Source of the DNA: Comamonas thiooxydans
GTDB lineage: Bacteria > Pseudomonadota > Gammaproteobacteria > Burkholderiales > Burkholderiaceae_C
Length of the DNA: 64,000 nt
Assembly: GCF_002157685.2 (NCBI RefSeq)
Contig: NZ_AP026738.1
Location: 2,418,001 to 2,482,000, forward strand
Reading direction: 5' to 3'
The notes under the pieces are model-generated. The model saw nothing but the letters and a program-made list of their open reading frames with translations. It ran no database searches and was not told where the DNA came from. Positions 1 to 64,000 of this stretch are shown piece after piece. The position numbers were made by a program, and so were the translations under genes. Position 1 is the stretch's first letter, and the number at the start of each line of letters is the position of its first letter.

Positions 1-22
1 TATTTTGAATAATGAAGGCGGA

Positions 23-1369
23 TTAGAGCTTCTTCACCAGCACCTGGCTCTTGCGGCCCCAGTTGTACTTGGCCTTGCGGGCCTCCGGCAGCCATTCGGG
101 CTCCACGGGCTGAAAGCCGCGCTTGATGAACCAGTGCATGGTTCGCGTGGTCAGCACAAACATGGTTTCGCAGCCCAGGGCGCGGGCGCGCTGTTCGATG
201 CGTTTGAGCAGCTTCTCGCCATCGCCCGTACCCTGGCTCTTGGGCGAGACGGTGACGGCGGCCATTTCGGCGGTCTTGGCCTCGAGATAGGGGTGCAGGG
301 CCGCGCAACCGAAGATCACGCCGTCATGCTCGATGACGGTGTAGCTGGCGATATCGCGTTCGATCTCGGTGCGGTCGCGCTTGACCAGCGTGCCGTCTCG
401 CTCGAAGGGCTCGATCAGCTGAATGATGCCGCCCACGTCGTCGATCGTGGCCTCGCGCAGTTCCTCGAGCTTTTCGTCAATGACCATGGTGCCTATGCCG
501 TCGTGCACATAGATCTCCAGCAGCAGCGCTCCGTCGGTGGAGAAGGGCAGGATATGGCTGCGCTCCACACCATGTTCGCAGGCGCGCACGCAGTGCTGCA
601 GATAAAAGCCCACGTCGGTAGGTCGCTGCGCAGGCGGGAGCTGGGCCAGCAGGCGGCGCGCGGCGTCCAGCGGCAGCTCGGTATCGATGGGGTTGTTCTC
701 GTCGGCAGGGCCGTTGGGGTCCATGCGTACGCCAGGCACCTCGGTGAGGAACAGCAGCTTGTCGGCCTTGAGCTCGATCGCCACGCGGGTGGCCACTTCT
801 TCCATGCTGAGATTGAAGGCCTCACCCGTGGGCGAGAAGCCGAAGGGCGAGACCAGCACCATGGCTTCGGAGTCCAGTGCGCTGCGAATGCCTTCCACGT
901 CGACCTTGCGCACCAGACCGGAGTGCATGAAGTCCACGCCGTCGACAATGCCCACGGGACGGGCCGTGAGGAAGTTGCCCGAAATCACGCGCACGCGCGC
1001 GCCGGCCATGGGCGTGTTGGGAAGACCCTGGCTGAAGGCGGCTTCGATCTCGTAGCGCAGCTGGCCGGCCGCTTCCTGGGCGCAGTCCAGTGCTATGGAG
1101 TCGGTGACTCGCATGCCGTTGTAATAACGCGGCTCCTGGCCCTTGAGGCGCAATTGCTCGTTGACCTGGGGGCGGAAGCCGTGCACCAGCACGATCTTGA
1201 CGCCCATGGCCTGGATCATGGCCAGATCCTGGACGATGGAGCTGAGCTTGCCCGCATCAATGGCTTCACCGGTCAGGCCCACCACAAAGGTCTGGTGTCG
1301 GAACTTGTGGATATAGGGGGCCACAGACCGGAACCAGGGAACAAAGGTGAAATTGAAGACGGTGGACAT
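23..1369 (-). CDS. argA: N-acetylglutamate synthase (amino-acid N-acetyltransferase)
   Basis: Catalyses acetyl-CoA + glutamate to N-acetylglutamate, the first step of arginine synthesis, in the cytoplasm. The 448-residue product has the classical two-domain ArgA layout: an amino-acid-kinase fold at about 20-290 (VLVHGFRPQV near 60-70; VSPFGFSPTGE near 175) and a GNAT acetyltransferase domain at about 305-440 (VTVSPKSQGTGDGEKLL is the acetyl-CoA loop). The length is close to E. coli ArgA (443, from memory). The start is the ATG that gives the usual family N-terminus (MSTVFNFTFVPWFR). A strong hairpin plus U-run lies 30 bp upstream. It is transcribed in the same direction as the tad operon but separated from it by about 470 bp, so it is probably an independent unit. 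Confidence 0.95.
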   Translation of the reverse strand: MSTVFNFTFVPWFRSVAPYIHKFRHQTFVVGLTGEAIDAGKLSSIVQDLAMIQAMGVKIVLVHGFRPQVNEQLRLKGQEPRYYNGMRVTDSIALDCAQEAAGQLRYEIEAAFSQGLPNTPMAGARVRVISGNFLTARPVGIVDGVDFMHSGLVRKVDVEGIRSALDSEAMVLVSPFGFSPTGEAFNLSMEEVATRVAIELKADKLLFLTEVPGVRMDPNGPADENNPIDTELPLDAARRLLAQLPPAQRPTDVGFYLQHCVRACEHGVERSHILPFSTDGALLLEIYVHDGIGTMVIDEKLEELREATIDDVGGIIQLIEPFERDGTLVKRDRTEIERDIASYTVIEHDGVIFGCAALHPYLEAKTAEMAAVTVSPKSQGTGDGEKLLKRIEQRARALGCETMFVLTTRTMHWFIKRGFQPVEPEWLPEARKAKYNWGRKSQVLVKKL

Positions 1370-1398
1370 GGCAGTGCGCGAAAACCTCGAAAAGCGGG

Positions 1399-1431
1399 AA
1401 AAAAGGCCTGCGTCGGGTATTACGCAGGCCT
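1399..1431 (-). terminator. Intrinsic terminator in the argA leader / tad 3' flank
   Basis: A perfect 10-bp inverted repeat (AGGCCTGCGT at 1404-1413, ACGCAGGCCT at 1422-1431) with an 8-nt loop is followed on the minus strand by six U (A-run 1399-1404). This is a textbook rho-independent terminator for minus-strand transcription. It lies only 30 bp before the argA ATG, so it either stops tad read-through or acts as an attenuator in the argA leader. Confidence 0.8.
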
Positions 1432-1843
1432 GAGGCGCAAAGTGTAGCGGTTACTCGCTTGCCTTAGCTCGTTGTTGCAGGGTTTTGTGCGCGCTGATCG
1501 CACAGTTTGTGGCTTTTGTGGCGTGAAGTTTTCAAAAAATGACGGCTTGTATTTGAGCAGAGCTCCGAGTGGTAGTCAGCGTCGAACCCATGCGAGGCAA
1601 AGCTAGACACTCGGTCAATCTGTCCGATTGCCGTCTGCGCAGATCTATCCGTACGGCTCATTTCATGTCGCATCTTTCGACCACGTCGACAAGGGGCCAG
1701 CTCAAGATTGTCAATCTAAGCGTCATGGAGAGGGCACATGCCCTCTGCAGGTCATTGCCGTCCCCGTGGATTAGATCAAAGATGTCGAGACTACTTTCAG
1801 GATATCTCGTCAGAGAGGCGAATCCGAACCCCTGTTGAAGCCC
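1432..1843. other. Intergenic stretch between tadC and the argA leader terminator
   Basis: About 410 bp. Short open frames exist on both strands (for example 1464-1673 minus, 1569-1838 plus), but none has a recognisable product or a convincing ribosome binding site. I see no further RNA gene or repeat. Confidence 0.5.
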
Positions 1844-2755
1844 TCACATGCTGCCGCCCATCATGGGCAGGATCATGCGCACGATTCGAATGATGGCTGG
1901 ACCCAGAACCACCATGATGATGGCCGGGAAGATGCAGGTCACCAGCGGCAGCAGCATCTTGGTGGGGATCTTGGCGGCGAGCTCTTCGGCGCGCATCTGC
2001 CGTTTGTGGCGTAGATCATCCGAGAAAACCCGGAGCGATTCGCCTATGCTGGTACCAAATCGGTCTGCCTGCGTCAGCATGGCCGTAAAAGTGTGAATTT
2101 CATCTACACCGGTGCGGGCGGCCAGATTTCGCAAGGATTTTTCGCGAGTGCTGCCGGCACGCATTTCCAGGTTGGTCCAGTGGAGCTCCTCCGCCAGGGC
2201 TTCACTTTTGATGCGAATTTCATCGGTTACCTTGCCCAGCGCGGCATCCAGGCCCATGCCTGCTTCTACGCAGACCAGCATCAAATCGGCGGCATCGGGA
2301 AAGTTTTCAAAGATCTCGCGCTTGCGGCGCGAGGCCATCCAGCGCAGAACCAGATTCGGCAGGTAGCACGCCACAAGAGCGGTCACCAAGGGGAAGAACA
2401 ATAGCTGGGTGCTATCTGCCTTGCTGGTTGTCCGCATGAGCGAGTACACCGCCAGTCCCAAAGCAATAGGCAGCAGCGTTTTGACTCCAAAGTACAGCAG
2501 TGGTGCACTTTCGTGGCGGATGCCGGCATTCAGAAAGCGCAGCCGCAATGGCGTTGCATCACTGTCTTTGGTGGGTGACGACAGGTGTGCAAATGGGCCG
2601 ACCAGCTTGACGACTGTTTCTGTCCACCCCTTGTCTTGAGAGGTGGGGGTAAGTGACTGTAGGCGTCGCTCGGCGACTGTTGGTGTTGCCCAGAAGAACA
2701 AGGCTCCAGCAGCCAGCATGACGGCGGTGAAAGTGAGCAGGGCGACGATCAACAT
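1844..2755 (-). CDS. tadC: Tad pilus inner-membrane platform protein TadC
   Basis: One of the two GspF-like inner-membrane platform proteins of the Tad (tight adherence) Flp-pilus machine; it works with TadB and the TadA ATPase. The 303-residue product has a hydrophobic N-terminus (residues 1-25), a second hydrophobic block near 90-135, the T2SSF core with the typical FPDAADLMLVCVEAGMGLDAAL segment (about 150-172), and a C-terminal membrane helix. The ATG at 2755 is preceded by an AAGGAGTCCTCC Shine-Dalgarno region. It lies 27 bp downstream of tadB and is the last gene of the operon. TadC rather than TadB is inferred from length, position and the shorter N-terminal region. Confidence 0.92.
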   Translation of the reverse strand: MLIVALLTFTAVMLAAGALFFWATPTVAERRLQSLTPTSQDKGWTETVVKLVGPFAHLSSPTKDSDATPLRLRFLNAGIRHESAPLLYFGVKTLLPIALGLAVYSLMRTTSKADSTQLLFFPLVTALVACYLPNLVLRWMASRRKREIFENFPDAADLMLVCVEAGMGLDAALGKVTDEIRIKSEALAEELHWTNLEMRAGSTREKSLRNLAARTGVDEIHTFTAMLTQADRFGTSIGESLRVFSDDLRHKRQMRAEELAAKIPTKMLLPLVTCIFPAIIMVVLGPAIIRIVRMILPMMGGSM

Positions 2756-2782
2756 GGAGGACTCCTTGCGTTTCAGATGGAC

Positions 2783-3772
2783 TCAAACCCTGATACGGGC
2801 GATGCGGCGCAGCAGCAACAGGCCTATGACCATCAGTGCGGCCAACCATTTCAAAATGGTGATGCCAATAGGGTCAGTCCAGAGCGGATGCATGAATTCC
2901 GGATTCATTAGATTGAGCAGAGCGGCCAGTCCAAATGGCATCAAACCCAGGAACCAGGCCGACATTCGCCCGTCAGCGGAGAGTACGCGGACCTTGGCAT
3001 GGAGTTTGAGCCGCTCGCGGATCAGGCGACTCAGGTTGCTGAGCATCTCGGTGAGGTTGCCGCCAGATTCGCGCTGTATCAGTACGGCGACGATGAAGTA
3101 GCGCAGATCTGTGATCGGTACCCGCTCACCCAGATTGGTCAAGGCCTGCTGTAGCGAGGTGCCATAGTTGATCTCGTCATGCACCAGGCGGAACTCATCG
3201 GCGATAGGTTCGGTCAGTTCCTCTCCAGCCATTTGCAGGCTTGCGGAAAATGCATGGCCTGCGCGCAATGCGCGCGCGATAAGGTCCAGAGCTTCTGGGA
3301 GTTGGTGTTCCATACGTTTTAGGCGCTGCAGTCTTTTGCGTTGCAGAAACAGCCATGGAAGGGAACCCAGCACCAAACTTGAAAGCACGCCCAACTCCAT
3401 GGGCTGGCGAAGCATGATGGTTGTCAGCATACCTAGCGCAAACAGCATCGCACTGCCTAGCATCAAGCCCGAAACCGTCCAGTCCAGGCCTGATTGAACG
3501 ATGAAGCGGTCTAGCTGATGTGCGCGCGGCATGGTTTGCAGCACACGCTGCATTCTGGGCATATCGCTAAGTACGCGCTCCTTGACCAGCTTGGTCGGAT
3601 TGCTGTTGTCATCGGCTGCTGACAAGGCTCTGAGTCGGCGCTCAAGCCGCTTTGCCTCAGGACTCTTGTACTTCTTCCAGATCGTGTGCAGTGCTTCCAG
3701 TAGCAGGAGCACTGCTACAAACACCAGACCGATGATTACCAGGATCGAGTGGGAAGAAAAAAAGGACAGCAT
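2783..3772 (-). CDS. tadB: Tad pilus inner-membrane platform protein TadB
   Basis: GspF-family platform protein that pairs with TadC in the Flp pilus assembly complex. The 329-residue product has an N-terminal membrane helix (about 8-30, ILVIIGLVFVAVLLLLEAL), a charged cytoplasmic part, a central helix pair near 108-145, and the T2SSF domain from about 155 with HQLPEALDLIARALRAGHAF, the conserved opening of this domain. Two C-terminal helices follow. The ATG at 3772 has AAAGGTG six bases upstream. It sits between tadA (21 bp upstream) and tadC, the usual tadABC order. Confidence 0.93.
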   Translation of the reverse strand: MLSFFSSHSILVIIGLVFVAVLLLLEALHTIWKKYKSPEAKRLERRLRALSAADDNSNPTKLVKERVLSDMPRMQRVLQTMPRAHQLDRFIVQSGLDWTVSGLMLGSAMLFALGMLTTIMLRQPMELGVLSSLVLGSLPWLFLQRKRLQRLKRMEHQLPEALDLIARALRAGHAFSASLQMAGEELTEPIADEFRLVHDEINYGTSLQQALTNLGERVPITDLRYFIVAVLIQRESGGNLTEMLSNLSRLIRERLKLHAKVRVLSADGRMSAWFLGLMPFGLAALLNLMNPEFMHPLWTDPIGITILKWLAALMVIGLLLLRRIARIRV

Positions 3773-3793
3773 GGCGGCACCTTTTTGCGGAGT

Positions 3794-5209
<1,416 letters not shown>

Positions 5210-5236
5210 GACAGTCTCCTTCTGCAATACGGATGC

Positions 5237-6397
5237 CTACGCCCGGCGAAAGAGCCGGTTCAAAAAATTGCCGTTTTCTTCATGAGTTCGAGGTGACAGT
5301 GCATCGGCCCAGGCCGTCAGCTCGCGCACCACGCTGCTGCTGCGAGCGGATTCGGCCAGCGGTGCTCCAGCATTGATGGCTGCTTGTACTTCCTGGGAAG
5401 AGTCGGGAATGCTGCGCCATTGCTGCTCCAGGCCCAGGGTCTTGCGCACTTCAGACAGACCGATTTCGCTGCGCCTGTCCACCCGGTTCAGCACCGGATG
5501 CAGGCGGCTTTCCGGGTAGCCCAGATCGTGGAACATGCGCAGCAGCTTTTGCGCATTGCGAACGGCGGGTACGTTGGGCAGCAGCACAGGAACAATGCAC
5601 TGCGCTTTGTCGAGCACGCGTAGAGCCAAGGGGTCCAGCACGCGCCCCATGTCCAGCAGCACGAAGTCGTAGTGCGTGGCAGCCAGTTGCACGATGGCCT
5701 CAATATGCCCGGGCTCCACTTCCATGGCATGCATGGCATCTTCGGGGGCCGCCAGCACATGCAGACGCGGTGTGATCTTTACCGTGCTGGCCGTGAGAAA
5801 AGAGGCGTCAAGGCGGTGAAGGTCACGTGCCACATCCGCCAATGTCGAGCTTGGCTTGCCTTCATGCAGATAGGGCAGCGCATCGCCAAACTGCAGATTC
5901 AGGTCGATCAACAGCACGGAGTGCTTTTGCGCCAGCGCCCAGCCCAGATTGGTGGTCAGGAAAGTAGCGCCGGCACCGCCTTTGCAGGGCAGAAAGGCCA
6001 TGACTTGCCCTTGTGCACGGGAGGGGGAGCTGTCCTGCAATTTGCTGGCAAGGCGCTGAACGGCATCGGCCAGCGCCTGCGGCGGCGGTGGCGATGGCAG
6101 AACCTCGCGCACGCCCGCCCGCATGGATTGCAGCAGAAACTCTGGTGTCTGCTGGGCGCACAGCAGGACCACGGCCATGCGTGGGTGATGGGTAGTTACC
6201 TGCTCCACCGGGGCCAGGTCTGCGGGGTCGCAGCACATACCATCGACGATCATCAGATCCGGCAGCTCCTGCTCGGCAATCGTGGGCATGCGGGTCTTGC
6301 CACCCTCGAAGGTCTGCACCTGATGGGATTGCTCTTGCAGCACATGGGCCATCTCGCGGAGATGGGCGGTGTTGGGGGAGATGATGGCGATTTTCAT
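5237..6397 (-). CDS. cpaE: Tad pilus localisation protein CpaE/TadZ
   Basis: ParA/MinD-like ATPase that places the Tad machine in the cell. The 386-residue product has an N-terminal receiver-like domain (about 1-110, without an obvious phosphoacceptor pattern) and a C-terminal ParA-like domain starting with the deviant P-loop CKGGAGAT (Lys139). The usual second lysine of the P-loop is missing, as in many TadZ proteins. Its motif VLLIDLNLQFGDALPYL is typical of CpaE. The ATG at 6397 has AGGGAG eight bases upstream. It stands in the operon between the tadE-like genes and tadA. Nucleotide hydrolysis should not be assumed. Confidence 0.9.
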   Translation of the reverse strand: MKIAIISPNTAHLREMAHVLQEQSHQVQTFEGGKTRMPTIAEQELPDLMIVDGMCCDPADLAPVEQVTTHHPRMAVVLLCAQQTPEFLLQSMRAGVREVLPSPPPPQALADAVQRLASKLQDSSPSRAQGQVMAFLPCKGGAGATFLTTNLGWALAQKHSVLLIDLNLQFGDALPYLHEGKPSSTLADVARDLHRLDASFLTASTVKITPRLHVLAAPEDAMHAMEVEPGHIEAIVQLAATHYDFVLLDMGRVLDPLALRVLDKAQCIVPVLLPNVPAVRNAQKLLRMFHDLGYPESRLHPVLNRVDRRSEIGLSEVRKTLGLEQQWRSIPDSSQEVQAAINAGAPLAESARSSSVVRELTAWADALSPRTHEENGNFLNRLFRRA

Positions 6398-6412
6398 ACG
6401 AATTCTCCCTGA

Positions 6413-6856
6413 TTAAGGAGTGCAGTCCGAGCGGACGTTTAGATCCTGGTACATGATTTCACGCGGCAGGGTGGTGCTAAATCCCGGCATGCCAATGACG
6501 GTCTGCGCCGCCGAACCCACGATGGGCGCGATCCATTGGAACTTCAGACCGTCTTGAGGGATGCTTACCGTGACGCTCTGGCAGGTGGCAGTCGTGCAGC
6601 TGTCGGGTTTCCATTTCACGTCCACAGCAGTGATCTGCGGCAGCCGATTTTTCATATATTGCAGCACGCTAGCTTTCTGATTCAGGTCATCGCACACCAC
6701 CGCATAGCGAGCACCGGCACGTGTGGCTTCGTTGGCCGCGGTCCAGGTGTAGAGCAAGCGGCTGAAATCCACCACGCCCAGCAGGAACATCAGAAAGATC
6801 AGTAGCCCCAGTGCAAATTCAATGAGCGTGGAGCCGCGTTGAGTGAGGTGTTTCAT
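6413..6856 (-). CDS. TadE-like minor pseudopilin (second copy)
   Basis: 147-residue protein with a short basic N-terminus, the TadE motif RGSTLIEFALGLLIFLMFLLG (membrane helix about 9-30), then FSRLLYTWTAANEATRAGARYAVVC and a periplasmic domain. TadE-like proteins are pseudopilins cleaved by the CpaA/TadV peptidase and needed for Flp pilus assembly. The start codon overlaps the stop of the upstream tadE by ATGA (6853-6856), showing translational coupling. Longer open reading frames upstream overlap tadE in another frame and are not credible. Cys pairs in the periplasmic part (CTTATC) may form a disulfide; that is inference. Confidence 0.85.
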   Translation of the reverse strand: MKHLTQRGSTLIEFALGLLIFLMFLLGVVDFSRLLYTWTAANEATRAGARYAVVCDDLNQKASVLQYMKNRLPQITAVDVKWKPDSCTTATCQSVTVSIPQDGLKFQWIAPIVGSAAQTVIGMPGFSTTLPREIMYQDLNVRSDCTP

Positions 6857-7296
6857 GTCAGCGTCCTCATCGTGGCGGTGATATTGCCGAAGTTGATACC
6901 GCCGTTGGTGAATAGCTGCAGGCCGAACACGCCGGACACCGGTGACGTGAAGTGGTACCCGGTAACGGTGACGGTGACGGTATTGATCAGCGGAAGTGCA
7001 CCTGTGGTCTGCCAGCTGCAGCTCACGGCGCTGGTCTTGAGTCCGGGGGCCAGTGGTTGGGTGCCCGTAGTAGTTGTGCCGTACACCACAAGGTTCTGCG
7101 CATTGGCACACAGGGTGTTTGGCATCTGCACGGAAAGATACCTCACAGCATCTCGTACCGACTTGGTCACCGTGTTGTATTCGTAAAGGGCACGGCCGAA
7201 CTCGATGACGATCATGCTCAGCATGATCATGAAAGGAATGCTTAGCGCCAGCTCAATCAGCGCTGCCCCTTGTTGTTGATGCTGATATTTGCGCAT
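6853..7296 (-). CDS. tadE: TadE-like minor pseudopilin
   Basis: 147-residue pseudopilin-like protein beginning MRKYQHQQQGAALIELALSI; G-AALIE is the processed pseudopilin motif, followed by one membrane helix and the conserved EFGRALYEYNTVTKSVRDAVRYLS stretch common in TadE. The ATG at 7296 was chosen over a GTG nine bases upstream because that GTG is itself part of the AAGGTG ribosome site. It lies 5 bp after the tadG stop and overlaps the next gene by four bases, so it is in the middle of the operon. It is paired with a second tadE-like gene of the same length. Confidence 0.87.
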   Translation of the reverse strand: MRKYQHQQQGAALIELALSIPFMIMLSMIVIEFGRALYEYNTVTKSVRDAVRYLSVQMPNTLCANAQNLVVYGTTTTGTQPLAPGLKTSAVSCSWQTTGALPLINTVTVTVTGYHFTSPVSGVFGLQLFTNGGINFGNITATMRTLT

Positions 7297-7301
7297 GAGG
7301 T

Positions 7302-8552
7302 TCACCTTACAAGGACGGGTACCAAAGGGCCGTTTGTTCCGCCTGCCAGACCGGTGGTGGTGCAGGGACTGTCGAGATCGCTGGCATTGCCTCGGAACTC
7401 GAGGTAAATGTCCTCTTTGACCGGATTGGAAATTGGCTGAAGCATCAGCATGCAGGCGAAATTGACCACATTGCCTGCGGTATTCACGACAGGTGTCAGT
7501 ACAAGGCGGCGGTCTGCGCCATAGCTTTGGAGTTGTGCGGAGCTAACAGCAGTTTCATTGCTCCCATTAATGGGGCAGCTGGGGCTGCAAGGAGTAAACG
7601 ACTGGCGCTGCGTTATGAAGTTGGGGATGCCGCCTTGAGCTGGGCCGTTGTAGGCGTTGAACTTGCTGGGCCAGTTTGTGGCGGTGTAGATATAGCCCGT
7701 GTAATCAGGGCGACTTACGGTTGGGCCATTGGTCGCATTTAGAGCACCCTTGTAAATACCAAAGCGGTGATTCCAATATTCAAAAACAGAGGTTTTCACG
7801 CCGCTGGTGCCGATAGGAAGAGGAGGATACTCGGAGCTACAGTATTTCCCCTCCATTTCTGCCCATGTTTCGGTAGCGCTCGTCGAACCGTCCAGATTGG
7901 CCCAGCCGAAGTCGCTACCACTGCTTCCTGACTTGCTGAGCGCGATGATCCAGTCGCCCTTGTTGAGGGTCGTAAATTTGGACTGCTTCAACTGCACCGG
8001 GATTGGGCAGGAACTTTGGGCAACACTTCGTGTGGCCACGGCCCTCGCACCTACGGTGCCTGTATTGGGCCAGGTGGCGCTATCGCCGGTAAAGGAACCC
8101 ATGGCTTGCAGCAGCCAGAGCTTGATGCTGTTCATGGTGTATTTGCACTCGACATACCGTGCATCTTTGGCGAGGGTAGTCTGTGCATATGTCTTGTCGC
8201 GAAAGATCCCTATATCGCTGGCGGCGATCTTGCCAACGCCATTCCAGCTTGCGGATTGCAGGTTGGCGTTGTTGCTGTTTCCCGCCGCCATGCCTGCGCT
8301 CTGGGCACGTGTGATGGCGTCAGGCTGGCCGTTGAGCTCTCGTGCCGCGGCCAGCGCGCAGCTGTCCACGGCCGTCTGCAGTTCGGTCTTGACGATAAAC
8401 AGCCGGCCAAAATCCAATGCAATGCCCATAAAGCCCAACAGGAACAGCATGAACAGGGCAAAGGTAATCAGAAAGGCACCATGCTGCCGCCGCTGTGCGG
8501 CAGAACCACGCATGGGCCGGGCTTTGGACCTGAGGTGTGGGTGGTTTCTCAT
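7302..8552 (-). CDS. tadG: TadG-like pilus assembly protein
   Basis: 416-residue protein with a basic N-terminus, the TadE/G signature (RRQHGAFLITFALFMLFLLG, membrane helix about 24-48), and DFGRLFIVKTELQTAVDSCALAAARELNG, the conserved Flp-associated helix. A long periplasmic region follows with several cysteines. It lacks the von Willebrand A domain found in some TadG proteins, as far as I can see. TadG works with TadE as a minor component of the pilus. The ATG at 8552 has only a weak ribosome site. It sits 77 bp after the last flp copy and 5 bp before tadE. Confidence 0.85.
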   Translation of the reverse strand: MRNHPHLRSKARPMRGSAAQRRQHGAFLITFALFMLFLLGFMGIALDFGRLFIVKTELQTAVDSCALAAARELNGQPDAITRAQSAGMAAGNSNNANLQSASWNGVGKIAASDIGIFRDKTYAQTTLAKDARYVECKYTMNSIKLWLLQAMGSFTGDSATWPNTGTVGARAVATRSVAQSSCPIPVQLKQSKFTTLNKGDWIIALSKSGSSGSDFGWANLDGSTSATETWAEMEGKYCSSEYPPLPIGTSGVKTSVFEYWNHRFGIYKGALNATNGPTVSRPDYTGYIYTATNWPSKFNAYNGPAQGGIPNFITQRQSFTPCSPSCPINGSNETAVSSAQLQSYGADRRLVLTPVVNTAGNVVNFACMLMLQPISNPVKEDIYLEFRGNASDLDSPCTTTGLAGGTNGPLVPVLVR

Positions 8553-8629
8553 GATGTGTTTCGAATGGAGTGGTTGGCTGGAGAGCCATGACGGACGAGA
8601 CGACCGCCATGGCTTGTCTGTGGATAGAG

Positions 8630-8839
8630 TTAGGTGCAGCTAGCCGAGTTGGTCAGGCAAGCCTTGACTTTGGTGAGCCAATCATCGAAGAGGGTGCTGC
8701 CTAAGGAGGACTTCATAAGAACAATCAGTCCAATGGAAACTACGGCTACGACGAGCGCGTATTCGATGATCTGCGCGCCTTCTTCATCCTGGATAAAGGC
8801 TTGCAGGGAATGGCCAAATTGCTGAGCGATGCTGTTCAT
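8630..8839 (-). CDS. flp: Flp type IVb pilin, copy 3 (operon-distal)
   Basis: 69-residue prepilin, the major Flp pilus subunit. It has a 21-residue leader ending EEG, the cleavage site before AQIIEY (Glu+5, Tyr+6), a single membrane helix (about 28-45), and a short C-terminus with Cys61 and Cys68. GAGGTATCACC precedes the ATG. It differs from copies 1 and 2 mainly at residues 40-53 (IVLMKSSLGSTLFDD instead of ILLMKSSISNALFTD). It is the last of three tandem copies. An inverted repeat with arms GCCATG.CGG lies about 45 bp after the stop. Confidence 0.93.
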   Translation of the reverse strand: MNSIAQQFGHSLQAFIQDEEGAQIIEYALVVAVVSIGLIVLMKSSLGSTLFDDWLTKVKACLTNSASCT

Positions 8840-9026
8840 GGTGATACCTCAAAGTTGGGTCAACGGCTCCATGCTGGCGCTGTAGCGCGGCGCCAGAACC
8901 ACGCATGTGCCGGGTTGTGGTCCAGTAGTGCGGGCTGTTTTTCATGGTGCAATGCGCCTTGATCGGTTCCTTGCTAATGGCCATGACAGTGAGCGCGGCT
9001 CCGTCATGGCTTACCTCTCAATACAG

Positions 9027-9236
9027 TTAGGTGCAGCTAGCCGAGTTGGTCAGGCAAGCCTTGACTTTGGTGAGCCAATCAGTGAAGAGGGCGTTGCTGA
9101 TTGAAGACTTCATTAGCAGGATCAAGCCAATGGAGACCACGGCCACAACGAGTGCGTATTCGATGATTTGCGCGCCTTCTTCATCCTGGATAAAGGCTTG
9201 CAGGGAATGGCCAAATTGCTGAGTGATGCTGTTCAT
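9027..9236 (-). CDS. flp: Flp type IVb pilin, copy 2
   Basis: 69-residue prepilin with the same architecture as its neighbours: leader cut after Gly21, AQIIEY motif, one membrane helix, Cys61 and Cys68 near the C-terminus. It carries Thr5 where the other two have Ala5. The 187-bp spacers on either side are nearly identical to each other, so this gene is the middle unit of a 397-bp tandem array. GAGGTATCACC provides the ribosome site. All three copies are intact and keep the processing site, so all could be assembled. Confidence 0.93.
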   Translation of the reverse strand: MNSITQQFGHSLQAFIQDEEGAQIIEYALVVAVVSIGLILLMKSSISNALFTDWLTKVKACLTNSASCT

Positions 9237-9423
9237 GGTGATACCTCAAAGTTGGGTCAACGACTCCATGCTGGCGCTATAGCGCGGCGCCAGAACCACG
9301 CATGTGCCGGGTTGTGGTCCAGTAGTGCGGGCTGTTTTTCATGGTCCAATGCGCCTTGATCGGTTCTTTGCTAATGGCCATGACAGTGAGCGCGGCTCCG
9401 TCATGGCTTACCTCTCAATACAG

Positions 9424-9633
9424 TTAGGTGCAGCTAGCCGAGTTGGTCAGGCAAGCCTTGACTTTGGTGAGCCAATCAGTGAAGAGGGCGTTGCTGATTG
9501 AAGACTTCATCAGAAGAATCAGTCCGATGGAAACTACGGCCACGACGAGCGCGTATTCGATGATCTGCGCGCCTTCTTCATCCTGGACAAAGGATTGCAG
9601 GGAATGGCCAAATTGCTGAGCGATGCTGTTCAT
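9424..9633 (-). CDS. flp: Flp type IVb pilin, copy 1 (operon-proximal)
   Basis: 69-residue prepilin; leader cut after Gly21 and AQIIEYALVVAVVSIGLILL as the membrane helix. It differs from copy 2 at only three residues (Ala5, Ser14, Val16), all in or near the leader, so mature copies 1 and 2 are predicted identical. The ATG at 9633 is the homologue of the other starts; an in-frame upstream reading to 9720 has no family support. Processing is expected by the prepilin peptidase encoded at 12655-13245. Confidence 0.92.
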   Translation of the reverse strand: MNSIAQQFGHSLQSFVQDEEGAQIIEYALVVAVVSIGLILLMKSSISNALFTDWLTKVKACLTNSASCT

Positions 9634-9797
9634 GGTGATACCTCTAAAGTGAGTAACGGATCGAAAACATCTACACGGGTTGGGTGCCGGTTTGCAGGGC
9701 CGGCGGCAAGTGGCGTGCAAGGCCGCGATGCGATCTGCTCTCCTTTCAAATTCAATGGTGTGGAACTGGTGAATCGGTTTGTTGGAGATTCCGAGGA

Positions 9798-10127
9798 CTA
9801 GGGCGTGCCGCCGCTGCCCCCGCCTGCGCCACCGCTTTGGTTGCTGGTCAGCGAGCCGCCAATATTGATGACATTGACTGCCTGCGGTGGCGTTTTGAAG
9901 CTGCGCTCGTAGCGCTCCATGGTGTGCGCTGCGGCTCGACCGTCCATGCCTGTGGCTCCATCAACACCGACGCCAGGAGTCTTGCCGGCTTCAGGGTTGA
10001 GGGTCATCTGCATGCGGGCGGTGCGCACAGCCTCGCCAAAACGAGCGTCGTAGTGAGGGGTTGTGCTGCCGCAGCCCGCCAGCAGGGCTGCGAGGGCCAC
10101 GGGAAATAGGATGCTGCGTTCGATCAT
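9798..10127 (-). CDS. Small Tad-locus lipoprotein
   Basis: 109-residue predicted lipoprotein: signal sequence MIERSILFPVALAALLAGC with lipobox LAGC (Cys19), then a hydrophilic body and a Gly/Ser-rich tail (GGAGGGSGGTP). GGAGGC lies six bases before the ATG. It stands 14 bp after cpaC, the position that RcpB/CpaD outer-membrane lipoproteins occupy in other Tad loci. It is much shorter than those and I cannot show homology. A role as secretin partner or pilotin is inferred from position only. Confidence 0.75.
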   Translation of the reverse strand: MIERSILFPVALAALLAGCGSTTPHYDARFGEAVRTARMQMTLNPEAGKTPGVGVDGATGMDGRAAAHTMERYERSFKTPPQAVNVINIGGSLTSNQSGGAGGGSGGTP

Positions 10128-10141
10128 GGCTTGCCTCCGGT

Positions 10142-11743
10142 TCAGGTGGGCGGATTCAGGGGGGCGGGACGGTCAACCGAGGGCTCGGCCGGTGCTTGGG
10201 GTTGCAGCTCCTGAGGTGCTGCTACCGGGGCAGGTGCCGGAGCTGGGGTTTCAGTGCCGGACGGCATGGCTGCGGCGGGCGCAGTCCTCGCGGCTGACGC
10301 GGGCTTGGAGCTTTCCAGCGCACCGTTGAGATAGACCTCGGCGCGTGAGGGCACCACATGGTTGTCGGTGGGCACTCTGGGTGCTTCTGCGAGTGCCTGC
10401 ACCAGGCGCGGAGTGATGATGAACATCAACTCGGTCTGATCGGTCTGGAACTCGGTGCTGCGGGCCAGCGCGCCGAGAACCGGTATTTCCCCCAGTCCCG
10501 GAAAGCGTTTGACGGCCTCGGTGATGTTGTTTTTGATGAGACCGGCAATGACCAGGCTTTGCCCGTCATTGAGCTGCACCGTGGTGTCTGCGCGTCGCAC
10601 CGAAAGCGAGGGGATGACCGAGGTGACGCCATTGATGGCGGTGAAGGGTGAGCCTGTCTGAGACAGGTCGGACACTTCTGAGACCAGCTTGAGATTGACG
10701 CGTGAGCCACCCAGTACGGTGGGCGTGAACTTGACGCCGATGCCGAACTCTTTTTCCTCCAGCGTCATCACTGGCACGCCAGTGGTATTGCTCTGTGCGA
10801 CGGGAATAAAGATCTTGCCGCCCGAGAGAAAGCTGGCCTGTTGGCCGCTGATGGCCATGATGTTGGGCTCGGCCAGGATTCGCACCAGGCCGTCGTCTTT
10901 TTGGCCGTCAATGCTGATCGAGCCTTTGCCTATGCGCATGGCGCTCAGCAGTCCGCCGCCGCCACTCAGGAAGTTGGACGCGATGGAGAAGGTGTTCATG
11001 CCATTGCTGGTGATGCGCTGGCCCGCAAGGCTGGCCCCGAGCTTGTCGAGCAATGTCTTGCTGACCTCGGCAATCTTGACTTCCAGCATTACCTGGTGAG
11101 GCGAAGTGGTGCGCAGCAGGTTGACGATCTTCTTGCTGTCGCTGTAGGCGCCGGCGAGCGTCACCACATCGTCCAGGCGCAGCGGATTGCTGATCTCTCC
11201 GCTCAGGACCAGGGCATTGTCGGCGCCCTGGACGCGGATGCTGCGTTCCTCGGGCATGAGCTCGCTGAGCTTGGCCTGCAGCGGCCCCGGGTCCATGGTG
11301 ACGATCACGTCCTTGATGAAGCAGGCACCCTGGGCGTTTTGCAGGATGACGTTCATGGAGCCGGACTTGCGGCCGCGAAAGAACAGGTCTCGCGGGCTGA
11401 GCAATTGCACCTCGATATCGCCCATGCCGTTCTGCATTTGCGGCTGGCTATTCGCGGCCATGGGTGCTGCTGCCTGGCCCGCTCCGGGTGTCTGGCCGCT
11501 CACCAGGATGCGCGCCATGGGCGAGCTCAGCGGAATGACCACGGATTTTCCCAGCGTGACGGTGGTCGGATCCTCCGTGCGGATGGCCGTGCAATTCCTG
11601 GCGGGCAGGGTGTTGCGGGGAGCTGCGGGAGCTGCCGCAGCCACGGGGCCGGGCTGGGCAGGTGTGCCCGCAGATTGGGCCAGCACAGGTGCTGAGCTGG
11701 CGAGCAGCATGCTAGCTGCTATGTATAGGTGATGATGTTGCAC
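10142..11743 (-). CDS. cpaC: Tad pilus secretin CpaC/RcpA
   Basis: Outer-membrane secretin channel for the Flp pilus, 533 residues. A signal peptide (1-22, ending PVLAQ) is followed by the N-terminal RcpA/CpaC domain (about 50-140), a BON-like segment containing RVQGADNALVLSGEI, and the secretin domain (about 240-450) with VMLEVKIAEVSKTLLDKLGA and QTELMFIITPRLV. The C-terminal 80 residues are Pro/Ala-rich. The start is GTG at 11743, preceded by GAGAGG; no ATG lies nearer that keeps the signal peptide. It lies 33 bp after cpaB and 14 bp before the small lipoprotein gene. Confidence 0.93.
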   Translation of the reverse strand: MQHHHLYIAASMLLASSAPVLAQSAGTPAQPGPVAAAAPAAPRNTLPARNCTAIRTEDPTTVTLGKSVVIPLSSPMARILVSGQTPGAGQAAAPMAANSQPQMQNGMGDIEVQLLSPRDLFFRGRKSGSMNVILQNAQGACFIKDVIVTMDPGPLQAKLSELMPEERSIRVQGADNALVLSGEISNPLRLDDVVTLAGAYSDSKKIVNLLRTTSPHQVMLEVKIAEVSKTLLDKLGASLAGQRITSNGMNTFSIASNFLSGGGGLLSAMRIGKGSISIDGQKDDGLVRILAEPNIMAISGQQASFLSGGKIFIPVAQSNTTGVPVMTLEEKEFGIGVKFTPTVLGGSRVNLKLVSEVSDLSQTGSPFTAINGVTSVIPSLSVRRADTTVQLNDGQSLVIAGLIKNNITEAVKRFPGLGEIPVLGALARSTEFQTDQTELMFIITPRLVQALAEAPRVPTDNHVVPSRAEVYLNGALESSKPASAARTAPAAAMPSGTETPAPAPAPVAAPQELQPQAPAEPSVDRPAPLNPPT

Positions 11744-11776
11744 AGCCGACCTCTCTGAGTTGTTGCGAGTAGAAGA

Positions 11777-12622
11777 TCAGAAGCAGTTGAGAGTGCGAGC
11801 GCCGCCCTGGATGACCTCGACACAGGTAGCCGTCGAAGTCTGGGGTGCGGGCCTGGCTCGCTGCATTGCGGGTTTGGCAGGAGCTGCGACCTTGATGGGT
11901 GCAGGGGTTGGTTCGGGTGTTCCAAAAAGCTGGTGCTTGGTGATGCCAGCGGTGCTGGTCGGGTCCTTGTCAATCTGGTTGCGCAGCACCAGTGAAAGAT
12001 TGCCTACGCTGCGTGCAAGATCGAGTTTCTCGGCATCTTCCGGGCTCAACTCGAGCGTGACGGCACTCACCACCTTGGGTTTGGTCTCGTCACGATCGGC
12101 CTCCTGGGCCACGGCCAGAACCAGCACGTTCTCCAGCACGGTTTTGCTGATCTGGCGCGACTCTTCTGTCTTGCCGTTCTGCTCCTGCTGGGCATTGACC
12201 ACCACATCCACGTAGTTGCCGGGCAGGGCGAAGCCCGCAACACCGACCACATCGTTGACGCGCACCGTCATGGCCCGCTTGCCCGGAGCGATGACGGCAG
12301 CCAGTCCGCCCTTGGTGCCGACCGGGGCCAGCTTGCCTTCGAGCACGGCTTCGCCGCGCAGCACTCCGACCTTGACGACGCGATCCTGTAGCTGTTGCAT
12401 ATCATGGAAGGCGCCATCAGGTATCGAGCCCCGTGGCCAGTCCACCGTGTTCAGCATGGTCGGCAGAATCTTGCCGCCCAGTGGAATGTCGGTGGCAGCG
12501 ACGACCACCTTGTCGGCGTCTAAGCTGCCGCGTTGGGCCACCCAGTTGGCGGCGTAGACAGCCGCTGCCAGACTGGCCAGTGCTGCGAGGATAAACAGAC
12601 CCAAAGCTTTGAGGTTTTTCAT
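11777..12622 (-). CDS. cpaB: Flp pilus assembly protein CpaB/RcpC
   Basis: 281-residue periplasmic protein anchored by an N-terminal helix (about 7-28, LGLFILAALASLAAAVYAANW). A SAF domain (about 38-105; VVVAATDIPLGGKILPTML) is followed by the RcpC domain (VRVNDVVGVAGFALPGNYVDVVV, about 120-150). In other Tad systems this protein modulates secretin and pilin function in the periplasm. The C-terminus carries two cysteines (TCVEVIQGGARTLNCF). The ATG at 12622 has GGGAG upstream. It is the second gene of the operon, 32 bp after cpaA. Confidence 0.93.
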   Translation of the reverse strand: MKNLKALGLFILAALASLAAAVYAANWVAQRGSLDADKVVVAATDIPLGGKILPTMLNTVDWPRGSIPDGAFHDMQQLQDRVVKVGVLRGEAVLEGKLAPVGTKGGLAAVIAPGKRAMTVRVNDVVGVAGFALPGNYVDVVVNAQQEQNGKTEESRQISKTVLENVLVLAVAQEADRDETKPKVVSAVTLELSPEDAEKLDLARSVGNLSLVLRNQIDKDPTSTAGITKHQLFGTPEPTPAPIKVAAPAKPAMQRARPAPQTSTATCVEVIQGGARTLNCF

Positions 12623-12654
12623 GGGAGGCTCCCGCTATGCCGTGATGTAAGTGA

Positions 12655-13245
12655 CTAGACCCAGGTGAACTGCCGAGCGACCAGGAACGCCAGGGTTCCC
12701 AGGGCGATGCTGACGCCGTAAGGCAAGGTGCCTACCGAATGCGCCGAGTTGGAGCGAGCATCGGGACGGATCCCCGCAGCGACATTGACGTAGAGCAACT
12801 GCACTGCCTCGGCCGAGTTGCGCACCAGCTTGCCGGCCATGCGGTGCCAGAGTGCGTAGCTGATGGCAGCCACACCGCCGGTGATGAAGATAAAGATCAC
12901 GGCCTGACAGGCGGCGGCGGGGCCTAGAAAGCTGCCGACCATGGCCATCAGCTTCACGTCGCCGGCTCCCATGGCATGCAGCAGATAGAGAGGCAGCATC
13001 AATGCCAGGCCTACCGCCATGCCGCCCAGCGCCCAGAAAAAGCCGCCGGTGTGGGGATGAGGGGCTAGCAGGCCGTAGAGCAGGGCCAGGGCGGCGCCGC
13101 CGAAGGTCAGGCGATTGGGGATGCGACGTGTGCGCAGGTCACAGATGCTGGCTGCCAGCAAAAGCAGCAACAGGATCAGCGAACGCGGCTCGGTGAAAAC
13201 GGCGGCCACGAGTTCGGATGCTGCGCTGAGTTCGGAAGATGTCAT
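12655..13245 (-). CDS. cpaA: Prepilin peptidase CpaA/TadV
   Basis: 196-residue A24-family aspartic membrane protease that removes the Flp and TadE leaders. Both catalytic aspartates are visible: Asp36 in CDLRTRRIPN and Asp96 in the GAGDVKLM motif. It lacks the N-terminal methyltransferase domain of PilD, as is normal for TadV. About five membrane segments are apparent. The ATG at 13245 is chosen over a TTG six bases upstream because GGAGG sits six bases before it. It is the first gene of the tad operon, with a promoter candidate about 170 bp upstream. Confidence 0.93.
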   Translation of the reverse strand: MTSSELSAASELVAAVFTEPRSLILLLLLLAASICDLRTRRIPNRLTFGGAALALLYGLLAPHPHTGGFFWALGGMAVGLALMLPLYLLHAMGAGDVKLMAMVGSFLGPAAACQAVIFIFITGGVAAISYALWHRMAGKLVRNSAEAVQLLYVNVAAGIRPDARSNSAHSVGTLPYGVSIALGTLAFLVARQFTWV

Positions 13246-13410
13246 GGTCAACCTCCAGTCCTGTGTTCAGCGAATCCTGTTCGGGCCTCAGAGTTGACGC
13301 TGGCTGTCTGCTGCGTTCAGCTCATCTGACTGGTGTCCACAGGATTCGGGCTATGTGTGACTAAATACAATTTTTCTATCAACTTCATTCTTTTGTTTAA
13401 TTTTGTGGAA

Positions 13411-13439
13411 ATACTATTCCTATAGAAATCGCTTATCAA
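13411..13439 (-). promoter_or_regulatory. Candidate sigma-70 promoter for the tad operon
   Basis: On the minus strand, TTGATA (13434-13439) and TAGTAT (13411-13416) are separated by exactly 17 bp inside an AT-rich island (about 13360-13470) that stands out from its GC-rich surroundings. It is the only such element seen ahead of cpaA. It implies a 5' leader of about 160 nt. No regulator-binding motif was recognised. Confidence 0.5.
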
Positions 13440-14117
13440 TATTTGAGTTCGTAAGGATTTTTCTAATCTGAATGAGATGCAAATGTGACGCCGTTGTAGG
13501 TTGCGTAAGCAGTGGTCTCATGCGCTTGCTGACGCAGACCGGCTCACGCCGCATGACGGGTCTTGAGTCTTGGATCGTGAGCGTGGGCGCTGAAAGGCGC
13601 GGGCTCGGAGCCTGAGTGTCTGGGCTCTTTAGATAGCTTCTGAGCAAATCGCGCAGGCCTTCGAAGACCTGCTTCCTGCCGGGTAGCTGCTCTCGGCGCA
13701 GGCTTGGGAATACGCTGAACTTTGCTTCGAGCGTTACCCATTTTTAGAAGCTTGCAATGCCTGCCGGTGCATGGCCTGGCTGCTTCGGCATGTTGGCTCC
13801 GTGGCTTGGGACAGGGTCTGAGCCAGGGTTGAGTAGCCGCTTTGAGGGATGGGGCCGAGGTAGTCCTCGACCACCAGCAGTCATGTGCCGAGGCAGTTTG
13901 TTCGCCAGGCGCCAAGGCTGCGGTCTGGTTGCCTGTCTGCTGTGGGTGAAGGCTCAGTCCATCCGATGCAGGATGAGCGCATTCGCATCGGATACGGTTC
14001 TATCGAAAAATAGCGCCTGGCGGTTGATATGCAATGACTTCGATGCAGAAAGACCCGGATGCGCTCATCCAGCGATCGCCAGCAGCTTTGATGTTGATAG
14101 CAATCGTCTTGCCGGCT
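13440..14117. other. Gene-poor stretch upstream of the tad promoter
   Basis: About 680 bp between the tad promoter region and the stop of the MFS gene. Short frames (13544-13915 minus, 13757-14197 plus) are rich in Arg, Pro, Cys and Trp, as is usual for non-coding frames here, and have no recognisable product. I see no RNA gene. It could be decayed coding sequence. Confidence 0.45.
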
Positions 14118-15311
14118 TCAGGCGTTTGCCCTGCGCTGGCTGTGCAGGCCCAGCAGCACCAGCACGACGGCCACCAGGGGCAGCATGCCGATATTGATGC
14201 CGTTCCAGCCAGCGCTGTGCAGCAACTGCCCCGATCCGAACGAGGCCACGGCCACCGTGCCGAAGACCAGGAAATCGTTGAGTGCCTGCACCTTGGCGCG
14301 CTCCGAAGGGCGGTAGCACTCGGTCAGCAGCGCCGTGGCTCCGATGAAGCCGAAGTTCCAGCCCACGCCCAGCAAAATCAGCGAGCCCCAGAAGTGGAAG
14401 ATATCCAGGCCCATCAAGGCCAGCACGCCAGCCGCGCCTATCATCAGCAGGCCCAGAGCGGTCACGGGTCGCTTGCCATAACGCGCAATCAGCTTGCCGG
14501 TGAAGAAGCTGGGCACGAACATGGCCAGCACATGCCATTGAATGCCCATGGCGGCTTCGCCCACGCTATGGCCGCAGCCCACCATGGCCATGGGGGCGGC
14601 GGTCATCAGGAACGCCATCAGTCCGTAGCTGACCACACCGGCAGCGCAGGCCACGACGAATTGGGGGGAGCGGGCAATCTCGCCCAGAGGCCTGGCGTCG
14701 CCAGCCACGGCGGTTTTGGTCTGAGGCGGCTGTAGGCGCAGGCCCATGAGCAAGGGCAGGGCCAGCAGGGCCAGGACCGCCTGGCTGTAGAAGCTGCCGG
14801 CAAACGGTGTGGCGGGCAGGGCGTCGCGCGTCCAGATCACCACCTGCGGCCCGATGATGGCGGCAATCAGCCCCCCGATCATCACACGCGAAATGGCCTT
14901 GGCCTGTTGCGCAGGCTCGCTCACCATATCGGTGGCGGCGAAGCGGTAACTCTGCACGCAGGCCGCATAAAAGCCAGCCAGCGCCGTGCCGATGCAGAAG
15001 GTGACGAAGTCGCTGCGGGCAATGCCTTGCGCGGCGACCACGCCGGAGATCACGCCCAGAACGGCGCCCAGCACATAGGCCGCGCGGCGGCCCATGCGGT
15101 TCATGATCCAGGCGGCCGGCAGTGTGGACAGCGCCAGCCCGAGCTGGTAGATGCTGACCGGCAAGGTGGACGCGGTGGGGTTGGACGACAGTTGCTGCCC
15201 GACCAGACCGCCCAGTGAGATGATGATGGGCGGAGAGGCACCTCCCAGGGACTGGGCTGCGACCAGCAGGCCCATATTGCGGCTTTGTTGTGTGTTGTTG
15301 TCTGATTGCAT
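14118..15311 (-). CDS. MFS transporter
   Basis: 397-residue major facilitator with about 12 hydrophobic segments and the loop 2-3 motif MNRMGRRAAYVLGA; the second half repeats a weaker version (ARYGKRPVTALG). Substrate unknown. The ATG at 15311 (MQSDNNTQQSRN) gives a typical short cytoplasmic N-terminus; an in-frame start at 15368 would add 19 polar residues without a better ribosome site. It is divergent from the secreted-protein gene at 15445 and convergent with nothing. Context does not hint at a substrate. Confidence 0.85.
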   Translation of the reverse strand: MQSDNNTQQSRNMGLLVAAQSLGGASPPIIISLGGLVGQQLSSNPTASTLPVSIYQLGLALSTLPAAWIMNRMGRRAAYVLGAVLGVISGVVAAQGIARSDFVTFCIGTALAGFYAACVQSYRFAATDMVSEPAQQAKAISRVMIGGLIAAIIGPQVVIWTRDALPATPFAGSFYSQAVLALLALPLLMGLRLQPPQTKTAVAGDARPLGEIARSPQFVVACAAGVVSYGLMAFLMTAAPMAMVGCGHSVGEAAMGIQWHVLAMFVPSFFTGKLIARYGKRPVTALGLLMIGAAGVLALMGLDIFHFWGSLILLGVGWNFGFIGATALLTECYRPSERAKVQALNDFLVFGTVAVASFGSGQLLHSAGWNGINIGMLPLVAVVLVLLGLHSQRRANA

Positions 15312-15444
15312 AAATCGCTTCGGCTGCCCATGCTTGTACGCAGATTTGTCACATCTTGCAGCATTCATATTGGCCGCACATTAAAAGGTTTGCTGCGGGC
15401 ATGGTGCAGTCGCGAGCCTGGTGATCGAAGTGAACGGGAGTGAT

Positions 15445-16725
15445 ATGACGTTGAAATGCCTGACTGGCCGGGCTGCAGGCCTGAACATTGCTCTGGCGCT
15501 CATGAGCTGGGCGTCGATGACGCATGCCGGGACGGCAGACGCCCCGCATGAAGCGGTGGTCTGGTCCGCGAGCTATCGCGGCGAGATCGCCGGCAAGGCG
15601 GTCAAGCTGGAGCTGTGGCGACTCGACGGCGCCGTCGGCGGCAGCTATTGCTACGAGCCCTGCAATCGGCCTGGCGCAACACTTGATCTGGAAGGCTCGG
15701 CAAGCGGGCAACTGACCGAGACGCCGATGGCGAGTGCAAGCGATCCCAAGCCTTCGGGCCGCTGGTCGCTGGCGGCCTTGCCTGGCATGGCGCCACCGCG
15801 TCTGCAGGGCCAGTGGCAGTCCATGGACGGCAAGAAGCGCTGGCCGCTCAATCTGCTGCGCCAGCCCTCGGTTTTTTCCCATGCGCTGAATTACGAGCTG
15901 CGCCTGCTGATGGATCAGAAGCTGCGTTCTCTGGCCGACTGCGGCGAACATACGGATCTCCAGGTTTCCGCCATTCAGGTCTATGAGCAGGGGCGCTTGA
16001 AGCAAAGCCTGCCGACCGCCGCCGTGGGCAGTTGCTGGCTGGTGCAGCCGCGCTGGGTGGATGCGAATTTTGACGGCTGGCCTGACCTGACCCAGGCGCT
16101 GGATCTGCCTGCGGGGCCGAATATTGCGCACCGCACCTGGCTTTACGACCCGGGCACGCAGAAGCTGGTGCTGGGGCCGCAGTCCCTGCAGGACATCAGC
16201 TCACCCGCATTCGATGGCAAGGCCAGGCGCATCTACAGCGAATGGCGCGCCAGCTGTTGTAGCCATGGCGTAAACATCTATGCCTGGAAGCCCGCAGGGC
16301 TGGAACTGGTCGAGCAGGCTGAAAGCCATATGCTGCCGGTGCGCAAGGGCGGCAAGCTCATGGCCTGCTATCAGGTGCCGGACTATGCGCAAGGCCATGT
16401 GCACTGGCCTGCCGGCCTCTACCAGCGGGGAGGCGAGCTGAGTCTGGGGCAGGAGCCCGCTGCCGACTGGTGCGATGCCGATCCTGCTGCGACCATGGGC
16501 CAGAACCTGGTACAGGTGCTGGCCGAGCCCAGACCCGGACAGCCACCCCAGATCCTCAAGGCCTATGGCCCAAGCTACCGCAAGGTCGATACGCCCAAAG
16601 GTGCCCGTTACTGCCCCGATATCGCAGTCTTCGATGCCGATGCCCACAAGGTGGTGCGTGTACTGATGAGCGAGAATGCCGAGCAGGACTGCGAGACGGA
16701 AAAGCCCGCAGGGGCCCAGCCTTGA
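15445..16725 (+). CDS. Secreted XAC2610-like protein of unknown function
   Basis: 426-residue predicted secreted protein with a signal peptide (about 1-29, ending MTHAG). The central segment WVDANFDGWPDL resembles the FG-GAP-like Asp-rich motif of the XAC2610-related family (from memory). There are many Cys and Trp residues, consistent with a disulfide-bonded periplasmic protein. The ATG at 15445 has GGGAG six bases before it; a GTG at 15421 is in frame but has no such site. It is followed by an iron-uptake locus but separated from it by a Fur box, so co-transcription is unlikely. No enzymatic motif was recognised. Confidence 0.7.
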   Translation: MTLKCLTGRAAGLNIALALMSWASMTHAGTADAPHEAVVWSASYRGEIAGKAVKLELWRLDGAVGGSYCYEPCNRPGATLDLEGSASGQLTETPMASASDPKPSGRWSLAALPGMAPPRLQGQWQSMDGKKRWPLNLLRQPSVFSHALNYELRLLMDQKLRSLADCGEHTDLQVSAIQVYEQGRLKQSLPTAAVGSCWLVQPRWVDANFDGWPDLTQALDLPAGPNIAHRTWLYDPGTQKLVLGPQSLQDISSPAFDGKARRIYSEWRASCCSHGVNIYAWKPAGLELVEQAESHMLPVRKGGKLMACYQVPDYAQGHVHWPAGLYQRGGELSLGQEPAADWCDADPAATMGQNLVQVLAEPRPGQPPQILKAYGPSYRKVDTPKGARYCPDIAVFDADAHKVVRVLMSENAEQDCETEKPAGAQP

Positions 16726-16803
16726 AAATGGTTTATCGCTATGAATGGAAATCGCTTGCTGCTATCGTTTTGAGAATGTTTGCTTGTTATACAATTTAGA
16801 TAA

Positions 16804-16820
16804 TTGAGATTCATTCTCAA
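16804..16820 (+). promoter_or_regulatory. Fur box upstream of the siderophore receptor
   Basis: TTGAGATTCATTCTCAA is a 6-5-6 palindrome that matches the core of betaproteobacterial Fur sites (TGAGAATnATTCTCA type). It lies in an AT-rich stretch 60 bp before the receptor ATG, next to TATACAAT (about 16788-16795), a possible -10. Iron-dependent repression of the receptor and the following esterase gene is the expected consequence. Confidence 0.75.
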
Positions 16821-16879
16821 CAAGCCTTAGCCACGCACTTCGTTTTAGCCATAGGAGATCGATCAAAGACGAGGTCTAC

Positions 16880-19105
16880 ATGGCAACCCCAGTTCGTGGC
16901 GGCGCAGGCAAGGCGCCGTCGGCTTCAGCGCTCGTATCCACGCAGTTCTCTCCGTTCGCGCATTGGCTGTCTTCTGCGGCGTGCCGCAGCCCCCGCTCAG
17001 CCGTGGGGCTGGCTGTGTTGGTGGTTTTGAGTGCAGGCGCCCAGGCGCAGTCCCAGACAGCGGACCCGCAGGAAAAACGCCTGAGCGAAGTCATGGTTTC
17101 CAGCAAGCAGGACGGCAACGCTCTGCCTGCGCTGGCCTCTGGTGCCCAGGTCGCCAAGGGCGCAGGCTTGGGGCTGCTGGGCAATGTGGATGTAATGGAT
17201 GCCGCCTTCAACAGCACGGCCTATTCCGAAGAGTTGATCCGCGACCAGAATGCGGCCACGGTGGCTGCCGTGCTGGAAAACGACTCTTCAGTGCGCTTCA
17301 CCACCAATACCGGCCATGTCAACGAAAACTATGTGATCCGCGGCTTCGACGTCAATGCCAGCGAAGTGGCTTTCAACGGCCTGTATGGCCTGGCGCCCGA
17401 CAGCCATGTGCCGACCGAGATGATAGAGCGCGTGGAACTGCTCAAGGGCCCGGGTGCGCTGCTCGGCGGCATGGCTCCCAATGGGGCGGTGGGTGGCGTG
17501 GTGAATGTGGTCAGCAAGAAGCCGCTGGCCGATGATCTGACGCGGCTGACCACCACTTTCACCTCGGGTTCGCAACTGCAGGAGCATGTGGATGTGTCGC
17601 GGCGCTTCGGCCCCGAGCGCCGCCTGGGCATTCGCTTTAACGGCGCTCTGTCCAGCGGGGAGACCGAGGTAGACGACCAGAAGCGCCGCCGCCGTTTGGG
17701 CGCCGTGGCGCTGGACTATCAGGGCGATCGCTTCACGCTGGGGCTGGATGCCTATCACTACAAGGTGAACCTGGACAACGGCAGCCCGGTGATGGTGAGC
17801 TTTGGCAAGATGAAGAATCTGATCGGTGCGCCGGATGCCAGCAACAATCTGTTCCGCGGCGTCAACACCGAAGTGGAGAACAAATCGGTGGCGCTGCGCG
17901 GCAGCTTCGAGCTCAGCGACAGCTGGCAGCTCTACGGTAGCCTGGGCAAGGCCTGGCATGACTATGCTGGCCAGCCCACGGGCACACGTGTGGTGCTCAA
18001 TGCCGTGGGCGACGGCTCTGCCGTGGGCCAGACCTATAACCTGCAGGGCTATACCAACAGCACGGCGCTGGACGCGGGGTTGCGCGGCCGCTTCAGAACC
18101 GGCGATGTGGGCCATCAGTTGGTGTTCTCGTTCAACGAGCTGCAGCAGCAAAGCGGACGCGCGCTGCCCATCGTGGTCAGCAGCAGCTACGCCACCAATA
18201 TCTACGATCCGGTGCTGCCGGTTCTGGCGGGCCCGCGCAATGCCGTGCGCCAGGAAAACGACAATGTAATCCGCAGTTTCGCCGTGGCCGATACCCTGAG
18301 CCTGCTGCAGGACCGGCTGCAGCTGACGCTGGGCGCACGCCACCAGCGCGTGAATCAGAAGATGAAGGGCTACGACGAGAGCGCCGTCACTCCCATGCTG
18401 GGCCTGGTGGCCAAGCCCTGGGGCGAGGATCTGTCCTTCTACGCCAACTACATCGAGGGGCTGAGCCCCGGTCTCGAGGTGGGCTCCACCTATGCCAATG
18501 CAGGCGAGACATTCGCACCCTACAAATCCAAGCAGATGGAGGCGGGTGTGAAGTGGCGCCGCGCTGGCTGGACGAATACGCTTTCGCTGTTCCAGATCGA
18601 GAAGCCTTCGACCACCATCGATACGGCGGCCAATACCCTCAAGCTCAATGGCGAGCAGCGCAATCGCGGTGTGGAGTGGAATACCTTTGGTGCTCTGAGC
18701 TCCAGCTTGCGTGTGCTGGGCGGCATCACCTATCTGCAGCCCAAGCTGACCAGCACCCAGGGCGGTGCCAACGACGGCCATGATGCATTCGGAGCAGCGC
18801 GCTGGGCGGCCAATCTGGCGGCAGACTGGGATGTACCGGGCGTGGCCGGTCTGGCGCTGAACGCACGCCTGGTGCATACGGGCAAGCAGTGGGTCAACTC
18901 GGCCAACACCTTGCGGGCCCCGAGCTGGACGCGCTTTGATGTCGGTGCCCGCTACACCACGCGCGTTGCCGACAAGAAGGTGGTGCTGCGCGGTACGGTG
19001 GACAACGTCTTTGCTCGCAATTACTGGGCCGGCGCCTTTGCCGACAACTTCCTGACCGTGGGCGCGCCGCGCACCGTGCGCATCAGCGCCGCCGTGGAAT
19101 TCTGA
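16880..19105 (+). CDS. TonB-dependent siderophore receptor
   Basis: Outer-membrane receptor for a ferric siderophore, 741 residues. It has a long N-terminal export region ending AGAQAQ (about 57), a TonB-box-like RLSEVMVSS (about 67-75), a plug domain (about 100-215; VIRGFDVNASEV, IERVELLKGPGALLGG, PNGAVGGVVNVVSKKP) and a beta-barrel ending in Phe (ISAAVEF). There is no FecA-type signalling domain, so it should not act through an anti-sigma factor. GAGGTC lies upstream of the ATG. A Fur box precedes it and a periplasmic esterase gene follows 16 bp later. The substrate is unknown; the esterase suggests an ester-linked (catecholate-type) siderophore. Confidence 0.93.
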   Translation: MATPVRGGAGKAPSASALVSTQFSPFAHWLSSAACRSPRSAVGLAVLVVLSAGAQAQSQTADPQEKRLSEVMVSSKQDGNALPALASGAQVAKGAGLGLLGNVDVMDAAFNSTAYSEELIRDQNAATVAAVLENDSSVRFTTNTGHVNENYVIRGFDVNASEVAFNGLYGLAPDSHVPTEMIERVELLKGPGALLGGMAPNGAVGGVVNVVSKKPLADDLTRLTTTFTSGSQLQEHVDVSRRFGPERRLGIRFNGALSSGETEVDDQKRRRRLGAVALDYQGDRFTLGLDAYHYKVNLDNGSPVMVSFGKMKNLIGAPDASNNLFRGVNTEVENKSVALRGSFELSDSWQLYGSLGKAWHDYAGQPTGTRVVLNAVGDGSAVGQTYNLQGYTNSTALDAGLRGRFRTGDVGHQLVFSFNELQQQSGRALPIVVSSSYATNIYDPVLPVLAGPRNAVRQENDNVIRSFAVADTLSLLQDRLQLTLGARHQRVNQKMKGYDESAVTPMLGLVAKPWGEDLSFYANYIEGLSPGLEVGSTYANAGETFAPYKSKQMEAGVKWRRAGWTNTLSLFQIEKPSTTIDTAANTLKLNGEQRNRGVEWNTFGALSSSLRVLGGITYLQPKLTSTQGGANDGHDAFGAARWAANLAADWDVPGVAGLALNARLVHTGKQWVNSANTLRAPSWTRFDVGARYTTRVADKKVVLRGTVDNVFARNYWAGAFADNFLTVGAPRTVRISAAVEF

Positions 19106-19121
19106 GAAGAGGGAGGCATCA

Positions 19122-20975
19122 ATGCATGAAGATCTCCAAGGCTTGTGCTTGCCGGTGACGGGGCACAGGCCATCCGGAAAAGGGCTGCGCTCCTTGCTTG
19201 TTCCAGGTCTGCTGGCTGCGGCTAGCGTCGGCATCAGCGGCTCGGTCGGTGCGGCCCAGCCCTTGCCTGGCGGCTCTGTTCAGAGCGCGGGCAAGGCGGC
19301 CTCCTTGCTTGCGGTGCGGGAGCCGCTCTCCGGCCGGCTGGAACCTGGGCAGGCGTTCAGCCTGCAGTTGGACGCACCGGCCGGTGCCGTGGTGCGCGGC
19401 AATCTGCAGGCGCTGGGCGTTGTGCTGGATGTGGAAACACCTGACGGGCGCCATCTGCGTCGGTTGAGCCAGGGCGAAGGCGTCGATCACGCATTCACCT
19501 GGCAAAGCCGAGGCAAGGTGCAGGAGCGTTTGGTGCTGCGCGCCGTGAAGGTCCAGTCCTATGCGTCGGCAGCAAACGGTGTGTCGGCGGCGCAGGATGG
19601 GCGCAGCGATGCTCCAACCTATGCTGCGCCCAGTCCTGGTGCCTACGAGCTGACTATCACCCAGGTGCTGGCGCCGTTGGCGGCCAGCCATGCGCCTGCT
19701 GCAGAGATCGAACCAGAGCCGCTGCGCAGCCCCAGGCTCAAGACATTGCAGGCGCGGCTGGCGCAAGGCGGCGACAGCCGCGGCTTCTGGCAGGAAATGG
19801 AACGCCAGGGTACGCCGCTGATCGAGCCCTGGGATGCCGAGCATCAGCTGGTGAGCTTTGTCTGGCGCGGCGCCGGGCAGTCCGTGCGTCTGTTCGGCAG
19901 TCCCTCGGGCAACCATGAGCCTCTGCAGCGCCTCGGAAGCAGCGATGTCTGGTGGGCCAGCTTCGTCATGCCCAGGGATGCGCGGCTCAGCTATGGTTTT
20001 GCTCCCGATGTGCCTGCAGTCTCGGCCGATGCCATGATTCAGCGCCGAGCCATTCTGTCCACTTTGCAGCGCGATCCGCTCAATCGCCAGAGCTGGGGGC
20101 GGTCTGCGGATTTGCAGGCGGTGCAGGATCGCTACGACGGTCGCTCCGTGCTGACGCTGGTCAAGGCGCCACCCCAGCCCTGGAGCCAGTCCCGCGCCAG
20201 CGTGGCAACTGGCCAGTTGCAGCGTCACTGGCTGGGTAGCCAGGCGCTGGGCAATGGGCGCGACATCTGGATCTACAAGCCGCAGGGCTGGCAGCAGGCC
20301 GATGCGGCTCAGCGTTCCTTGCTGGTGCTGTTCGACGCCCAGGCCTATCTGCGTCAGGTTCCCACGCCCGCCATCATCGACAACCTGATGGCCGACGGCC
20401 TGCTGCCAGCAACGGCAGTCGTGCTGGTGGCCAATGGCGCAGGCGACGCGCGCAGCCGCGAGTTGCCGCCCAATCCGGTGTTTGCCGACTTCATGGGTCA
20501 GCAGCTCATGCCCTGGCTCAAGGCACAGGGCATAGCGGCCGGGCCCGAGCGCACGGTGATCGCAGGATCGAGCTATGGCGGCCTGGCTTCAAGCTATGTG
20601 GCGCTGCGCTATCCGCAGTGGTTTGGCAATGTGCTCAGTCTCTCGGGCTCCTATTGGTGGGCACCCAAGGGCGAGTCGCCCAATTGGCTGGCTCGCCAGT
20701 ATGAGCAAGCACCGCAACTGCCCATTCGCTTTTACTTTGATGCCGGCCTATACGAAGGGGCTCGCGGTGGTCAGGCAGGCATACGCGAAACCAGCCAGGA
20801 ACTGGGCGATGTGTTGCGTGCCAAGGGCAACAAGGTCGTGCAGCGGGTACACAGCACTGGCCATGACTATGTGCATTGGCAGGGTTCGCTGGCCTGCGGG
20901 CTGTTGGCGCTGACGGGGCGAGAACCATCGACCGAGGGGCTCAAGGAGCAGGTTGCACAGGCTTGCGGGCTCTGA
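19122..20975 (+). CDS. Exported enterochelin-esterase-like hydrolase (Fes/IroE type)
   Basis: 617-residue alpha/beta hydrolase with a probable signal peptide (about 20-47, ending VGAAQ), so probably periplasmic, unlike cytoplasmic Fes. In order: a beta-rich domain resembling bacterial pre-peptidase C-terminal domains (about 60-185), a Fes N-terminal-like domain (about 230-330; LVSFVWRG), and an esterase domain (about 365-600) with nucleophile motif GSSYGG (Ser484) and TGHDYVHW (His581). It is expected to cleave ferric siderophore esters to release iron. GGGAGG sits before the ATG, 16 bp after the receptor gene, which implies one Fur-controlled transcript. Confidence 0.85.
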   Translation: MHEDLQGLCLPVTGHRPSGKGLRSLLVPGLLAAASVGISGSVGAAQPLPGGSVQSAGKAASLLAVREPLSGRLEPGQAFSLQLDAPAGAVVRGNLQALGVVLDVETPDGRHLRRLSQGEGVDHAFTWQSRGKVQERLVLRAVKVQSYASAANGVSAAQDGRSDAPTYAAPSPGAYELTITQVLAPLAASHAPAAEIEPEPLRSPRLKTLQARLAQGGDSRGFWQEMERQGTPLIEPWDAEHQLVSFVWRGAGQSVRLFGSPSGNHEPLQRLGSSDVWWASFVMPRDARLSYGFAPDVPAVSADAMIQRRAILSTLQRDPLNRQSWGRSADLQAVQDRYDGRSVLTLVKAPPQPWSQSRASVATGQLQRHWLGSQALGNGRDIWIYKPQGWQQADAAQRSLLVLFDAQAYLRQVPTPAIIDNLMADGLLPATAVVLVANGAGDARSRELPPNPVFADFMGQQLMPWLKAQGIAAGPERTVIAGSSYGGLASSYVALRYPQWFGNVLSLSGSYWWAPKGESPNWLARQYEQAPQLPIRFYFDAGLYEGARGGQAGIRETSQELGDVLRAKGNKVVQRVHSTGHDYVHWQGSLACGLLALTGREPSTEGLKEQVAQACGL

Positions 20976-20992
20976 GTCCGGGGAGCATAAAG

Positions 20993-21016
20993 AAAGGGGC
21001 CGGAAGCCCCTTTTTT
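20993..21016. terminator. Terminator between convergent genes
   Basis: AAAGGGGC, loop CGGAA, GCCCC followed by TTTTTT. It lies 18 bp after the esterase stop. The A-run on the other arm gives it some bidirectional character, so it may also serve the convergent gene at 21072. Confidence 0.8.
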
Positions 21017-21071
21017 GCTTTTGGCCTGCAGCGCCCGTTCGCAAGCGCTGCAGGCTTTTCCATGCAAGCTT

Positions 21072-22775
21072 CTACTTGAGCTTGTTGCCGCATTCGCCGC
21101 AGAACAGGTCATTGGCGGCTACCGGGGCGCTGCAGGCTGGGCAGCTCGGCGCAGTCTGAGCCTGACGGGCTTTCTCGGTGGCCTCTGCTTCGGCACGGGC
21201 CCGGGCTGCTTCACGCTCGGCAGCCTGCTGCCTGGCCAGTTGCTCGGCTTGGGTTTTCAAGCGCTCGGCTTCTGCTTGCTGACGTGCTTCTTCGGCAGCC
21301 TGGGCTGCGGCGCGCTCCTCAGCGGCCTTTTGCTGTGCTGCACGCTCTGCTGCCTGGGCTTCGGCCCGCTGGCGTGCGGCCAGTTCCTGAGCTTCGGCAG
21401 CAGCACGTTCGCGTGCAGCTTGCTCGGAGGCCTCGGCTTCAGCCTTCAGGCGGGCTGCTTCGGCCTCGGCGCGCAGGCGTGCCGTCTCGGCTTCGCTACG
21501 CTGGCGGGCGGCAGCCTCTTCAGCGCCTTGACGTGCTTTTTCCGCCGCATCGGCGGCAGCACGCTCGCGCGCCTGCTGCTCGGCAAACGCCTGCTCGGTG
21601 GATGCTGCTGTGGCGGCAGTCAGGCCTGCGGCAGCCGTTGCTGCGGCAGCCGTTGCTGCGCCAGCGCTGGCATTGCTGTCGGTGCCAGGCGGGATGTCGG
21701 TGGCGGAGGGCTTGGCTGTGGCTTCCTGCAGGCGCTCGCTGGCAGCCTGCTTGGCGCGCTCGGCCGCGGCCATGGTGCGTTCTGCGGCAGCCATGGTCTG
21801 GGCCTTGGCTTCCTCGGCTTTTTTGCGAACATCGCCAATCAGGCTGTCCAGTGCACCCTCGGCCTCGGCAGGGTCCACGCTTTCACGGGCCTGCAGATAG
21901 ATCAGATTCATGCCCATGATGGCAACCTGGGCCAGCAGTGCGCCCACCACGCAATAGAGAACGCCCAGGCCGGCGATGAGGCCGGTGCTGCCGCCACCCA
22001 TCATGCCCATGGGATTGAAGCCGCCACCGTAGCCACGGCCGTAGCCGCCGCCCATGAACATGCCGGCCATGGAACCGGCATCTCCAGTAATGCTCATGGC
22101 CATCCCGGTCAGGGAGACAGTGGCAGGCACCAGTCCGGCAAACAGCATGAAGCAGACCAGGCCCAAAATGACATAGAGCACGACTTCCATCAGGACCACT
22201 TCGATCAGGCGCTTGCGCGCGATGCTCAGCACATTGGCCAGAGCAGCCTTGACGGACAGGCCGCTCCACAGCGCGGGACCCATCAAGGGACCGATGACCC
22301 AGATCATGGCGATCAGCAAGGCTGCGGCGACCAGCACCAGAATCGGGTGGGCTACAAAGGCCAGAATGCCGCCGAGCACGGGAATCTTGCAGATGAAGTA
22401 AATGACGGCGGCCAGCAGGTAGTAGGCCAGCGTGGCAACAAATATCGCGAGGCCGACCAGCAGGAATTTGGGAAGGCACAGCAGACCGGCTGATGCCGCC
22501 GCTGAGAAGGAGCGAACGGGCTCGTTCCTGGCCTTGTCCATGAGCATGATGCCGACGCCCGAAGAGCCTGCCAGCAGCGCGACCATGGCCGCCAGCATGA
22601 AGATCAGGTACATGAAGAAGCCAGCCTTGACCAGCATCCAGGCCGCGCCTGCTATCAGTGCACCGGTCAGCAGCAGTGTCAGAAAGCACAGCAGCAGCGG
22701 TCGCCACTGCGTCAGTCCTTCGGCGGCTCTGGCGAGGGTGGCAAAACGTATTTCTCCCAGGGATTGCTCTCTCAT
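21072..22775 (-). CDS. Multispanning membrane protein with coiled coil and C-terminal zinc ribbon
   Basis: 567-residue protein of unrecognised family. The N-terminal half (about 25-290) has roughly six membrane segments and a Gly/Met-rich loop (GGGYGRGYGGGFNPMGMMGGG, near 225). A long Ala/Glu/Arg/Gln-rich region (about 310-540) should form a coiled coil. The last 25 residues are a zinc ribbon (CPAC...CGEC) ending GNKLK. The ATG at 22775 has AGGA seven bases upstream; a longer reading to 22844 lacks one. It is the third gene of a likely operon with a lipoprotein and another zinc-ribbon protein. TolA-like annotations of the coiled coil would rest on composition only. Confidence 0.75.
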   Translation of the reverse strand: MREQSLGEIRFATLARAAEGLTQWRPLLLCFLTLLLTGALIAGAAWMLVKAGFFMYLIFMLAAMVALLAGSSGVGIMLMDKARNEPVRSFSAAASAGLLCLPKFLLVGLAIFVATLAYYLLAAVIYFICKIPVLGGILAFVAHPILVLVAAALLIAMIWVIGPLMGPALWSGLSVKAALANVLSIARKRLIEVVLMEVVLYVILGLVCFMLFAGLVPATVSLTGMAMSITGDAGSMAGMFMGGGYGRGYGGGFNPMGMMGGGSTGLIAGLGVLYCVVGALLAQVAIMGMNLIYLQARESVDPAEAEGALDSLIGDVRKKAEEAKAQTMAAAERTMAAAERAKQAASERLQEATAKPSATDIPPGTDSNASAGAATAAAATAAAGLTAATAASTEQAFAEQQARERAAADAAEKARQGAEEAAARQRSEAETARLRAEAEAARLKAEAEASEQAARERAAAEAQELAARQRAEAQAAERAAQQKAAEERAAAQAAEEARQQAEAERLKTQAEQLARQQAAEREAARARAEAEATEKARQAQTAPSCPACSAPVAANDLFCGECGNKLK

Positions 22776-22840
22776 TTTTCGTCCTGTCTGATGGTTGAGG
22801 CTGGCTGGTCCGGCGCGATGAGCCGCTGGCTGGCCGGGGG

Positions 22841-23503
22841 TCAAAGCTTGCCGCGGATCTCGCCGGCTTCGATGGTGTAGCGCTCCACGCCGGCGGGCAG
22901 ACCAGTATCGATCTTCTTGATGACAGTCACGGGTTTGCCGCCCTTGGACTGGGTGGTGCCAGTGGCGGTATTCACACGCCCGGCCCTGACATCCTCGTCG
23001 GACTGATCGACCACGATGCTGGATGAGCCCCGGTTGTCGGCCAGTTCATTGGCCAGTTCCTTGAGCACATTCATGGCCTGTGTATATTCTTTGCGACCCT
23101 TGGCGGCCAGCGGCATCTCCACGGTCAGTGCGGAGAAACTGCGCATCTGGTGTGCCTGTCCCGACTGCCCGTCGGCGATGCTGACGTTCCTGGTCTGTAC
23201 CGGCCCGGCCACGGCGCGTTGTTTGGCCGGCAGCTTCTGCATGGCTTGAACGGCCTGGGCCTGCATGCTCTGCGCATGCTGCGTCTCCTGATCCAGAGCG
23301 GCCTGCAAACGGGCAAAGCGCTCGTTCTGCCCGCCCGAAACAGCGGTTGCGGGCCCGCCGCCGCCAGGGCCGCAGCTGGGGTCTGCGGAATTGGTGACGC
23401 GCGAGAGCATGCAGCTCAGCGATGTGGAGGCATCTTGCAAGCTGGCGCAGCCGCCGAGCAGGGTTGCGGCGCAGGCGAGCACAGTGAGTTTGAGTTTTTT
23501 CAT
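22841..23503 (-). CDS. Predicted lipoprotein of unknown function
   Basis: 220-residue protein with signal peptide and lipobox LLGGC (Cys19), then a Gly-rich linker and a helical, Gln-rich segment (about 60-95). The C-terminal half includes RGSSSIVVDQSDEDVRAGRVNTATG and ends in ERYTIEAGEIRGKL. No known domain recognised. A TTG at 23512 overlaps the upstream stop (TGA 23509-23511), but the ATG at 23503 gives the natural signal peptide. It lies between two zinc-ribbon membrane proteins; its end is 66 bp before the next ATG. Membrane side (outer or inner leaflet) cannot be decided. Confidence 0.75.
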   Translation of the reverse strand: MKKLKLTVLACAATLLGGCASLQDASTSLSCMLSRVTNSADPSCGPGGGGPATAVSGGQNERFARLQAALDQETQHAQSMQAQAVQAMQKLPAKQRAVAGPVQTRNVSIADGQSGQAHQMRSFSALTVEMPLAAKGRKEYTQAMNVLKELANELADNRGSSSIVVDQSDEDVRAGRVNTATGTTQSKGGKPVTVIKKIDTGLPAGVERYTIEAGEIRGKL

Positions 23504-23508
23504 GGCTT

Positions 23509-24333
23509 TCAATCCAGCAGGTCATCCAGGGATGGCGCGGCATTCTTCTTGACTGGAGGTGTTCTTGCAGGGGCCGGCACGGGCGGTTTGCCAGATGCCG
23601 GGGCTGAAGACGGCTCCGGGCTGGCCGCAGGCGCGGGTGCGTCGCTGGCAGTGTTTGCTGTCGTCGCTGCGGGCGTGACTGCCGTGGCGGGCGCGTTGTC
23701 TACGGCACCAGCAATCGGGGCATTTTCGGCAGGTGTCGTTTGTGCTGCGGTACTGCCGCCCAGCGGGCCGACCAGGGCGTCGGCCTTGGCCTTGTCTTCG
23801 GGCGAAATCCCATCCTTGCCGGCTTGGGACGAGCTGGATGCGCTATTGCCCGAGCTGGTCAGGCCCTTCATATTGCTTGCCATCATCACACCACCTGCAA
23901 TGGCGGCGACCAGCAGTGCCAGCACCACCCACTTGATCCAGGCATTGTTGCCGCGCACCGGCTCCTGGGGAAAGGCAGGCGTGCGGTCATTGCGCTGCGC
24001 AAAGCTTGCGGCAGGCTCCGACTGTGGCGGCCTTGGCGCGGGTGCATCCATGGGCTCGATCAGGGGAGGGGCCAGGCTTGCGCTGTCAATGGTCTGCGAG
24101 GCACCTGAAGGCATGGGCGGCGCAGTTGCCACTGCGGCATGGCTATCGCCGGGGCGCTCGAACACCAGGCCGCATCGTGTGCAGAAGCGGGCCTCGGGCT
24201 TGCAGACAGCCTGGCATTGGCTGCAGATTTTTTCAACAGCAGTGATTGCCGCTTCCGGTGCTTGTCTGGCGCCGCAGTTCTTGCAGAACTTGGCATTCGG
24301 AGAGAGCGGATTGCCGCATTGGGAACAATTCAT
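23509..24333 (-). CDS. Double zinc-ribbon, single-pass membrane protein
   Basis: 274-residue protein. Two N-terminal zinc ribbons have Cys3, Cys6, Cys17, Cys20 and Cys37, Cys40, Cys51, Cys54. A Pro-rich linker follows, then one membrane helix (about 133-152, KWVVLALLVAAIAGGVMMAS) and an Ala/Pro/Ser-rich tail ending PSLDDLLD. Topology is probably ribbons inside and tail outside. The ATG at 24333 begins directly with the ribbon (MNCSQCG), as in many such proteins; a longer reading adds 16 unrelated residues. It is the first gene of the three-gene module. Function unknown; no enzyme motif. Confidence 0.8.
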   Translation of the reverse strand: MNCSQCGNPLSPNAKFCKNCGARQAPEAAITAVEKICSQCQAVCKPEARFCTRCGLVFERPGDSHAAVATAPPMPSGASQTIDSASLAPPLIEPMDAPAPRPPQSEPAASFAQRNDRTPAFPQEPVRGNNAWIKWVVLALLVAAIAGGVMMASNMKGLTSSGNSASSSSQAGKDGISPEDKAKADALVGPLGGSTAAQTTPAENAPIAGAVDNAPATAVTPAATTANTASDAPAPAASPEPSSAPASGKPPVPAPARTPPVKKNAAPSLDDLLD

Positions 24334-24801
24334 GGTCTGCAATCGAGAAAAGAGTCCGCTGGAATGGCCGCTCGGCGGCATTGCTGCCTTGGCAATGCGT
24401 GGAATATGGGCCGGTTTTTGCGCATCGGCATGAACCGGTACGGACCCTGAAAAATGATTTGTATCTTAGCGGCGCATTTGCCGCAGCCTGCCGGATCGCT
24501 TTACGGGAATGTAAGCACGTTCGGTTTTGACAGCTTTTTGTCAGGCATGGCAATCTATGAATGGAGTTTGGGTTAATGGGACTGCGCGGAGTTTCAAGGG
24601 ATTTATGGGGCGTAAGTGACTGATTTGAAAAGAAGGAAATAAATCAGGTGCTTTATGGAGGCCGGGGTTGCCGGGAAAGCTCGAATCTCGAAATCTGTTT
24701 GATTTTTGCAAATGCTTCAAATGGTTGAGAGTGTTTTGCGCGGTGAAGATTTCAATGAAATACAGGCTTTGCTGAACCTCGAGAGTCAGCAAGGCCGGTA
24801 A
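24334..24801. other. Intergenic stretch upstream of the zinc-ribbon operon
   Basis: About 470 bp, AT-richer than its surroundings from roughly 24440 to 24780. It must hold the promoter of the minus-strand zinc-ribbon module, but I could not fix a -35/-10 pair. An open frame at 24541-24792 (minus) has no ribosome site or recognisable product. TTGACAGCTTTTTGTCA (near 24525) is a short hairpin of unclear meaning. Confidence 0.4.
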
Positions 24802-25980
24802 TCACTGCTGCGCAACCAGCGTCAGCAACTCGATTCGCGGTGCCACACCAAGGCGTATGGCAAAACCGGCCCATAGACCCGCGCCGCTGCTGACCAGCAG
24901 TTTCATATTGTCGATTTCATATTCGCCGCGCACAAAACCGTTGTTGACGGGCGCCACCAGCCAGCGGTCCATGCCCAGGATCAGCCCGCCGTGGGTATGG
25001 CCCGATATCTGCAGATTCACGCCCTTGTCCGCGTTGTCGCGCGCGAATTTGGGCTGATGCGCGAGCAGGATATGAAACTGTGCGCCGGCCTTGCGGGCCT
25101 GGGCTGCAACTGCGTCCACATCGGGGGGGACGCCTTCGGCAACCTCGGGGTCGGCGTTGTTGGGCGAGGTGCGGCCGAACACCGGGTCGCCGATGCCGGA
25201 CAGGGCCAGCTTGCTGCCCTTGATGTTCAGCAGCTGCGTGCGGTTTTCCAGCAGATTCAGGCCCAGGCGGCGGAACTCGGCCATCCAGGCGTTGTAGCCG
25301 CTGTAGTACTCGTGGTTGCCCGGCGCCGCCCAGACGCCGTAGCGCGCGCTCAAGGCAGCCAGCGGCGCCACATGGGCGCCGCTGGTGGCGACATCGCCGT
25401 CCACCATGTCGCCGGGCAGCACGATCAGGTCGGGTGTGGTGGCCAGGGTGCGCTGCACGATGGTCTGCACATAGCTTGCATCATTGACCGGGCTGGCGTG
25501 GATATCGGCCAGCACGGCAATGCGCAGGCCCTGCAGGGCGCTGGGCAGGTTTCTGACCGCGATCTGCTGCTCATGCACCCTGGGCGGCTGCAGGGCGTTG
25601 AAGACGCCGATGGCGCTCAGGCAGCCGGTCGCCACCACGGCGGCTGAGGTGAGTGCGGGAAGGTGCAGCAACTGCGCCAGGCTGGCTCGCCCTATGAGTC
25701 GGGCGATTAGCCACAGCAGATCGCGCAGCAGCACGAACAGCGCCAGCATCAGCAGCATGGCCAGAATCCAGCCGCCGGGAACCTGCAGGCGCGCCACCAC
25801 GGCGTAGGGCAGGGCATTCGTCTGCGCGGCCTTGAGCAGCAAGGCCGGCGCAATGCCCAGCAAGGCCGTGATCAGCACGGCCAGCAGGCGGGCCAGACGG
25901 GAGGTGCCGTTGAGACTGGAGACAGGCCACCAGAGCCAGAGAGCAAGAAGAGGGATGACGAGAGCAGCAGTCGAAACCAT
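24802..25980 (-). CDS. Membrane-anchored metallophosphoesterase
   Basis: 392-residue protein. The N-terminal 150 residues hold about four membrane helices; the C-terminal half is a calcineurin-like phosphoesterase with all metal-binding blocks: LADIHASP (D-x-H), LPGDMVDGD (GD), APGNHEYYSG (GNHE), LLAHQP and ISGHTHGG (GHTH). It resembles the YkuE/YaeI group, some members of which act on lipid phosphates; the substrate here is unknown. The ATG at 25980 is the first start that leads straight into a membrane helix (MVSTAALVIPLL); the longer in-frame start at 26076 adds an Arg-rich tract. It is divergent from hrpA with 176 bp between starts. Confidence 0.87.
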   Translation of the reverse strand: MVSTAALVIPLLALWLWWPVSSLNGTSRLARLLAVLITALLGIAPALLLKAAQTNALPYAVVARLQVPGGWILAMLLMLALFVLLRDLLWLIARLIGRASLAQLLHLPALTSAAVVATGCLSAIGVFNALQPPRVHEQQIAVRNLPSALQGLRIAVLADIHASPVNDASYVQTIVQRTLATTPDLIVLPGDMVDGDVATSGAHVAPLAALSARYGVWAAPGNHEYYSGYNAWMAEFRRLGLNLLENRTQLLNIKGSKLALSGIGDPVFGRTSPNNADPEVAEGVPPDVDAVAAQARKAGAQFHILLAHQPKFARDNADKGVNLQISGHTHGGLILGMDRWLVAPVNNGFVRGEYEIDNMKLLVSSGAGLWAGFAIRLGVAPRIELLTLVAQQ

Positions 25981-26156
25981 GGGCAGGAGAGAAACCGGAA
26001 ATTGCCGCGAGCATAGCAAGCGTTGCTGTCCCCGCGATGAACGCTGCTGCAGCCACCATCGCCGGCTGCACCGCATGGCGTTGAAAATGGCGCGGCACGG
26101 CTGCTTTTGTCATCACTGCGCAAGACCGGCCAAGGACGGGGATAATCCCAGCCCTT

Positions 26157-29100
26157 ATGTCTTTGAAGATCAACTTCCCCGAGTCGCTCCCCGTATCCAG
26201 CCGTCGCCAGGAAATCATGGAGGCCATGGATCGCCATCAGGTCATCATCGTCTGTGGCGAGACCGGCTCGGGCAAGACCACGCAGCTGCCCAAGATCGCA
26301 CTGGCACTGGGCCGGGGCAGGCTCAATGCCGCGCCCGACGCCAATGGCCAGGTGCGCGGCCATCTGATCGGCCACACCCAGCCGCGCCGTATTGCCGCCA
26401 GCTCGGTGGCCAAGCGCATTGCCGAAGAGCTGAACACGCCGCCCGGCGAGGTGGTGGGCTACAAGGTGCGTTTTCAGGACACGTTGCAAAAAGGCGCATC
26501 GGTCAAGCTGATGACCGACGGTATCTTGCTGGCGGAGACCCAGACCGACCCGCTGCTCAAGGCCTATGACACGCTGATCATCGACGAGGCCCACGAGCGC
26601 AGCCTGAACATCGACTTTCTGCTCGGCTATCTCAAGCAGATCCTGCCCAAGCGCCCAGACCTGAAAGTGGTGGTGACCTCGGCAACCATCGATGCCGACC
26701 GCTTTGCCAAGCACTTTGAATCCAAGAACGGTCCTGCGCCCGTCATCATGGTTTCGGGTCGTACCTATCCGGTGGAGATGCGCTATCGCCCGTTCGAGGG
26801 TGAAAAGGACAAGGATCTGAACGACGCCATTGCTGATGGCGTCGATGAACTCTGGGCCGGCGGCAAGGGAGGCGATATCCTGATCTTCCTGCCGGGCGAG
26901 CGCGAGATTCGCGAAGCCGCCGACCATCTGCGCAAGCATTTGCAGCACTCGCCCACGCTGCGCAGCGCCGAGGTGCTGCCGCTGTTCTCGCGCCTGTCGC
27001 AGGCCGAGCAGGACCGCATCTTTGACGGCCATACGGGCCGGCGCATCGTGCTGGCTACCAATGTGGCCGAAACCTCGCTCACGGTGCCGGGCATTCGCTA
27101 TGTGATCGACGCCGGTACGGCGCGTGTGAAGCGCTATTCCTTTCGCAGCAAGGTGGAGCAGTTGCTGGTCGAGCCGATCTCGCAGGCCGCAGCCAACCAG
27201 CGCGCGGGCCGTTGCGGTCGTGTGGCCAACGGCATCTGCATCCGCCTGTATGACGAAGAGAGCTTTGTCAGCCGCGACCGCTTCACCGACCCCGAAATCC
27301 TGCGTTCCTCGCTGGCTGGCGTGATCCTGCGCATGAAGTCGCTGGGTCTGGGCGATGTGGTGCATTTCCCCTTCCTCGAAGCGCCCTCGGGTCGTGCCAT
27401 CGCCGACGGTTATCAGCTGCTGGCCGAGCTGGGCGCGGTGGACGATCACGGCCATCTGCTGCCCATGGGCAAGGAGCTGTCACGCCTGCCGCTGGATCCG
27501 CGCGTGGGCCGCATGATTCTGGAGGCGCGCGAACGTCGCTCCCTGGCCGAGGTGCTGATCATCGCCTCGGCTCTGAGCGTGCAGGACGTGCGTGACCGGC
27601 CCATGGAGGCGCAGCAGCAGGCCGATCAGGCACATGCCAAGTTCGACGACGAGAAAAGCGAATTCAGCGGCTATCTGCGTTTGTGGAAGTGGCTGTCGGA
27701 TGCGCGCGGCGGCAAGGTCGTGGCCAAGAGCCGCAAGGAGATGGCGGCCCAGCACGCGCCTGCGGCCAAGCCCAATGCGCGCAACCAGGCCTTTCTGCCC
27801 GTCAGTCAGCGTGCCAGTGGTGCGCAGGTCGAAGGCACGGTGGAAGAGCGGCTGGCGCTGTTCAACCCCGCCGAGCAGGCCGACGAGGCCACGCACAAGA
27901 TCAGCAACCGCCAATGGGAGCAGCTGCTGCGCCAGAACTTCATCAATATTCGCCGCGTGCGCGAGTGGCGCGACATTCATTCTCAGCTGCTGACCGTGGT
28001 CAAGGAGCAGAAATGGTTGCTCAACAACGAGGCTGCGGGCTATGAGGCCGTGCACCTGTCCATGCTGTCGGGGCTGCTCGGCAATATTGGCTATCGTGGA
28101 GAGGAGAGCGAGAGCTATCTGGGCGCGCACGGCATCAAGTTCCACCCGCATCCCGGCGCGCACCTGAGCAAGAAGCCCGGCCGCTGGATCGTGGCGGCCG
28201 AGCAGGTCGAGACCTCGCGTCTCTACGGCCGTGGCATTGCGGCCATAGAGCCGCAGTGGCTGGAGGAGGTGGGCGGCCATCTGCTTAAGAAACAGTTGCT
28301 GGACCCGCACTGGAGCAAGAAGCAGGCCGATGTGGTGGCGCTGGAGCGCGCCACGCTCTACGGCCTGGTGGTCTACAACGGCCGCCGCGTCAGCTACGGC
28401 CGCGTCGATCCGTACGAGGCGCGCAATCTCTTCATCCGCCAGGCGCTGGTGGAGGGCGAGTGGGAAACCCAATGGCATTTCCTGCCCGCCAACCTCAAGC
28501 TCATGCGCAAGGTCGAGGAGCTGGAGCACAAGAGCCGTCGCCAGGACGTGCTGGTCGACGACGAGCTGATCTTTGCCTTCTACGACCAGCATCTGCCCAA
28601 GGATGTGTACAGCGGCGCAAGCTTCGACAAGTGGTTCCGCGCCGAGAGCAGGAACCAGCCCGAGCTGCTGCGCCTGTCCAGGGACGAGCTGATGCGGCAC
28701 GAGGCCGCAGGCATCACCACGGACAAATTCCCCAAGACCGTGAAGCTGGGCGGTGCCGATTGCAGCGCCAGCTATCTGCACAGCCCCGGTGATGCGCGCG
28801 ACGGCATCACCGTCACCGTTCCGCTGTTCGTGCTCAACCAGGTGTCGGAGGAGCGCGCCGAGTGGCTGGTGCCGGGCATGCTCAAGGACAAGATCCAGGC
28901 GCTCCTGAAGAGCCTGCCCCAGCGCCCGCGCAGCCGTTTCGTGCCGCTGCCCGAGAGCGCGGCGCGGCTGGCCGAGCTGTTCACGCAGAACGAGCGCTGG
29001 GCCCAGGGTGGGCTGATCGATGCCTTGCTCAAGCAGGTGCGCGACGAGACTTCGCTGGATGTGAAGCGCGCCGACTTCAAGCTGGACATGCTGAGCCCGC

Positions 29101-30203
29101 ATCTGTTCATGAACTTCCGCATCACCGACGAGCATGGCCGCCAGCTGGGCCAGGGCCGCAATCTGGGTGCGCTCAAGGCCGAGTGGGGCGCCAAGGCACG
29201 CGGCGCTTTCCAGGCGCTTGCTTCATTAAAGGTAGCTGCTGGCGCTGGTGATCCGGTAAATTCAGAGAAAAAAGCATCTGAAAGTGAGAAGAATAAAGCG
29301 CAAGAAGCTCCTAAAAATGATAAGGCTGTGGCGGGCAAGCCGGCCCAGTCGCATGATGCGCGCTACAAGGACTGGAGTTTCGGCGAGCTGCCCGAGCTCA
29401 TGGAGATCAAGAAGGGCGGCACCACGCTGATCGGCTTTCCGGCCTTGATCGACCATGGCGACGCCGTCGGCATCGAAGTCTTCGACGAGCCCGAAGCGGC
29501 TGCTGCGAAGCACCGCGTGGGTCTGCGTCGGCTGTTCGCGCTGCAGATTCGCGATGCGCTCAAGTATCTGGAAAAGAATATTCCCGATCTGCAGAAGATG
29601 GCCGTGGCCTATATGCCGCTGGGTACGCAGGAGGAGTTGCGCAGCCAGATCATCGACGTGGCCATAGACCGCGCCTTTCTGCAGGAGCCGCTGCCGAGCA
29701 ACGAGGCCGACTTCAAGCAGCGCGTGCAGGACGGCCGTGGCCGCCTGACGCTGATTGCCAACGAGGTGGCTCGCATGTCGGCCACCATCCTTATCGAGTA
29801 CGCGGCCGCCGCGCGCAAGATCAAGGACACCAAGAACGCGCCGGAGGCCACCAAGGACGCGAGCGAGCAGCTGCAAAAGCTGATGCCCAAGAACTTCATC
29901 GCAGTGGCCCCCTGGGCGCAGCTCGGTCATTACGCGCGCTACCTCAAGGCGATTACCTCACGCCTGGACAAGTACCGGGCCGATCCGGCGCGCGATGCCG
30001 CCAAGCTCAAGGAGCTGCTGCCGCTGGAGCAGCGCTACTGGCGGCTGGTGGCCGAGCGCAAGGGGCAGATCGATGCCCGCATGCAGGAGTACCGCTGGAT
30101 GCTGGAGGAGCTGCGCGTGAGCTTTTTTGCCCAGGAGCTGCGCACGCCGTATCCGGTCAGCGCCAAGCGGCTGGACAAGGTCTGGGCGCAGCTGCAGCAG
30201 TGA
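26157..30203 (+). CDS. hrpA: ATP-dependent RNA helicase HrpA (DEAH family)
   Basis: 1348-residue cytoplasmic DEAH helicase, close to the usual HrpA length (about 1300). Motif I GETGSGKTTQ (Lys40), motif II DEAH followed by ERSLNIDFLLG (about 143-150), SAT in VVTSATIDADRF, and QRAGRCGR (motif VI, about 345). The HA2/OB domains and the C-terminal DUF3418 region (from about 720) are present. In E. coli HrpA acts on stalled or colliding ribosomes. At about 1022-1062 there is an atypical Lys/Glu/Ala-rich linker coded by AT-rich DNA that begins with a match to a dispersed repeat. It is convergent with the LysR gene, 38 bp away. Confidence 0.95.
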   Translation: MSLKINFPESLPVSSRRQEIMEAMDRHQVIIVCGETGSGKTTQLPKIALALGRGRLNAAPDANGQVRGHLIGHTQPRRIAASSVAKRIAEELNTPPGEVVGYKVRFQDTLQKGASVKLMTDGILLAETQTDPLLKAYDTLIIDEAHERSLNIDFLLGYLKQILPKRPDLKVVVTSATIDADRFAKHFESKNGPAPVIMVSGRTYPVEMRYRPFEGEKDKDLNDAIADGVDELWAGGKGGDILIFLPGEREIREAADHLRKHLQHSPTLRSAEVLPLFSRLSQAEQDRIFDGHTGRRIVLATNVAETSLTVPGIRYVIDAGTARVKRYSFRSKVEQLLVEPISQAAANQRAGRCGRVANGICIRLYDEESFVSRDRFTDPEILRSSLAGVILRMKSLGLGDVVHFPFLEAPSGRAIADGYQLLAELGAVDDHGHLLPMGKELSRLPLDPRVGRMILEARERRSLAEVLIIASALSVQDVRDRPMEAQQQADQAHAKFDDEKSEFSGYLRLWKWLSDARGGKVVAKSRKEMAAQHAPAAKPNARNQAFLPVSQRASGAQVEGTVEERLALFNPAEQADEATHKISNRQWEQLLRQNFINIRRVREWRDIHSQLLTVVKEQKWLLNNEAAGYEAVHLSMLSGLLGNIGYRGEESESYLGAHGIKFHPHPGAHLSKKPGRWIVAAEQVETSRLYGRGIAAIEPQWLEEVGGHLLKKQLLDPHWSKKQADVVALERATLYGLVVYNGRRVSYGRVDPYEARNLFIRQALVEGEWETQWHFLPANLKLMRKVEELEHKSRRQDVLVDDELIFAFYDQHLPKDVYSGASFDKWFRAESRNQPELLRLSRDELMRHEAAGITTDKFPKTVKLGGADCSASYLHSPGDARDGITVTVPLFVLNQVSEERAEWLVPGMLKDKIQALLKSLPQRPRSRFVPLPESAARLAELFTQNERWAQGGLIDALLKQVRDETSLDVKRADFKLDMLSPHLFMNFRITDEHGRQLGQGRNLGALKAEWGAKARGAFQALASLKVAAGAGDPVNSEKKASESEKNKAQEAPKNDKAVAGKPAQSHDARYKDWSFGELPELMEIKKGGTTLIGFPALIDHGDAVGIEVFDEPEAAAAKHRVGLRRLFALQIRDALKYLEKNIPDLQKMAVAYMPLGTQEELRSQIIDVAIDRAFLQEPLPSNEADFKQRVQDGRGRLTLIANEVARMSATILIEYAAAARKIKDTKNAPEATKDASEQLQKLMPKNFIAVAPWAQLGHYARYLKAITSRLDKYRADPARDAAKLKELLPLEQRYWRLVAERKGQIDARMQEYRWMLEELRVSFFAQELRTPYPVSAKRLDKVWAQLQQ
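29226..29262 (+). repeat. Partial copy of the dispersed repeat inside hrpA
   Basis: AGCTGCTGGCGCTGGTGATC (29233-29252) resembles the 5' half of the intergenic repeat at 45114-45163 (AGCTGCCGGCGCTTGTGTATC). The surrounding 120 bp is AT-rich and codes a low-complexity linker, unlike the rest of hrpA. It keeps the reading frame. The match is by eye only. Confidence 0.45.
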
Positions 30204-30241
30204 TGCTGCCCTGACGGTTTGGCAAGTGCGGCCCTGCCTGC

Positions 30242-31168
30242 CTAGGCGGGCCGGCTTTCGCCCTGCAGCAGCGGATTGCGCGAAAACAGCTCCACCACCC
30301 AGTCCACAAAGGCGCGCACCTTGGCGCTGAGGTGGGAGTTGGGCGGATAGACCACATAGATCGGCAGCAGAGGGTGCTTCCAGTCCTCCAGCACCCGTTG
30401 CAACTGGCCGTTTTCCAGGTACTTGTGAATCTGGAAGCGGCTGAGCTGCCCTATGCCCTGGCCTGCGAGTATGGCGCTGATATAGGCATTGCCCTCGTTG
30501 ACGCCAAGATGCGCGGGACTGGCGATCTCTATCACTTCGCCGCCCTTGTGGAACTCCAGCGGATAGCGCCGGGCCGAGACCGGAGAGAAATAGATCACGT
30601 TGCGATGGCCTGACTCCAGGTCACGCGGATGCTGGGGCACGCCGTGGCGCTGCAGATATTCGGGGGCGGCTACGGTGATGAATTCCAGATTGCCGATGCG
30701 GCGCGCCACCAGGGACTGGTCGGAGAGCTCGCCACCGCGGATTACGCAGTCCACGTTGTCGCTGATCAGGTCCACGGTGCGGTCGCTCACGCCCAGATCG
30801 ATCTGTATCTCTGGGTAGCGAGACTGGAACTCGCTCAGATGGGGAATGATGAGCAGACGCGCCACGGTCGTTCCCACATCCACGCGCAGGCGCCCGCGCG
30901 GCGTGGTGCGGGCCTGGCTGACGCTGGCCTCGAGGTCGTCGAAGTCGGCGAGCAGACGTACCGCGCGGTCGTAGTAGGCCGCACCGTCGGCGGTCACGGT
31001 GACGCGGCGCGTGGTACGGTTGAGCAGCTTTACGCGCAGGCGCTCTTCCAGCGCCTGCACATTCTTGGTCACACTGGCTTTTGGCATTTGCAGCGAATCG
31101 GCTGCACGCGTGAAAGTGCCGGCTTCCACGACCCGCGCGAAAATACGCATAGCCTGTATCTGATCCAT
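30242..31168 (-). CDS. LysR-family regulator of the RND efflux operon (CeoR/BpeT-like)
   Basis: 308-residue LysR regulator. The winged helix-turn-helix is at about 3-62 (FARVVEAGTFTRAADSLQMPKASVTKNVQALE); the effector domain is at about 90-295. AAGGAGATCC gives a strong ribosome site for the ATG at 31168. It is divergent from the lipase-like gene at 31345 with 176 bp between them. This is the ceoR-llpE-ceoAB-opcM / bpeT-llpE-bpeEF-oprC arrangement known in Burkholderia, where the regulator activates the pump in response to aromatic effectors. The equivalent role here is inferred from gene order. Confidence 0.85.
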   Translation of the reverse strand: MDQIQAMRIFARVVEAGTFTRAADSLQMPKASVTKNVQALEERLRVKLLNRTTRRVTVTADGAAYYDRAVRLLADFDDLEASVSQARTTPRGRLRVDVGTTVARLLIIPHLSEFQSRYPEIQIDLGVSDRTVDLISDNVDCVIRGGELSDQSLVARRIGNLEFITVAAPEYLQRHGVPQHPRDLESGHRNVIYFSPVSARRYPLEFHKGGEVIEIASPAHLGVNEGNAYISAILAGQGIGQLSRFQIHKYLENGQLQRVLEDWKHPLLPIYVVYPPNSHLSAKVRAFVDWVVELFSRNPLLQGESRPA

Positions 31169-31344
31169 GGGATCTCCTTGTCCTCGCGAAAACCCGGACT
31201 CGCCGAGGATGCGGGATTCTCACACACAGCTCACACCGTCATTGTTCGAGAATTGGAAACAGTGTGGCCGCGTTTGCGGGGTTTATGCCGTCAAGTGCTG
31301 TTGCTACATTTCTGTTCCATCACCCGGTCCTGTCCGGAAAATCC

Positions 31345-32169
31345 ATGTCAAACACCAAAGCCACCGCATTGCAGCCGATTCCTCATACCGACACCACGAT
31401 TTCCGTGGCCGACGGTGTGCAGGCCGATGTGCGCATATACGGCGGCAAGCGGCGCGGCGAAGTCGTCCCGCTGGTGCTGCATTTCCATGGCGGCGCATTT
31501 GTGGCCGGAGATCTGGACAACGGTTGCACCGTCGGCAGCTCGTTGGCGGCGGCCGGGGCCTGTGTGGTGTCGCTGGCCTATCCGCTGGCACCCGAGCATC
31601 CGTTTCCGCGTCCGCTGGAGCTAGGCTACGAGGTGCTGCTGTGGGCTTACAAGCAACGCACCAAGCTGGCCGGAAAGGGCGCTCCGCTCTATCTGGCCGG
31701 CGAAGAGGCCGGCGCCAATCTGGCTGCTGGCGTCTGCATGATGGCGCGCGATCAGCAGCATCCGCCGCTGGCCGGGCAGATCCTCATCTCGCCGATGCTC
31801 GACCCCTGCGCTGCCACGCCTTCGCAGCGTGCCGCTCAGGGCGAGTCCGTCGAATGCAAATGGGCTGCGGGCTGGTGCCAGTACCTGGGCGGCCCGCACG
31901 ATGCCGAGCACCCTTATGCCGTGCCCGCGCGTGCCCGCCGTCTGGCGGGGTTGCCGCCGACGCTGATTCTGGTGGGGCAGATAGACCCCATGCGCGATGA
32001 AGCGCTGAACTATGCCGCACGGCTGGAAGCTGCCGGATTGACCGTCTTCCCGCATGTGTTCGCCGAAGTGGGGCAGTGGCCGGAGGCGCTGATGGAGCCA
32101 CCGCCCGAGTCTTGCCCCTGTGAAGGCCAGCTGCGCCAGTTTTTCGAAACCACCCGATGTCGGCTCTGA
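31345..32169 (+). CDS. llpE: Lipase-like alpha/beta-hydrolase protein LlpE, catalytic serine missing
   Basis: 274-residue protein of the hormone-sensitive-lipase-like alpha/beta-hydrolase family. The oxyanion motif FHGGAF (48-52) and the strand-helix order are normal, and VGQIDPMRDEA keeps the acid position. The nucleophile elbow, normally GDSAGG, reads GEEAGA (119-124), with Glu121 in the serine position. The usual HGF histidine near the C-terminus is also not evident (the region reads FAEVGQWPEAL). It is therefore probably not an esterase. It is first in the efflux operon, as llpE is in Burkholderia ceo/bpe loci. The ATG at 31345 fits the family N-terminus; longer readings do not. Confidence 0.8.
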   Translation: MSNTKATALQPIPHTDTTISVADGVQADVRIYGGKRRGEVVPLVLHFHGGAFVAGDLDNGCTVGSSLAAAGACVVSLAYPLAPEHPFPRPLELGYEVLLWAYKQRTKLAGKGAPLYLAGEEAGANLAAGVCMMARDQQHPPLAGQILISPMLDPCAATPSQRAAQGESVECKWAAGWCQYLGGPHDAEHPYAVPARARRLAGLPPTLILVGQIDPMRDEALNYAARLEAAGLTVFPHVFAEVGQWPEALMEPPPESCPCEGQLRQFFETTRCRL

Positions 32170-32349
32170 GCTGATCCTGCCCTGCTGAGACCGCCGACCT
32201 GATCCGGCCCCCTGGGCCTGACGCAGCATGGCTGCGCCTTTTTCTTCTCTTTCTCATTCGATTCCTGGCCTGAGCGCTGGAAGGGATGAGTCTTGCCTGC
32301 CGCCGAAAGAGCCGCTACCGCTTTCAACCCTTGAACCAAAGACATTGCC

Positions 32350-33591
32350 ATGAACGAGCACTCCAAACTCTCCAACCGCCGCCGGTGGGCCGCCGTCGGC
32401 GTCGCCGCTGCAGTGATCGCCACGACCGCCGCCATGCTGGGCCTGCAGGCGTCGCACGCAGAAGCGCCGGCTGCGCAAGCCGCCGCGCCGGCCGTGCCGG
32501 TCTCGGCAGCCCAGGTTCTGCAGCAGGACGTGACGCTGTGGAATGAATTCTCCGGCCGCCTCGAAGCCGTGCAGCGCGTGGATGTGCAGCCGCGCGTCTC
32601 GGGAGCGGTGCAGGCCGTGCATTTCAAGGAAGGTGCGCTGGTCAGGGCTGGCGATCTACTGTTCACCGTGGACCCGGCTCCCTATGTGGCAGAAGTCGAT
32701 CGCGCCGAAGCCCAGGTGGTTGCCGCCAAGGCGCGCATGGCCTACACCCAGAGCGAGTCCGAGCGCGCCACGCGTCTGTGGGATGAGCGGGCGATCGCGC
32801 AAAAGGAATACGACGAACGGGTGAATGCCCGGCGCGAGGCCGATGCGAATCTGCGCGCCGCCCAGGCGGCGCTGCAGACCGCCAAGCTGAACCTGGGCTA
32901 CACCCAGGTCAAGGCTCCCGTGAGCGGGCGCGTGGGCCGCATCGAAGTCACCGTGGGCAATCTCGTGAGCTCGGGAGCCGGAGCGCCGGTGCTGACCACC
33001 CTGGTGTCGGTGGATCCGATGTATGCCAGTTTCGACGCCGACGAGCAGATCGTGGCCCAGGCGCTGCAGGGGCTGCAGAGCGCAAGCCAGGGACGCAGCA
33101 CGCGTGCGTTGATTGAAACCATTCCCGTGCAGATGGGTGTGGGCACCAGCGGCGGCACGCCTTATGCCGGTCATCTGCAGCTCATAGACAACCAGGTCGA
33201 TGCCAAGAGCGGCACGGTGCGTGTGCGCGCCGTGTTCGGCAATGTGGACGGCACGCTGATGGCCGGCCAGTTCGCGCGCATCCGCATGGGGCAGCCCCAG
33301 ACCACCCAGGCCGTGCTCATCAACGAGCGCGCCGTGGGCACGGACCAGAGCAAGAAATTCGTGCTGGTGATTGGCGAGGGCAACAAGGCCGAGTACCGGG
33401 AGGTGCAACTGGGCGCGCCGGTGGACGGCCTGCGCGTGGTCACTTCGGGCCTCAAGGCCGGCGAGCGCATCGTCGTCAACGGACTGCAGCGTGTGCGCCC
33501 CGGCGTGGTGGTCGCGCCTCAGGACGTGCCCATGGATGCCAAGGCCGAGCTGGCCGATGGCCGCGGCACCGCCAAGCAACCCACGGTCTGA
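32350..33591 (+). CDS. RND efflux periplasmic adaptor (MexE/CeoA/BpeE-like)
   Basis: 413-residue membrane-fusion protein joining the inner-membrane pump to the outer-membrane channel. It has an N-terminal signal/anchor (about 13-37, WAAVGVAAAVIATTAAMLGL), a first lipoyl half (RVDVQPRVSGAVQAVHFKEGALVRAGDLLF, about 75-105), a helical hairpin (110-175), a second lipoyl half (LGYTQVKAPVSGRVG), then beta-barrel and membrane-proximal domains. No lipobox cysteine. It lies 180 bp after llpE and 22 bp before the permease gene. Confidence 0.93.
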   Translation: MNEHSKLSNRRRWAAVGVAAAVIATTAAMLGLQASHAEAPAAQAAAPAVPVSAAQVLQQDVTLWNEFSGRLEAVQRVDVQPRVSGAVQAVHFKEGALVRAGDLLFTVDPAPYVAEVDRAEAQVVAAKARMAYTQSESERATRLWDERAIAQKEYDERVNARREADANLRAAQAALQTAKLNLGYTQVKAPVSGRVGRIEVTVGNLVSSGAGAPVLTTLVSVDPMYASFDADEQIVAQALQGLQSASQGRSTRALIETIPVQMGVGTSGGTPYAGHLQLIDNQVDAKSGTVRVRAVFGNVDGTLMAGQFARIRMGQPQTTQAVLINERAVGTDQSKKFVLVIGEGNKAEYREVQLGAPVDGLRVVTSGLKAGERIVVNGLQRVRPGVVVAPQDVPMDAKAELADGRGTAKQPTV

Positions 33592-33613
33592 GAACCCTTA
33601 ATCCTCCGACACC

Positions 33614-36600
33614 ATGAACCTTTCCCGATTTTTCATCGACCGCCCGATCTTTGCGGGTGTGCTGTCGGTGCTCATCTTTCTCGCTGGCCTGATCGCCATG
33701 CGGACGCTGCCGATCTCGGAATACCCCGAGGTCGCCCCCCCCTCGGTCGTGGTGCGCGCCCAGTACCCCGGCGCCAACCCCAAGGTGATTGCCGAAACCG
33801 TGGCCACGCCGCTGGAGGAATCCATCAACGGCGTGGAAGGCATGCTTTACATGGGCAGCCAGGCCACGACCGACGGCGTGATGACGCTGACCGTGACCTT
33901 TGCACTGGGCACCGATCCCGACAAGGCCCAGCAACTGGTGCAGAACCGCGTCTCCCAGGCCGAGCCACGCCTGCCCGAGGAAGTGCGCCGCCTGGGCATC
34001 ACCACGGTCAAGAGCGCGCCCGACCTGACCATGGTCGTGCACATGGTCTCGCCCAACGGCCGCTATGACATCGACTATCTGCGCAACTATGCCGTGCTCA
34101 ATGTGAAGGACCGCTTGGCGCGCATCAAGGGCGTGGGTCAGGTGCAGATCTTCGGCGGCGGCGACTATTCCATGCGTGCCTGGCTGGACCCGCAGAAGGT
34201 GGCGCAGCGCGGTCTCTCGGCCGCCGATGTGGTGGCTGCCATCCGCGGCCAGAACGTGCAGGCTGCGGCCGGCGTGGTCGGCGCCTCGCCCGGTCTGCCC
34301 GGTGTGGACATGCAGCTGTCCATCAATGCGCAAGGCCGCTTGCAGACCGAGGAAGAGTTCGGCGACATCATCGTCAAGACCGGCTCCGACGGTGCCGTGA
34401 CGCGCTTGCGTGACGTGGCCAGGCTGGAGCTGGGCGCAGCCGACTATTCGCTGCGCTCCCTGCTCAACAACGACCCCGCCGTCGGCATGGGCGTGTTCCA
34501 GGCTCCGGGCTCGAATGCCCTGGAGATCTCGGCCAATGTGCGCTCCACCATGGCCGAGCTGCAAAAGCACATGCCTGAAGGCGTGGAGTTCCGCATCGCC
34601 TACGACCCCACGCAATTCGTGCGTGCCTCGATCAAGTCCGTGATCCAGACCCTGCTGGAAGCCGTGGCCCTGGTCGTGGTGGTGGTGATCCTGTTCCTGC
34701 AGACCTGGCGTGCCTCCATCATTCCGCTGCTGGCCGTGCCGGTGTCGGTGGTGGGGACGTTTGCCGTGCTGCACCTGCTGGGCTTTTCCATCAATGCGCT
34801 GAGCCTGTTCGGCCTGGTGCTGGCCATCGGCATCGTGGTGGATGACGCCATCGTGGTGGTGGAGAACGTGGAGCGCAACATCGAGGCCGGTCTGTCGCCG
34901 CGCCAGGCCACCTACCGCGCCATGCAGGAGGTGAGCGGGCCCATCATCGCCATCGCCCTGGTGCTGGTGGCCGTGTTCGTGCCGCTGGCCTTCATCAGCG
35001 GCCTGACGGGCCAGTTCTATCGCCAGTTCGCGGTGACCATCGCCATCTCGACGGTGATCTCGGCCATCAACTCGCTGACCCTGTCGCCTGCGCTTTCCGC
35101 GCTGCTGCTGCGCGGCCACGATGCGCCCAAGGACGCTCTGACACGCGGCATGGAGCGCGTGCTGGGCGGGTTCTTTCGCCGCTTCAATGCCTTGTTCCGC
35201 CGCGGCTCCGATGCCTACAGCGGCGGCGTGCAGCGCGTCATCGGCCGCAAGGCGCTGATGCTGGTGATCTACGCCGTGCTGGTGGGCGCGACCTGTGGTC
35301 TGTTCAAGCTGGTGCCTGGCGGCTTTGTGCCGGCCCAGGACAAGCAGTACCTGGTCGGCTTTGCCCAGCTGCCCGATGGTGCCACGCTGGACCGTACCGA
35401 AGACGTGATCCGCCGCATGGGCGAGATCGTCAAGAACAATCCCAATGTGGAAGACGCCATCGCCTTCCCCGGCCTGTCCATCAACGGCTTCACCAACAGC
35501 TCCAACTCGGGCATTGTCTTTGTCACGCTCAAGCCCTTTGCCGAGCGCACGCATGCAGACCAGAGCGGCGGTGCCGTGGCGGGCCAGCTCAACCAGGCTT
35601 TTGGCAGCATTCAGGAAGCCTTCATCGCCATGTTCCCGCCGCCGCCCGTGGCGGGCCTGGGCACGACCGGCGGCTTCAAGCTGCAGATCGAGGACCGTGC
35701 CTCGCTGGGCTATGACGCCATGGACGCGGCCGTGAAGGCCTTCATGGCCAAGGCCTACCAGACGCCGGAGCTGGCCGGCCTGTTCACCAGCTGGCAGGTC
35801 AACGTACCCCAGCTCTATGCCGCCATCGACCGAACCAAGGCGCGTCAGCTCGGCGTGCCCGTGACGGATATCTTCGAGACGCTGCAGATCTACCTGGGCA
35901 GCCTGTACGCGAACGACTTCAACCAGTTCGGTCGCACCTACAGCGTGCGAGTGCAGGCCGATGCCGCCTACCGGGCGCGTGCCGAGGATGTGGGACTGCT
36001 CAAGGTGCGTTCCACCACGGGCGAGATGGTGCCGCTGTCGGCGCTGATGAAGCTCGAGCCCAGCTTCGGGCCAGAACGCGCCATGCGCTACAACGGCTTT
36101 CTGGCCGCTGACGTGAATGGCGGTCCCGCACCCGGCTTCTCGTCGGGCCAGGCCCAGGCAGCCGTCGAGCGCATTGCCGCCGAAACCCTGCCGCCCGGCA
36201 TAGGCTTCGAGTGGACCGAGCTGACCTACCAGGAAATCCTGGCCGGCAATTCCGCCGTGCTGGTGTTCCCCATCGCCATCCTGCTGGTCTTCCTGGTGCT
36301 GGCAGCGCAGTATGAAAGCCTGACCCTGCCCATCGCCATCATCCTCATCGTGCCCATGGGCCTGCTGGCCGCCATGACGGGAGTGTGGCTGAGCGGCGGC
36401 GACAACAATGTGTTCACGCAGATCGGGCTCATCGTGCTGGTGGGGCTGTCGGCCAAGAACGCCATCCTGATCGTGGAGTTCGCCCGCGAGCTGGAGTTTG
36501 CCGGCCGCACGCCCGTGCAGGCCGCCATCGAAGCCAGCCGCCTGCGCTTGCGCCCCATCCTCATGACCTCGCTGGCCTTTGTCATGGGCGTGCTGCCCCT

Positions 36601-36844
36601 GGTGCTGTCCACGGGCGCGGGAGCCGAGATGCGCAGTGCCATGGGTGTGGCGGTGTTCGCCGGCATGATCGGTGTGACGGCCTTTGGCCTGTTCCTCACG
36701 CCGGTGTTCTATGTGGTGCTGCGTCGTCTGGCCGGCAACCGCCCGTTGCAGCAGCATGGCAGTCATGTGGCGCCGATCAGCGAGCAGGGTCACGGCGCCT
36801 CGGCCCTGCCCATGCCTGCTGCGCCGCGCGGCCATGACGAATAA
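33614..36844 (+). CDS. RND multidrug efflux permease (MexF/CeoB/BpeF-like, HAE1 family)
   Basis: 1076-residue inner-membrane proton-driven drug exporter, normal length for HAE1 pumps. It starts MNLSRFFIDRPIFAGVLSV (TM1), with two repeated halves of six helices and two large periplasmic loops. The proton-relay Asp pair is in TM4 (GIVVDDAIVVVENVERN, Asp410/Asp411). Sequence and neighbours resemble MexF/BpeF, which export chloramphenicol, trimethoprim and quinolones in other species; substrates here are inferred. It is 22 bp after the adaptor gene and 13 bp before the outer-membrane factor gene. Confidence 0.95.
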   Translation: MNLSRFFIDRPIFAGVLSVLIFLAGLIAMRTLPISEYPEVAPPSVVVRAQYPGANPKVIAETVATPLEESINGVEGMLYMGSQATTDGVMTLTVTFALGTDPDKAQQLVQNRVSQAEPRLPEEVRRLGITTVKSAPDLTMVVHMVSPNGRYDIDYLRNYAVLNVKDRLARIKGVGQVQIFGGGDYSMRAWLDPQKVAQRGLSAADVVAAIRGQNVQAAAGVVGASPGLPGVDMQLSINAQGRLQTEEEFGDIIVKTGSDGAVTRLRDVARLELGAADYSLRSLLNNDPAVGMGVFQAPGSNALEISANVRSTMAELQKHMPEGVEFRIAYDPTQFVRASIKSVIQTLLEAVALVVVVVILFLQTWRASIIPLLAVPVSVVGTFAVLHLLGFSINALSLFGLVLAIGIVVDDAIVVVENVERNIEAGLSPRQATYRAMQEVSGPIIAIALVLVAVFVPLAFISGLTGQFYRQFAVTIAISTVISAINSLTLSPALSALLLRGHDAPKDALTRGMERVLGGFFRRFNALFRRGSDAYSGGVQRVIGRKALMLVIYAVLVGATCGLFKLVPGGFVPAQDKQYLVGFAQLPDGATLDRTEDVIRRMGEIVKNNPNVEDAIAFPGLSINGFTNSSNSGIVFVTLKPFAERTHADQSGGAVAGQLNQAFGSIQEAFIAMFPPPPVAGLGTTGGFKLQIEDRASLGYDAMDAAVKAFMAKAYQTPELAGLFTSWQVNVPQLYAAIDRTKARQLGVPVTDIFETLQIYLGSLYANDFNQFGRTYSVRVQADAAYRARAEDVGLLKVRSTTGEMVPLSALMKLEPSFGPERAMRYNGFLAADVNGGPAPGFSSGQAQAAVERIAAETLPPGIGFEWTELTYQEILAGNSAVLVFPIAILLVFLVLAAQYESLTLPIAIILIVPMGLLAAMTGVWLSGGDNNVFTQIGLIVLVGLSAKNAILIVEFARELEFAGRTPVQAAIEASRLRLRPILMTSLAFVMGVLPLVLSTGAGAEMRSAMGVAVFAGMIGVTAFGLFLTPVFYVVLRRLAGNRPLQQHGSHVAPISEQGHGASALPMPAAPRGHDE

Positions 36845-36857
36845 GCCCCAATCAACC

Positions 36858-38324
36858 ATGGATTCCGATATGAAAACGATGCAAGGCATTCGATCCCTGA
36901 TGCCGTCCCTGAGCGCGCTGATGGCGGCCCTGGTGCTCGCGGGCTGCGCGAGTGCGCCGCCCACGGTGGCAGAGCATGCCGGCGTGGCCGTGCCAGCGAG
37001 CTTCAGCACCGGAAAGGACGCTGCTCCCGGCTGGACCACGGCCGCCCCGGCCGAGGCCCAGCCGCGCGGTGCCTGGTGGCGGGTATTTGCCGACACCGAG
37101 CTCAGCGCGCTGGTGGAGCGTGCGGGTGAAGCCAATACCGACGTGCAGACCGCTGCGGCACGTCTGGCCGAAGCGCGGGCACTGCTGCGCTCGGCCGATG
37201 CGCAGCGTCAGCCGCAGATCGGGGCCGCGGGCGGTGCCGCCCGTCAGGCCGGTGTGAACACCGCGAACGGCATGCAGCCCGCAACCTTGGTCACGGCCGG
37301 CTTGAACTTTTCCTACGAAGCGGATCTGTTCGGCCGCCTGTCGCGGGCCAGCGAAGCGGCACGCGAGGATGCCAACGCACGCGAGGCCCTGCTGCAGAGC
37401 ACGCGGCTGATGGTGCAGGCCGATGTGGCGCAGACTTATCTGCAGCTGCGTTCGCTGCAGACCGAACGCCAGCTGGTCGAGCAGAGTCTGGCTGCCTATC
37501 GCGAGACCTTGACGCTGATCGAGAAGCGCTACCGCGCCGGCGATGCGGCAGAGCTGGATGTGGCGCGCATGCAGACCGAGGTTTCGGCCACCGAGGCGGA
37601 GACACTGGCTCTTGAGCGCCAGCAGGCGGCCCTCACGCATGCGCTGGCCGTGCTGGTCGGCGATGTGGCCAGCGGCTTTGCGCTGGCTTCGCAGCCGCAG
37701 GCAGCCACGCTGCCGGTGATTCCGGCAGGCGTGCCCGCGACGGTGCTGGCGCGCCGCCCCGATGTGTCGGCGGCCCAGGCATCGGTGCTGGCGGCCCAGG
37801 CCCGCGTGGGCGTGGCGCAGGCCGCGTGGTTTCCGGCCATCACGCTCACGGGCAATGGCGGCTATGCCTCGCCGGAGCTGGGCGATCTGTTCAAGTGGTC
37901 GGCACGCTCCTGGGGCATAGGCGCCTTGCTGTCTCTGCCCATCTTCGACGGCGGCCAGCGGGCCGCCCAGGAAGAGGGCGCCCGGGCGCGCCTGGAAGCA
38001 GCCGTGGCCGCCCAGCGCGGCCAGGTGCTCGCTGCCTTTCGGGATGTGGAGGATCAGCTCAGTGCCTTGCGCCTGCTCTCGGGCCAGGCCCGCGTGCTGG
38101 GGCAGGCCGTGCAGTCTTCCGAGCGCGCCACCCATCTCTCGGACGTGCGCTATCGCAACGGTCTGGTGAGCCAGCTGGAGCTGCTCGATGCGCGCCGCAA
38201 CGAGCTGCGCAACCGGCGCCAGGCCTTGCAGGTGCGCACCGCGCAGTACACGGCCACGGTGGCGCTGATCCGCGCGCTGGGCGGCGGCTGGGACAGCGGA
38301 GAGCCTGTGGCGGCAAGCAGCTGA
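36858..38324 (+). CDS. RND efflux outer-membrane factor lipoprotein (OprC/OpcM, NodT family)
   Basis: 488-residue TolC-like channel. A signal peptide is followed by lipobox VLAGC (Cys about 33), then two outer-membrane efflux repeats (about 90-280 and 290-480) with QTAAARLAEARALLRSADAQRQP and VLARRPDVSAAQASVLAAQA, the latter a strong NodT-family block. The ATG at 36858 or 36870 could be used; both retain the signal. It is the last gene of the operon llpE-adaptor-permease-channel. Confidence 0.92.
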   Translation: MDSDMKTMQGIRSLMPSLSALMAALVLAGCASAPPTVAEHAGVAVPASFSTGKDAAPGWTTAAPAEAQPRGAWWRVFADTELSALVERAGEANTDVQTAAARLAEARALLRSADAQRQPQIGAAGGAARQAGVNTANGMQPATLVTAGLNFSYEADLFGRLSRASEAAREDANAREALLQSTRLMVQADVAQTYLQLRSLQTERQLVEQSLAAYRETLTLIEKRYRAGDAAELDVARMQTEVSATEAETLALERQQAALTHALAVLVGDVASGFALASQPQAATLPVIPAGVPATVLARRPDVSAAQASVLAAQARVGVAQAAWFPAITLTGNGGYASPELGDLFKWSARSWGIGALLSLPIFDGGQRAAQEEGARARLEAAVAAQRGQVLAAFRDVEDQLSALRLLSGQARVLGQAVQSSERATHLSDVRYRNGLVSQLELLDARRNELRNRRQALQVRTAQYTATVALIRALGGGWDSGEPVAASS

Positions 38325-38511
38325 GGCGAGAGCTGTCCCGTCCGCCCTGGCGGCCGGTTTGCCGGCTTGTGACTCCTGCTGCACAGCCAGCCGTGCCCGT
38401 ACAGGCTCAGTGGTTTGATGGGCATCAAGGCAAGACTTGAGGCTCTGGCGGCGCGGGCGCCAGTGGTGCTAGATTCATTGACGGTCCATGTGGATCGTCA
38501 ATGGATGCTTC

Positions 38512-39912
38512 ATGAACATCACTTTTCACGGTGCGGCGCAGTCGGTCACGGGGTCCTGTTTTCTGGTCGAGACGCATGGCTGCCGATTTCTGATCGACTG
38601 CGGCATGGCCCAAGGCGGTCGCGAGGCTGACGAGCACAACCAGCAAGCCTTTGCCTTTGATGCCGCAGGTCTGGATTTCGTCATCCTGACCCATGCGCAC
38701 ATCGATCACAGCGGCCTGCTGCCCAAGCTCGTGGCCCAGGGCTTCAAGGGCCCTATCTATGCCACGCTGGCCACCAAGGACTTGCTCGAGGTCTTGCTCA
38801 AGGACAGCGCCCATATCCAGATGATGGATGCCGAGCGTGCAGCGCGGCGCCGGCGTGAAGGCCGGGGGCACGAGCGCGAGCCGGCGGTTCCTCTGTATTC
38901 GCTGGCCCATGTGGCGAGCACGCTGGAGCAGGTCCAGGCCAGGGCCTATGGACAGCGTTTTGAACCCCATCCTGCGGTGACGGTGCGTTTCCAGGATGCC
39001 GGGCATATTCTGGGCTCGGCCATTGTGGAGCTATGGCTGGCAGATGGTCATGGCGGCACGCGCAAGCTGGTGACCAGCGGCGATCTGGGCCAGCCGGGGC
39101 GGGTGATCCTGCGCGATCCCACGCCGATCATGGAGGCCGATCTGCTGCTCATCGAGTCCACCTATGGCGACCGGCAGCACAAGAGCACGGGCGACACCCT
39201 GGAGGAGCTGGTCGATGTGGTCACGCGCACGGCACCCCATGGCAATGTGGTAATCCCGGCATTTGCCGTGGGGCGCACGCAGGAGCTGCTCTATCACTTT
39301 CTGCAGCTGATCCAGCAGCAGCGCCTGCCGCCGGTAGAGATATTCGTGGATTCGCCGATGGCGGTGGCGGCCACCGATATCACGCTGCGGCACTTCGGCG
39401 TGTTCGATGAGGAGGCCAGGCAGTTGCTGGGCAGCGTCAGGAGACTCAAGGAGTCGCCGCACATTCATTTCATCAGCGATGTGGAGGACTCCATCAAGCT
39501 CAACCGCATCAAGAGCGGCGCTGTCATCATCTCGGCCAGCGGCATGTGCGATGCGGGACGGGTGCTGCATCATCTGAAGAACAATCTGTCCAGGCCCGAG
39601 TGTGCGGTGGTGATCTGCGGCTTTCAGGCTGAAGGTTCGCTGGGTCGCAGGTTGGTCGACGGTGCCAGGCAGGTGCGCCTGTTTGGAGATGACGTCGAGG
39701 TCCGTGCCGGTATCCATACCCTGGGCGGCTTTTCGGCCCATGCAGACCAGCAGGCCCTGCTGGACTGGGCGGCCGCCTTTACCCGCCCGCCGCAGCAGAC
39801 CTTTGTGGTGCATGGGGAGTCGCATGCATCCCGGGCCTTGGCCACGCTGCTGCACGAGCGCCTGCATTTCACGGTGCAGGTTCCTCAGCTGGCTCAGGTC
39901 TTCGAGTTCTAG
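38512..39912 (+). CDS. MBL-fold beta-CASP RNA-processing exonuclease-like protein
   Basis: 466-residue metallo-beta-lactamase/beta-CASP protein. It has the N-terminal motif FHGAAQSVTGSCFLVE, the zinc motif THAHIDHSG (His61, His63, Asp65, His66), LIESTYGDRQH, the beta-CASP domain (about 230-350; AVGRTQELLYH, SASGMCDAG) and the C-terminal RMMBL motif GGFSAHADQ. Relatives include the CPSF73-like nucleases; RNA cleavage is the likely activity but unproven here. The ATG at 38512 was chosen because the family fold begins at once; an in-frame ATG at 38488 is possible. It stands as a single gene after the efflux operon. Confidence 0.88.
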   Translation: MNITFHGAAQSVTGSCFLVETHGCRFLIDCGMAQGGREADEHNQQAFAFDAAGLDFVILTHAHIDHSGLLPKLVAQGFKGPIYATLATKDLLEVLLKDSAHIQMMDAERAARRRREGRGHEREPAVPLYSLAHVASTLEQVQARAYGQRFEPHPAVTVRFQDAGHILGSAIVELWLADGHGGTRKLVTSGDLGQPGRVILRDPTPIMEADLLLIESTYGDRQHKSTGDTLEELVDVVTRTAPHGNVVIPAFAVGRTQELLYHFLQLIQQQRLPPVEIFVDSPMAVAATDITLRHFGVFDEEARQLLGSVRRLKESPHIHFISDVEDSIKLNRIKSGAVIISASGMCDAGRVLHHLKNNLSRPECAVVICGFQAEGSLGRRLVDGARQVRLFGDDVEVRAGIHTLGGFSAHADQQALLDWAAAFTRPPQQTFVVHGESHASRALATLLHERLHFTVQVPQLAQVFEF

Positions 39913-39965
39913 AGCGTGCCGGGAGTCTCCGAGATGCGGAATCCGTCTTGCGCACGGCTTGTTGC

Positions 39966-40508
39966 ATGATGTTCTGGCGGCGAAGCCTGATGCCGGTCGA
40001 GGCCGGTTTCGCGCAGCGGCTTTTCGGCACTACGCTGGATGAACTGTTGCCCGGCATGCGTCTGCATGTGCGGCGTCTGGGCGATACCAGGCGCGCGCTG
40101 TCCCTGGGCGGCGGGCGCATCTATCTGCCGCGCAGCTTTTTCGAGCATGCTGATCCGCATCGGCCGCTGCGGCTTTCCCACCCTGTGGTGGCAGGTGTCT
40201 TCGCCCATGAGCTGCTGCATCAGTGGCAGCGGCTGCAAGGCCGGGCCGTGACCTGGGAGGCCCTGGGCCTGCATCTGCGCGCGGCATGCCTGCGGCGCGA
40301 TCCCTATCACTATCAGGCCTGTGCAGATCCGCAGCGGATGCTGCAGTGCTTTCTGGACGCAAGCGTGGAGCAGCAGGGGCAGATCTGGCAGGACCATGTT
40401 CAGGCCCTGGTGCAAGGCCAGCCGCTGGCCTGCATGTGCCTGATTGCCGAGCATGTGCTCAAGGCTCAAGCTGGCCAATCCAGGTCGGGCCGAGCCAGCA
40501 AAGGCTAG
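39966..40508 (+). CDS. Small zincin-like protein with HELLH motif
   Basis: 180-residue protein of uncertain family. AHELLHQWQRLQG contains a zinc-metallopeptidase HExxH motif (His81, Glu82, His85), preceded by ALSLGGGRIYLPRSFF. This combination (GxRIYL strand, then HELxHxxQ) resembles the DUF4157/eCIS-core peptidase-like family, an inference from motif shape. No signal peptide. The start is uncertain: ATG at 39966, 39969 or 39990, none with a good ribosome site. Its 3' end overlaps the convergent gene by four bases. The codon use looks like real coding sequence. Confidence 0.65.
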   Translation: MMFWRRSLMPVEAGFAQRLFGTTLDELLPGMRLHVRRLGDTRRALSLGGGRIYLPRSFFEHADPHRPLRLSHPVVAGVFAHELLHQWQRLQGRAVTWEALGLHLRAACLRRDPYHYQACADPQRMLQCFLDASVEQQGQIWQDHVQALVQGQPLACMCLIAEHVLKAQAGQSRSGRASKG

Positions 40509-41017
40509 GCCGCCGGGTTGAGCGCGGCTATCAGATCGTGCTCGTCCACATCGCGCGCCGCGCCGAAGCCTGCCACATGCCTGCCGCCTTGCGGCGTAAT
40601 GCAGACAAAACGAAAGTCGCCCAGCGCCGTCATGGGCTCGGCTTCGGGAAAGCGCGCCAGATAGCTGGTACGGGCGCCTTGCCACAGGCCGCTGTCGCGC
40701 GGGGGAGTGGATGCCACGCCCTGAATGCTGATGCGCTCCAGCGCATGCACGGCTTCGCCAGCGGACTCTGGCCTGCTCATCAGCAGGCTGACGGCAGGAT
40801 GCTGCTCCATGGCCTGTGTGTGGCCGGCAAGCGCACTCACATGCAGTATCAGGCAGCTGAATTCACCACTCCAGGCCCAGGGCACCAGAGACAGGCCCGG
40901 GGCGGGGAGATATCCGGGGGCTGATGAACCGGCCTGTGGCTGAACGGCCAGGGCGGCAGTACGCTGACTGGCGAGTAGCTGGCGCAGCGACTGCTGCAGG
41001 CGTGATTCATGAGGCAT
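40505..41017 (-). CDS. HugZ-like heme/flavin-binding protein (pyridoxamine-phosphate-oxidase fold)
   Basis: 170-residue split-barrel protein. The N-terminal stretch QRTAALAV and GEFSCLILHVSALAGHTQAMEQHPAVSLLMSRPE fit the HugZ / PNPOx-like family, members of which bind FMN or heme and some degrade heme. ERISIQGVA and FRFVCITPQGGRHVAGFGAARDVD are further matches. The exact cofactor and substrate are not visible. The ATG at 41017 fits the family N-terminus; the in-frame extension to 41110 has no family support. It overlaps the stop of the HELLH gene by four bases (convergent). Confidence 0.75.
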   Translation of the reverse strand: MPHESRLQQSLRQLLASQRTAALAVQPQAGSSAPGYLPAPGLSLVPWAWSGEFSCLILHVSALAGHTQAMEQHPAVSLLMSRPESAGEAVHALERISIQGVASTPPRDSGLWQGARTSYLARFPEAEPMTALGDFRFVCITPQGGRHVAGFGAARDVDEHDLIAALNPAA

Positions 41018-41199
41018 TTGCGCATGGTAAGCCAGAGCACGGGGCAGGACCAGCTTGAGCCGCGCCAGGCCGCGTCGACCGTCACCTGCGTGACCGACTG
41101 TTGGGGGCATCCCGGATGCCGGGCCGAGGTTGCGGGCCTAGTCTTGCGGACTGATTAGTCCACCCGGACTATGTATACGCTTTTCTGATTGCCTGACTC

Positions 41200-42888
41200 A
41201 TGCCCGCTCACCACAAGTTTTGGCCCAATCGGCTGCCACATTCCATCACCGTTCCCGTGACCAGTGTCTGGGAAAACCTTGCTATCAATGCCAGGCGCTA
41301 TCCGGACAAAGCCGCGCTGGTGTTTCTGGGCCGCACCACGACCTACCGGCAGCTGTGCGAGGGAACGGAGCGCATGGCCGCCTATCTGCATGGCCTGGGC
41401 GTGCAAAAAGGTGATCGTGTCATCGTGCTGATGCAAAACAGCTCGCAACTGGTGCTGGCGCATTACGCCATCTTTCGAGCCAATGCGGTAGTTGTACCGG
41501 TCAACCCCATGAATACGGCTGAGGAGCTCAAGCACTACATCACGGATTCGGGCGCCAAGGTGGCCATCACCACGGCTGATCTGGCGCCGGAGCTGGCCAA
41601 GGCCAGCAATGCCTTGCCGCAGTCCGAAGCATTGCAGCACTTGCTGGTCACCCGGTTCACCGACGGTTTTGATGCCGATGTGCAAGGGCCGGATGCACCG
41701 CCCGAAGCCTGGCGCAACTGGCTGCTTGGCGAGCGCGAACCCGCAAGCCTGAGCCATGGCAAGGTCCATGCCTGGACGCAGGCACTGGCCTGCAGCGAGC
41801 TGCCGCCGCCGCATACCGCAGGTCGTGACGACCTGGCCTTGCTGCCCTATACCAGCGGCACCACGGGCCAGCCCAAGGGCTGCATGCACCTGCACCGCAG
41901 CATCAACCACAACGCTGTTTCCGGCGCGCTGTGGGGCACGGGCAACAGCGAGAACGTGGTGCTCGCCGTCGTGCCCATGTTTCACATCACAGGCATGGTT
42001 TCCGTGCTGCACAGTGCCATCTACATGGGGGCGACGCTGATCATCATGCCGCGCTGGGAGCGCGAACTGGCAGGGCGCCTGATCTCGCACTATCAGGTCA
42101 CCAGCTGGACCAATATCCCGACCATGGTGATCGATCTGCTGGCCAGCCCCAACTTCGCGTCCTTCGATCTCTCCAGCCTCAAATACATCGGCGGCGGCGG
42201 CGCCGCCATGCCCCAGGCCGTGGCCCAGCGACTGCTGGAACAGTACGGGCTGCGTTTTTGCGAGGGCTATGGCCTGACCGAAACCGCCGCACCTTCACAC
42301 AGCAATCCGCCCGACCATCCCAAGCAGCAATGTCTGGGCATCCCCTTCATGAGCACCGATGCGCGCGTGATCAGCCCCGACACGCTGGAAGAGGTGGCCC
42401 AGGGCGAACAGGGCGAGATCGTGGTCAACGGCCCCGAGGTGTTTGAAGGCTACTGGCAACGCCCCGAGGCGACCGAGCAAAGCTTTATGGAGCTCGACGG
42501 CAAACGCTTTTTCCGCACCGGGGACCTGGGGCGCGTGGATGAGGACGGCTACTTTTTCATTACCGACCGGCTCAAGCGCATGATCAATGCCAGCGGCTTC
42601 AAGGTATGGCCGGCCGAGGTGGAGTCGCTGATGTTCCGCCATCCTGCGATTCAGGAGGCCTGCGTGATCTCCACCAAAGATGCCTATCGCGGCGAGACCG
42701 TCAAGGCTGTGGTCGTGTTGCGTGCCGGTCATGAGGCGACGACGGCAGAGCAGATCATCCAGTGGTGCCACGACAATATGGCGGTCTACAAGGCACCTCG
42801 TCTGGTGCAGTTCGTGACAGCCTTGCCCAAGAGCGGCAGCGGCAAGGTGATGTGGCGAATGCTGCAGGAGCAGGAAGCCGCGGTCTGA
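41200..42888 (+). CDS. AMP-dependent acyl-CoA synthetase/ligase
   Basis: 562-residue ANL-superfamily enzyme that activates a carboxylic acid with ATP and transfers it to CoA. The motifs are complete: P-loop YTSGTTGQPKGC (about 217-228), GYGLTETAAPSHS, the adenylate-binding TGDLGRVDEDGYFFITDRLKRMI (about 445-467), and the C-terminal catalytic Lys in PKSGSGKVMWR. It belongs to the long-chain-fatty-acid/4-coumarate-like group; the acyl substrate is not predictable. It is monocistronic and convergent with the selenocysteine tRNA gene 17 bp downstream. Confidence 0.9.
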   Translation: MPAHHKFWPNRLPHSITVPVTSVWENLAINARRYPDKAALVFLGRTTTYRQLCEGTERMAAYLHGLGVQKGDRVIVLMQNSSQLVLAHYAIFRANAVVVPVNPMNTAEELKHYITDSGAKVAITTADLAPELAKASNALPQSEALQHLLVTRFTDGFDADVQGPDAPPEAWRNWLLGEREPASLSHGKVHAWTQALACSELPPPHTAGRDDLALLPYTSGTTGQPKGCMHLHRSINHNAVSGALWGTGNSENVVLAVVPMFHITGMVSVLHSAIYMGATLIIMPRWERELAGRLISHYQVTSWTNIPTMVIDLLASPNFASFDLSSLKYIGGGGAAMPQAVAQRLLEQYGLRFCEGYGLTETAAPSHSNPPDHPKQQCLGIPFMSTDARVISPDTLEEVAQGEQGEIVVNGPEVFEGYWQRPEATEQSFMELDGKRFFRTGDLGRVDEDGYFFITDRLKRMINASGFKVWPAEVESLMFRHPAIQEACVISTKDAYRGETVKAVVVLRAGHEATTAEQIIQWCHDNMAVYKAPRLVQFVTALPKSGSGKVMWRMLQEQEAAV

Positions 42889-42905
42889 AATGCAAAGAGG
42901 GGGAG

Positions 42906-43001
42906 TGGCGGAAAGCAGCTGGAGTCGAACCAACCCGGGAGCGGCTGACGCCCCCCACCGGGTTTGAAGCCCGGCCGCGCCACCGGGCACGATTGCCTTC
43001 C
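42906..43001 (-). tRNA. selC: tRNA-Sec (anticodon UCA)
   Basis: Read on the minus strand it starts GGAAGGCA and ends TGCTTTCC-G-CCA, an 8-bp acceptor stem with one G-U pair. The anticodon loop CTTCAAA presents UCA (42965-42967). There is a long variable arm (GGGGGGCGTCAGCCGCTCCC region) and a T-loop GGTTCGACTCC. The 96-nt length including an encoded CCA, the long variable arm and the anticodon identify selenocysteine tRNA. selB follows upstream on the same strand, and selA and a Sec-containing formate dehydrogenase lie in the same block. TACAAT (43050-43055, minus) is a plausible -10; a TTGTCA -35 lies 20 bp further, which is suboptimal spacing. Confidence 0.95.
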
Positions 43002-43009
43002 TTTGAGCC

Positions 43010-43031
43010 AAGAGTGGCAGCAGTCACTCTT
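43010..43031 (-). other. Hairpin in the tRNA-Sec leader
   Basis: AAGAGTG (43010-43016) and CACTCTT (43025-43031) form a 7-bp stem with an 8-nt loop, ending nine bases before the mature tRNA 5' end. There is no U-run. It would be part of the primary transcript if the TACAAT box at 43050-43055 is used. Confidence 0.6.
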
Positions 43032-43100
43032 GCAGAAGATAGGACAGTGATTGTAGCCAGCAATCCGGCACCTGCTGACAAACAGCACGTCAGGGCCGCA

Positions 43101-43146
43101 TATCCCGCCCTACTCTGATTTGATAGCTTGTTGCGCAGGCGGGATA
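43101..43146. repeat. Inverted repeat between selB and tRNA-Sec
   Basis: TATCCCGCC (43101-43109) and GGCGGGATA (43138-43146) are perfect 9-bp inverted arms around a 28-nt spacer that contains TTTGATAGCTTG, the start of the dispersed repeat family. It could be a stem-loop stabilising the selB 3' end; it lacks a U-run. Confidence 0.6.
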
Positions 43147-43174
43147 AGGAACCTGGACTGATTTCTGCGAGCGC

Positions 43175-45100
43175 TCAGCGTGGCGTGCTATTCCAATGCA
43201 CGTCAGGGCGCAGCAGATGGGCATCGCGCACGCGGCGCGTGTAGCCGGTGCGGTCGAAGAATTCGAGAATCTGGATGGCGCGCTTGCGACCCAGACCGGT
43301 GGCGTCGCGGAATGCGCTGGCTTCCACCTCGCCCCTGGCGTGACGGCCGGCGATGTCGGCAACCAGGGCAGCGAGCTCATCCATGCGCGCCGGTGCATAG
43401 AACAAGTCCTTGACGACCTGGAACAGCTGGCCCTGGCGCGAGAGCTTTTTGAGCAGCTGGCGCACCAGCTCCTCGCCTGCGGCATGGTCGCGCGCCAGAT
43501 CACGTACCCAGGGCGGGTCATAGCGGCCTGCCGCGATGGCGGGCAGCAGCTTTTCGGCCAGCGTCTGCTCGGCATTGCTCAGTTGCACGCTGTGCTGCGG
43601 CAAATGCAGCCAGGCGCCGGTGCTGGCCAGTTGCTGGCTGCCGAGCAGGGCATCGATCAGGCCTTGATAGAGCGCGTCGTAGCTGCTTTGCTGCAGGCCG
43701 GGCAAGGCCATGCGCCTCAGTCTGGCCGCGTTGACGCCGGGCTCGTCGGGCGATTTTTCGTGAAAGCGCGCCAGGCTGTCGATGAGCTGGGTCTGCAGTA
43801 TCTGCCAGCGCTCGCTGCCCAGCACCAGGGCATCGCCGCCGGCAATGGGCAGCTGGATGGTGTCGGCCAGGCTGGCCTCGGGGAAGGCATGGCCGCTCAG
43901 ACGCACCAGCTGCGAGCGCGCAATGCCGTGCGGGGCCTGTGCGATCAGCGGCCTGAAGTCGCTGCGGGCGATTAGCTGCTCCATGGCGTCGAGGTAGGCC
44001 ATGCGCTCTGCGCTGCGGCGCTTGCGGCTTGGTGCATAGGGGTCGAGCACCATGCCGCCGGCGATGGTGCGGCTGGCCTGGGCGTTGCGCAGAATCAGGC
44101 GGTCGCCGGGCAGGGCGAAGACCGGCGCATCCAGCACCAGCTGCACGCGGGCTTCGGTGCCGGGCTCTATGGCCTCATCCTGCAGCAGGGCCACATGGCC
44201 TGTGGTGCGTTTGGTGCCCAGGTGCACATGGACGGGCGTCCACTGGGCCAGCAAGGGTGCTTCGCTGAGCAGGTGCAGGTGAATATCGAGGCGGTCCGTG
44301 GCCTGCCGCAGGCGCGGGTCCATGATCCAGTCGCCGCGTTCGATCTCGTCCTTGGCTATGCCTGCCAGATTGAGTGCGCAGCGCTGGCCGGCGACGCCGC
44401 TGTCGCTGCTCTGGTTCTGCGCGTGAATGCTGCGCACGCGCACGGCCTGACCACTGGCCGAGTGTGCCAGCGTGTCGCCCACCCGCACCTGACCATTGAA
44501 GACCGTGCCCGTGACCACCGTGCCCTGGCCCGGCAGCGTGAAGACGCGGTCCACGGCGAGCCGGAACAGGCCGTCCCGGGGACGCTCCTGCATCATCTGG
44601 GCCTGCACCTGCAGATGTTCGCGCAGGGCCTTTACGCCAGCATTGCCGGGTTCTGCGGCATTGGTCTCGAAGACGGGACTGCCCGCCAGCGCAGTGACGC
44701 CGAGAATGGCGTTGATTTCGCGGTGCACGTCGGCAATGCGTTGCGGCAGCACGCGATCGACCTTGGTCAGCGCCACGCTGCCACGCCTGACACCCAGCAG
44801 CTGCAGAATTTCCAGGTGCTCCAGGGTCTGGGGCATGACGCCGTCGTCGGCAGCCACGACCAGCAGGGCGTGGTCAATGCCCACGGCTCCGGCGGCCATG
44901 GTGTGGACGAATTTCTCGTGGCCCGGCACGTCGATGATGCCCAGCACGTCGCCGTTGGGCAGCGGGCTGTAGGCATAGCCGAGTTCTATGGAGATGCCGC
45001 GGGCTTTCTCTTCCTTGAGACGGTCGGTTTCCACGCCCGTGAGCGCACGCACCAGCGTGGTTTTGCCGTGGTCGATATGGCCTGCAGTTCCGATGATCAT
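43175..45100 (-). CDS. selB: Selenocysteine-specific elongation factor SelB
   Basis: 641-residue translational GTPase that brings Sec-tRNA to UGA codons with a SECIS hairpin. G1 [10 protein letters not shown] (about 7-16), switch [12 protein letters not shown]3 DVPGHEKF, G4 TKVD (about 113), EF-Tu-like domains 2-3, and four C-terminal winged helices (about 380-635) that bind SECIS RNA. E. coli SelB is 614 residues, so the length is normal. It lies upstream of tRNA-Sec on the same strand and 96 bp downstream of selA. The last residues (HWNSTPR) precede a gap with an inverted repeat. Confidence 0.96.
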
Positions 45101-45113
45101 GGTGTGCTTGTGG

Positions 45114-45163
45114 TTTTGATAGCTGCCGGCGCTTGTGTATCAAGCGATGCAAGGTATTTTTGT
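45114..45163 (-). repeat. Dispersed hairpin-type repeat between selA and selB
   Basis: TTTTGATAGCTGCCGGCGCT...ATCAAGCGATGCAAGGTATTTTTG lies in the 96-bp gap between the selA stop and the selB ATG. It aligns by eye with the copy at 59810-59858, including the central inverted portion and the T-rich 3' end. The orientation given is arbitrary. It interrupts what is otherwise a compact selA-selB operon. Confidence 0.6.
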
Positions 45164-45196
45164 ATAAATCCCGGGGGGCGAGGCCATGGGACTGCC

Positions 45197-46636
45197 TCAG
45201 GCCAGTTGCGGCAGCTGCGCGGCAAACAGGGCTTGTGCCGGGTGTTCGAGGCAGCGCAGATCCAGCCACAGCGCATCGTCATGCAGTCGCCCGATCACGG
45301 GCCGGGGCAGGGCACGAAAGCGCGCTTCGAGCCGGGTCAGCTGGCGACCCGCCTGTTTGCCGCTGGCCGGATAGATCCTTAGGCCGAAGCTGGGCAGATT
45401 TTCCACGGGCAGGGCGCCGCTGCCGATCTGGCTGTTCATGGCTGCGGTTTCCACCACATAGTCCTGGCCCAGTGCCTGCTGCAGCAGAGGCTGCAGCTGC
45501 TCTGCCTGGGTCTGCATGTCGGTGGCCTGGCGCGTGAACAGGCGCAGCGTGGTCAGCTCCTGGGCGAGCTTTTCGGGGTTCAGATACAGGCGCAGAGTGG
45601 GCTCCAGCGCCGCCAGCGTGATCTTGCCCACGCGCAGCGCGCGCTTGAGCGGGTTTTTCTTGATCTGGGCAATCAGCTCCCGCTTGCCGACGATGATGCC
45701 GGCCTGCGGGCCGCCCAGGAGCTTGTCGCCGCTGAAGGTGACGATGTCGGCACCAGACTCGACCGTCTCGCGCACCGTGACCTCATAGGGCAGTCCCCAG
45801 TCGCGCATGTCGATCAGCGTGCCGCTGCCCAGGTCGACAATCATGGGCAGGCTGCTGTCGTGCGCAATGCGGGCGACATCGGCATCGCTCACCGCCTTGG
45901 TGAAGCCGGTGATGGCGTAGTTGCTGCAGTGCACCTTCATGAGCGCGGCCGTGTTCTCGCCTATGGCCTCTGCATAGTCTTTCTCATGCGTGCGGTTGGT
46001 GGTGCCGACTTCGACGAGCCGGGCGCCGGCGCGGGTCATGACATCGGGAATGCGGAAGGCGCCACCGATTTCCACCAGCTCGCCACGCGAGACCACGACT
46101 TCCCGGCCCGTGGCCATGGTGGACAGCACCAGCAGCACGGCAGCGGCGTTGTTGTTGACAACGGTCGCGGCTTCAGCGCCGGTCAGCTCGCAGATCAGAG
46201 ACTCGACCAGGTCGTCGCGATCGCCGCGGCCGCCGTCCTCGAGGTCATATTCCAGATTGGCCGGGGAGCTCATGGCCTGCACCACGGCATCAATGGCAGC
46301 CTGCGGCAGCAGGGCGCGGCCCAGATTGGTATGCAGCACCGTGCCGGTGAGGTTGAAGACAGGCTGCAGACGTGGCGCGAACCGGGCTTGAAGCTGGCGC
46401 TGCGCGGCCTGGACGATGCTGGCGATGTCGGCCTGCACGCTCTGGCCGGGCTGATCGCCAGCGCCCAGAAGCTGCTGGCGCAGCTCCGTCAGCACATCGC
46501 GTACAGCCTTGGTGCAGGCGTCCAGGCCATAGGACTCGCGCAGCACCTGCATCTCGACCGCGAGCAAGACCTTGTCCACGGCGGGAAGCTGAGAGGGGTG
46601 CGAAATTTCGGGGGCAGTCGCTGCGGTATTGCTCAT
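45197..46636 (-). CDS. selA: L-seryl-tRNA(Sec) selenium transferase SelA
   Basis: 479-residue PLP enzyme that converts Ser-tRNA(Sec) to Sec-tRNA(Sec) with selenophosphate. The PLP lysine is in FSGDKLLGGPQAG (about Lys305); other blocks are FNLTGTVLHTNLGRALLP, NNNAAAVLLVL, RGELVEIGGAFRIPDVM and EVGTTNRTHEKDY. The ATG at 46636 (MSNTAATAPE) gives the family N-terminus; the in-frame extension further upstream runs through the fdhE terminator and is not real. selB follows. The selenophosphate supplier selD is not in the window. Confidence 0.96.
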   Translation of the reverse strand: MSNTAATAPEISHPSQLPAVDKVLLAVEMQVLRESYGLDACTKAVRDVLTELRQQLLGAGDQPGQSVQADIASIVQAAQRQLQARFAPRLQPVFNLTGTVLHTNLGRALLPQAAIDAVVQAMSSPANLEYDLEDGGRGDRDDLVESLICELTGAEAATVVNNNAAAVLLVLSTMATGREVVVSRGELVEIGGAFRIPDVMTRAGARLVEVGTTNRTHEKDYAEAIGENTAALMKVHCSNYAITGFTKAVSDADVARIAHDSSLPMIVDLGSGTLIDMRDWGLPYEVTVRETVESGADIVTFSGDKLLGGPQAGIIVGKRELIAQIKKNPLKRALRVGKITLAALEPTLRLYLNPEKLAQELTTLRLFTRQATDMQTQAEQLQPLLQQALGQDYVVETAAMNSQIGSGALPVENLPSFGLRIYPASGKQAGRQLTRLEARFRALPRPVIGRLHDDALWLDLRCLEHPAQALFAAQLPQLA

Positions 46637-46661
46637 GGCCAAGGTGTGTCGGGTCGTCGAA

Positions 46662-46696
46662 AAAATGAAAAAGGCGGCAGGAGTTCCTGCCGCCTT
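46662..46696 (-). terminator. Intrinsic terminator after fdhE, before selA
   Basis: AAGGCGGCAGG (46671-46681), loop AGTT, CCTGCCGCCTT (46686-46696) form an 11-bp perfect stem. On the minus strand the stem is followed by TTTTTCATTTTTT (46658-46670 region). It ends the fdnGHI-fdhE transcript 30 bp after the fdhE stop and lies just 26 bp before the selA ATG. selA must therefore rely on read-through or on a promoter inside this short gap. Confidence 0.88.
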
Positions 46697-46725
46697 CATT
46701 ATGGTGGCGGTTGGAGCCGGCAGGT

Positions 46726-47691
46726 TTACGCCGCAGGGTCCACCAGTTCGTGATCGGCCTCGCCTTGCTGCTCTTCGGCCACGGCCACAAACAACAGAGG
46801 ATTGGCGCTGGCGCGCTGGAACTGGGTCTCGCTCATCAGCAGATCCAGCATCAGGCTGGCCAGATCGTCGACGAGGGGTTCGACCATGGGGTTCTTTTCC
46901 TGATTCACGATCTTGCGGTAGCTGCCGCATTCGTCGCAGGTCTCGGCCAGAACTTCTTCGCCCGAACCGTCAATGCCCTGGTAGTGGATGCCCTTGGTCG
47001 ATTCGCAGTGCGTGCACTTGACGCGAACCATATGCCATTCGCAGGCACAGGTGCCGCAATGAGCGTAACGGTGACCGGCCACTTTGCCGCCAATGCGGAT
47101 GACGCTGGCCACAGGCTCGCTGGCGCAGACGGGGCAGATGCTGGCGGGGTCGGTGTAGGGAACGTCGCGGCCACTGAGGCTGGCCGAGCGCTTGGCAAAG
47201 GTCACTTGCAGCGCAGCCATGATGAAGGGAGCCATGCCCACGTGGCGGGCGGCGACTTCCTTTTGCAACAGCTTTTTGGCAATGTCTTCACGGGTCTCGG
47301 GAGTCAGTGCACGCAGCTCCTTGAGCAGAGGCTGCAGCGGTGCAGGCAGGCCTTCGCTACCCTGCAGCGTGTCGAGCATATTGTCCAGTACGGCTTGCCA
47401 GGCGGGATCGATGGTGTCCACTGCGGGCAGCAGGGGCATGGAGTGCTCCTGAGCACGCGCCATGAGTTCGGCATCGGGCGCAGATATCTCGATGGTGGCG
47501 GCAGCCTTGTGCTGCGCATCCATGATCTGGGCCACAAACAGCAGATAGTCTGCAATGGGATTGCCGTTGGCCAACTGGCGCAGGCGTGCAGCGCGTTCGG
47601 CGAACAGACTGCTTACCTGGGGCAGCAAGATGCGGGGAAAGCTGGTGTGATCCAGTGCTTCGATTTCACCGGGTTGAAGAATGCGTTGCAT
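46726..47691 (-). CDS. fdhE: Formate dehydrogenase accessory protein FdhE
   Basis: 321-residue cytoplasmic protein needed to assemble and export respiratory formate dehydrogenase. Four CxxC pairs are visible in the C-terminal half: CPVCASE (near 185), HCGTC, KCTHC and TCDEC (near 240), the FdhE rubredoxin-like iron site. The ATG at 47691 has GGAAACC upstream; a TTG at 47706 is in frame. It follows fdnI after a 67-bp gap with a strong hairpin and ends before an intrinsic terminator. Confidence 0.94.
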   Translation of the reverse strand: MQRILQPGEIEALDHTSFPRILLPQVSSLFAERAARLRQLANGNPIADYLLFVAQIMDAQHKAAATIEISAPDAELMARAQEHSMPLLPAVDTIDPAWQAVLDNMLDTLQGSEGLPAPLQPLLKELRALTPETREDIAKKLLQKEVAARHVGMAPFIMAALQVTFAKRSASLSGRDVPYTDPASICPVCASEPVASVIRIGGKVAGHRYAHCGTCACEWHMVRVKCTHCESTKGIHYQGIDGSGEEVLAETCDECGSYRKIVNQEKNPMVEPLVDDLASLMLDLLMSETQFQRASANPLLFVAVAEEQQGEADHELVDPAA

Positions 47692-47713
47692 TGACAGGGT
47701 TTCCAAATGAATC

Positions 47714-47745
47714 AGCCGCCGAGCGCCGATAAACGCTTGGCGGCT
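47714..47745 (-). other. Intercistronic hairpin between fdnI and fdhE
   Basis: AGCCGCCgAGCG (47714-47725) and CGCTtGGCGGCT (47734-47745) form a 12-position stem with one G-U pair and an 8-nt loop. There is no U-run, so it is more likely an mRNA-stabilising structure than a terminator. It would protect the fdnGHI message 3' end or tune fdhE levels. Confidence 0.65.
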
Positions 47746-47773
47746 GGGTTGTTAGGGGAGAGGACTAAAAACC

Positions 47774-48400
47774 TTAGTCGTTGTCACCCGTCATCTTGCG
47801 GTACCAGCCGCGGTGGTGTTGCTTGGCCCAGGCTCGCGTTACTGTGCCATAAAGCATGGCGCGAATGGTGCCACGAGTCCAGATGGCCGCATACACGTGC
47901 ATGATGATCAGACCGATCATCCACACGGCAGCGATGGCGTGAACCACCGAGGCCGCTCGCACCACGTTGACCGGCAATGTCCACCAAGCGCGCCACATCA
48001 GAAAGCCGGTGATCACGATCAGCAGCATGCCGATTACCAAGCCCCAGAACAACAGCTTCTGACCACCGTTGTACTTGCCCTGTTCGGGCATGTCGTGGTC
48101 GTCGCCATCGATCATCTTGTTGACGTTCTTGAGCCATTCGATGTCGCGCGGCTCAACGATGTTGAGCTTGGCAAAACGGCAGGCCATGATGACGAAGAAT
48201 GCACCCATGACAACCCCGATGTAGGGGTGCAGGATGCGGGTCCAGGGACCGCCACCGAACAGATTGGTCAACCAGAAGAAGGCCGGGTGAAAGAACGCCA
48301 GACCGGACAGGGCCAGCAAGATGAAGCAAATGCCTACCACCCAGTGGTTGGCGCGCTCCGATGCGTTGTAGCGCACGAGGTCGCGAGGATTGCGTTTCAT
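47774..48400 (-). CDS. fdnI: Formate dehydrogenase-N gamma subunit, cytochrome b556
   Basis: 208-residue inner-membrane diheme cytochrome b that passes electrons from the FdnGH dimer to quinone. There are four membrane helices (about 20-40, 55-75, 115-135, 152-175), with conserved His in [17 protein letters not shown] and in [15 protein letters not shown]. The ATG overlaps the stop of fdnH (ATGA, 48397-48400). Length matches FdnI (about 217 in E. coli). Confidence 0.95.
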
Positions 48401-49326
48401 TTGCCGTTCTCCTTGTTCAGCGCTTCGGCGTCCTTGCGTTCCATTTCATCCTCAAGGTCCTTGGACACGTCGTTGGGTCCCTTGGTGACGTAGTGGAACA
48501 GGCTTCCGATTGCAGCTGCACCCAGTGCGGCCATGGCCAGAGGCTTGGCTACACCCTTCCACAGCGACACCATGGGGCTGATGGACGGATCGTCCGGCAG
48601 GCCCTTGTACAGCGAAGGTTTGTCCGCGTGATGCAGAACGTACATCACGTGCGTGCCACCCACGCCTTGCGGGTCGTAGAGGCCTGCCTTTTCGTAGCCG
48701 CGTTCCTTGAGGTCCACGACACGGCGGGACGCTTGCTCCTGCATGGCTTCCTTGGTGCCAAACTGGATAGCACCCGTGGGGCAGGTCTTGACGCAAGCGG
48801 GTTCCTGGCCAACAGCCACGCGATCCGAACACAAGGTGCACTTGTACGCCTTGTTGTCCTTCTTGGAGATGCGCGGAATGTTGAACGGGCAGCCCGTGAC
48901 GCAGTAGCCGCAGCCCACGCACTGGTCTTGCTGGAAGTCCACGATGCCGTTGGCATATTGGACGATGGCGCCAGGCGAGGGGCAGGCCTTCAGGCAGCCT
49001 GGGTCTTCGCAGTGCATGCAGCCGTCCTTGCGGATCAGCCATTCCAGGTTGCCTGTGGCTTCGTTTTCGTACTCGGCAAAGCGCATCACGGTCCAAGACT
49101 CCGACGTCAGATCCGTCGGGTTGTCGTAGACGCCAGCGGCCACTGTGCCGATTTCGTCGCGAAGGTCGTTCCACTCCATGCAGGCGGTCTGGCAAGCCTT
49201 GCAGCCGATGCATTTGGAGACGTCGATCAGCTTGGCGACTTCACCCGCGTGCGCACCGCGTGCGCTCGGTGAGGGGGTTGTCGTGGCCGAACGGCGTTTG
49301 ATATCGAGAGACATGGTTGAGGACAT
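48397..49326 (-). CDS. fdnH: Formate dehydrogenase-N beta subunit, 4x[4Fe-4S]
   Basis: 309-residue iron-sulfur subunit. Four ferredoxin-type clusters are ligated by [35 protein letters not shown] and CTLC...CVKTC. A single C-terminal membrane helix (about 258-280, [18 protein letters not shown]) anchors it to the periplasmic side. The ATG at 49326 has AGGAGCC eight bases upstream. It lies 12 bp after fdnG and overlaps fdnI by four bases, all one operon. Confidence 0.95.
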
Positions 49327-49338
49327 CAGCGTGGCTCC

Positions 49339-52300
49339 TTAGATCTTTTCCACCTTCACGAGGAAGGTCTTGGATTCAGGGGTCAAGCTGTTACCGTCAC
49401 CCACGGAGGCTGTCAGGTTGTTCGCCAGATAGCCCTTGCGTCCCGTTGTGGAGAAGCCCCAGTGAATCGGCACACCCACGTGATGGATGGTCTTGCCATC
49501 GATCTTCATGGGCTTGATGCGCTTGGTCACCACGGCCACGGCCTTCACGAAACCGCGCTTGGACGAAACCTTGACCTTCTGGCCGGTCTCTATGCCCAGT
49601 TCCTTGCCCAGTGCCTCACCGATTTCCACGAACTGCTCGGGCTGAACGATGTTGTTCAGCTGAACATGCTTGGTCCAGTAGTGGAAGTGCTCGGTCAGGC
49701 GGTAGGTCGTGCCTACATGCGGGTAGTCCTTGGGGTCGCCTTGGGTGCCCTTGGCGGTTTCCAGGATGCGTATCACGGGGCTGATGACGGCCTGCTTGTT
49801 GTTGGGGTACATGGGGTTGTAGCCCAGCGGGTTGTCAAACGCCTCGTAATGCGTGGGGAACGGACCTTCTGCCATGCCCTTGCGAGCAAACAGGCGGGCC
49901 ACCCCTTCGGGGTTCATGATGAAGGGATTGATCACCTCGGGATCCAGGCCCACGGCCACGTCCGGCACGTCCGCTCCGCCCCATTGCTTGCCGTTCCACT
50001 TGATCAGCACACGTTCTGGGTTGAAGGGCTTGCCCTGGCGGTCGCAAGACGCGCGGTTGTAAAGCACGCGGCGATTCGCCGGCCAGGCCCAGGCCCAGTT
50101 CAGCGTGTTGCCTATGCCTGTTGGATCGCTGTTGTCACGGCGAGCCATCTGGTTGCCGGAAGAGGTCCAGCTGCCAGCCCAGATCCAGCAGCCACCCAGG
50201 GTGGTGCCGTCATCGCGCATTTCGCCAAAGCCCGCCAACTGCTCGCCGGCCTTGCGGATGAGCTTGCTGGGGTCCTTGGGGTCGAACAGATCCACCAGCG
50301 CACGGCCGTTGTATTCCTTGGCCACTTCCTCGGAAGAGGGATGATCGGCTTCGGCGTAAGGCCAGTACAGGTTGGTGATGGGCTCGGAGAACTTGCCGCC
50401 TTCCTTCTGATAGAGAGCCTTCAGGCGCAGGTGCAGACCGGACATGATGGCAATGTCGGTCTTGGCCTCTCCTGGGGGCTCGGCAGCCTTCCAGTGCCAC
50501 TGCAGCACGCGCGAGGAGCTGACCACGGCACCGTCTTCTTCGGCGAAGCAGGTGGTAGGCAGGCGGAACACCTCGGTTTGAATCGAAGCCGAGTCCACGT
50601 CGTTGAATTCGCCGTGGTTCTTCCAGAATTCCGAAGTTTCCGTAACCAGCGGATCCATGATGACCAGGAACTTCAGCTTCTTGAGACCTTCGCGCACGCT
50701 GTTGCTGTTGGCCAGAGCCGCCAAGGGGTTGAAGCCTTGAGCGATATAGCCATTGACCTTGCCCTGCGTCATCATCTCGAAGATCTGCAGCATGTCGTAC
50801 TGCTTGTCCAACTTGGGCAGATAGTCGAACGCCCAGTTGTTTTCAGCAGTTGCAGCCGCGCCCCACCATGCCTTCATCAGGCTGACATGGAACTTGGGCG
50901 TGTTCGACCAGTAGTTCATCTGGCCGGGACGCAGCAGCTTGGGCGTTCGGGTGGCGATGTACTGGTTGTAGTCCTGTTCGGCTTCGTTTGGCAGCGTCAG
51001 GTACCCGGGAAGCGAAGCAGACAGGATGCCCAGGTCCGTCAGGCCCTGGATGTTGGAGTGGCCGCGCAGCGCGTTCATGCCGCCGCCAGCGATACCGATA
51101 TTGCCCAGCAGCAGCTGGATCATGGCACCGGTACGCAGAATCTGCGCACCCGTGGTGTGCTGAGTCCAGCCCAGTGCGTACAGGATGGTGGCAACACGGC
51201 CGGCTTCGGCGGTCGAAGCAAGCTTCTCGCACACGTGCAGGAATTTTTCCTTGGGTGTGCCGCAGATGGATTCCACCTTCTCGGGGGTATAGCCGGCGTA
51301 GTGCTTCTTGAGCCACTGATAGACGCAGCGAGGGTGTTCCAGAGTGGGGTCCACCTTCACGAAGCCATCTTCGCCCAGTTCGTAGTCCCACGACGCCTTG
51401 TCATAGGTACGCTTTTCAGGGTTGTAGCCGGAGAAAATACCTTCGTCGAACGCAAAGTCCTCGCGCACGATGAATGAGAAGTCCGTGTAGTTCTTCACAT
51501 ACTCGTGGTGGATCCTGTCGTTTGTCAGCAGGTAATTGATCACGCCACCGAGGAAGACGATGTCCGAGCCGGAACGGATCGGTGCATAGAAGTCAGCCAC
51601 GGATGCCGAGCGGTTGAAGCGCGGATCGACCACCATGAAGTGAGCCTTGTTGTGCTCCTTCGCTTCGGTCACCCACTTGAAGCCGCAGGGGTGTGCTTCG
51701 GCGGCATTGCCGCCCATGATCAAAATAACGTCCGCGTTCTTGATGTCGACCCAATGGTTCGTCATCGCTCCACGGCCAAACGTCGGGGCAAGACCTGCCA
51801 CCGTCGGGCCGTGTCAGACACGTGCTTGGTTATCGAGTGCAAGAAGGCCCCAGGAACGGGCCACTTTGTGCGTGATGTAGCCGGCTTCGTTGCTGGAGGC
51901 CGAAGCGGCCAGCATGCCGGTGGTCAGCCAGCGGTTGACCTTCTGGCCTTTTTCGTTGGTTTCAACGAAATTGGCGTCGCGGTCTTCCTTGAGCAGCTTG
52001 GCGATGCGGTTCAGTGCCTCGTCCCAGGACATGCGCTTCCACTCGGACGAGCCGGGGGCGCGGTATTCGGGGTACTTGAGGCGGCTGGGGCTGTGGACAA
52101 AGTCCAGCAGCGATGCACCCTTGGGACACAGCGTGCCGCGATTGACCGGATGATCAGGGTCGCCTTCCACGTGCATCACGGACAGGCGGGAGTTTTTCCC
52201 GCCGTCGCCCAGGGAGTACATGAGGATGCCGCAGCCTACGGAGCAGTAGGTGCAGGTTTGACGGGTTACGGTGGTGGCTGACAGTTTGTACTGTCGCACC

Positions 52301-52404
52301 TCAGCAAGGGCGGCTGTGGGTGAGAAGCCCATCAGCGCCAAGCTTGAACCCGCCAGAGTCGAACCAGTCACTTTCATGAACTGGCGTCTGGAGAATTGGT
52401 CCAT
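49339..52404 (-). CDS. fdnG: Formate dehydrogenase-N alpha subunit, selenocysteine-containing
   Basis: 1021-residue molybdopterin enzyme oxidising formate in the periplasm. It is read through an in-frame TGA at 51814-51816 (Sec197; context QARV-Sec-HGPTVAGLAPTFGRG, the FdnG signature). Upstream of it are the Tat signal SRRQFMK and a [4Fe-4S] motif CTYCSVGC with the fourth Cys in GTLCPKG. A SECIS hairpin follows at once. Length is near that of E. coli FdnG (1015). AAGG lies nine bases before the ATG at 52404. A gene caller that treats TGA only as stop will split it in two (49339-51801, 51814-52404). A G8 tract lies about 50 bp upstream. Confidence 0.97.
51771..51813 (-). promoter_or_regulatory. 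SECIS element for the fdnG UGA codon
   Basis: Starting right after the TGA, the mRNA can fold CACGGCC with GGCCGTG as the lower stem and GGCA-GGUCU-UGCC as the apical hairpin. The GGUCU apical loop is the SelB-binding feature of E. coli fdhF and fdnG SECIS. Distance from UGA to loop is about 17 nt, as required. This, with selA, selB and tRNA-Sec nearby, settles UGA as Sec. Confidence 0.92.
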
Positions 52405-52637
52405 TGTGGGGTACCTTTTCGTATGAACGCTTATGTGAAAGCAAATTTTACGGCCCCCCCCATTTTTGATAGCAGTTACAAACCCTTAATTCTTGAGTAA
52501 CGTTGAGCGACTTTGAGTTTTATGTTTCGTTTTTGTTTTTCTTAATGACGGCGATAGTTTTCAACCTGCACCTCTCAACCTATCAACTTTCAGCTCGAAA
52601 AGCCATCGGTCGGCAGGCCGAATTGAACAGAAAATTC

Positions 52638-53813
52638 CTAATCTGTGTCGCTTTTGCGTGTTTCGGCAGGAGGGGGCGCGACGGTGGGGACGGGGTCTTC
52701 TACCGGTTGTTGTGGATCGGCTGCTGTGCGCTTTTGCGCGATTTCCCGGTTCAGCAGTTTCTCCTCCTGCTCCTGCATGGTGGCAAACAACTCCCAGGCC
52801 GCCATGAACAGGGCGGCAATGGCCGGACCGAGCACAAAGCCCGAAAGACCGAACAAGGCCATGCCTCCCAGGGTGGAGATCAGAACCACATAGTCGGGCA
52901 TTTTGGTGTCCTTGCCGACCAGCAGGGGGCGCAACACGTTGTCCACCAGGCCGATGACCAGCACACCATAAGCAGCAAGGATCAGGCCTTTGGTGACGGC
53001 GCCCGTGGCCAGAAAGTAGATGGCCACCGGCCCCCAGACCAGACCAGCTCCCACTGCTGGCAGCAGCGACAGAAATGCCATGACTACTGCCCAGAGTACT
53101 GCGCCCTGAATGCCCAGAATCCAGAAAATCAGCCCCCCCAGCGCGCCCTGGGCGGCTGCAACGGCCAGATTGCCCTTGACGGTGGCCCGGATGACGGTAA
53201 TGAACTTGATGGCCAGCTCGCGCTTGTGTTCGGGCGCGAGCGGCGTGGCTGCCCAGATACGTGCGACCAACTCCTTGCCGTCACGCAGCAGAAAAAAGAT
53301 CAGGTAGAGCATGACGCCAAAGCCCACCACAAAGCCCAGGGTGTTCTGACCCAGCCCCACAGCCTTGGTGGCGGCGAGCTTGCTGGCCTGCAGGGCGATG
53401 TTGGAGAGCTTGGTCTGGATTTCCTCCAGAGTGCCCAGGTGCAGTTTTTCCATCCACGGCGTCAGCCAGGAGGGAAGTGCATTGAAGACTTGCTCCACGT
53501 AGCTGCCGGCGGACAGGTTGCCGCTGCTGATTCGATCGTAGATGGCGGCAGTCTCCTTGATGAGCGAGAGGCCTATCAGAGATAGCGGCAAAATGACCAT
53601 TACCAGACTAATTAGCAAGGTTGCCAACGCGGCCAGCGTGGGCTTGTTGGGCATGCGCATCAGCAGCTTGCGGTGCAGGGGGGCGAAGACGATGGCAAAC
53701 ACCACACCCCAGAAGATGGCTACGGCATATTCCTCTAGAACCAAGCCGAATCCTGCGGTCACTGCTATTAAAAGAAGAATGAATGCACGTTTGTGAAGCG
53801 GCAAAAGCGGCAT
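52638..53813 (-). CDS. AI-2E family transporter (PerM/UPF0118)
   Basis: 391-residue integral membrane protein with about eight hydrophobic segments; LLRDGKELVARI, AAAQGALGGLIFWILGIQGAVLWAVVMAFLSLLPAVGAGLVWGP and GLVDNVLRPLLVGKDTKMPD are typical of this family, whose members include an autoinducer-2 exporter and Na+/H+ antiporters. The substrate is unknown. The ATG at 53813 follows a weak ribosome site. It is on the same strand as fdnG but separated from it by 233 bp, and divergent from sucA. Confidence 0.88.
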   Translation of the reverse strand: MPLLPLHKRAFILLLIAVTAGFGLVLEEYAVAIFWGVVFAIVFAPLHRKLLMRMPNKPTLAALATLLISLVMVILPLSLIGLSLIKETAAIYDRISSGNLSAGSYVEQVFNALPSWLTPWMEKLHLGTLEEIQTKLSNIALQASKLAATKAVGLGQNTLGFVVGFGVMLYLIFFLLRDGKELVARIWAATPLAPEHKRELAIKFITVIRATVKGNLAVAAAQGALGGLIFWILGIQGAVLWAVVMAFLSLLPAVGAGLVWGPVAIYFLATGAVTKGLILAAYGVLVIGLVDNVLRPLLVGKDTKMPDYVVLISTLGGMALFGLSGFVLGPAIAALFMAAWELFATMQEQEEKLLNREIAQKRTAADPQQPVEDPVPTVAPPPAETRKSDTD

Positions 53814-54033
53814 GCGAATCCTTGTTTATGGAGTTCCCGCAATGTAAGCGAGTCCCAGGGGTGTAAACATCTTGTCTTTTATAAGACCAAGACTTTGAAC
53901 AGTGGCACAATGGCTGCCGCAACTCAAGGCCCTTCCCCAGCCACAGTCGCATCCGCCAATCGGTACAGCCGTGTCGCGGGAGGTTCTACAAACCAGCTAA
54001 TGCTTTCCGAAGGAAAGCGGAGGTCAGCGAGAT

Positions 54034-56913
<2,880 letters not shown>

Positions 56914-56976
56914 TACAGGCGACACCCCCTGTCCGAGGACAGGGGGCACAAGAAACATCTTTGGAAAGAATTCAAA

Positions 56977-58218
56977 ATGGCAATCGTTGAAGTTAAAGTC
57001 CCCCAGCTGTCCGAATCCATCACTGAAGCCACCATGCTGACCTGGAAGAAAAAGGTCGGCGAGGCAGTGGCCATCGATGAAATCCTCATCGAAATCGAAA
57101 CCGACAAGGTCGTGCTGGAAGTGCCCGCTCCTTCGGCTGGCGTGATCACCGAAATCCTGCAAGGCGACGGCGCAACCGTGGCTGCCGAGCAAGTGATCGC
57201 CAAGATCGACTCCGAAGCCGTCGCCGGTGCCGCTGCTCCTGCAGCCGCCCCCGCTGCTGCTGCGACTCCTGCTGCTGCCCCCGTGGCCGCCGCTCCTGCC
57301 GGCGCCGACAAGAGCGGCGTGGCCATGCCTGCTGCTGCCAAGATCCTGGCCGATAACAACCTGTCCGCTGCCAACGTGGCTGGCACAGGCAAGGACGGCC
57401 GCGTGACCAAGGGTGACGCTCTGGGTGCCATCAAGGCCGGCGCAGCCATCCCCACCGGCGCTCCCAAGGCAGCTCTGGCTCAGGTGGCAGCTCCCGTGAC
57501 CAAGGAGAACCTGGGCGACCGTCCCGAGCAGCGCGTGCCCATGACACGTCTGCGTGCCCGTATTGCAGAGCGTCTGCTGCAATCCCAGGCTACCAACGCC
57601 ATCCTGACCACGTTCAACGAAGTGAACATGGCTCCCGTGATGGAACTGCGCAAGAAGTTCCAGGACCAGTTCACCAAGGAACATGGCGTGAAGCTGGGCT
57701 TCATGTCCTTCTTCGTCAAGGCTGCAGTGCATGCCCTGAAGAAGTTCCCCGCAGTCAACGCCTCCATTGACGGCAACGACATCGTCTACCACGGCTACTT
57801 CGACATCGGTATCGCCGTGAGCTCGCCGCGTGGCCTGGTGGTGCCCATCCTGCGCAATGCAGACCAGATGAGCTTCGCCGACATCGAAAAGAAGATTGTC
57901 GAATTCGGTCAGAAGGCCAAGGAAGGCAAGCTGGGCATTGAAGAAATGACCGGCGGCACCTTCTCCATCTCCAATGGCGGCACCTTCGGCTCGATGATGT
58001 CCACCCCCATCATCAACCCCCCTCAGTCCGCCATTCTGGGCGTGCACGCCACCAAGGACCGCGCCGTGGTCGAGAACGGTCAGATCGTGATCCGTCCCAT
58101 GAACTACCTGGCCATGTCCTATGACCACCGCATCATCGACGGCCGCGAAGCCGTGCTGAGCCTGGTGGCCATGAAGGACGCGCTGGAAGATCCTTCTCGC
58201 CTCCTGTTTGATCTGTAA
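56977..58218 (+). CDS. sucB: 2-oxoglutarate dehydrogenase E2 component (dihydrolipoyl succinyltransferase)
   Basis: 413-residue E2 core of the complex. It has a lipoyl domain (1-78) with the lipoyl lysine in [11 protein letters not shown] (Lys44), an Ala/Pro-rich hinge (about 83-108), a peripheral subunit-binding domain (about 115-150; [31 protein letters not shown]) and a catalytic domain ending with [13 protein letters not shown] (active-site His). One lipoyl domain only, normal for SucB. It lies 63 bp after sucA and is followed by an intrinsic terminator. Confidence 0.97.
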
Positions 58219-58240
58219 TTCAGCAGATCGAGCTTCTACA

Positions 58241-58271
58241 AAGCCCACCACCAAAAGCGGTGGGCTTTTTT
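58241..58271 (+). terminator. Intrinsic terminator between sucB and lpdA
   Basis: AAGCCCACC (58241-58249), 9-nt loop, GGTGGGCTT (58259-58267) then a T-run to 58271. A perfect 9-bp stem plus U6. It lies 22 bp after the sucB stop and 29 bp before the lpdA ATG. Confidence 0.88.
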
Positions 58272-58299
58272 CGAGTTAAACAGAGAAAAGATTCAAATC

Positions 58300-59727
<1,428 letters not shown>

Positions 59728-59735
59728 GTTTTTTT

Positions 59736-59789
59736 CAGTCTTGCGCGCAGGTTTTGACATGGCTGTGAAGTGCCCGCGCGCAGGCTGAG
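59736..59789 (+). other. Long inverted repeat downstream of lpdA
   Basis: CAGTCTTGCGCGC (59736-59748) can pair with GCGCGCAGGCTG further on (ends about 59789) with one G-U pair and one bulge; the spacer is about 28 nt. A T-rich tract follows (TTTCTTTTAG). It is terminator-like but the loop is long, so this is a weaker call than the hairpin at 59816. Confidence 0.45.
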
Positions 59790-59809
59790 TTTCTTTTAGA
59801 ATTCAGAAC

Positions 59810-59858
59810 AAAATGGCTGCTAACGCTTAGTGCATAAGCGGTAGCAGCTATTGTTTTT
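59810..59858 (+). repeat. Dispersed hairpin repeat, full copy (also terminator-like)
   Basis: GCTGCTAACGCTTA (59816-59829) and TAAGCGGTAGCAGC (59835-59848) are 14-base arms with one mismatch around a 5-nt loop, followed by TATTGTTTTTTG. The same unit appears at 45114-45163. Because of the T-run it could terminate lpdA transcripts on the plus strand. It ends 22 bp before the zapE start. Confidence 0.75.
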
Positions 59859-59879
59859 TGAGCATCTGGAGACAAGACG

Positions 59880-60977
59880 GTGAATGTAAGACAAGCCTAC
59901 GAGGCGGAACTGGCCGCCAAGGGTTTCAAAAGCGATCCCGCGCAGTTGCGTGCAGTCGATGCGTTGCAGCGCTGTGCCGACGAGTGGGCCGTGTACAAGG
60001 GCAAGCGCTCCAATGCTCTCAAGAAACTGATCAATCACCCCAATCTGCCCAAGGGCGTCTATATGTACGGCGGTGTGGGGCGCGGCAAGAGCTTTCTGAT
60101 GGAATGCTTCTTCAATGCAGTGCCCCTCAAGCGCAAGGTGCGACTGCACTTTCACGAATTCATGCGCGAGGTTCACCGTGAGATGCATCTCATGCAAGGC
60201 ACGCAGAATCCGCTCGATGCCCTTGGCGCCAAGATCGCCAAGAAGTACAAGCTGATCTGTTTTGACGAGTTTCATGTCGCCGACATCACCGACGCCATGA
60301 TTCTCTACAAGCTGCTCGAGTCGCTGTTTGCCAACGGCGTGGGCTTTGTGACGACCTCCAACTTCGAGCCTGACGGCCTCTATCCTGGTGGCCTGCACCG
60401 CGACCGGATCCTGCCTGCGATTGCCCTGCTCAAGGAGCGCATGGAAGTGGTGAACGTGGACAACGGCACTGACTATCGCCGCCGCACTCTCGAAGATGCC
60501 AAGCTCTATCATTGCCCGTTGGGCCCGGAAGCCGATGCCGCGATGCAGGAGACCTTCGATCGCCTGGCCGAGGCCCATGACGAAGAGCCGGTGATGCAGA
60601 TCGAAACCCGCAAGATTGCGGCCAAGCGCCGTGCTGGCGGCGTCGTGTGGTTTGACTTCCGCGAACTCTGCGGCGGCCCGCGCTCGCAAAATGACTATCT
60701 GGAAATTGCCACGCAGTTTCACACCATCTTGCTGTCCGATGTGCCCGAGCTGCATGTGAACATGGCTTCGGCCGCGCGGCGCTTCACGCTGCTGGTGGAC
60801 GTGCTCTACGATCGCCATGTCAAGCTCATTGTGTCGGCTGCCGTGCCGCCCGAGAAGATCTATACCGAAGGTCCTCTGTCTCACGAGTTCCCGCGCACCG
60901 TCTCGCGTCTGAATGAGATGCGCTCCAAGGAATATCTGGCGCTTGAGCGCCGCGTGGTGGACACCAGCTTGACCTGA
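59880..60977 (+). CDS. zapE: Cell division ATPase ZapE (AFG1 family)
   Basis: 365-residue AFG1-like P-loop ATPase. Walker A GGVGRGKSFLMECFF (about 64-78), then FHEFMREVHREMH, Walker B ICFDEFHVADITDA (about 125-138), TTSNFEPDGLYPGGLHRDRILPAI. In E. coli ZapE associates with the Z-ring under stress. The start is GTG at 59880 with GGAGA eight bases before it; there is no in-frame ATG nearby. Its position directly after sucAB-lpdA is common in Burkholderiales (from memory). Confidence 0.93.
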   Translation: MNVRQAYEAELAAKGFKSDPAQLRAVDALQRCADEWAVYKGKRSNALKKLINHPNLPKGVYMYGGVGRGKSFLMECFFNAVPLKRKVRLHFHEFMREVHREMHLMQGTQNPLDALGAKIAKKYKLICFDEFHVADITDAMILYKLLESLFANGVGFVTTSNFEPDGLYPGGLHRDRILPAIALLKERMEVVNVDNGTDYRRRTLEDAKLYHCPLGPEADAAMQETFDRLAEAHDEEPVMQIETRKIAAKRRAGGVVWFDFRELCGGPRSQNDYLEIATQFHTILLSDVPELHVNMASAARRFTLLVDVLYDRHVKLIVSAAVPPEKIYTEGPLSHEFPRTVSRLNEMRSKEYLALERRVVDTSLT

Positions 60978-61038
60978 TCGCCTGCGGGCAGCTGCCTGCG
61001 GCTTTAAGATGCCAGCCTGTACTTCGAGTTCTGAGTTG

Positions 61039-61806
61039 ATGACGATGCCCACTATCCTTGCCCAGCTGATCCGCCGCCGCATTGCAGGCTTTGCACTGGC
61101 GCCTCTGGCCGCCGTCTGGCTGGCTTGTGTGCCGGCCATGGCCCAGGTAAAGGCAGATTCGGCGCAGCAGACCGACAAGCAGGCGCAGAAGTCGGTTGCC
61201 GAAAAGGCGCGCCAGCAACTGAACCAGCAGCGCGAAGCCGAGCGCGGCGAGATTCTCGGCAAGCGCGCCGTTATCGAGCAGCAGCGGGTGGCTGACGAAA
61301 AGCTCTGCTACCAGAAATTTGCCGTGGAGGGTTGTCTGGCCGATGCCCGCAGGGCGGCACGTGAAAAAGATGCACCCCTGCGTGCGCGCGAGCTGGAAAT
61401 CAACGACGCGGAGCGCAAGGAAAAGGCGGCGGCCAAGCTGCAGGCCATTGAAGAGAAAAAAGCCGAAAACGCTGCCGTTCCCATGAAGTCTCAGCAACGC
61501 GAGAAGAATGGCAAGAGCCAGCCCGAGCCCACGGGCTCGGGTGCCAAGCCTGCGGTTGACGAGCAGGCGGCGCAGGCACAGCGCCAGACCGAGGCCCAGC
61601 AGCGTGCCAGCAAGCAGGCTGACTATGTGCGCCGCCACGAGAAAAACCGTGCCCAGGCCGATCAGGGGCGAGCCGAGCGTGAAGCCAAGGCCAGGGCAGA
61701 TCATGAAGCCAAGCTAAAGGCTGCAGCCGAGCACAAAGCCAGGGCTTTGCAGCAGGCCAAGGAGCGCGGTCAGACGGCAGGGCCACTGCCAGCACCTGCG
61801 CCCTGA
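61039..61806 (+). CDS. Secreted coiled-coil protein of unknown function
   Basis: 255-residue protein with a signal peptide (about 1-36, ending PAMAQ) and then an almost entirely charged, Ala/Glu/Gln/Lys/Arg-rich helical region likely to form a coiled coil. CYQKFAVEGCLADARRAAREKDAPLRARELEINDAERKEKAA is the most conserved-looking segment, with two Cys that could pair in the periplasm. Starts at 61009, 61039 and 61045 are all possible; 61039 or 61045 give a normal signal peptide. It follows zapE by about 60 bp. Any TolA-like label would rest on composition only. Confidence 0.7.
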   Translation: MTMPTILAQLIRRRIAGFALAPLAAVWLACVPAMAQVKADSAQQTDKQAQKSVAEKARQQLNQQREAERGEILGKRAVIEQQRVADEKLCYQKFAVEGCLADARRAAREKDAPLRARELEINDAERKEKAAAKLQAIEEKKAENAAVPMKSQQREKNGKSQPEPTGSGAKPAVDEQAAQAQRQTEAQQRASKQADYVRRHEKNRAQADQGRAEREAKARADHEAKLKAAAEHKARALQQAKERGQTAGPLPAPAP

Positions 61807-61912
61807 TACATTGAGGATCGACAGTGCTCTAAAGTAGGGTGCTACCGAAAGCATTGCTGCAAGCGCCTGTTTCCAAGGCGCTCCAGCAGTCTTGCCTGGA
61901 CTGAGTAGCTCT

Positions 61913-62686
61913 TCAAGGGTTTGCTGCTGCGGCTGAGGTATCCAGCTTGAGTATCGCCAGCGAGAGGTTGTCACCACCCCCGGCCGCGCGCCGCCTGGCT
62001 TTTTCAATCAGAAATTGCGAGGCTTCGCGTGGCGAGAGTCCGTCAAGTACGGTGCCCAGCTCCTGTGCGGTGAAGTAATGCCACAAGCCGTCCGAGCAGG
62101 CCATCAAGCTGTCGCCCGGCAGCAGTTTTTCAATCATGTGGTGGCTCATGGGCGGCGGCGGCTCGGCTCCCAGGCAGCCCAGCAAGATGTTGGACTGTGG
62201 GTGATGCTGAGCCTCGGTTTCGGTGAGCTCGCCGCGGTCGACCAGTGCCTGTACATAGGAGTGATCGAGCGAACGGTGCATGAGGGAGGAGCCGCGAAAA
62301 TGGTAGAGCCGTGAATCGCCGGAGTGCATGAAGTGGCAGCGACTGTCGGGCAGGACCACAAAGACCGCGATGGTGCTGTGGGGCTCCTGTTCCGCGGCTA
62401 TGGCGGTAAGGCGAATGACGGTGTGAGCATCCTGCACAATGGTGCGCAGCATGCGTGTGCAGTCTTCCTTGGTGGGCTCAAAGCGCTCGAAAACCTGGCG
62501 GGCCGTCAGCATGACCTGATCGGATGCCTTTCTCCCGCCGCTGCGCCCGCCCATGCCATCGGCTACCACGCCGAGAATGCAGCCCTTGGCATAGGGATGC
62601 GCCATGAGCAGAACCTGGTCCTGCTGGTATTCTCGGTCACCGCGATGAATGCCGGTGGCCGCCTGAATGCGGTAGCTGGGTGACAT
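61913..62686 (-). CDS. PP2C-family serine/threonine phosphatase
   Basis: 257-residue cytoplasmic PP2C phosphatase. The motifs are GIHRGDREYQQDQ (motif 1), GVVADGMGGRSGG (metal-binding Asp and GG, about 48-60), HSGDSRLYHF (motif 8-like), and CSDGLWHYF plus GGGDNLSLAILKL near the end, which supply the remaining metal aspartates. The ATG at 62686 gives the family N-terminus; upstream reading adds 70 non-homologous residues. It is likely the partner of a Ser/Thr kinase encoded elsewhere. Divergent from the helicase gene, 137 bp apart; convergent with the coiled-coil gene. Confidence 0.9.
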   Translation of the reverse strand: MSPSYRIQAATGIHRGDREYQQDQVLLMAHPYAKGCILGVVADGMGGRSGGRKASDQVMLTARQVFERFEPTKEDCTRMLRTIVQDAHTVIRLTAIAAEQEPHSTIAVFVVLPDSRCHFMHSGDSRLYHFRGSSLMHRSLDHSYVQALVDRGELTETEAQHHPQSNILLGCLGAEPPPPMSHHMIEKLLPGDSLMACSDGLWHYFTAQELGTVLDGLSPREASQFLIEKARRRAAGGGDNLSLAILKLDTSAAAANP

Positions 62687-62823
62687 GAGTGTGTGCGAGT
62701 GCGCTCGCAGAGCGAGATTTAACGTTGCGTTACATTTTATCGGGCAGGGGCTGGGCCTCTGGCGAATATTGGCGATCTTATGTGAGCTTGCGCTGACTTG
62801 GCTTGTTGGAAGGTGAAACGGTT

Positions 62824-64000
62824 TTGACTCATTTGCAGGAGGCGGTCGCGCAGGTGTTTGCGCAGCAAGGTGCGCTCTCGCTGGCTGAACCCGCATTCAC
62901 GCCGCGCCCAGGCCAGACCCGCATGGCGCTGGCGGTGGCTCAGGCCATAGAGGAGGGCGGGGTGCTGGTGGTGGAGGCCGGCACGGGTGTTGGCAAGACC
63001 TACGCCTATTTGGTGCCTGCTTTGCTCAGTGGTCAGCGCGTGCTGGTGTCCACGGCCACCAAGGCCCTGCAGGACCAGTTGTTTGCCCGTGATCTTCCAC
63101 GCCTGGTTCATGGTCTGGGCCTGCCTCTGCGCATGGCCAGGCTCAAGGGGCGTTCTTCCTATCTGTGTACGGAGCGGCTGGAGCGTGTGCGCCAGGGTCG
63201 TACGGCTCCTCAGGATCCGCAGGTGCTGCGCGCCGTGGCCGATGTGGAGCGCTGGGCCAGGGTCACGCGTACCGGCGATCTTGCCGAGCTGACGGCGCTG
63301 GATGAGCGCTCCCCTGTGATGCCCTTGGTGAGCTCCACCAAGGACAATTGCATGGGGTCTGACTGCCCGCACTGGCAGGGCTGCCATGTCAATCAGGCGC
63401 GTCAGCAGGCGTTGGAGGCCGACGTAGTGGTGGTCAATCATCACCTGCTGTTTGCTGACCTCGATGTGCGCGACAGCGGCATGGCTCATCTTTTGCCCAG
63501 CACCGGGGTGGTGGTGATCGATGAAGCCCATCGGCTCAACGACATCGGCGTGCAGTTTGCGGGAGAGGCTCTGTCCAGTCAGCAGTTGGTGGGGTATGCA
63601 CGTGATGTCCTTAGGCTGACGCAGGAACATGCACGCGGCATGGCTGACTGGCTGGTGCTGTGTGCCACGCTGGAGCAGGCCATGCGTGAGCTGCGCCTGC
63701 AGGCCGGCAAGCCTCCGGTCGGAGGGCGGCTTGCGTGGCAAGCGGTGACTCCGCAGGGACTGGACGCGGTGAAATGGCGTGCGGCACTGGTGCGGCTGGG
63801 GCAGAGCCTACGTGCCCTGTTGATTCCACTCTCAAGCCTGGAGGGGGCAGGGGCAGAGCTGCTGCGTCTGTATGAGCGCGGCGCAGAGTTGCTCGCGCGA
63901 CTGGCACGCTTTGCTGCTCCTGCGGATGATGAATGCGTGCGCTGGCTGGAGGTCGGGGCTCAGTATCTGCGCATGCTGGAGTCGCCGCTGTCGATTGCCC
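62824..64000 (+). CDS. DinG/YoaA-type ATP-dependent DNA helicase, 5' part
   Basis: Runs off the window edge; 392 residues are visible. It is an XPD-like superfamily 2 helicase: Walker A EAGTGVGKTYAY (Lys58), STATKALQDQLF, iron-sulfur cluster cysteines Cys115, Cys176, Cys181 and Cys187, VVVNHHLLFADL and DEAH (233-236, VIDEAHRLND). The start is TTG at 62824 with AAGGTG eight bases before it; the N-terminus THLQEAVAQVF...FTPRPGQTRMA fits the family. The cluster and layout fit YoaA/DinG; I leave the symbol open because the C-terminus is missing. Confidence 0.9.
   Translation, partial: MTHLQEAVAQVFAQQGALSLAEPAFTPRPGQTRMALAVAQAIEEGGVLVVEAGTGVGKTYAYLVPALLSGQRVLVSTATKALQDQLFARDLPRLVHGLGLPLRMARLKGRSSYLCTERLERVRQGRTAPQDPQVLRAVADVERWARVTRTGDLAELTALDERSPVMPLVSSTKDNCMGSDCPHWQGCHVNQARQQALEADVVVVNHHLLFADLDVRDSGMAHLLPSTGVVVIDEAHRLNDIGVQFAGEALSSQQLVGYARDVLRLTQEHARGMADWLVLCATLEQAMRELRLQAGKPPVGGRLAWQAVTPQGLDAVKWRAALVRLGQSLRALLIPLSSLEGAGAELLRLYERGAELLARLARFAAPADDECVRWLEVGAQYLRMLESPLSIA

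Follow-up and report, generated by a model that had tools for sequence, protein, structure and literature searches.

A three-copy flp pilin array in the tad locus of Comamonas thiooxydans and its possible growth in two steps

The tad locus and its three flp genes

The window, i.e. the whole stretch of 64,000 nucleotides analysed here, covers positions 2418001-2482000 of the single-contig genome of Comamonas thiooxydans (5,914,097 bp). Its minus strand carries a set of tad genes around an array of three flp pilin genes; the features are listed in Table 1. The pilin genes are flanked by a prepilin peptidase, RcpC, a secretin and TadE/G-type genes, which identifies the region as a tad locus. Two TadE-like genes (PF07811) lie beyond the tadG-like gene, and genes further down are, judging from their translations, putative cpaE, tadA and tadB. 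The secretin adjoining the array shows 99% protein identity to its counterpart in Comamonas testosteroni ATCC 11996 (L001), which places the genome in the C. testosteroni group. ATCC 11996 is one of the two nearest relatives found and is referred to as T; the other, S, is locus L048 of genome G050. A second, single flp gene of another type was observed at G000:C1:5558406-5558540 (L079 1874-2080) next to a prepilin-peptidase-like ORF and is perhaps part of a second tad locus.

Table 1. Features of the flp array and the adjoining tad genes, in window positions and in the order of transcription
Feature	Position	Strand	Remarks
Prepilin peptidase	12655-13251	-	PF01478
RcpC	11777-12622	-	PF16976
Secretin	10142-11743	-	PF00263
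109-aa ORF	9798-10127	-	without Pfam match
Conserved element, upstream of A only	9712-9735	-	starts 102 nt before the ATG; outside the duplicated unit
RBS of A	9634-9644	-	identical copies at 9237-9247 (B) and 8840-8850 (C)
flp copy A, first transcribed	9424-9633	-	69 aa; PF04964, 36.6 bits (cut-off 32.2)
Spacer sA, between A and B	9237-9423	-	187 bp
tadG relic in sA	9262-9342	-	27 codons (first 26 of the tadG-like gene plus one inserted), in-frame stop
flp copy B, middle, apparent hybrid	9027-9236	-	69 aa; PF04964 above cut-off; nt 124-210 identical to A
Spacer sB, between B and C	8840-9026	-	187 bp; 4 differences from sA
tadG relic in sB	8865-8945	-	no in-frame stop
flp copy C, last	8630-8839	-	69 aa; copy-1-like at nt 64-123, own block at residues 40-52
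Strong predicted hairpin between last flp and tadG	8584-8614	-	z -5.03, calculated over 8566-8629
tadG-like gene, source of the spacer relics	7302-8552	-	PF13400

Transcription of the array runs from position 9633 downwards, so copy A comes first. The original prediction of three complete flp genes at an exact period of 397 bp was confirmed by the ORFs, the PF04964 matches and the tandem repeat search, which all agree. The Flp_Fap profile matched the three copies with 36.6, 36.5 and 38.1 bits (curated cut-off 32.2), the start-to-start distances were 397 and 397 bp and TRF reported one array at 8624-9650 with a period of 397, 2.6 copies, 93% matches, 0% indels and a score of 1828. All three copies retain start, RBS and full frame; for copy A the ORF list gives a longer frame with a TTG start (9424-9720). 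The string spanning RBS and start, GAGGTATCACCATGAAC, occurs three times in the window compared to a mean of 0.00 in 100 shuffles.

Each product is a short prepilin with a predicted G/A cleavage site, and the fifth and sixth residues of the mature form are E and Y, as expected for Flp. A role of this Glu and Tyr is described in the available text of PMC11067988. The residues G21, A22, E26 and Y27 were invariant in an alignment of 30 proteins, made up of A, B and 28 of the 57 cluster representatives. Residues 5, 14 and 16 are the sole differences between A and B; all three precede the predicted cleavage site G21/A22, and the two mature pilins are predicted to be identical, as had been proposed. 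Copy C had been expected to depart in one block and indeed differs from both A and B at residues 40, 46, 47, 48, 49 and 52. Searches with A and C yielded 57 cluster representatives, for which we computed mean entropies of 0.33 bits for residues 22-39, 1.72 for 40-53, 1.15 for 54-61 and 1.75 for 62-69. As the entropy peaks at 40-53 and 62-69, the block of C is one of two variable parts of the protein. Of the 57 related proteins, 56 also contain two or more cysteines beyond residue 55 (residues 61 and 68 of Flp); a disulphide bond between these may close a loop at the pilin's outer end.

A sequence search of solved structures returned only a chance match (E 0.54) and we therefore mapped Caulobacter PilA by counting from the cleavage site with an offset of 7 and gaps assumed absent, so that the mapping is a rough one. 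According to the available part of PMC11067988, the C-terminal end of the Caulobacter pilin extends outward and the contacts of PhiCb5 include PilA Val29, Val30, Val32, Thr33, Asn43, Lys48 and Thr51. By our rough count the equivalents lie at about residues 36, 37, 39, 40, 50, 55 and 58, of which only residue 40 is changed in C. C may alter the outer face of the filament.

The conserved element upstream of A corresponds to a 24-nt pattern (21 fixed bases) that all 12 Comamonas loci tested carry 88-102 nt before the first flp gene, with no more than one mismatch. Of 39 non-Comamonas loci 13 were tested, three of them with an approximate flp start, and in all 13 the best place showed 7-11 mismatches, about as in shuffles (5-9). 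In its own genome the pattern occurs once at up to 3 mismatches. As B and C lack the element, a single transcript presumably reads through A, B and C. A nearly invariant block, GAAAGGAG-NNCNGA-Y-CGCA-NNN-CGGCCTTGCACGCCA, was seen at 9711-9747 on the minus strand and in 11 other Comamonas loci (11 loci aligned), followed by what by eye is an apparent stem with changing arms; the block might serve as a promoter or leader element. We rejected a sigma-54 interpretation of the leader, since T and S have a different base in the supposed -12 part (ACTTGC vs ACTTAC). Rfam gave no match for 8200-10200 up to an E value of 1. No sigma-70-like site was found on either strand of 8300-10150, and the terminator-like sites in the same interval were two in number, on the plus strand only and at chance level (shuffle mean 1.5), with no T-run terminator on the minus strand. 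A strong hairpin was predicted behind the last flp gene in all eight loci examined (z -3.0 to -7.5). Predictions for four internal spacers were weaker (z -0.6 to -2.0) and candidate hairpins inside the relic and at the tadG start were no better than shuffles (z -0.65 and +0.51). The RNA may accordingly have a protected or partly stopped end before tadG.

Spacers, tadG relics and related arrays

The spacers sA and sB differ at 4 of 187 positions, which agrees with the earlier count of about four. They had been described as equally conserved as the genes and this did not hold, since the genes differ at 14 (A-B), 15 (A-C) and 22 (B-C) positions per 210 nt (6.7-10.5%) and the spacers are the more conserved part (Fisher p 0.050 against A-B, 0.031 against A-C and 0.0008 against B-C). 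The lower divergence of the spacers indicates that they are younger or more homogenised than the genes, for which we computed synonymous divergences of 0.276 (A-B), 0.125 (A-C) and 0.359 (B-C).

Both spacers contain a stretch that resembles the tadG start (8497-8575), with 71% identity in sA and 72% in sB over 79 nt; the local alignment score was 58 and the best of 500 shuffles reached 26. The frame of this relic is interrupted by TAG in sA and in the T spacer and by a one-base deletion in S, and sB is stop-free. Similarity to the leader of A is confined to the final ~25 nt of the spacer (score 28, reached by 1 of 500 shuffles). On this sequence evidence the spacer is an old flp-tadG junction with a decayed tadG start. 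As it matches both the tadG start and the leader of A, the first duplication unit would have been flp with a short piece of leader before it and the beginning of tadG after it.

We surveyed 53 genomes of the genus, own genome included, and obtained an flp match at E <= 0.001 in 26 of them. Twelve of these 26, again including our own, carry such a locus and the other 11 loci were read at the DNA level. The window genome has three flp copies; T and S have two each, separated by one spacer of 187 and 186 nt, respectively, giving array periods of 397 in T and 396 in S. C. terrae has two copies with a 110-nt spacer, L005 and L052 have one copy each and the remaining six Comamonas loci have two unlike copies with spacers of 45-48 nt. 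In the two relatives compared for the relic-type spacer (T and S, one genome per species) it occurs after copy 1 only, and tadG comes after copy 2. The distance between sA and sB (4 positions) is smaller than that of either to the spacers of T and S (7-11, with the one-base deletion in S included). A duplication in common with C. terrae was considered and rejected, as its spacer is without a relic of the tadG start (213 of 500 shuffles were as good) and resembles that of the window genome only at the RBS.

In the wider samples an flp match was found in 21 of 120 genomes of the family, in 24 of 150 genomes of a further sample and in 27 of 377 genomes of the class; these samples overlap in part, each includes our own genome and one congener, and the counts are lower bounds, as the search models can miss divergent flp genes. 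The only other cluster of three matches in them occurred in one genome, G562 (C45:269661-270308). None of the relatives seen carried a fixed set of three diverged copies, the pattern that would have spoken against the original prediction.

As tandem repeats are prone to mis-assembly, the array itself might be an artefact. This is hardly credible given that the genome forms a single 5.9-Mb contig, that the copies differ at 14-22 of 210 nt, that two other genomes carry two-copy arrays with nearly the same period and that C is the representative of a 90% protein cluster of 8 sequences on 15 contigs. Because of this cluster, C is probably also present beyond the window genome.

It had also been proposed that the copy number can change. 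Between species a difference in copy number, two against three, was observed. A living switch, in which slipped or unequal recombination tunes pilin dosage or subunit mix within a population, could draw on the same difference between species and on the long direct repeats (93% matches at 397 bp in TRF). However, genes that are 6.7-10.5% apart and a block kept in C indicate that whole units have not recently been overwritten, and we regard such a switch as quite improbable.

The apparently hybrid copy B, the odd copy C and the origin of the array

Copy A is nearest to copy 1 of the relatives, at 9 nt from T_1 and 7 nt from S_1. For copy B the affinity changes along the gene: across nt 64-123 we observed 0 differences from S_2, 1 from T_2 and 11 from A, and across nt 124-210 it matches A at all 87 positions, with 5 differences from S_2 and 4 from T_2. 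Copies 1 and 2 differ within nt 124-210 at 7 sites in T and at 8 sites in S. The differences between A and B are distributed as 14 of 123 (nt 1-123) versus 0 of 87 (nt 124-210; Fisher p 0.0005), and the corresponding counts between copies 1 and 2 are 17:7 in T and 17:8 in S. A single-breakpoint permutation test on B gave p 0.0075, with 16 of 17 informative sites fitting and nt 21 against. B therefore looks like a hybrid of copy-2 type sequence at nt 1-123 (one site against) and a part at nt 124-210 that is identical to A.

Moreover, the spacer after B is of the type that T and S have after copy 1 only. Out-of-register recombination in a two-gene array would produce such a combination of a hybrid second gene and an additional spacer behind it. 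The other marks of unequal recombination were also found: the repeated unit spans gene plus spacer, the relatives have fewer copies and the apparent hybrid gene is internal. The 3' part shared by A and B has 4-5 differences from copy 1 and copy 2 of the relatives alike. As it is equidistant from both types, the transfer may have run in either direction and gene conversion fits as well as a crossover.

Copy C does not follow this pattern. Across nt 64-123 it has 4 differences from A, 12 from B and 12 from S_2, and across nt 124-210, which hold its own block, 9 from A and B and 7-11 from the rest. Sister exchange alone would leave a last gene of copy-2 type, whereas C lies outside the T_2/S_2 type, so that either a partner of different sequence or a further event has to be assumed. 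The second flp gene of the genome (FWRDEEGATAIEYG-type product) was rejected as the donor of C, being too unlike as judged by eye.

The view of a recent duplication or homogenisation is consequently borne out in part: T and S have two copies, sA and sB are nearest to each other and the 3' parts of A and B are identical. A simple triplication does not describe the array, since the copies show synonymous divergences of 0.125-0.359, B is hybrid-looking and C is no fresh copy of A or B.

The sequences flanking the array change their resemblance. Upstream (10464-9965) the window genome differs from T at 13 of 499 sites and from S at 63 of 494 sites. Downstream, across tadG-tadE-tadF (8132-6404), it differs from S at 15 of 1729 and from T at 267 of 1723 sites. 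The backbone (5153-2154) differs by 92 of 3000 from S and by 76 of 3000 from T. Synonymous divergence was 0.045 to S and 0.661 to T for tadG, and 0.228 to S and 0.109 to T for the secretin. A clear preference for T or S was absent at 11214-10465, and at the array edges (9897-9696 and 8369-8307) most informative sites separate the window genome from S and T, which agree with each other. Over 13462-6404 as a whole we noted mosaic tracts, the window genome being mostly T-like upstream of the array and S-like downstream. Just beyond the tad genes (14100-13463) roughly a third to a half of the aligned sites separate it from S and T, which are closer to each other than to it. To judge from these alignments, the pilin block has probably undergone allelic exchange between lineages. 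As the flanking switch in resemblance points to allele exchange, an out-of-register crossover between strains is a fair guess for C and the second spacer, and inter-strain recombination seems a plausible origin of both.

With moderate confidence we favour an origin of this Tad (type IVc) pilin array in two steps, a shared flp duplication followed by out-of-register recombination that made the hybrid B. In the first and older step, common to T and S, flp would have been duplicated together with ~25 nt of leader, its 3' hairpin and the first 26 tadG codons, and the tadG piece would then have decayed to today's spacer. In the second and younger step, homologous recombination out of register within the two-gene array would have added one extra 397-bp unit, so that the spacer was doubled and the middle gene became a hybrid, the breakpoint lying at about nt 123-135. 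A non-identical partner array is probable and would have brought C and the slightly different second spacer.

Alternatively A, B and C might be ancestral, T and S or their ancestor having lost a unit by recombination between B and C, with conversion in the window genome aligning the 3' parts of A and B. Such a history would account for C, which a single sister exchange in a two-copy array like that of T or S does not yield and which is probably not private to the window genome. An exchange between B and C within nt 156-210 would also leave hardly a trace, as this part is near-identical in the seven genes compared (differences at 183, 198 and the stop codon). However, it requires a loss plus a conversion and, with sA and sB at 4 of 187 positions from each other and at 7-11 from the T and S spacers, the spacers would have to be converted too. 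We consider it rather unlikely.

Following the two-step origin further, one transcript with three flp genes would yield more pilin, with A and B supplying one mature form and C a second form that differs in the variable block; the recombination partner, the dosage effect and mixed filaments are what we infer from this scheme. If C came with a foreign array, Tad pilins would diversify by inter-strain exchange. This could matter for Tad-pilus-binding phages, as differences in Caulobacter PilA do for PhiCb5 (available text of PMC11067988). A tentative and rather doubtful extension is that the pilin block is a recombination hot spot at which strains fuse arrays out of register, the present array being a hetero-allelic A-B x A-C recombinant. 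If true, this would produce new hybrid pilins and new combinations with tadG, tadE and tadF, with phage pressure perhaps playing a part.

Comparison with known systems

Our literature search listed no paper on tandem duplication of flp in tad loci or on chimeric tandem pilins by unequal crossing over, and among the titles listed none dealt with a Comamonas flp array; subscription papers were mostly outside the search. Among the loci analysed here, Variovorax sp. YR216 (L008, 8801-9476) has three flp genes, two of which differ at 20 of 201 nt and lie 214 bp apart, plus an older one. Unlike in the Comamonas array, only a few bases separate its copy 1 from copy 2, and the 93-nt spacer that precedes copy 3 shows no duplicated beginning of the gene that follows (133 of 500 shuffles were as good). 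G562, from another genus of the family, has flp-like matches at C45 269661, 269983 and 270189.

In Neisseria pilE/pilS, pilin diversity arises by recombination between repeats, with silent partial cassettes as donors. The Comamonas array is not a set of silent cassettes of this kind, as all three flp genes are full-length with the same RBS and start.

Tad loci with more than one flp gene are already known, as the available parts of PMC5430801 and PMC7716237 illustrate. Bdellovibrio carries flp1 and flp2 in its tad operon and flp3 and flp4 elsewhere, and three Bacteriovoracaceae genomes have three TAD-associated flp genes each (PMC5430801). The likeness lies in several flp genes within one tad locus; as far as the text of that paper goes, however, those genes are very diverse, whereas the three Comamonas genes are 89-93% alike in DNA with near-identical spacers and an apparent hybrid. 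In the type B cluster of Pseudomonas fluorescens F113 and in Aggregatibacter flp is likewise duplicated within the tad cluster, and the available part of PMC7716237 describes these duplications without a spacer relic or a hybrid, both of which the Comamonas array appears to have. The three-flp array is a real but ordinary kind of gene amplification, and more informative than the term triplication conveys: the locus would record the growth of a pilin array, with the tadG relic marking the first duplication and the hybrid gene the second.
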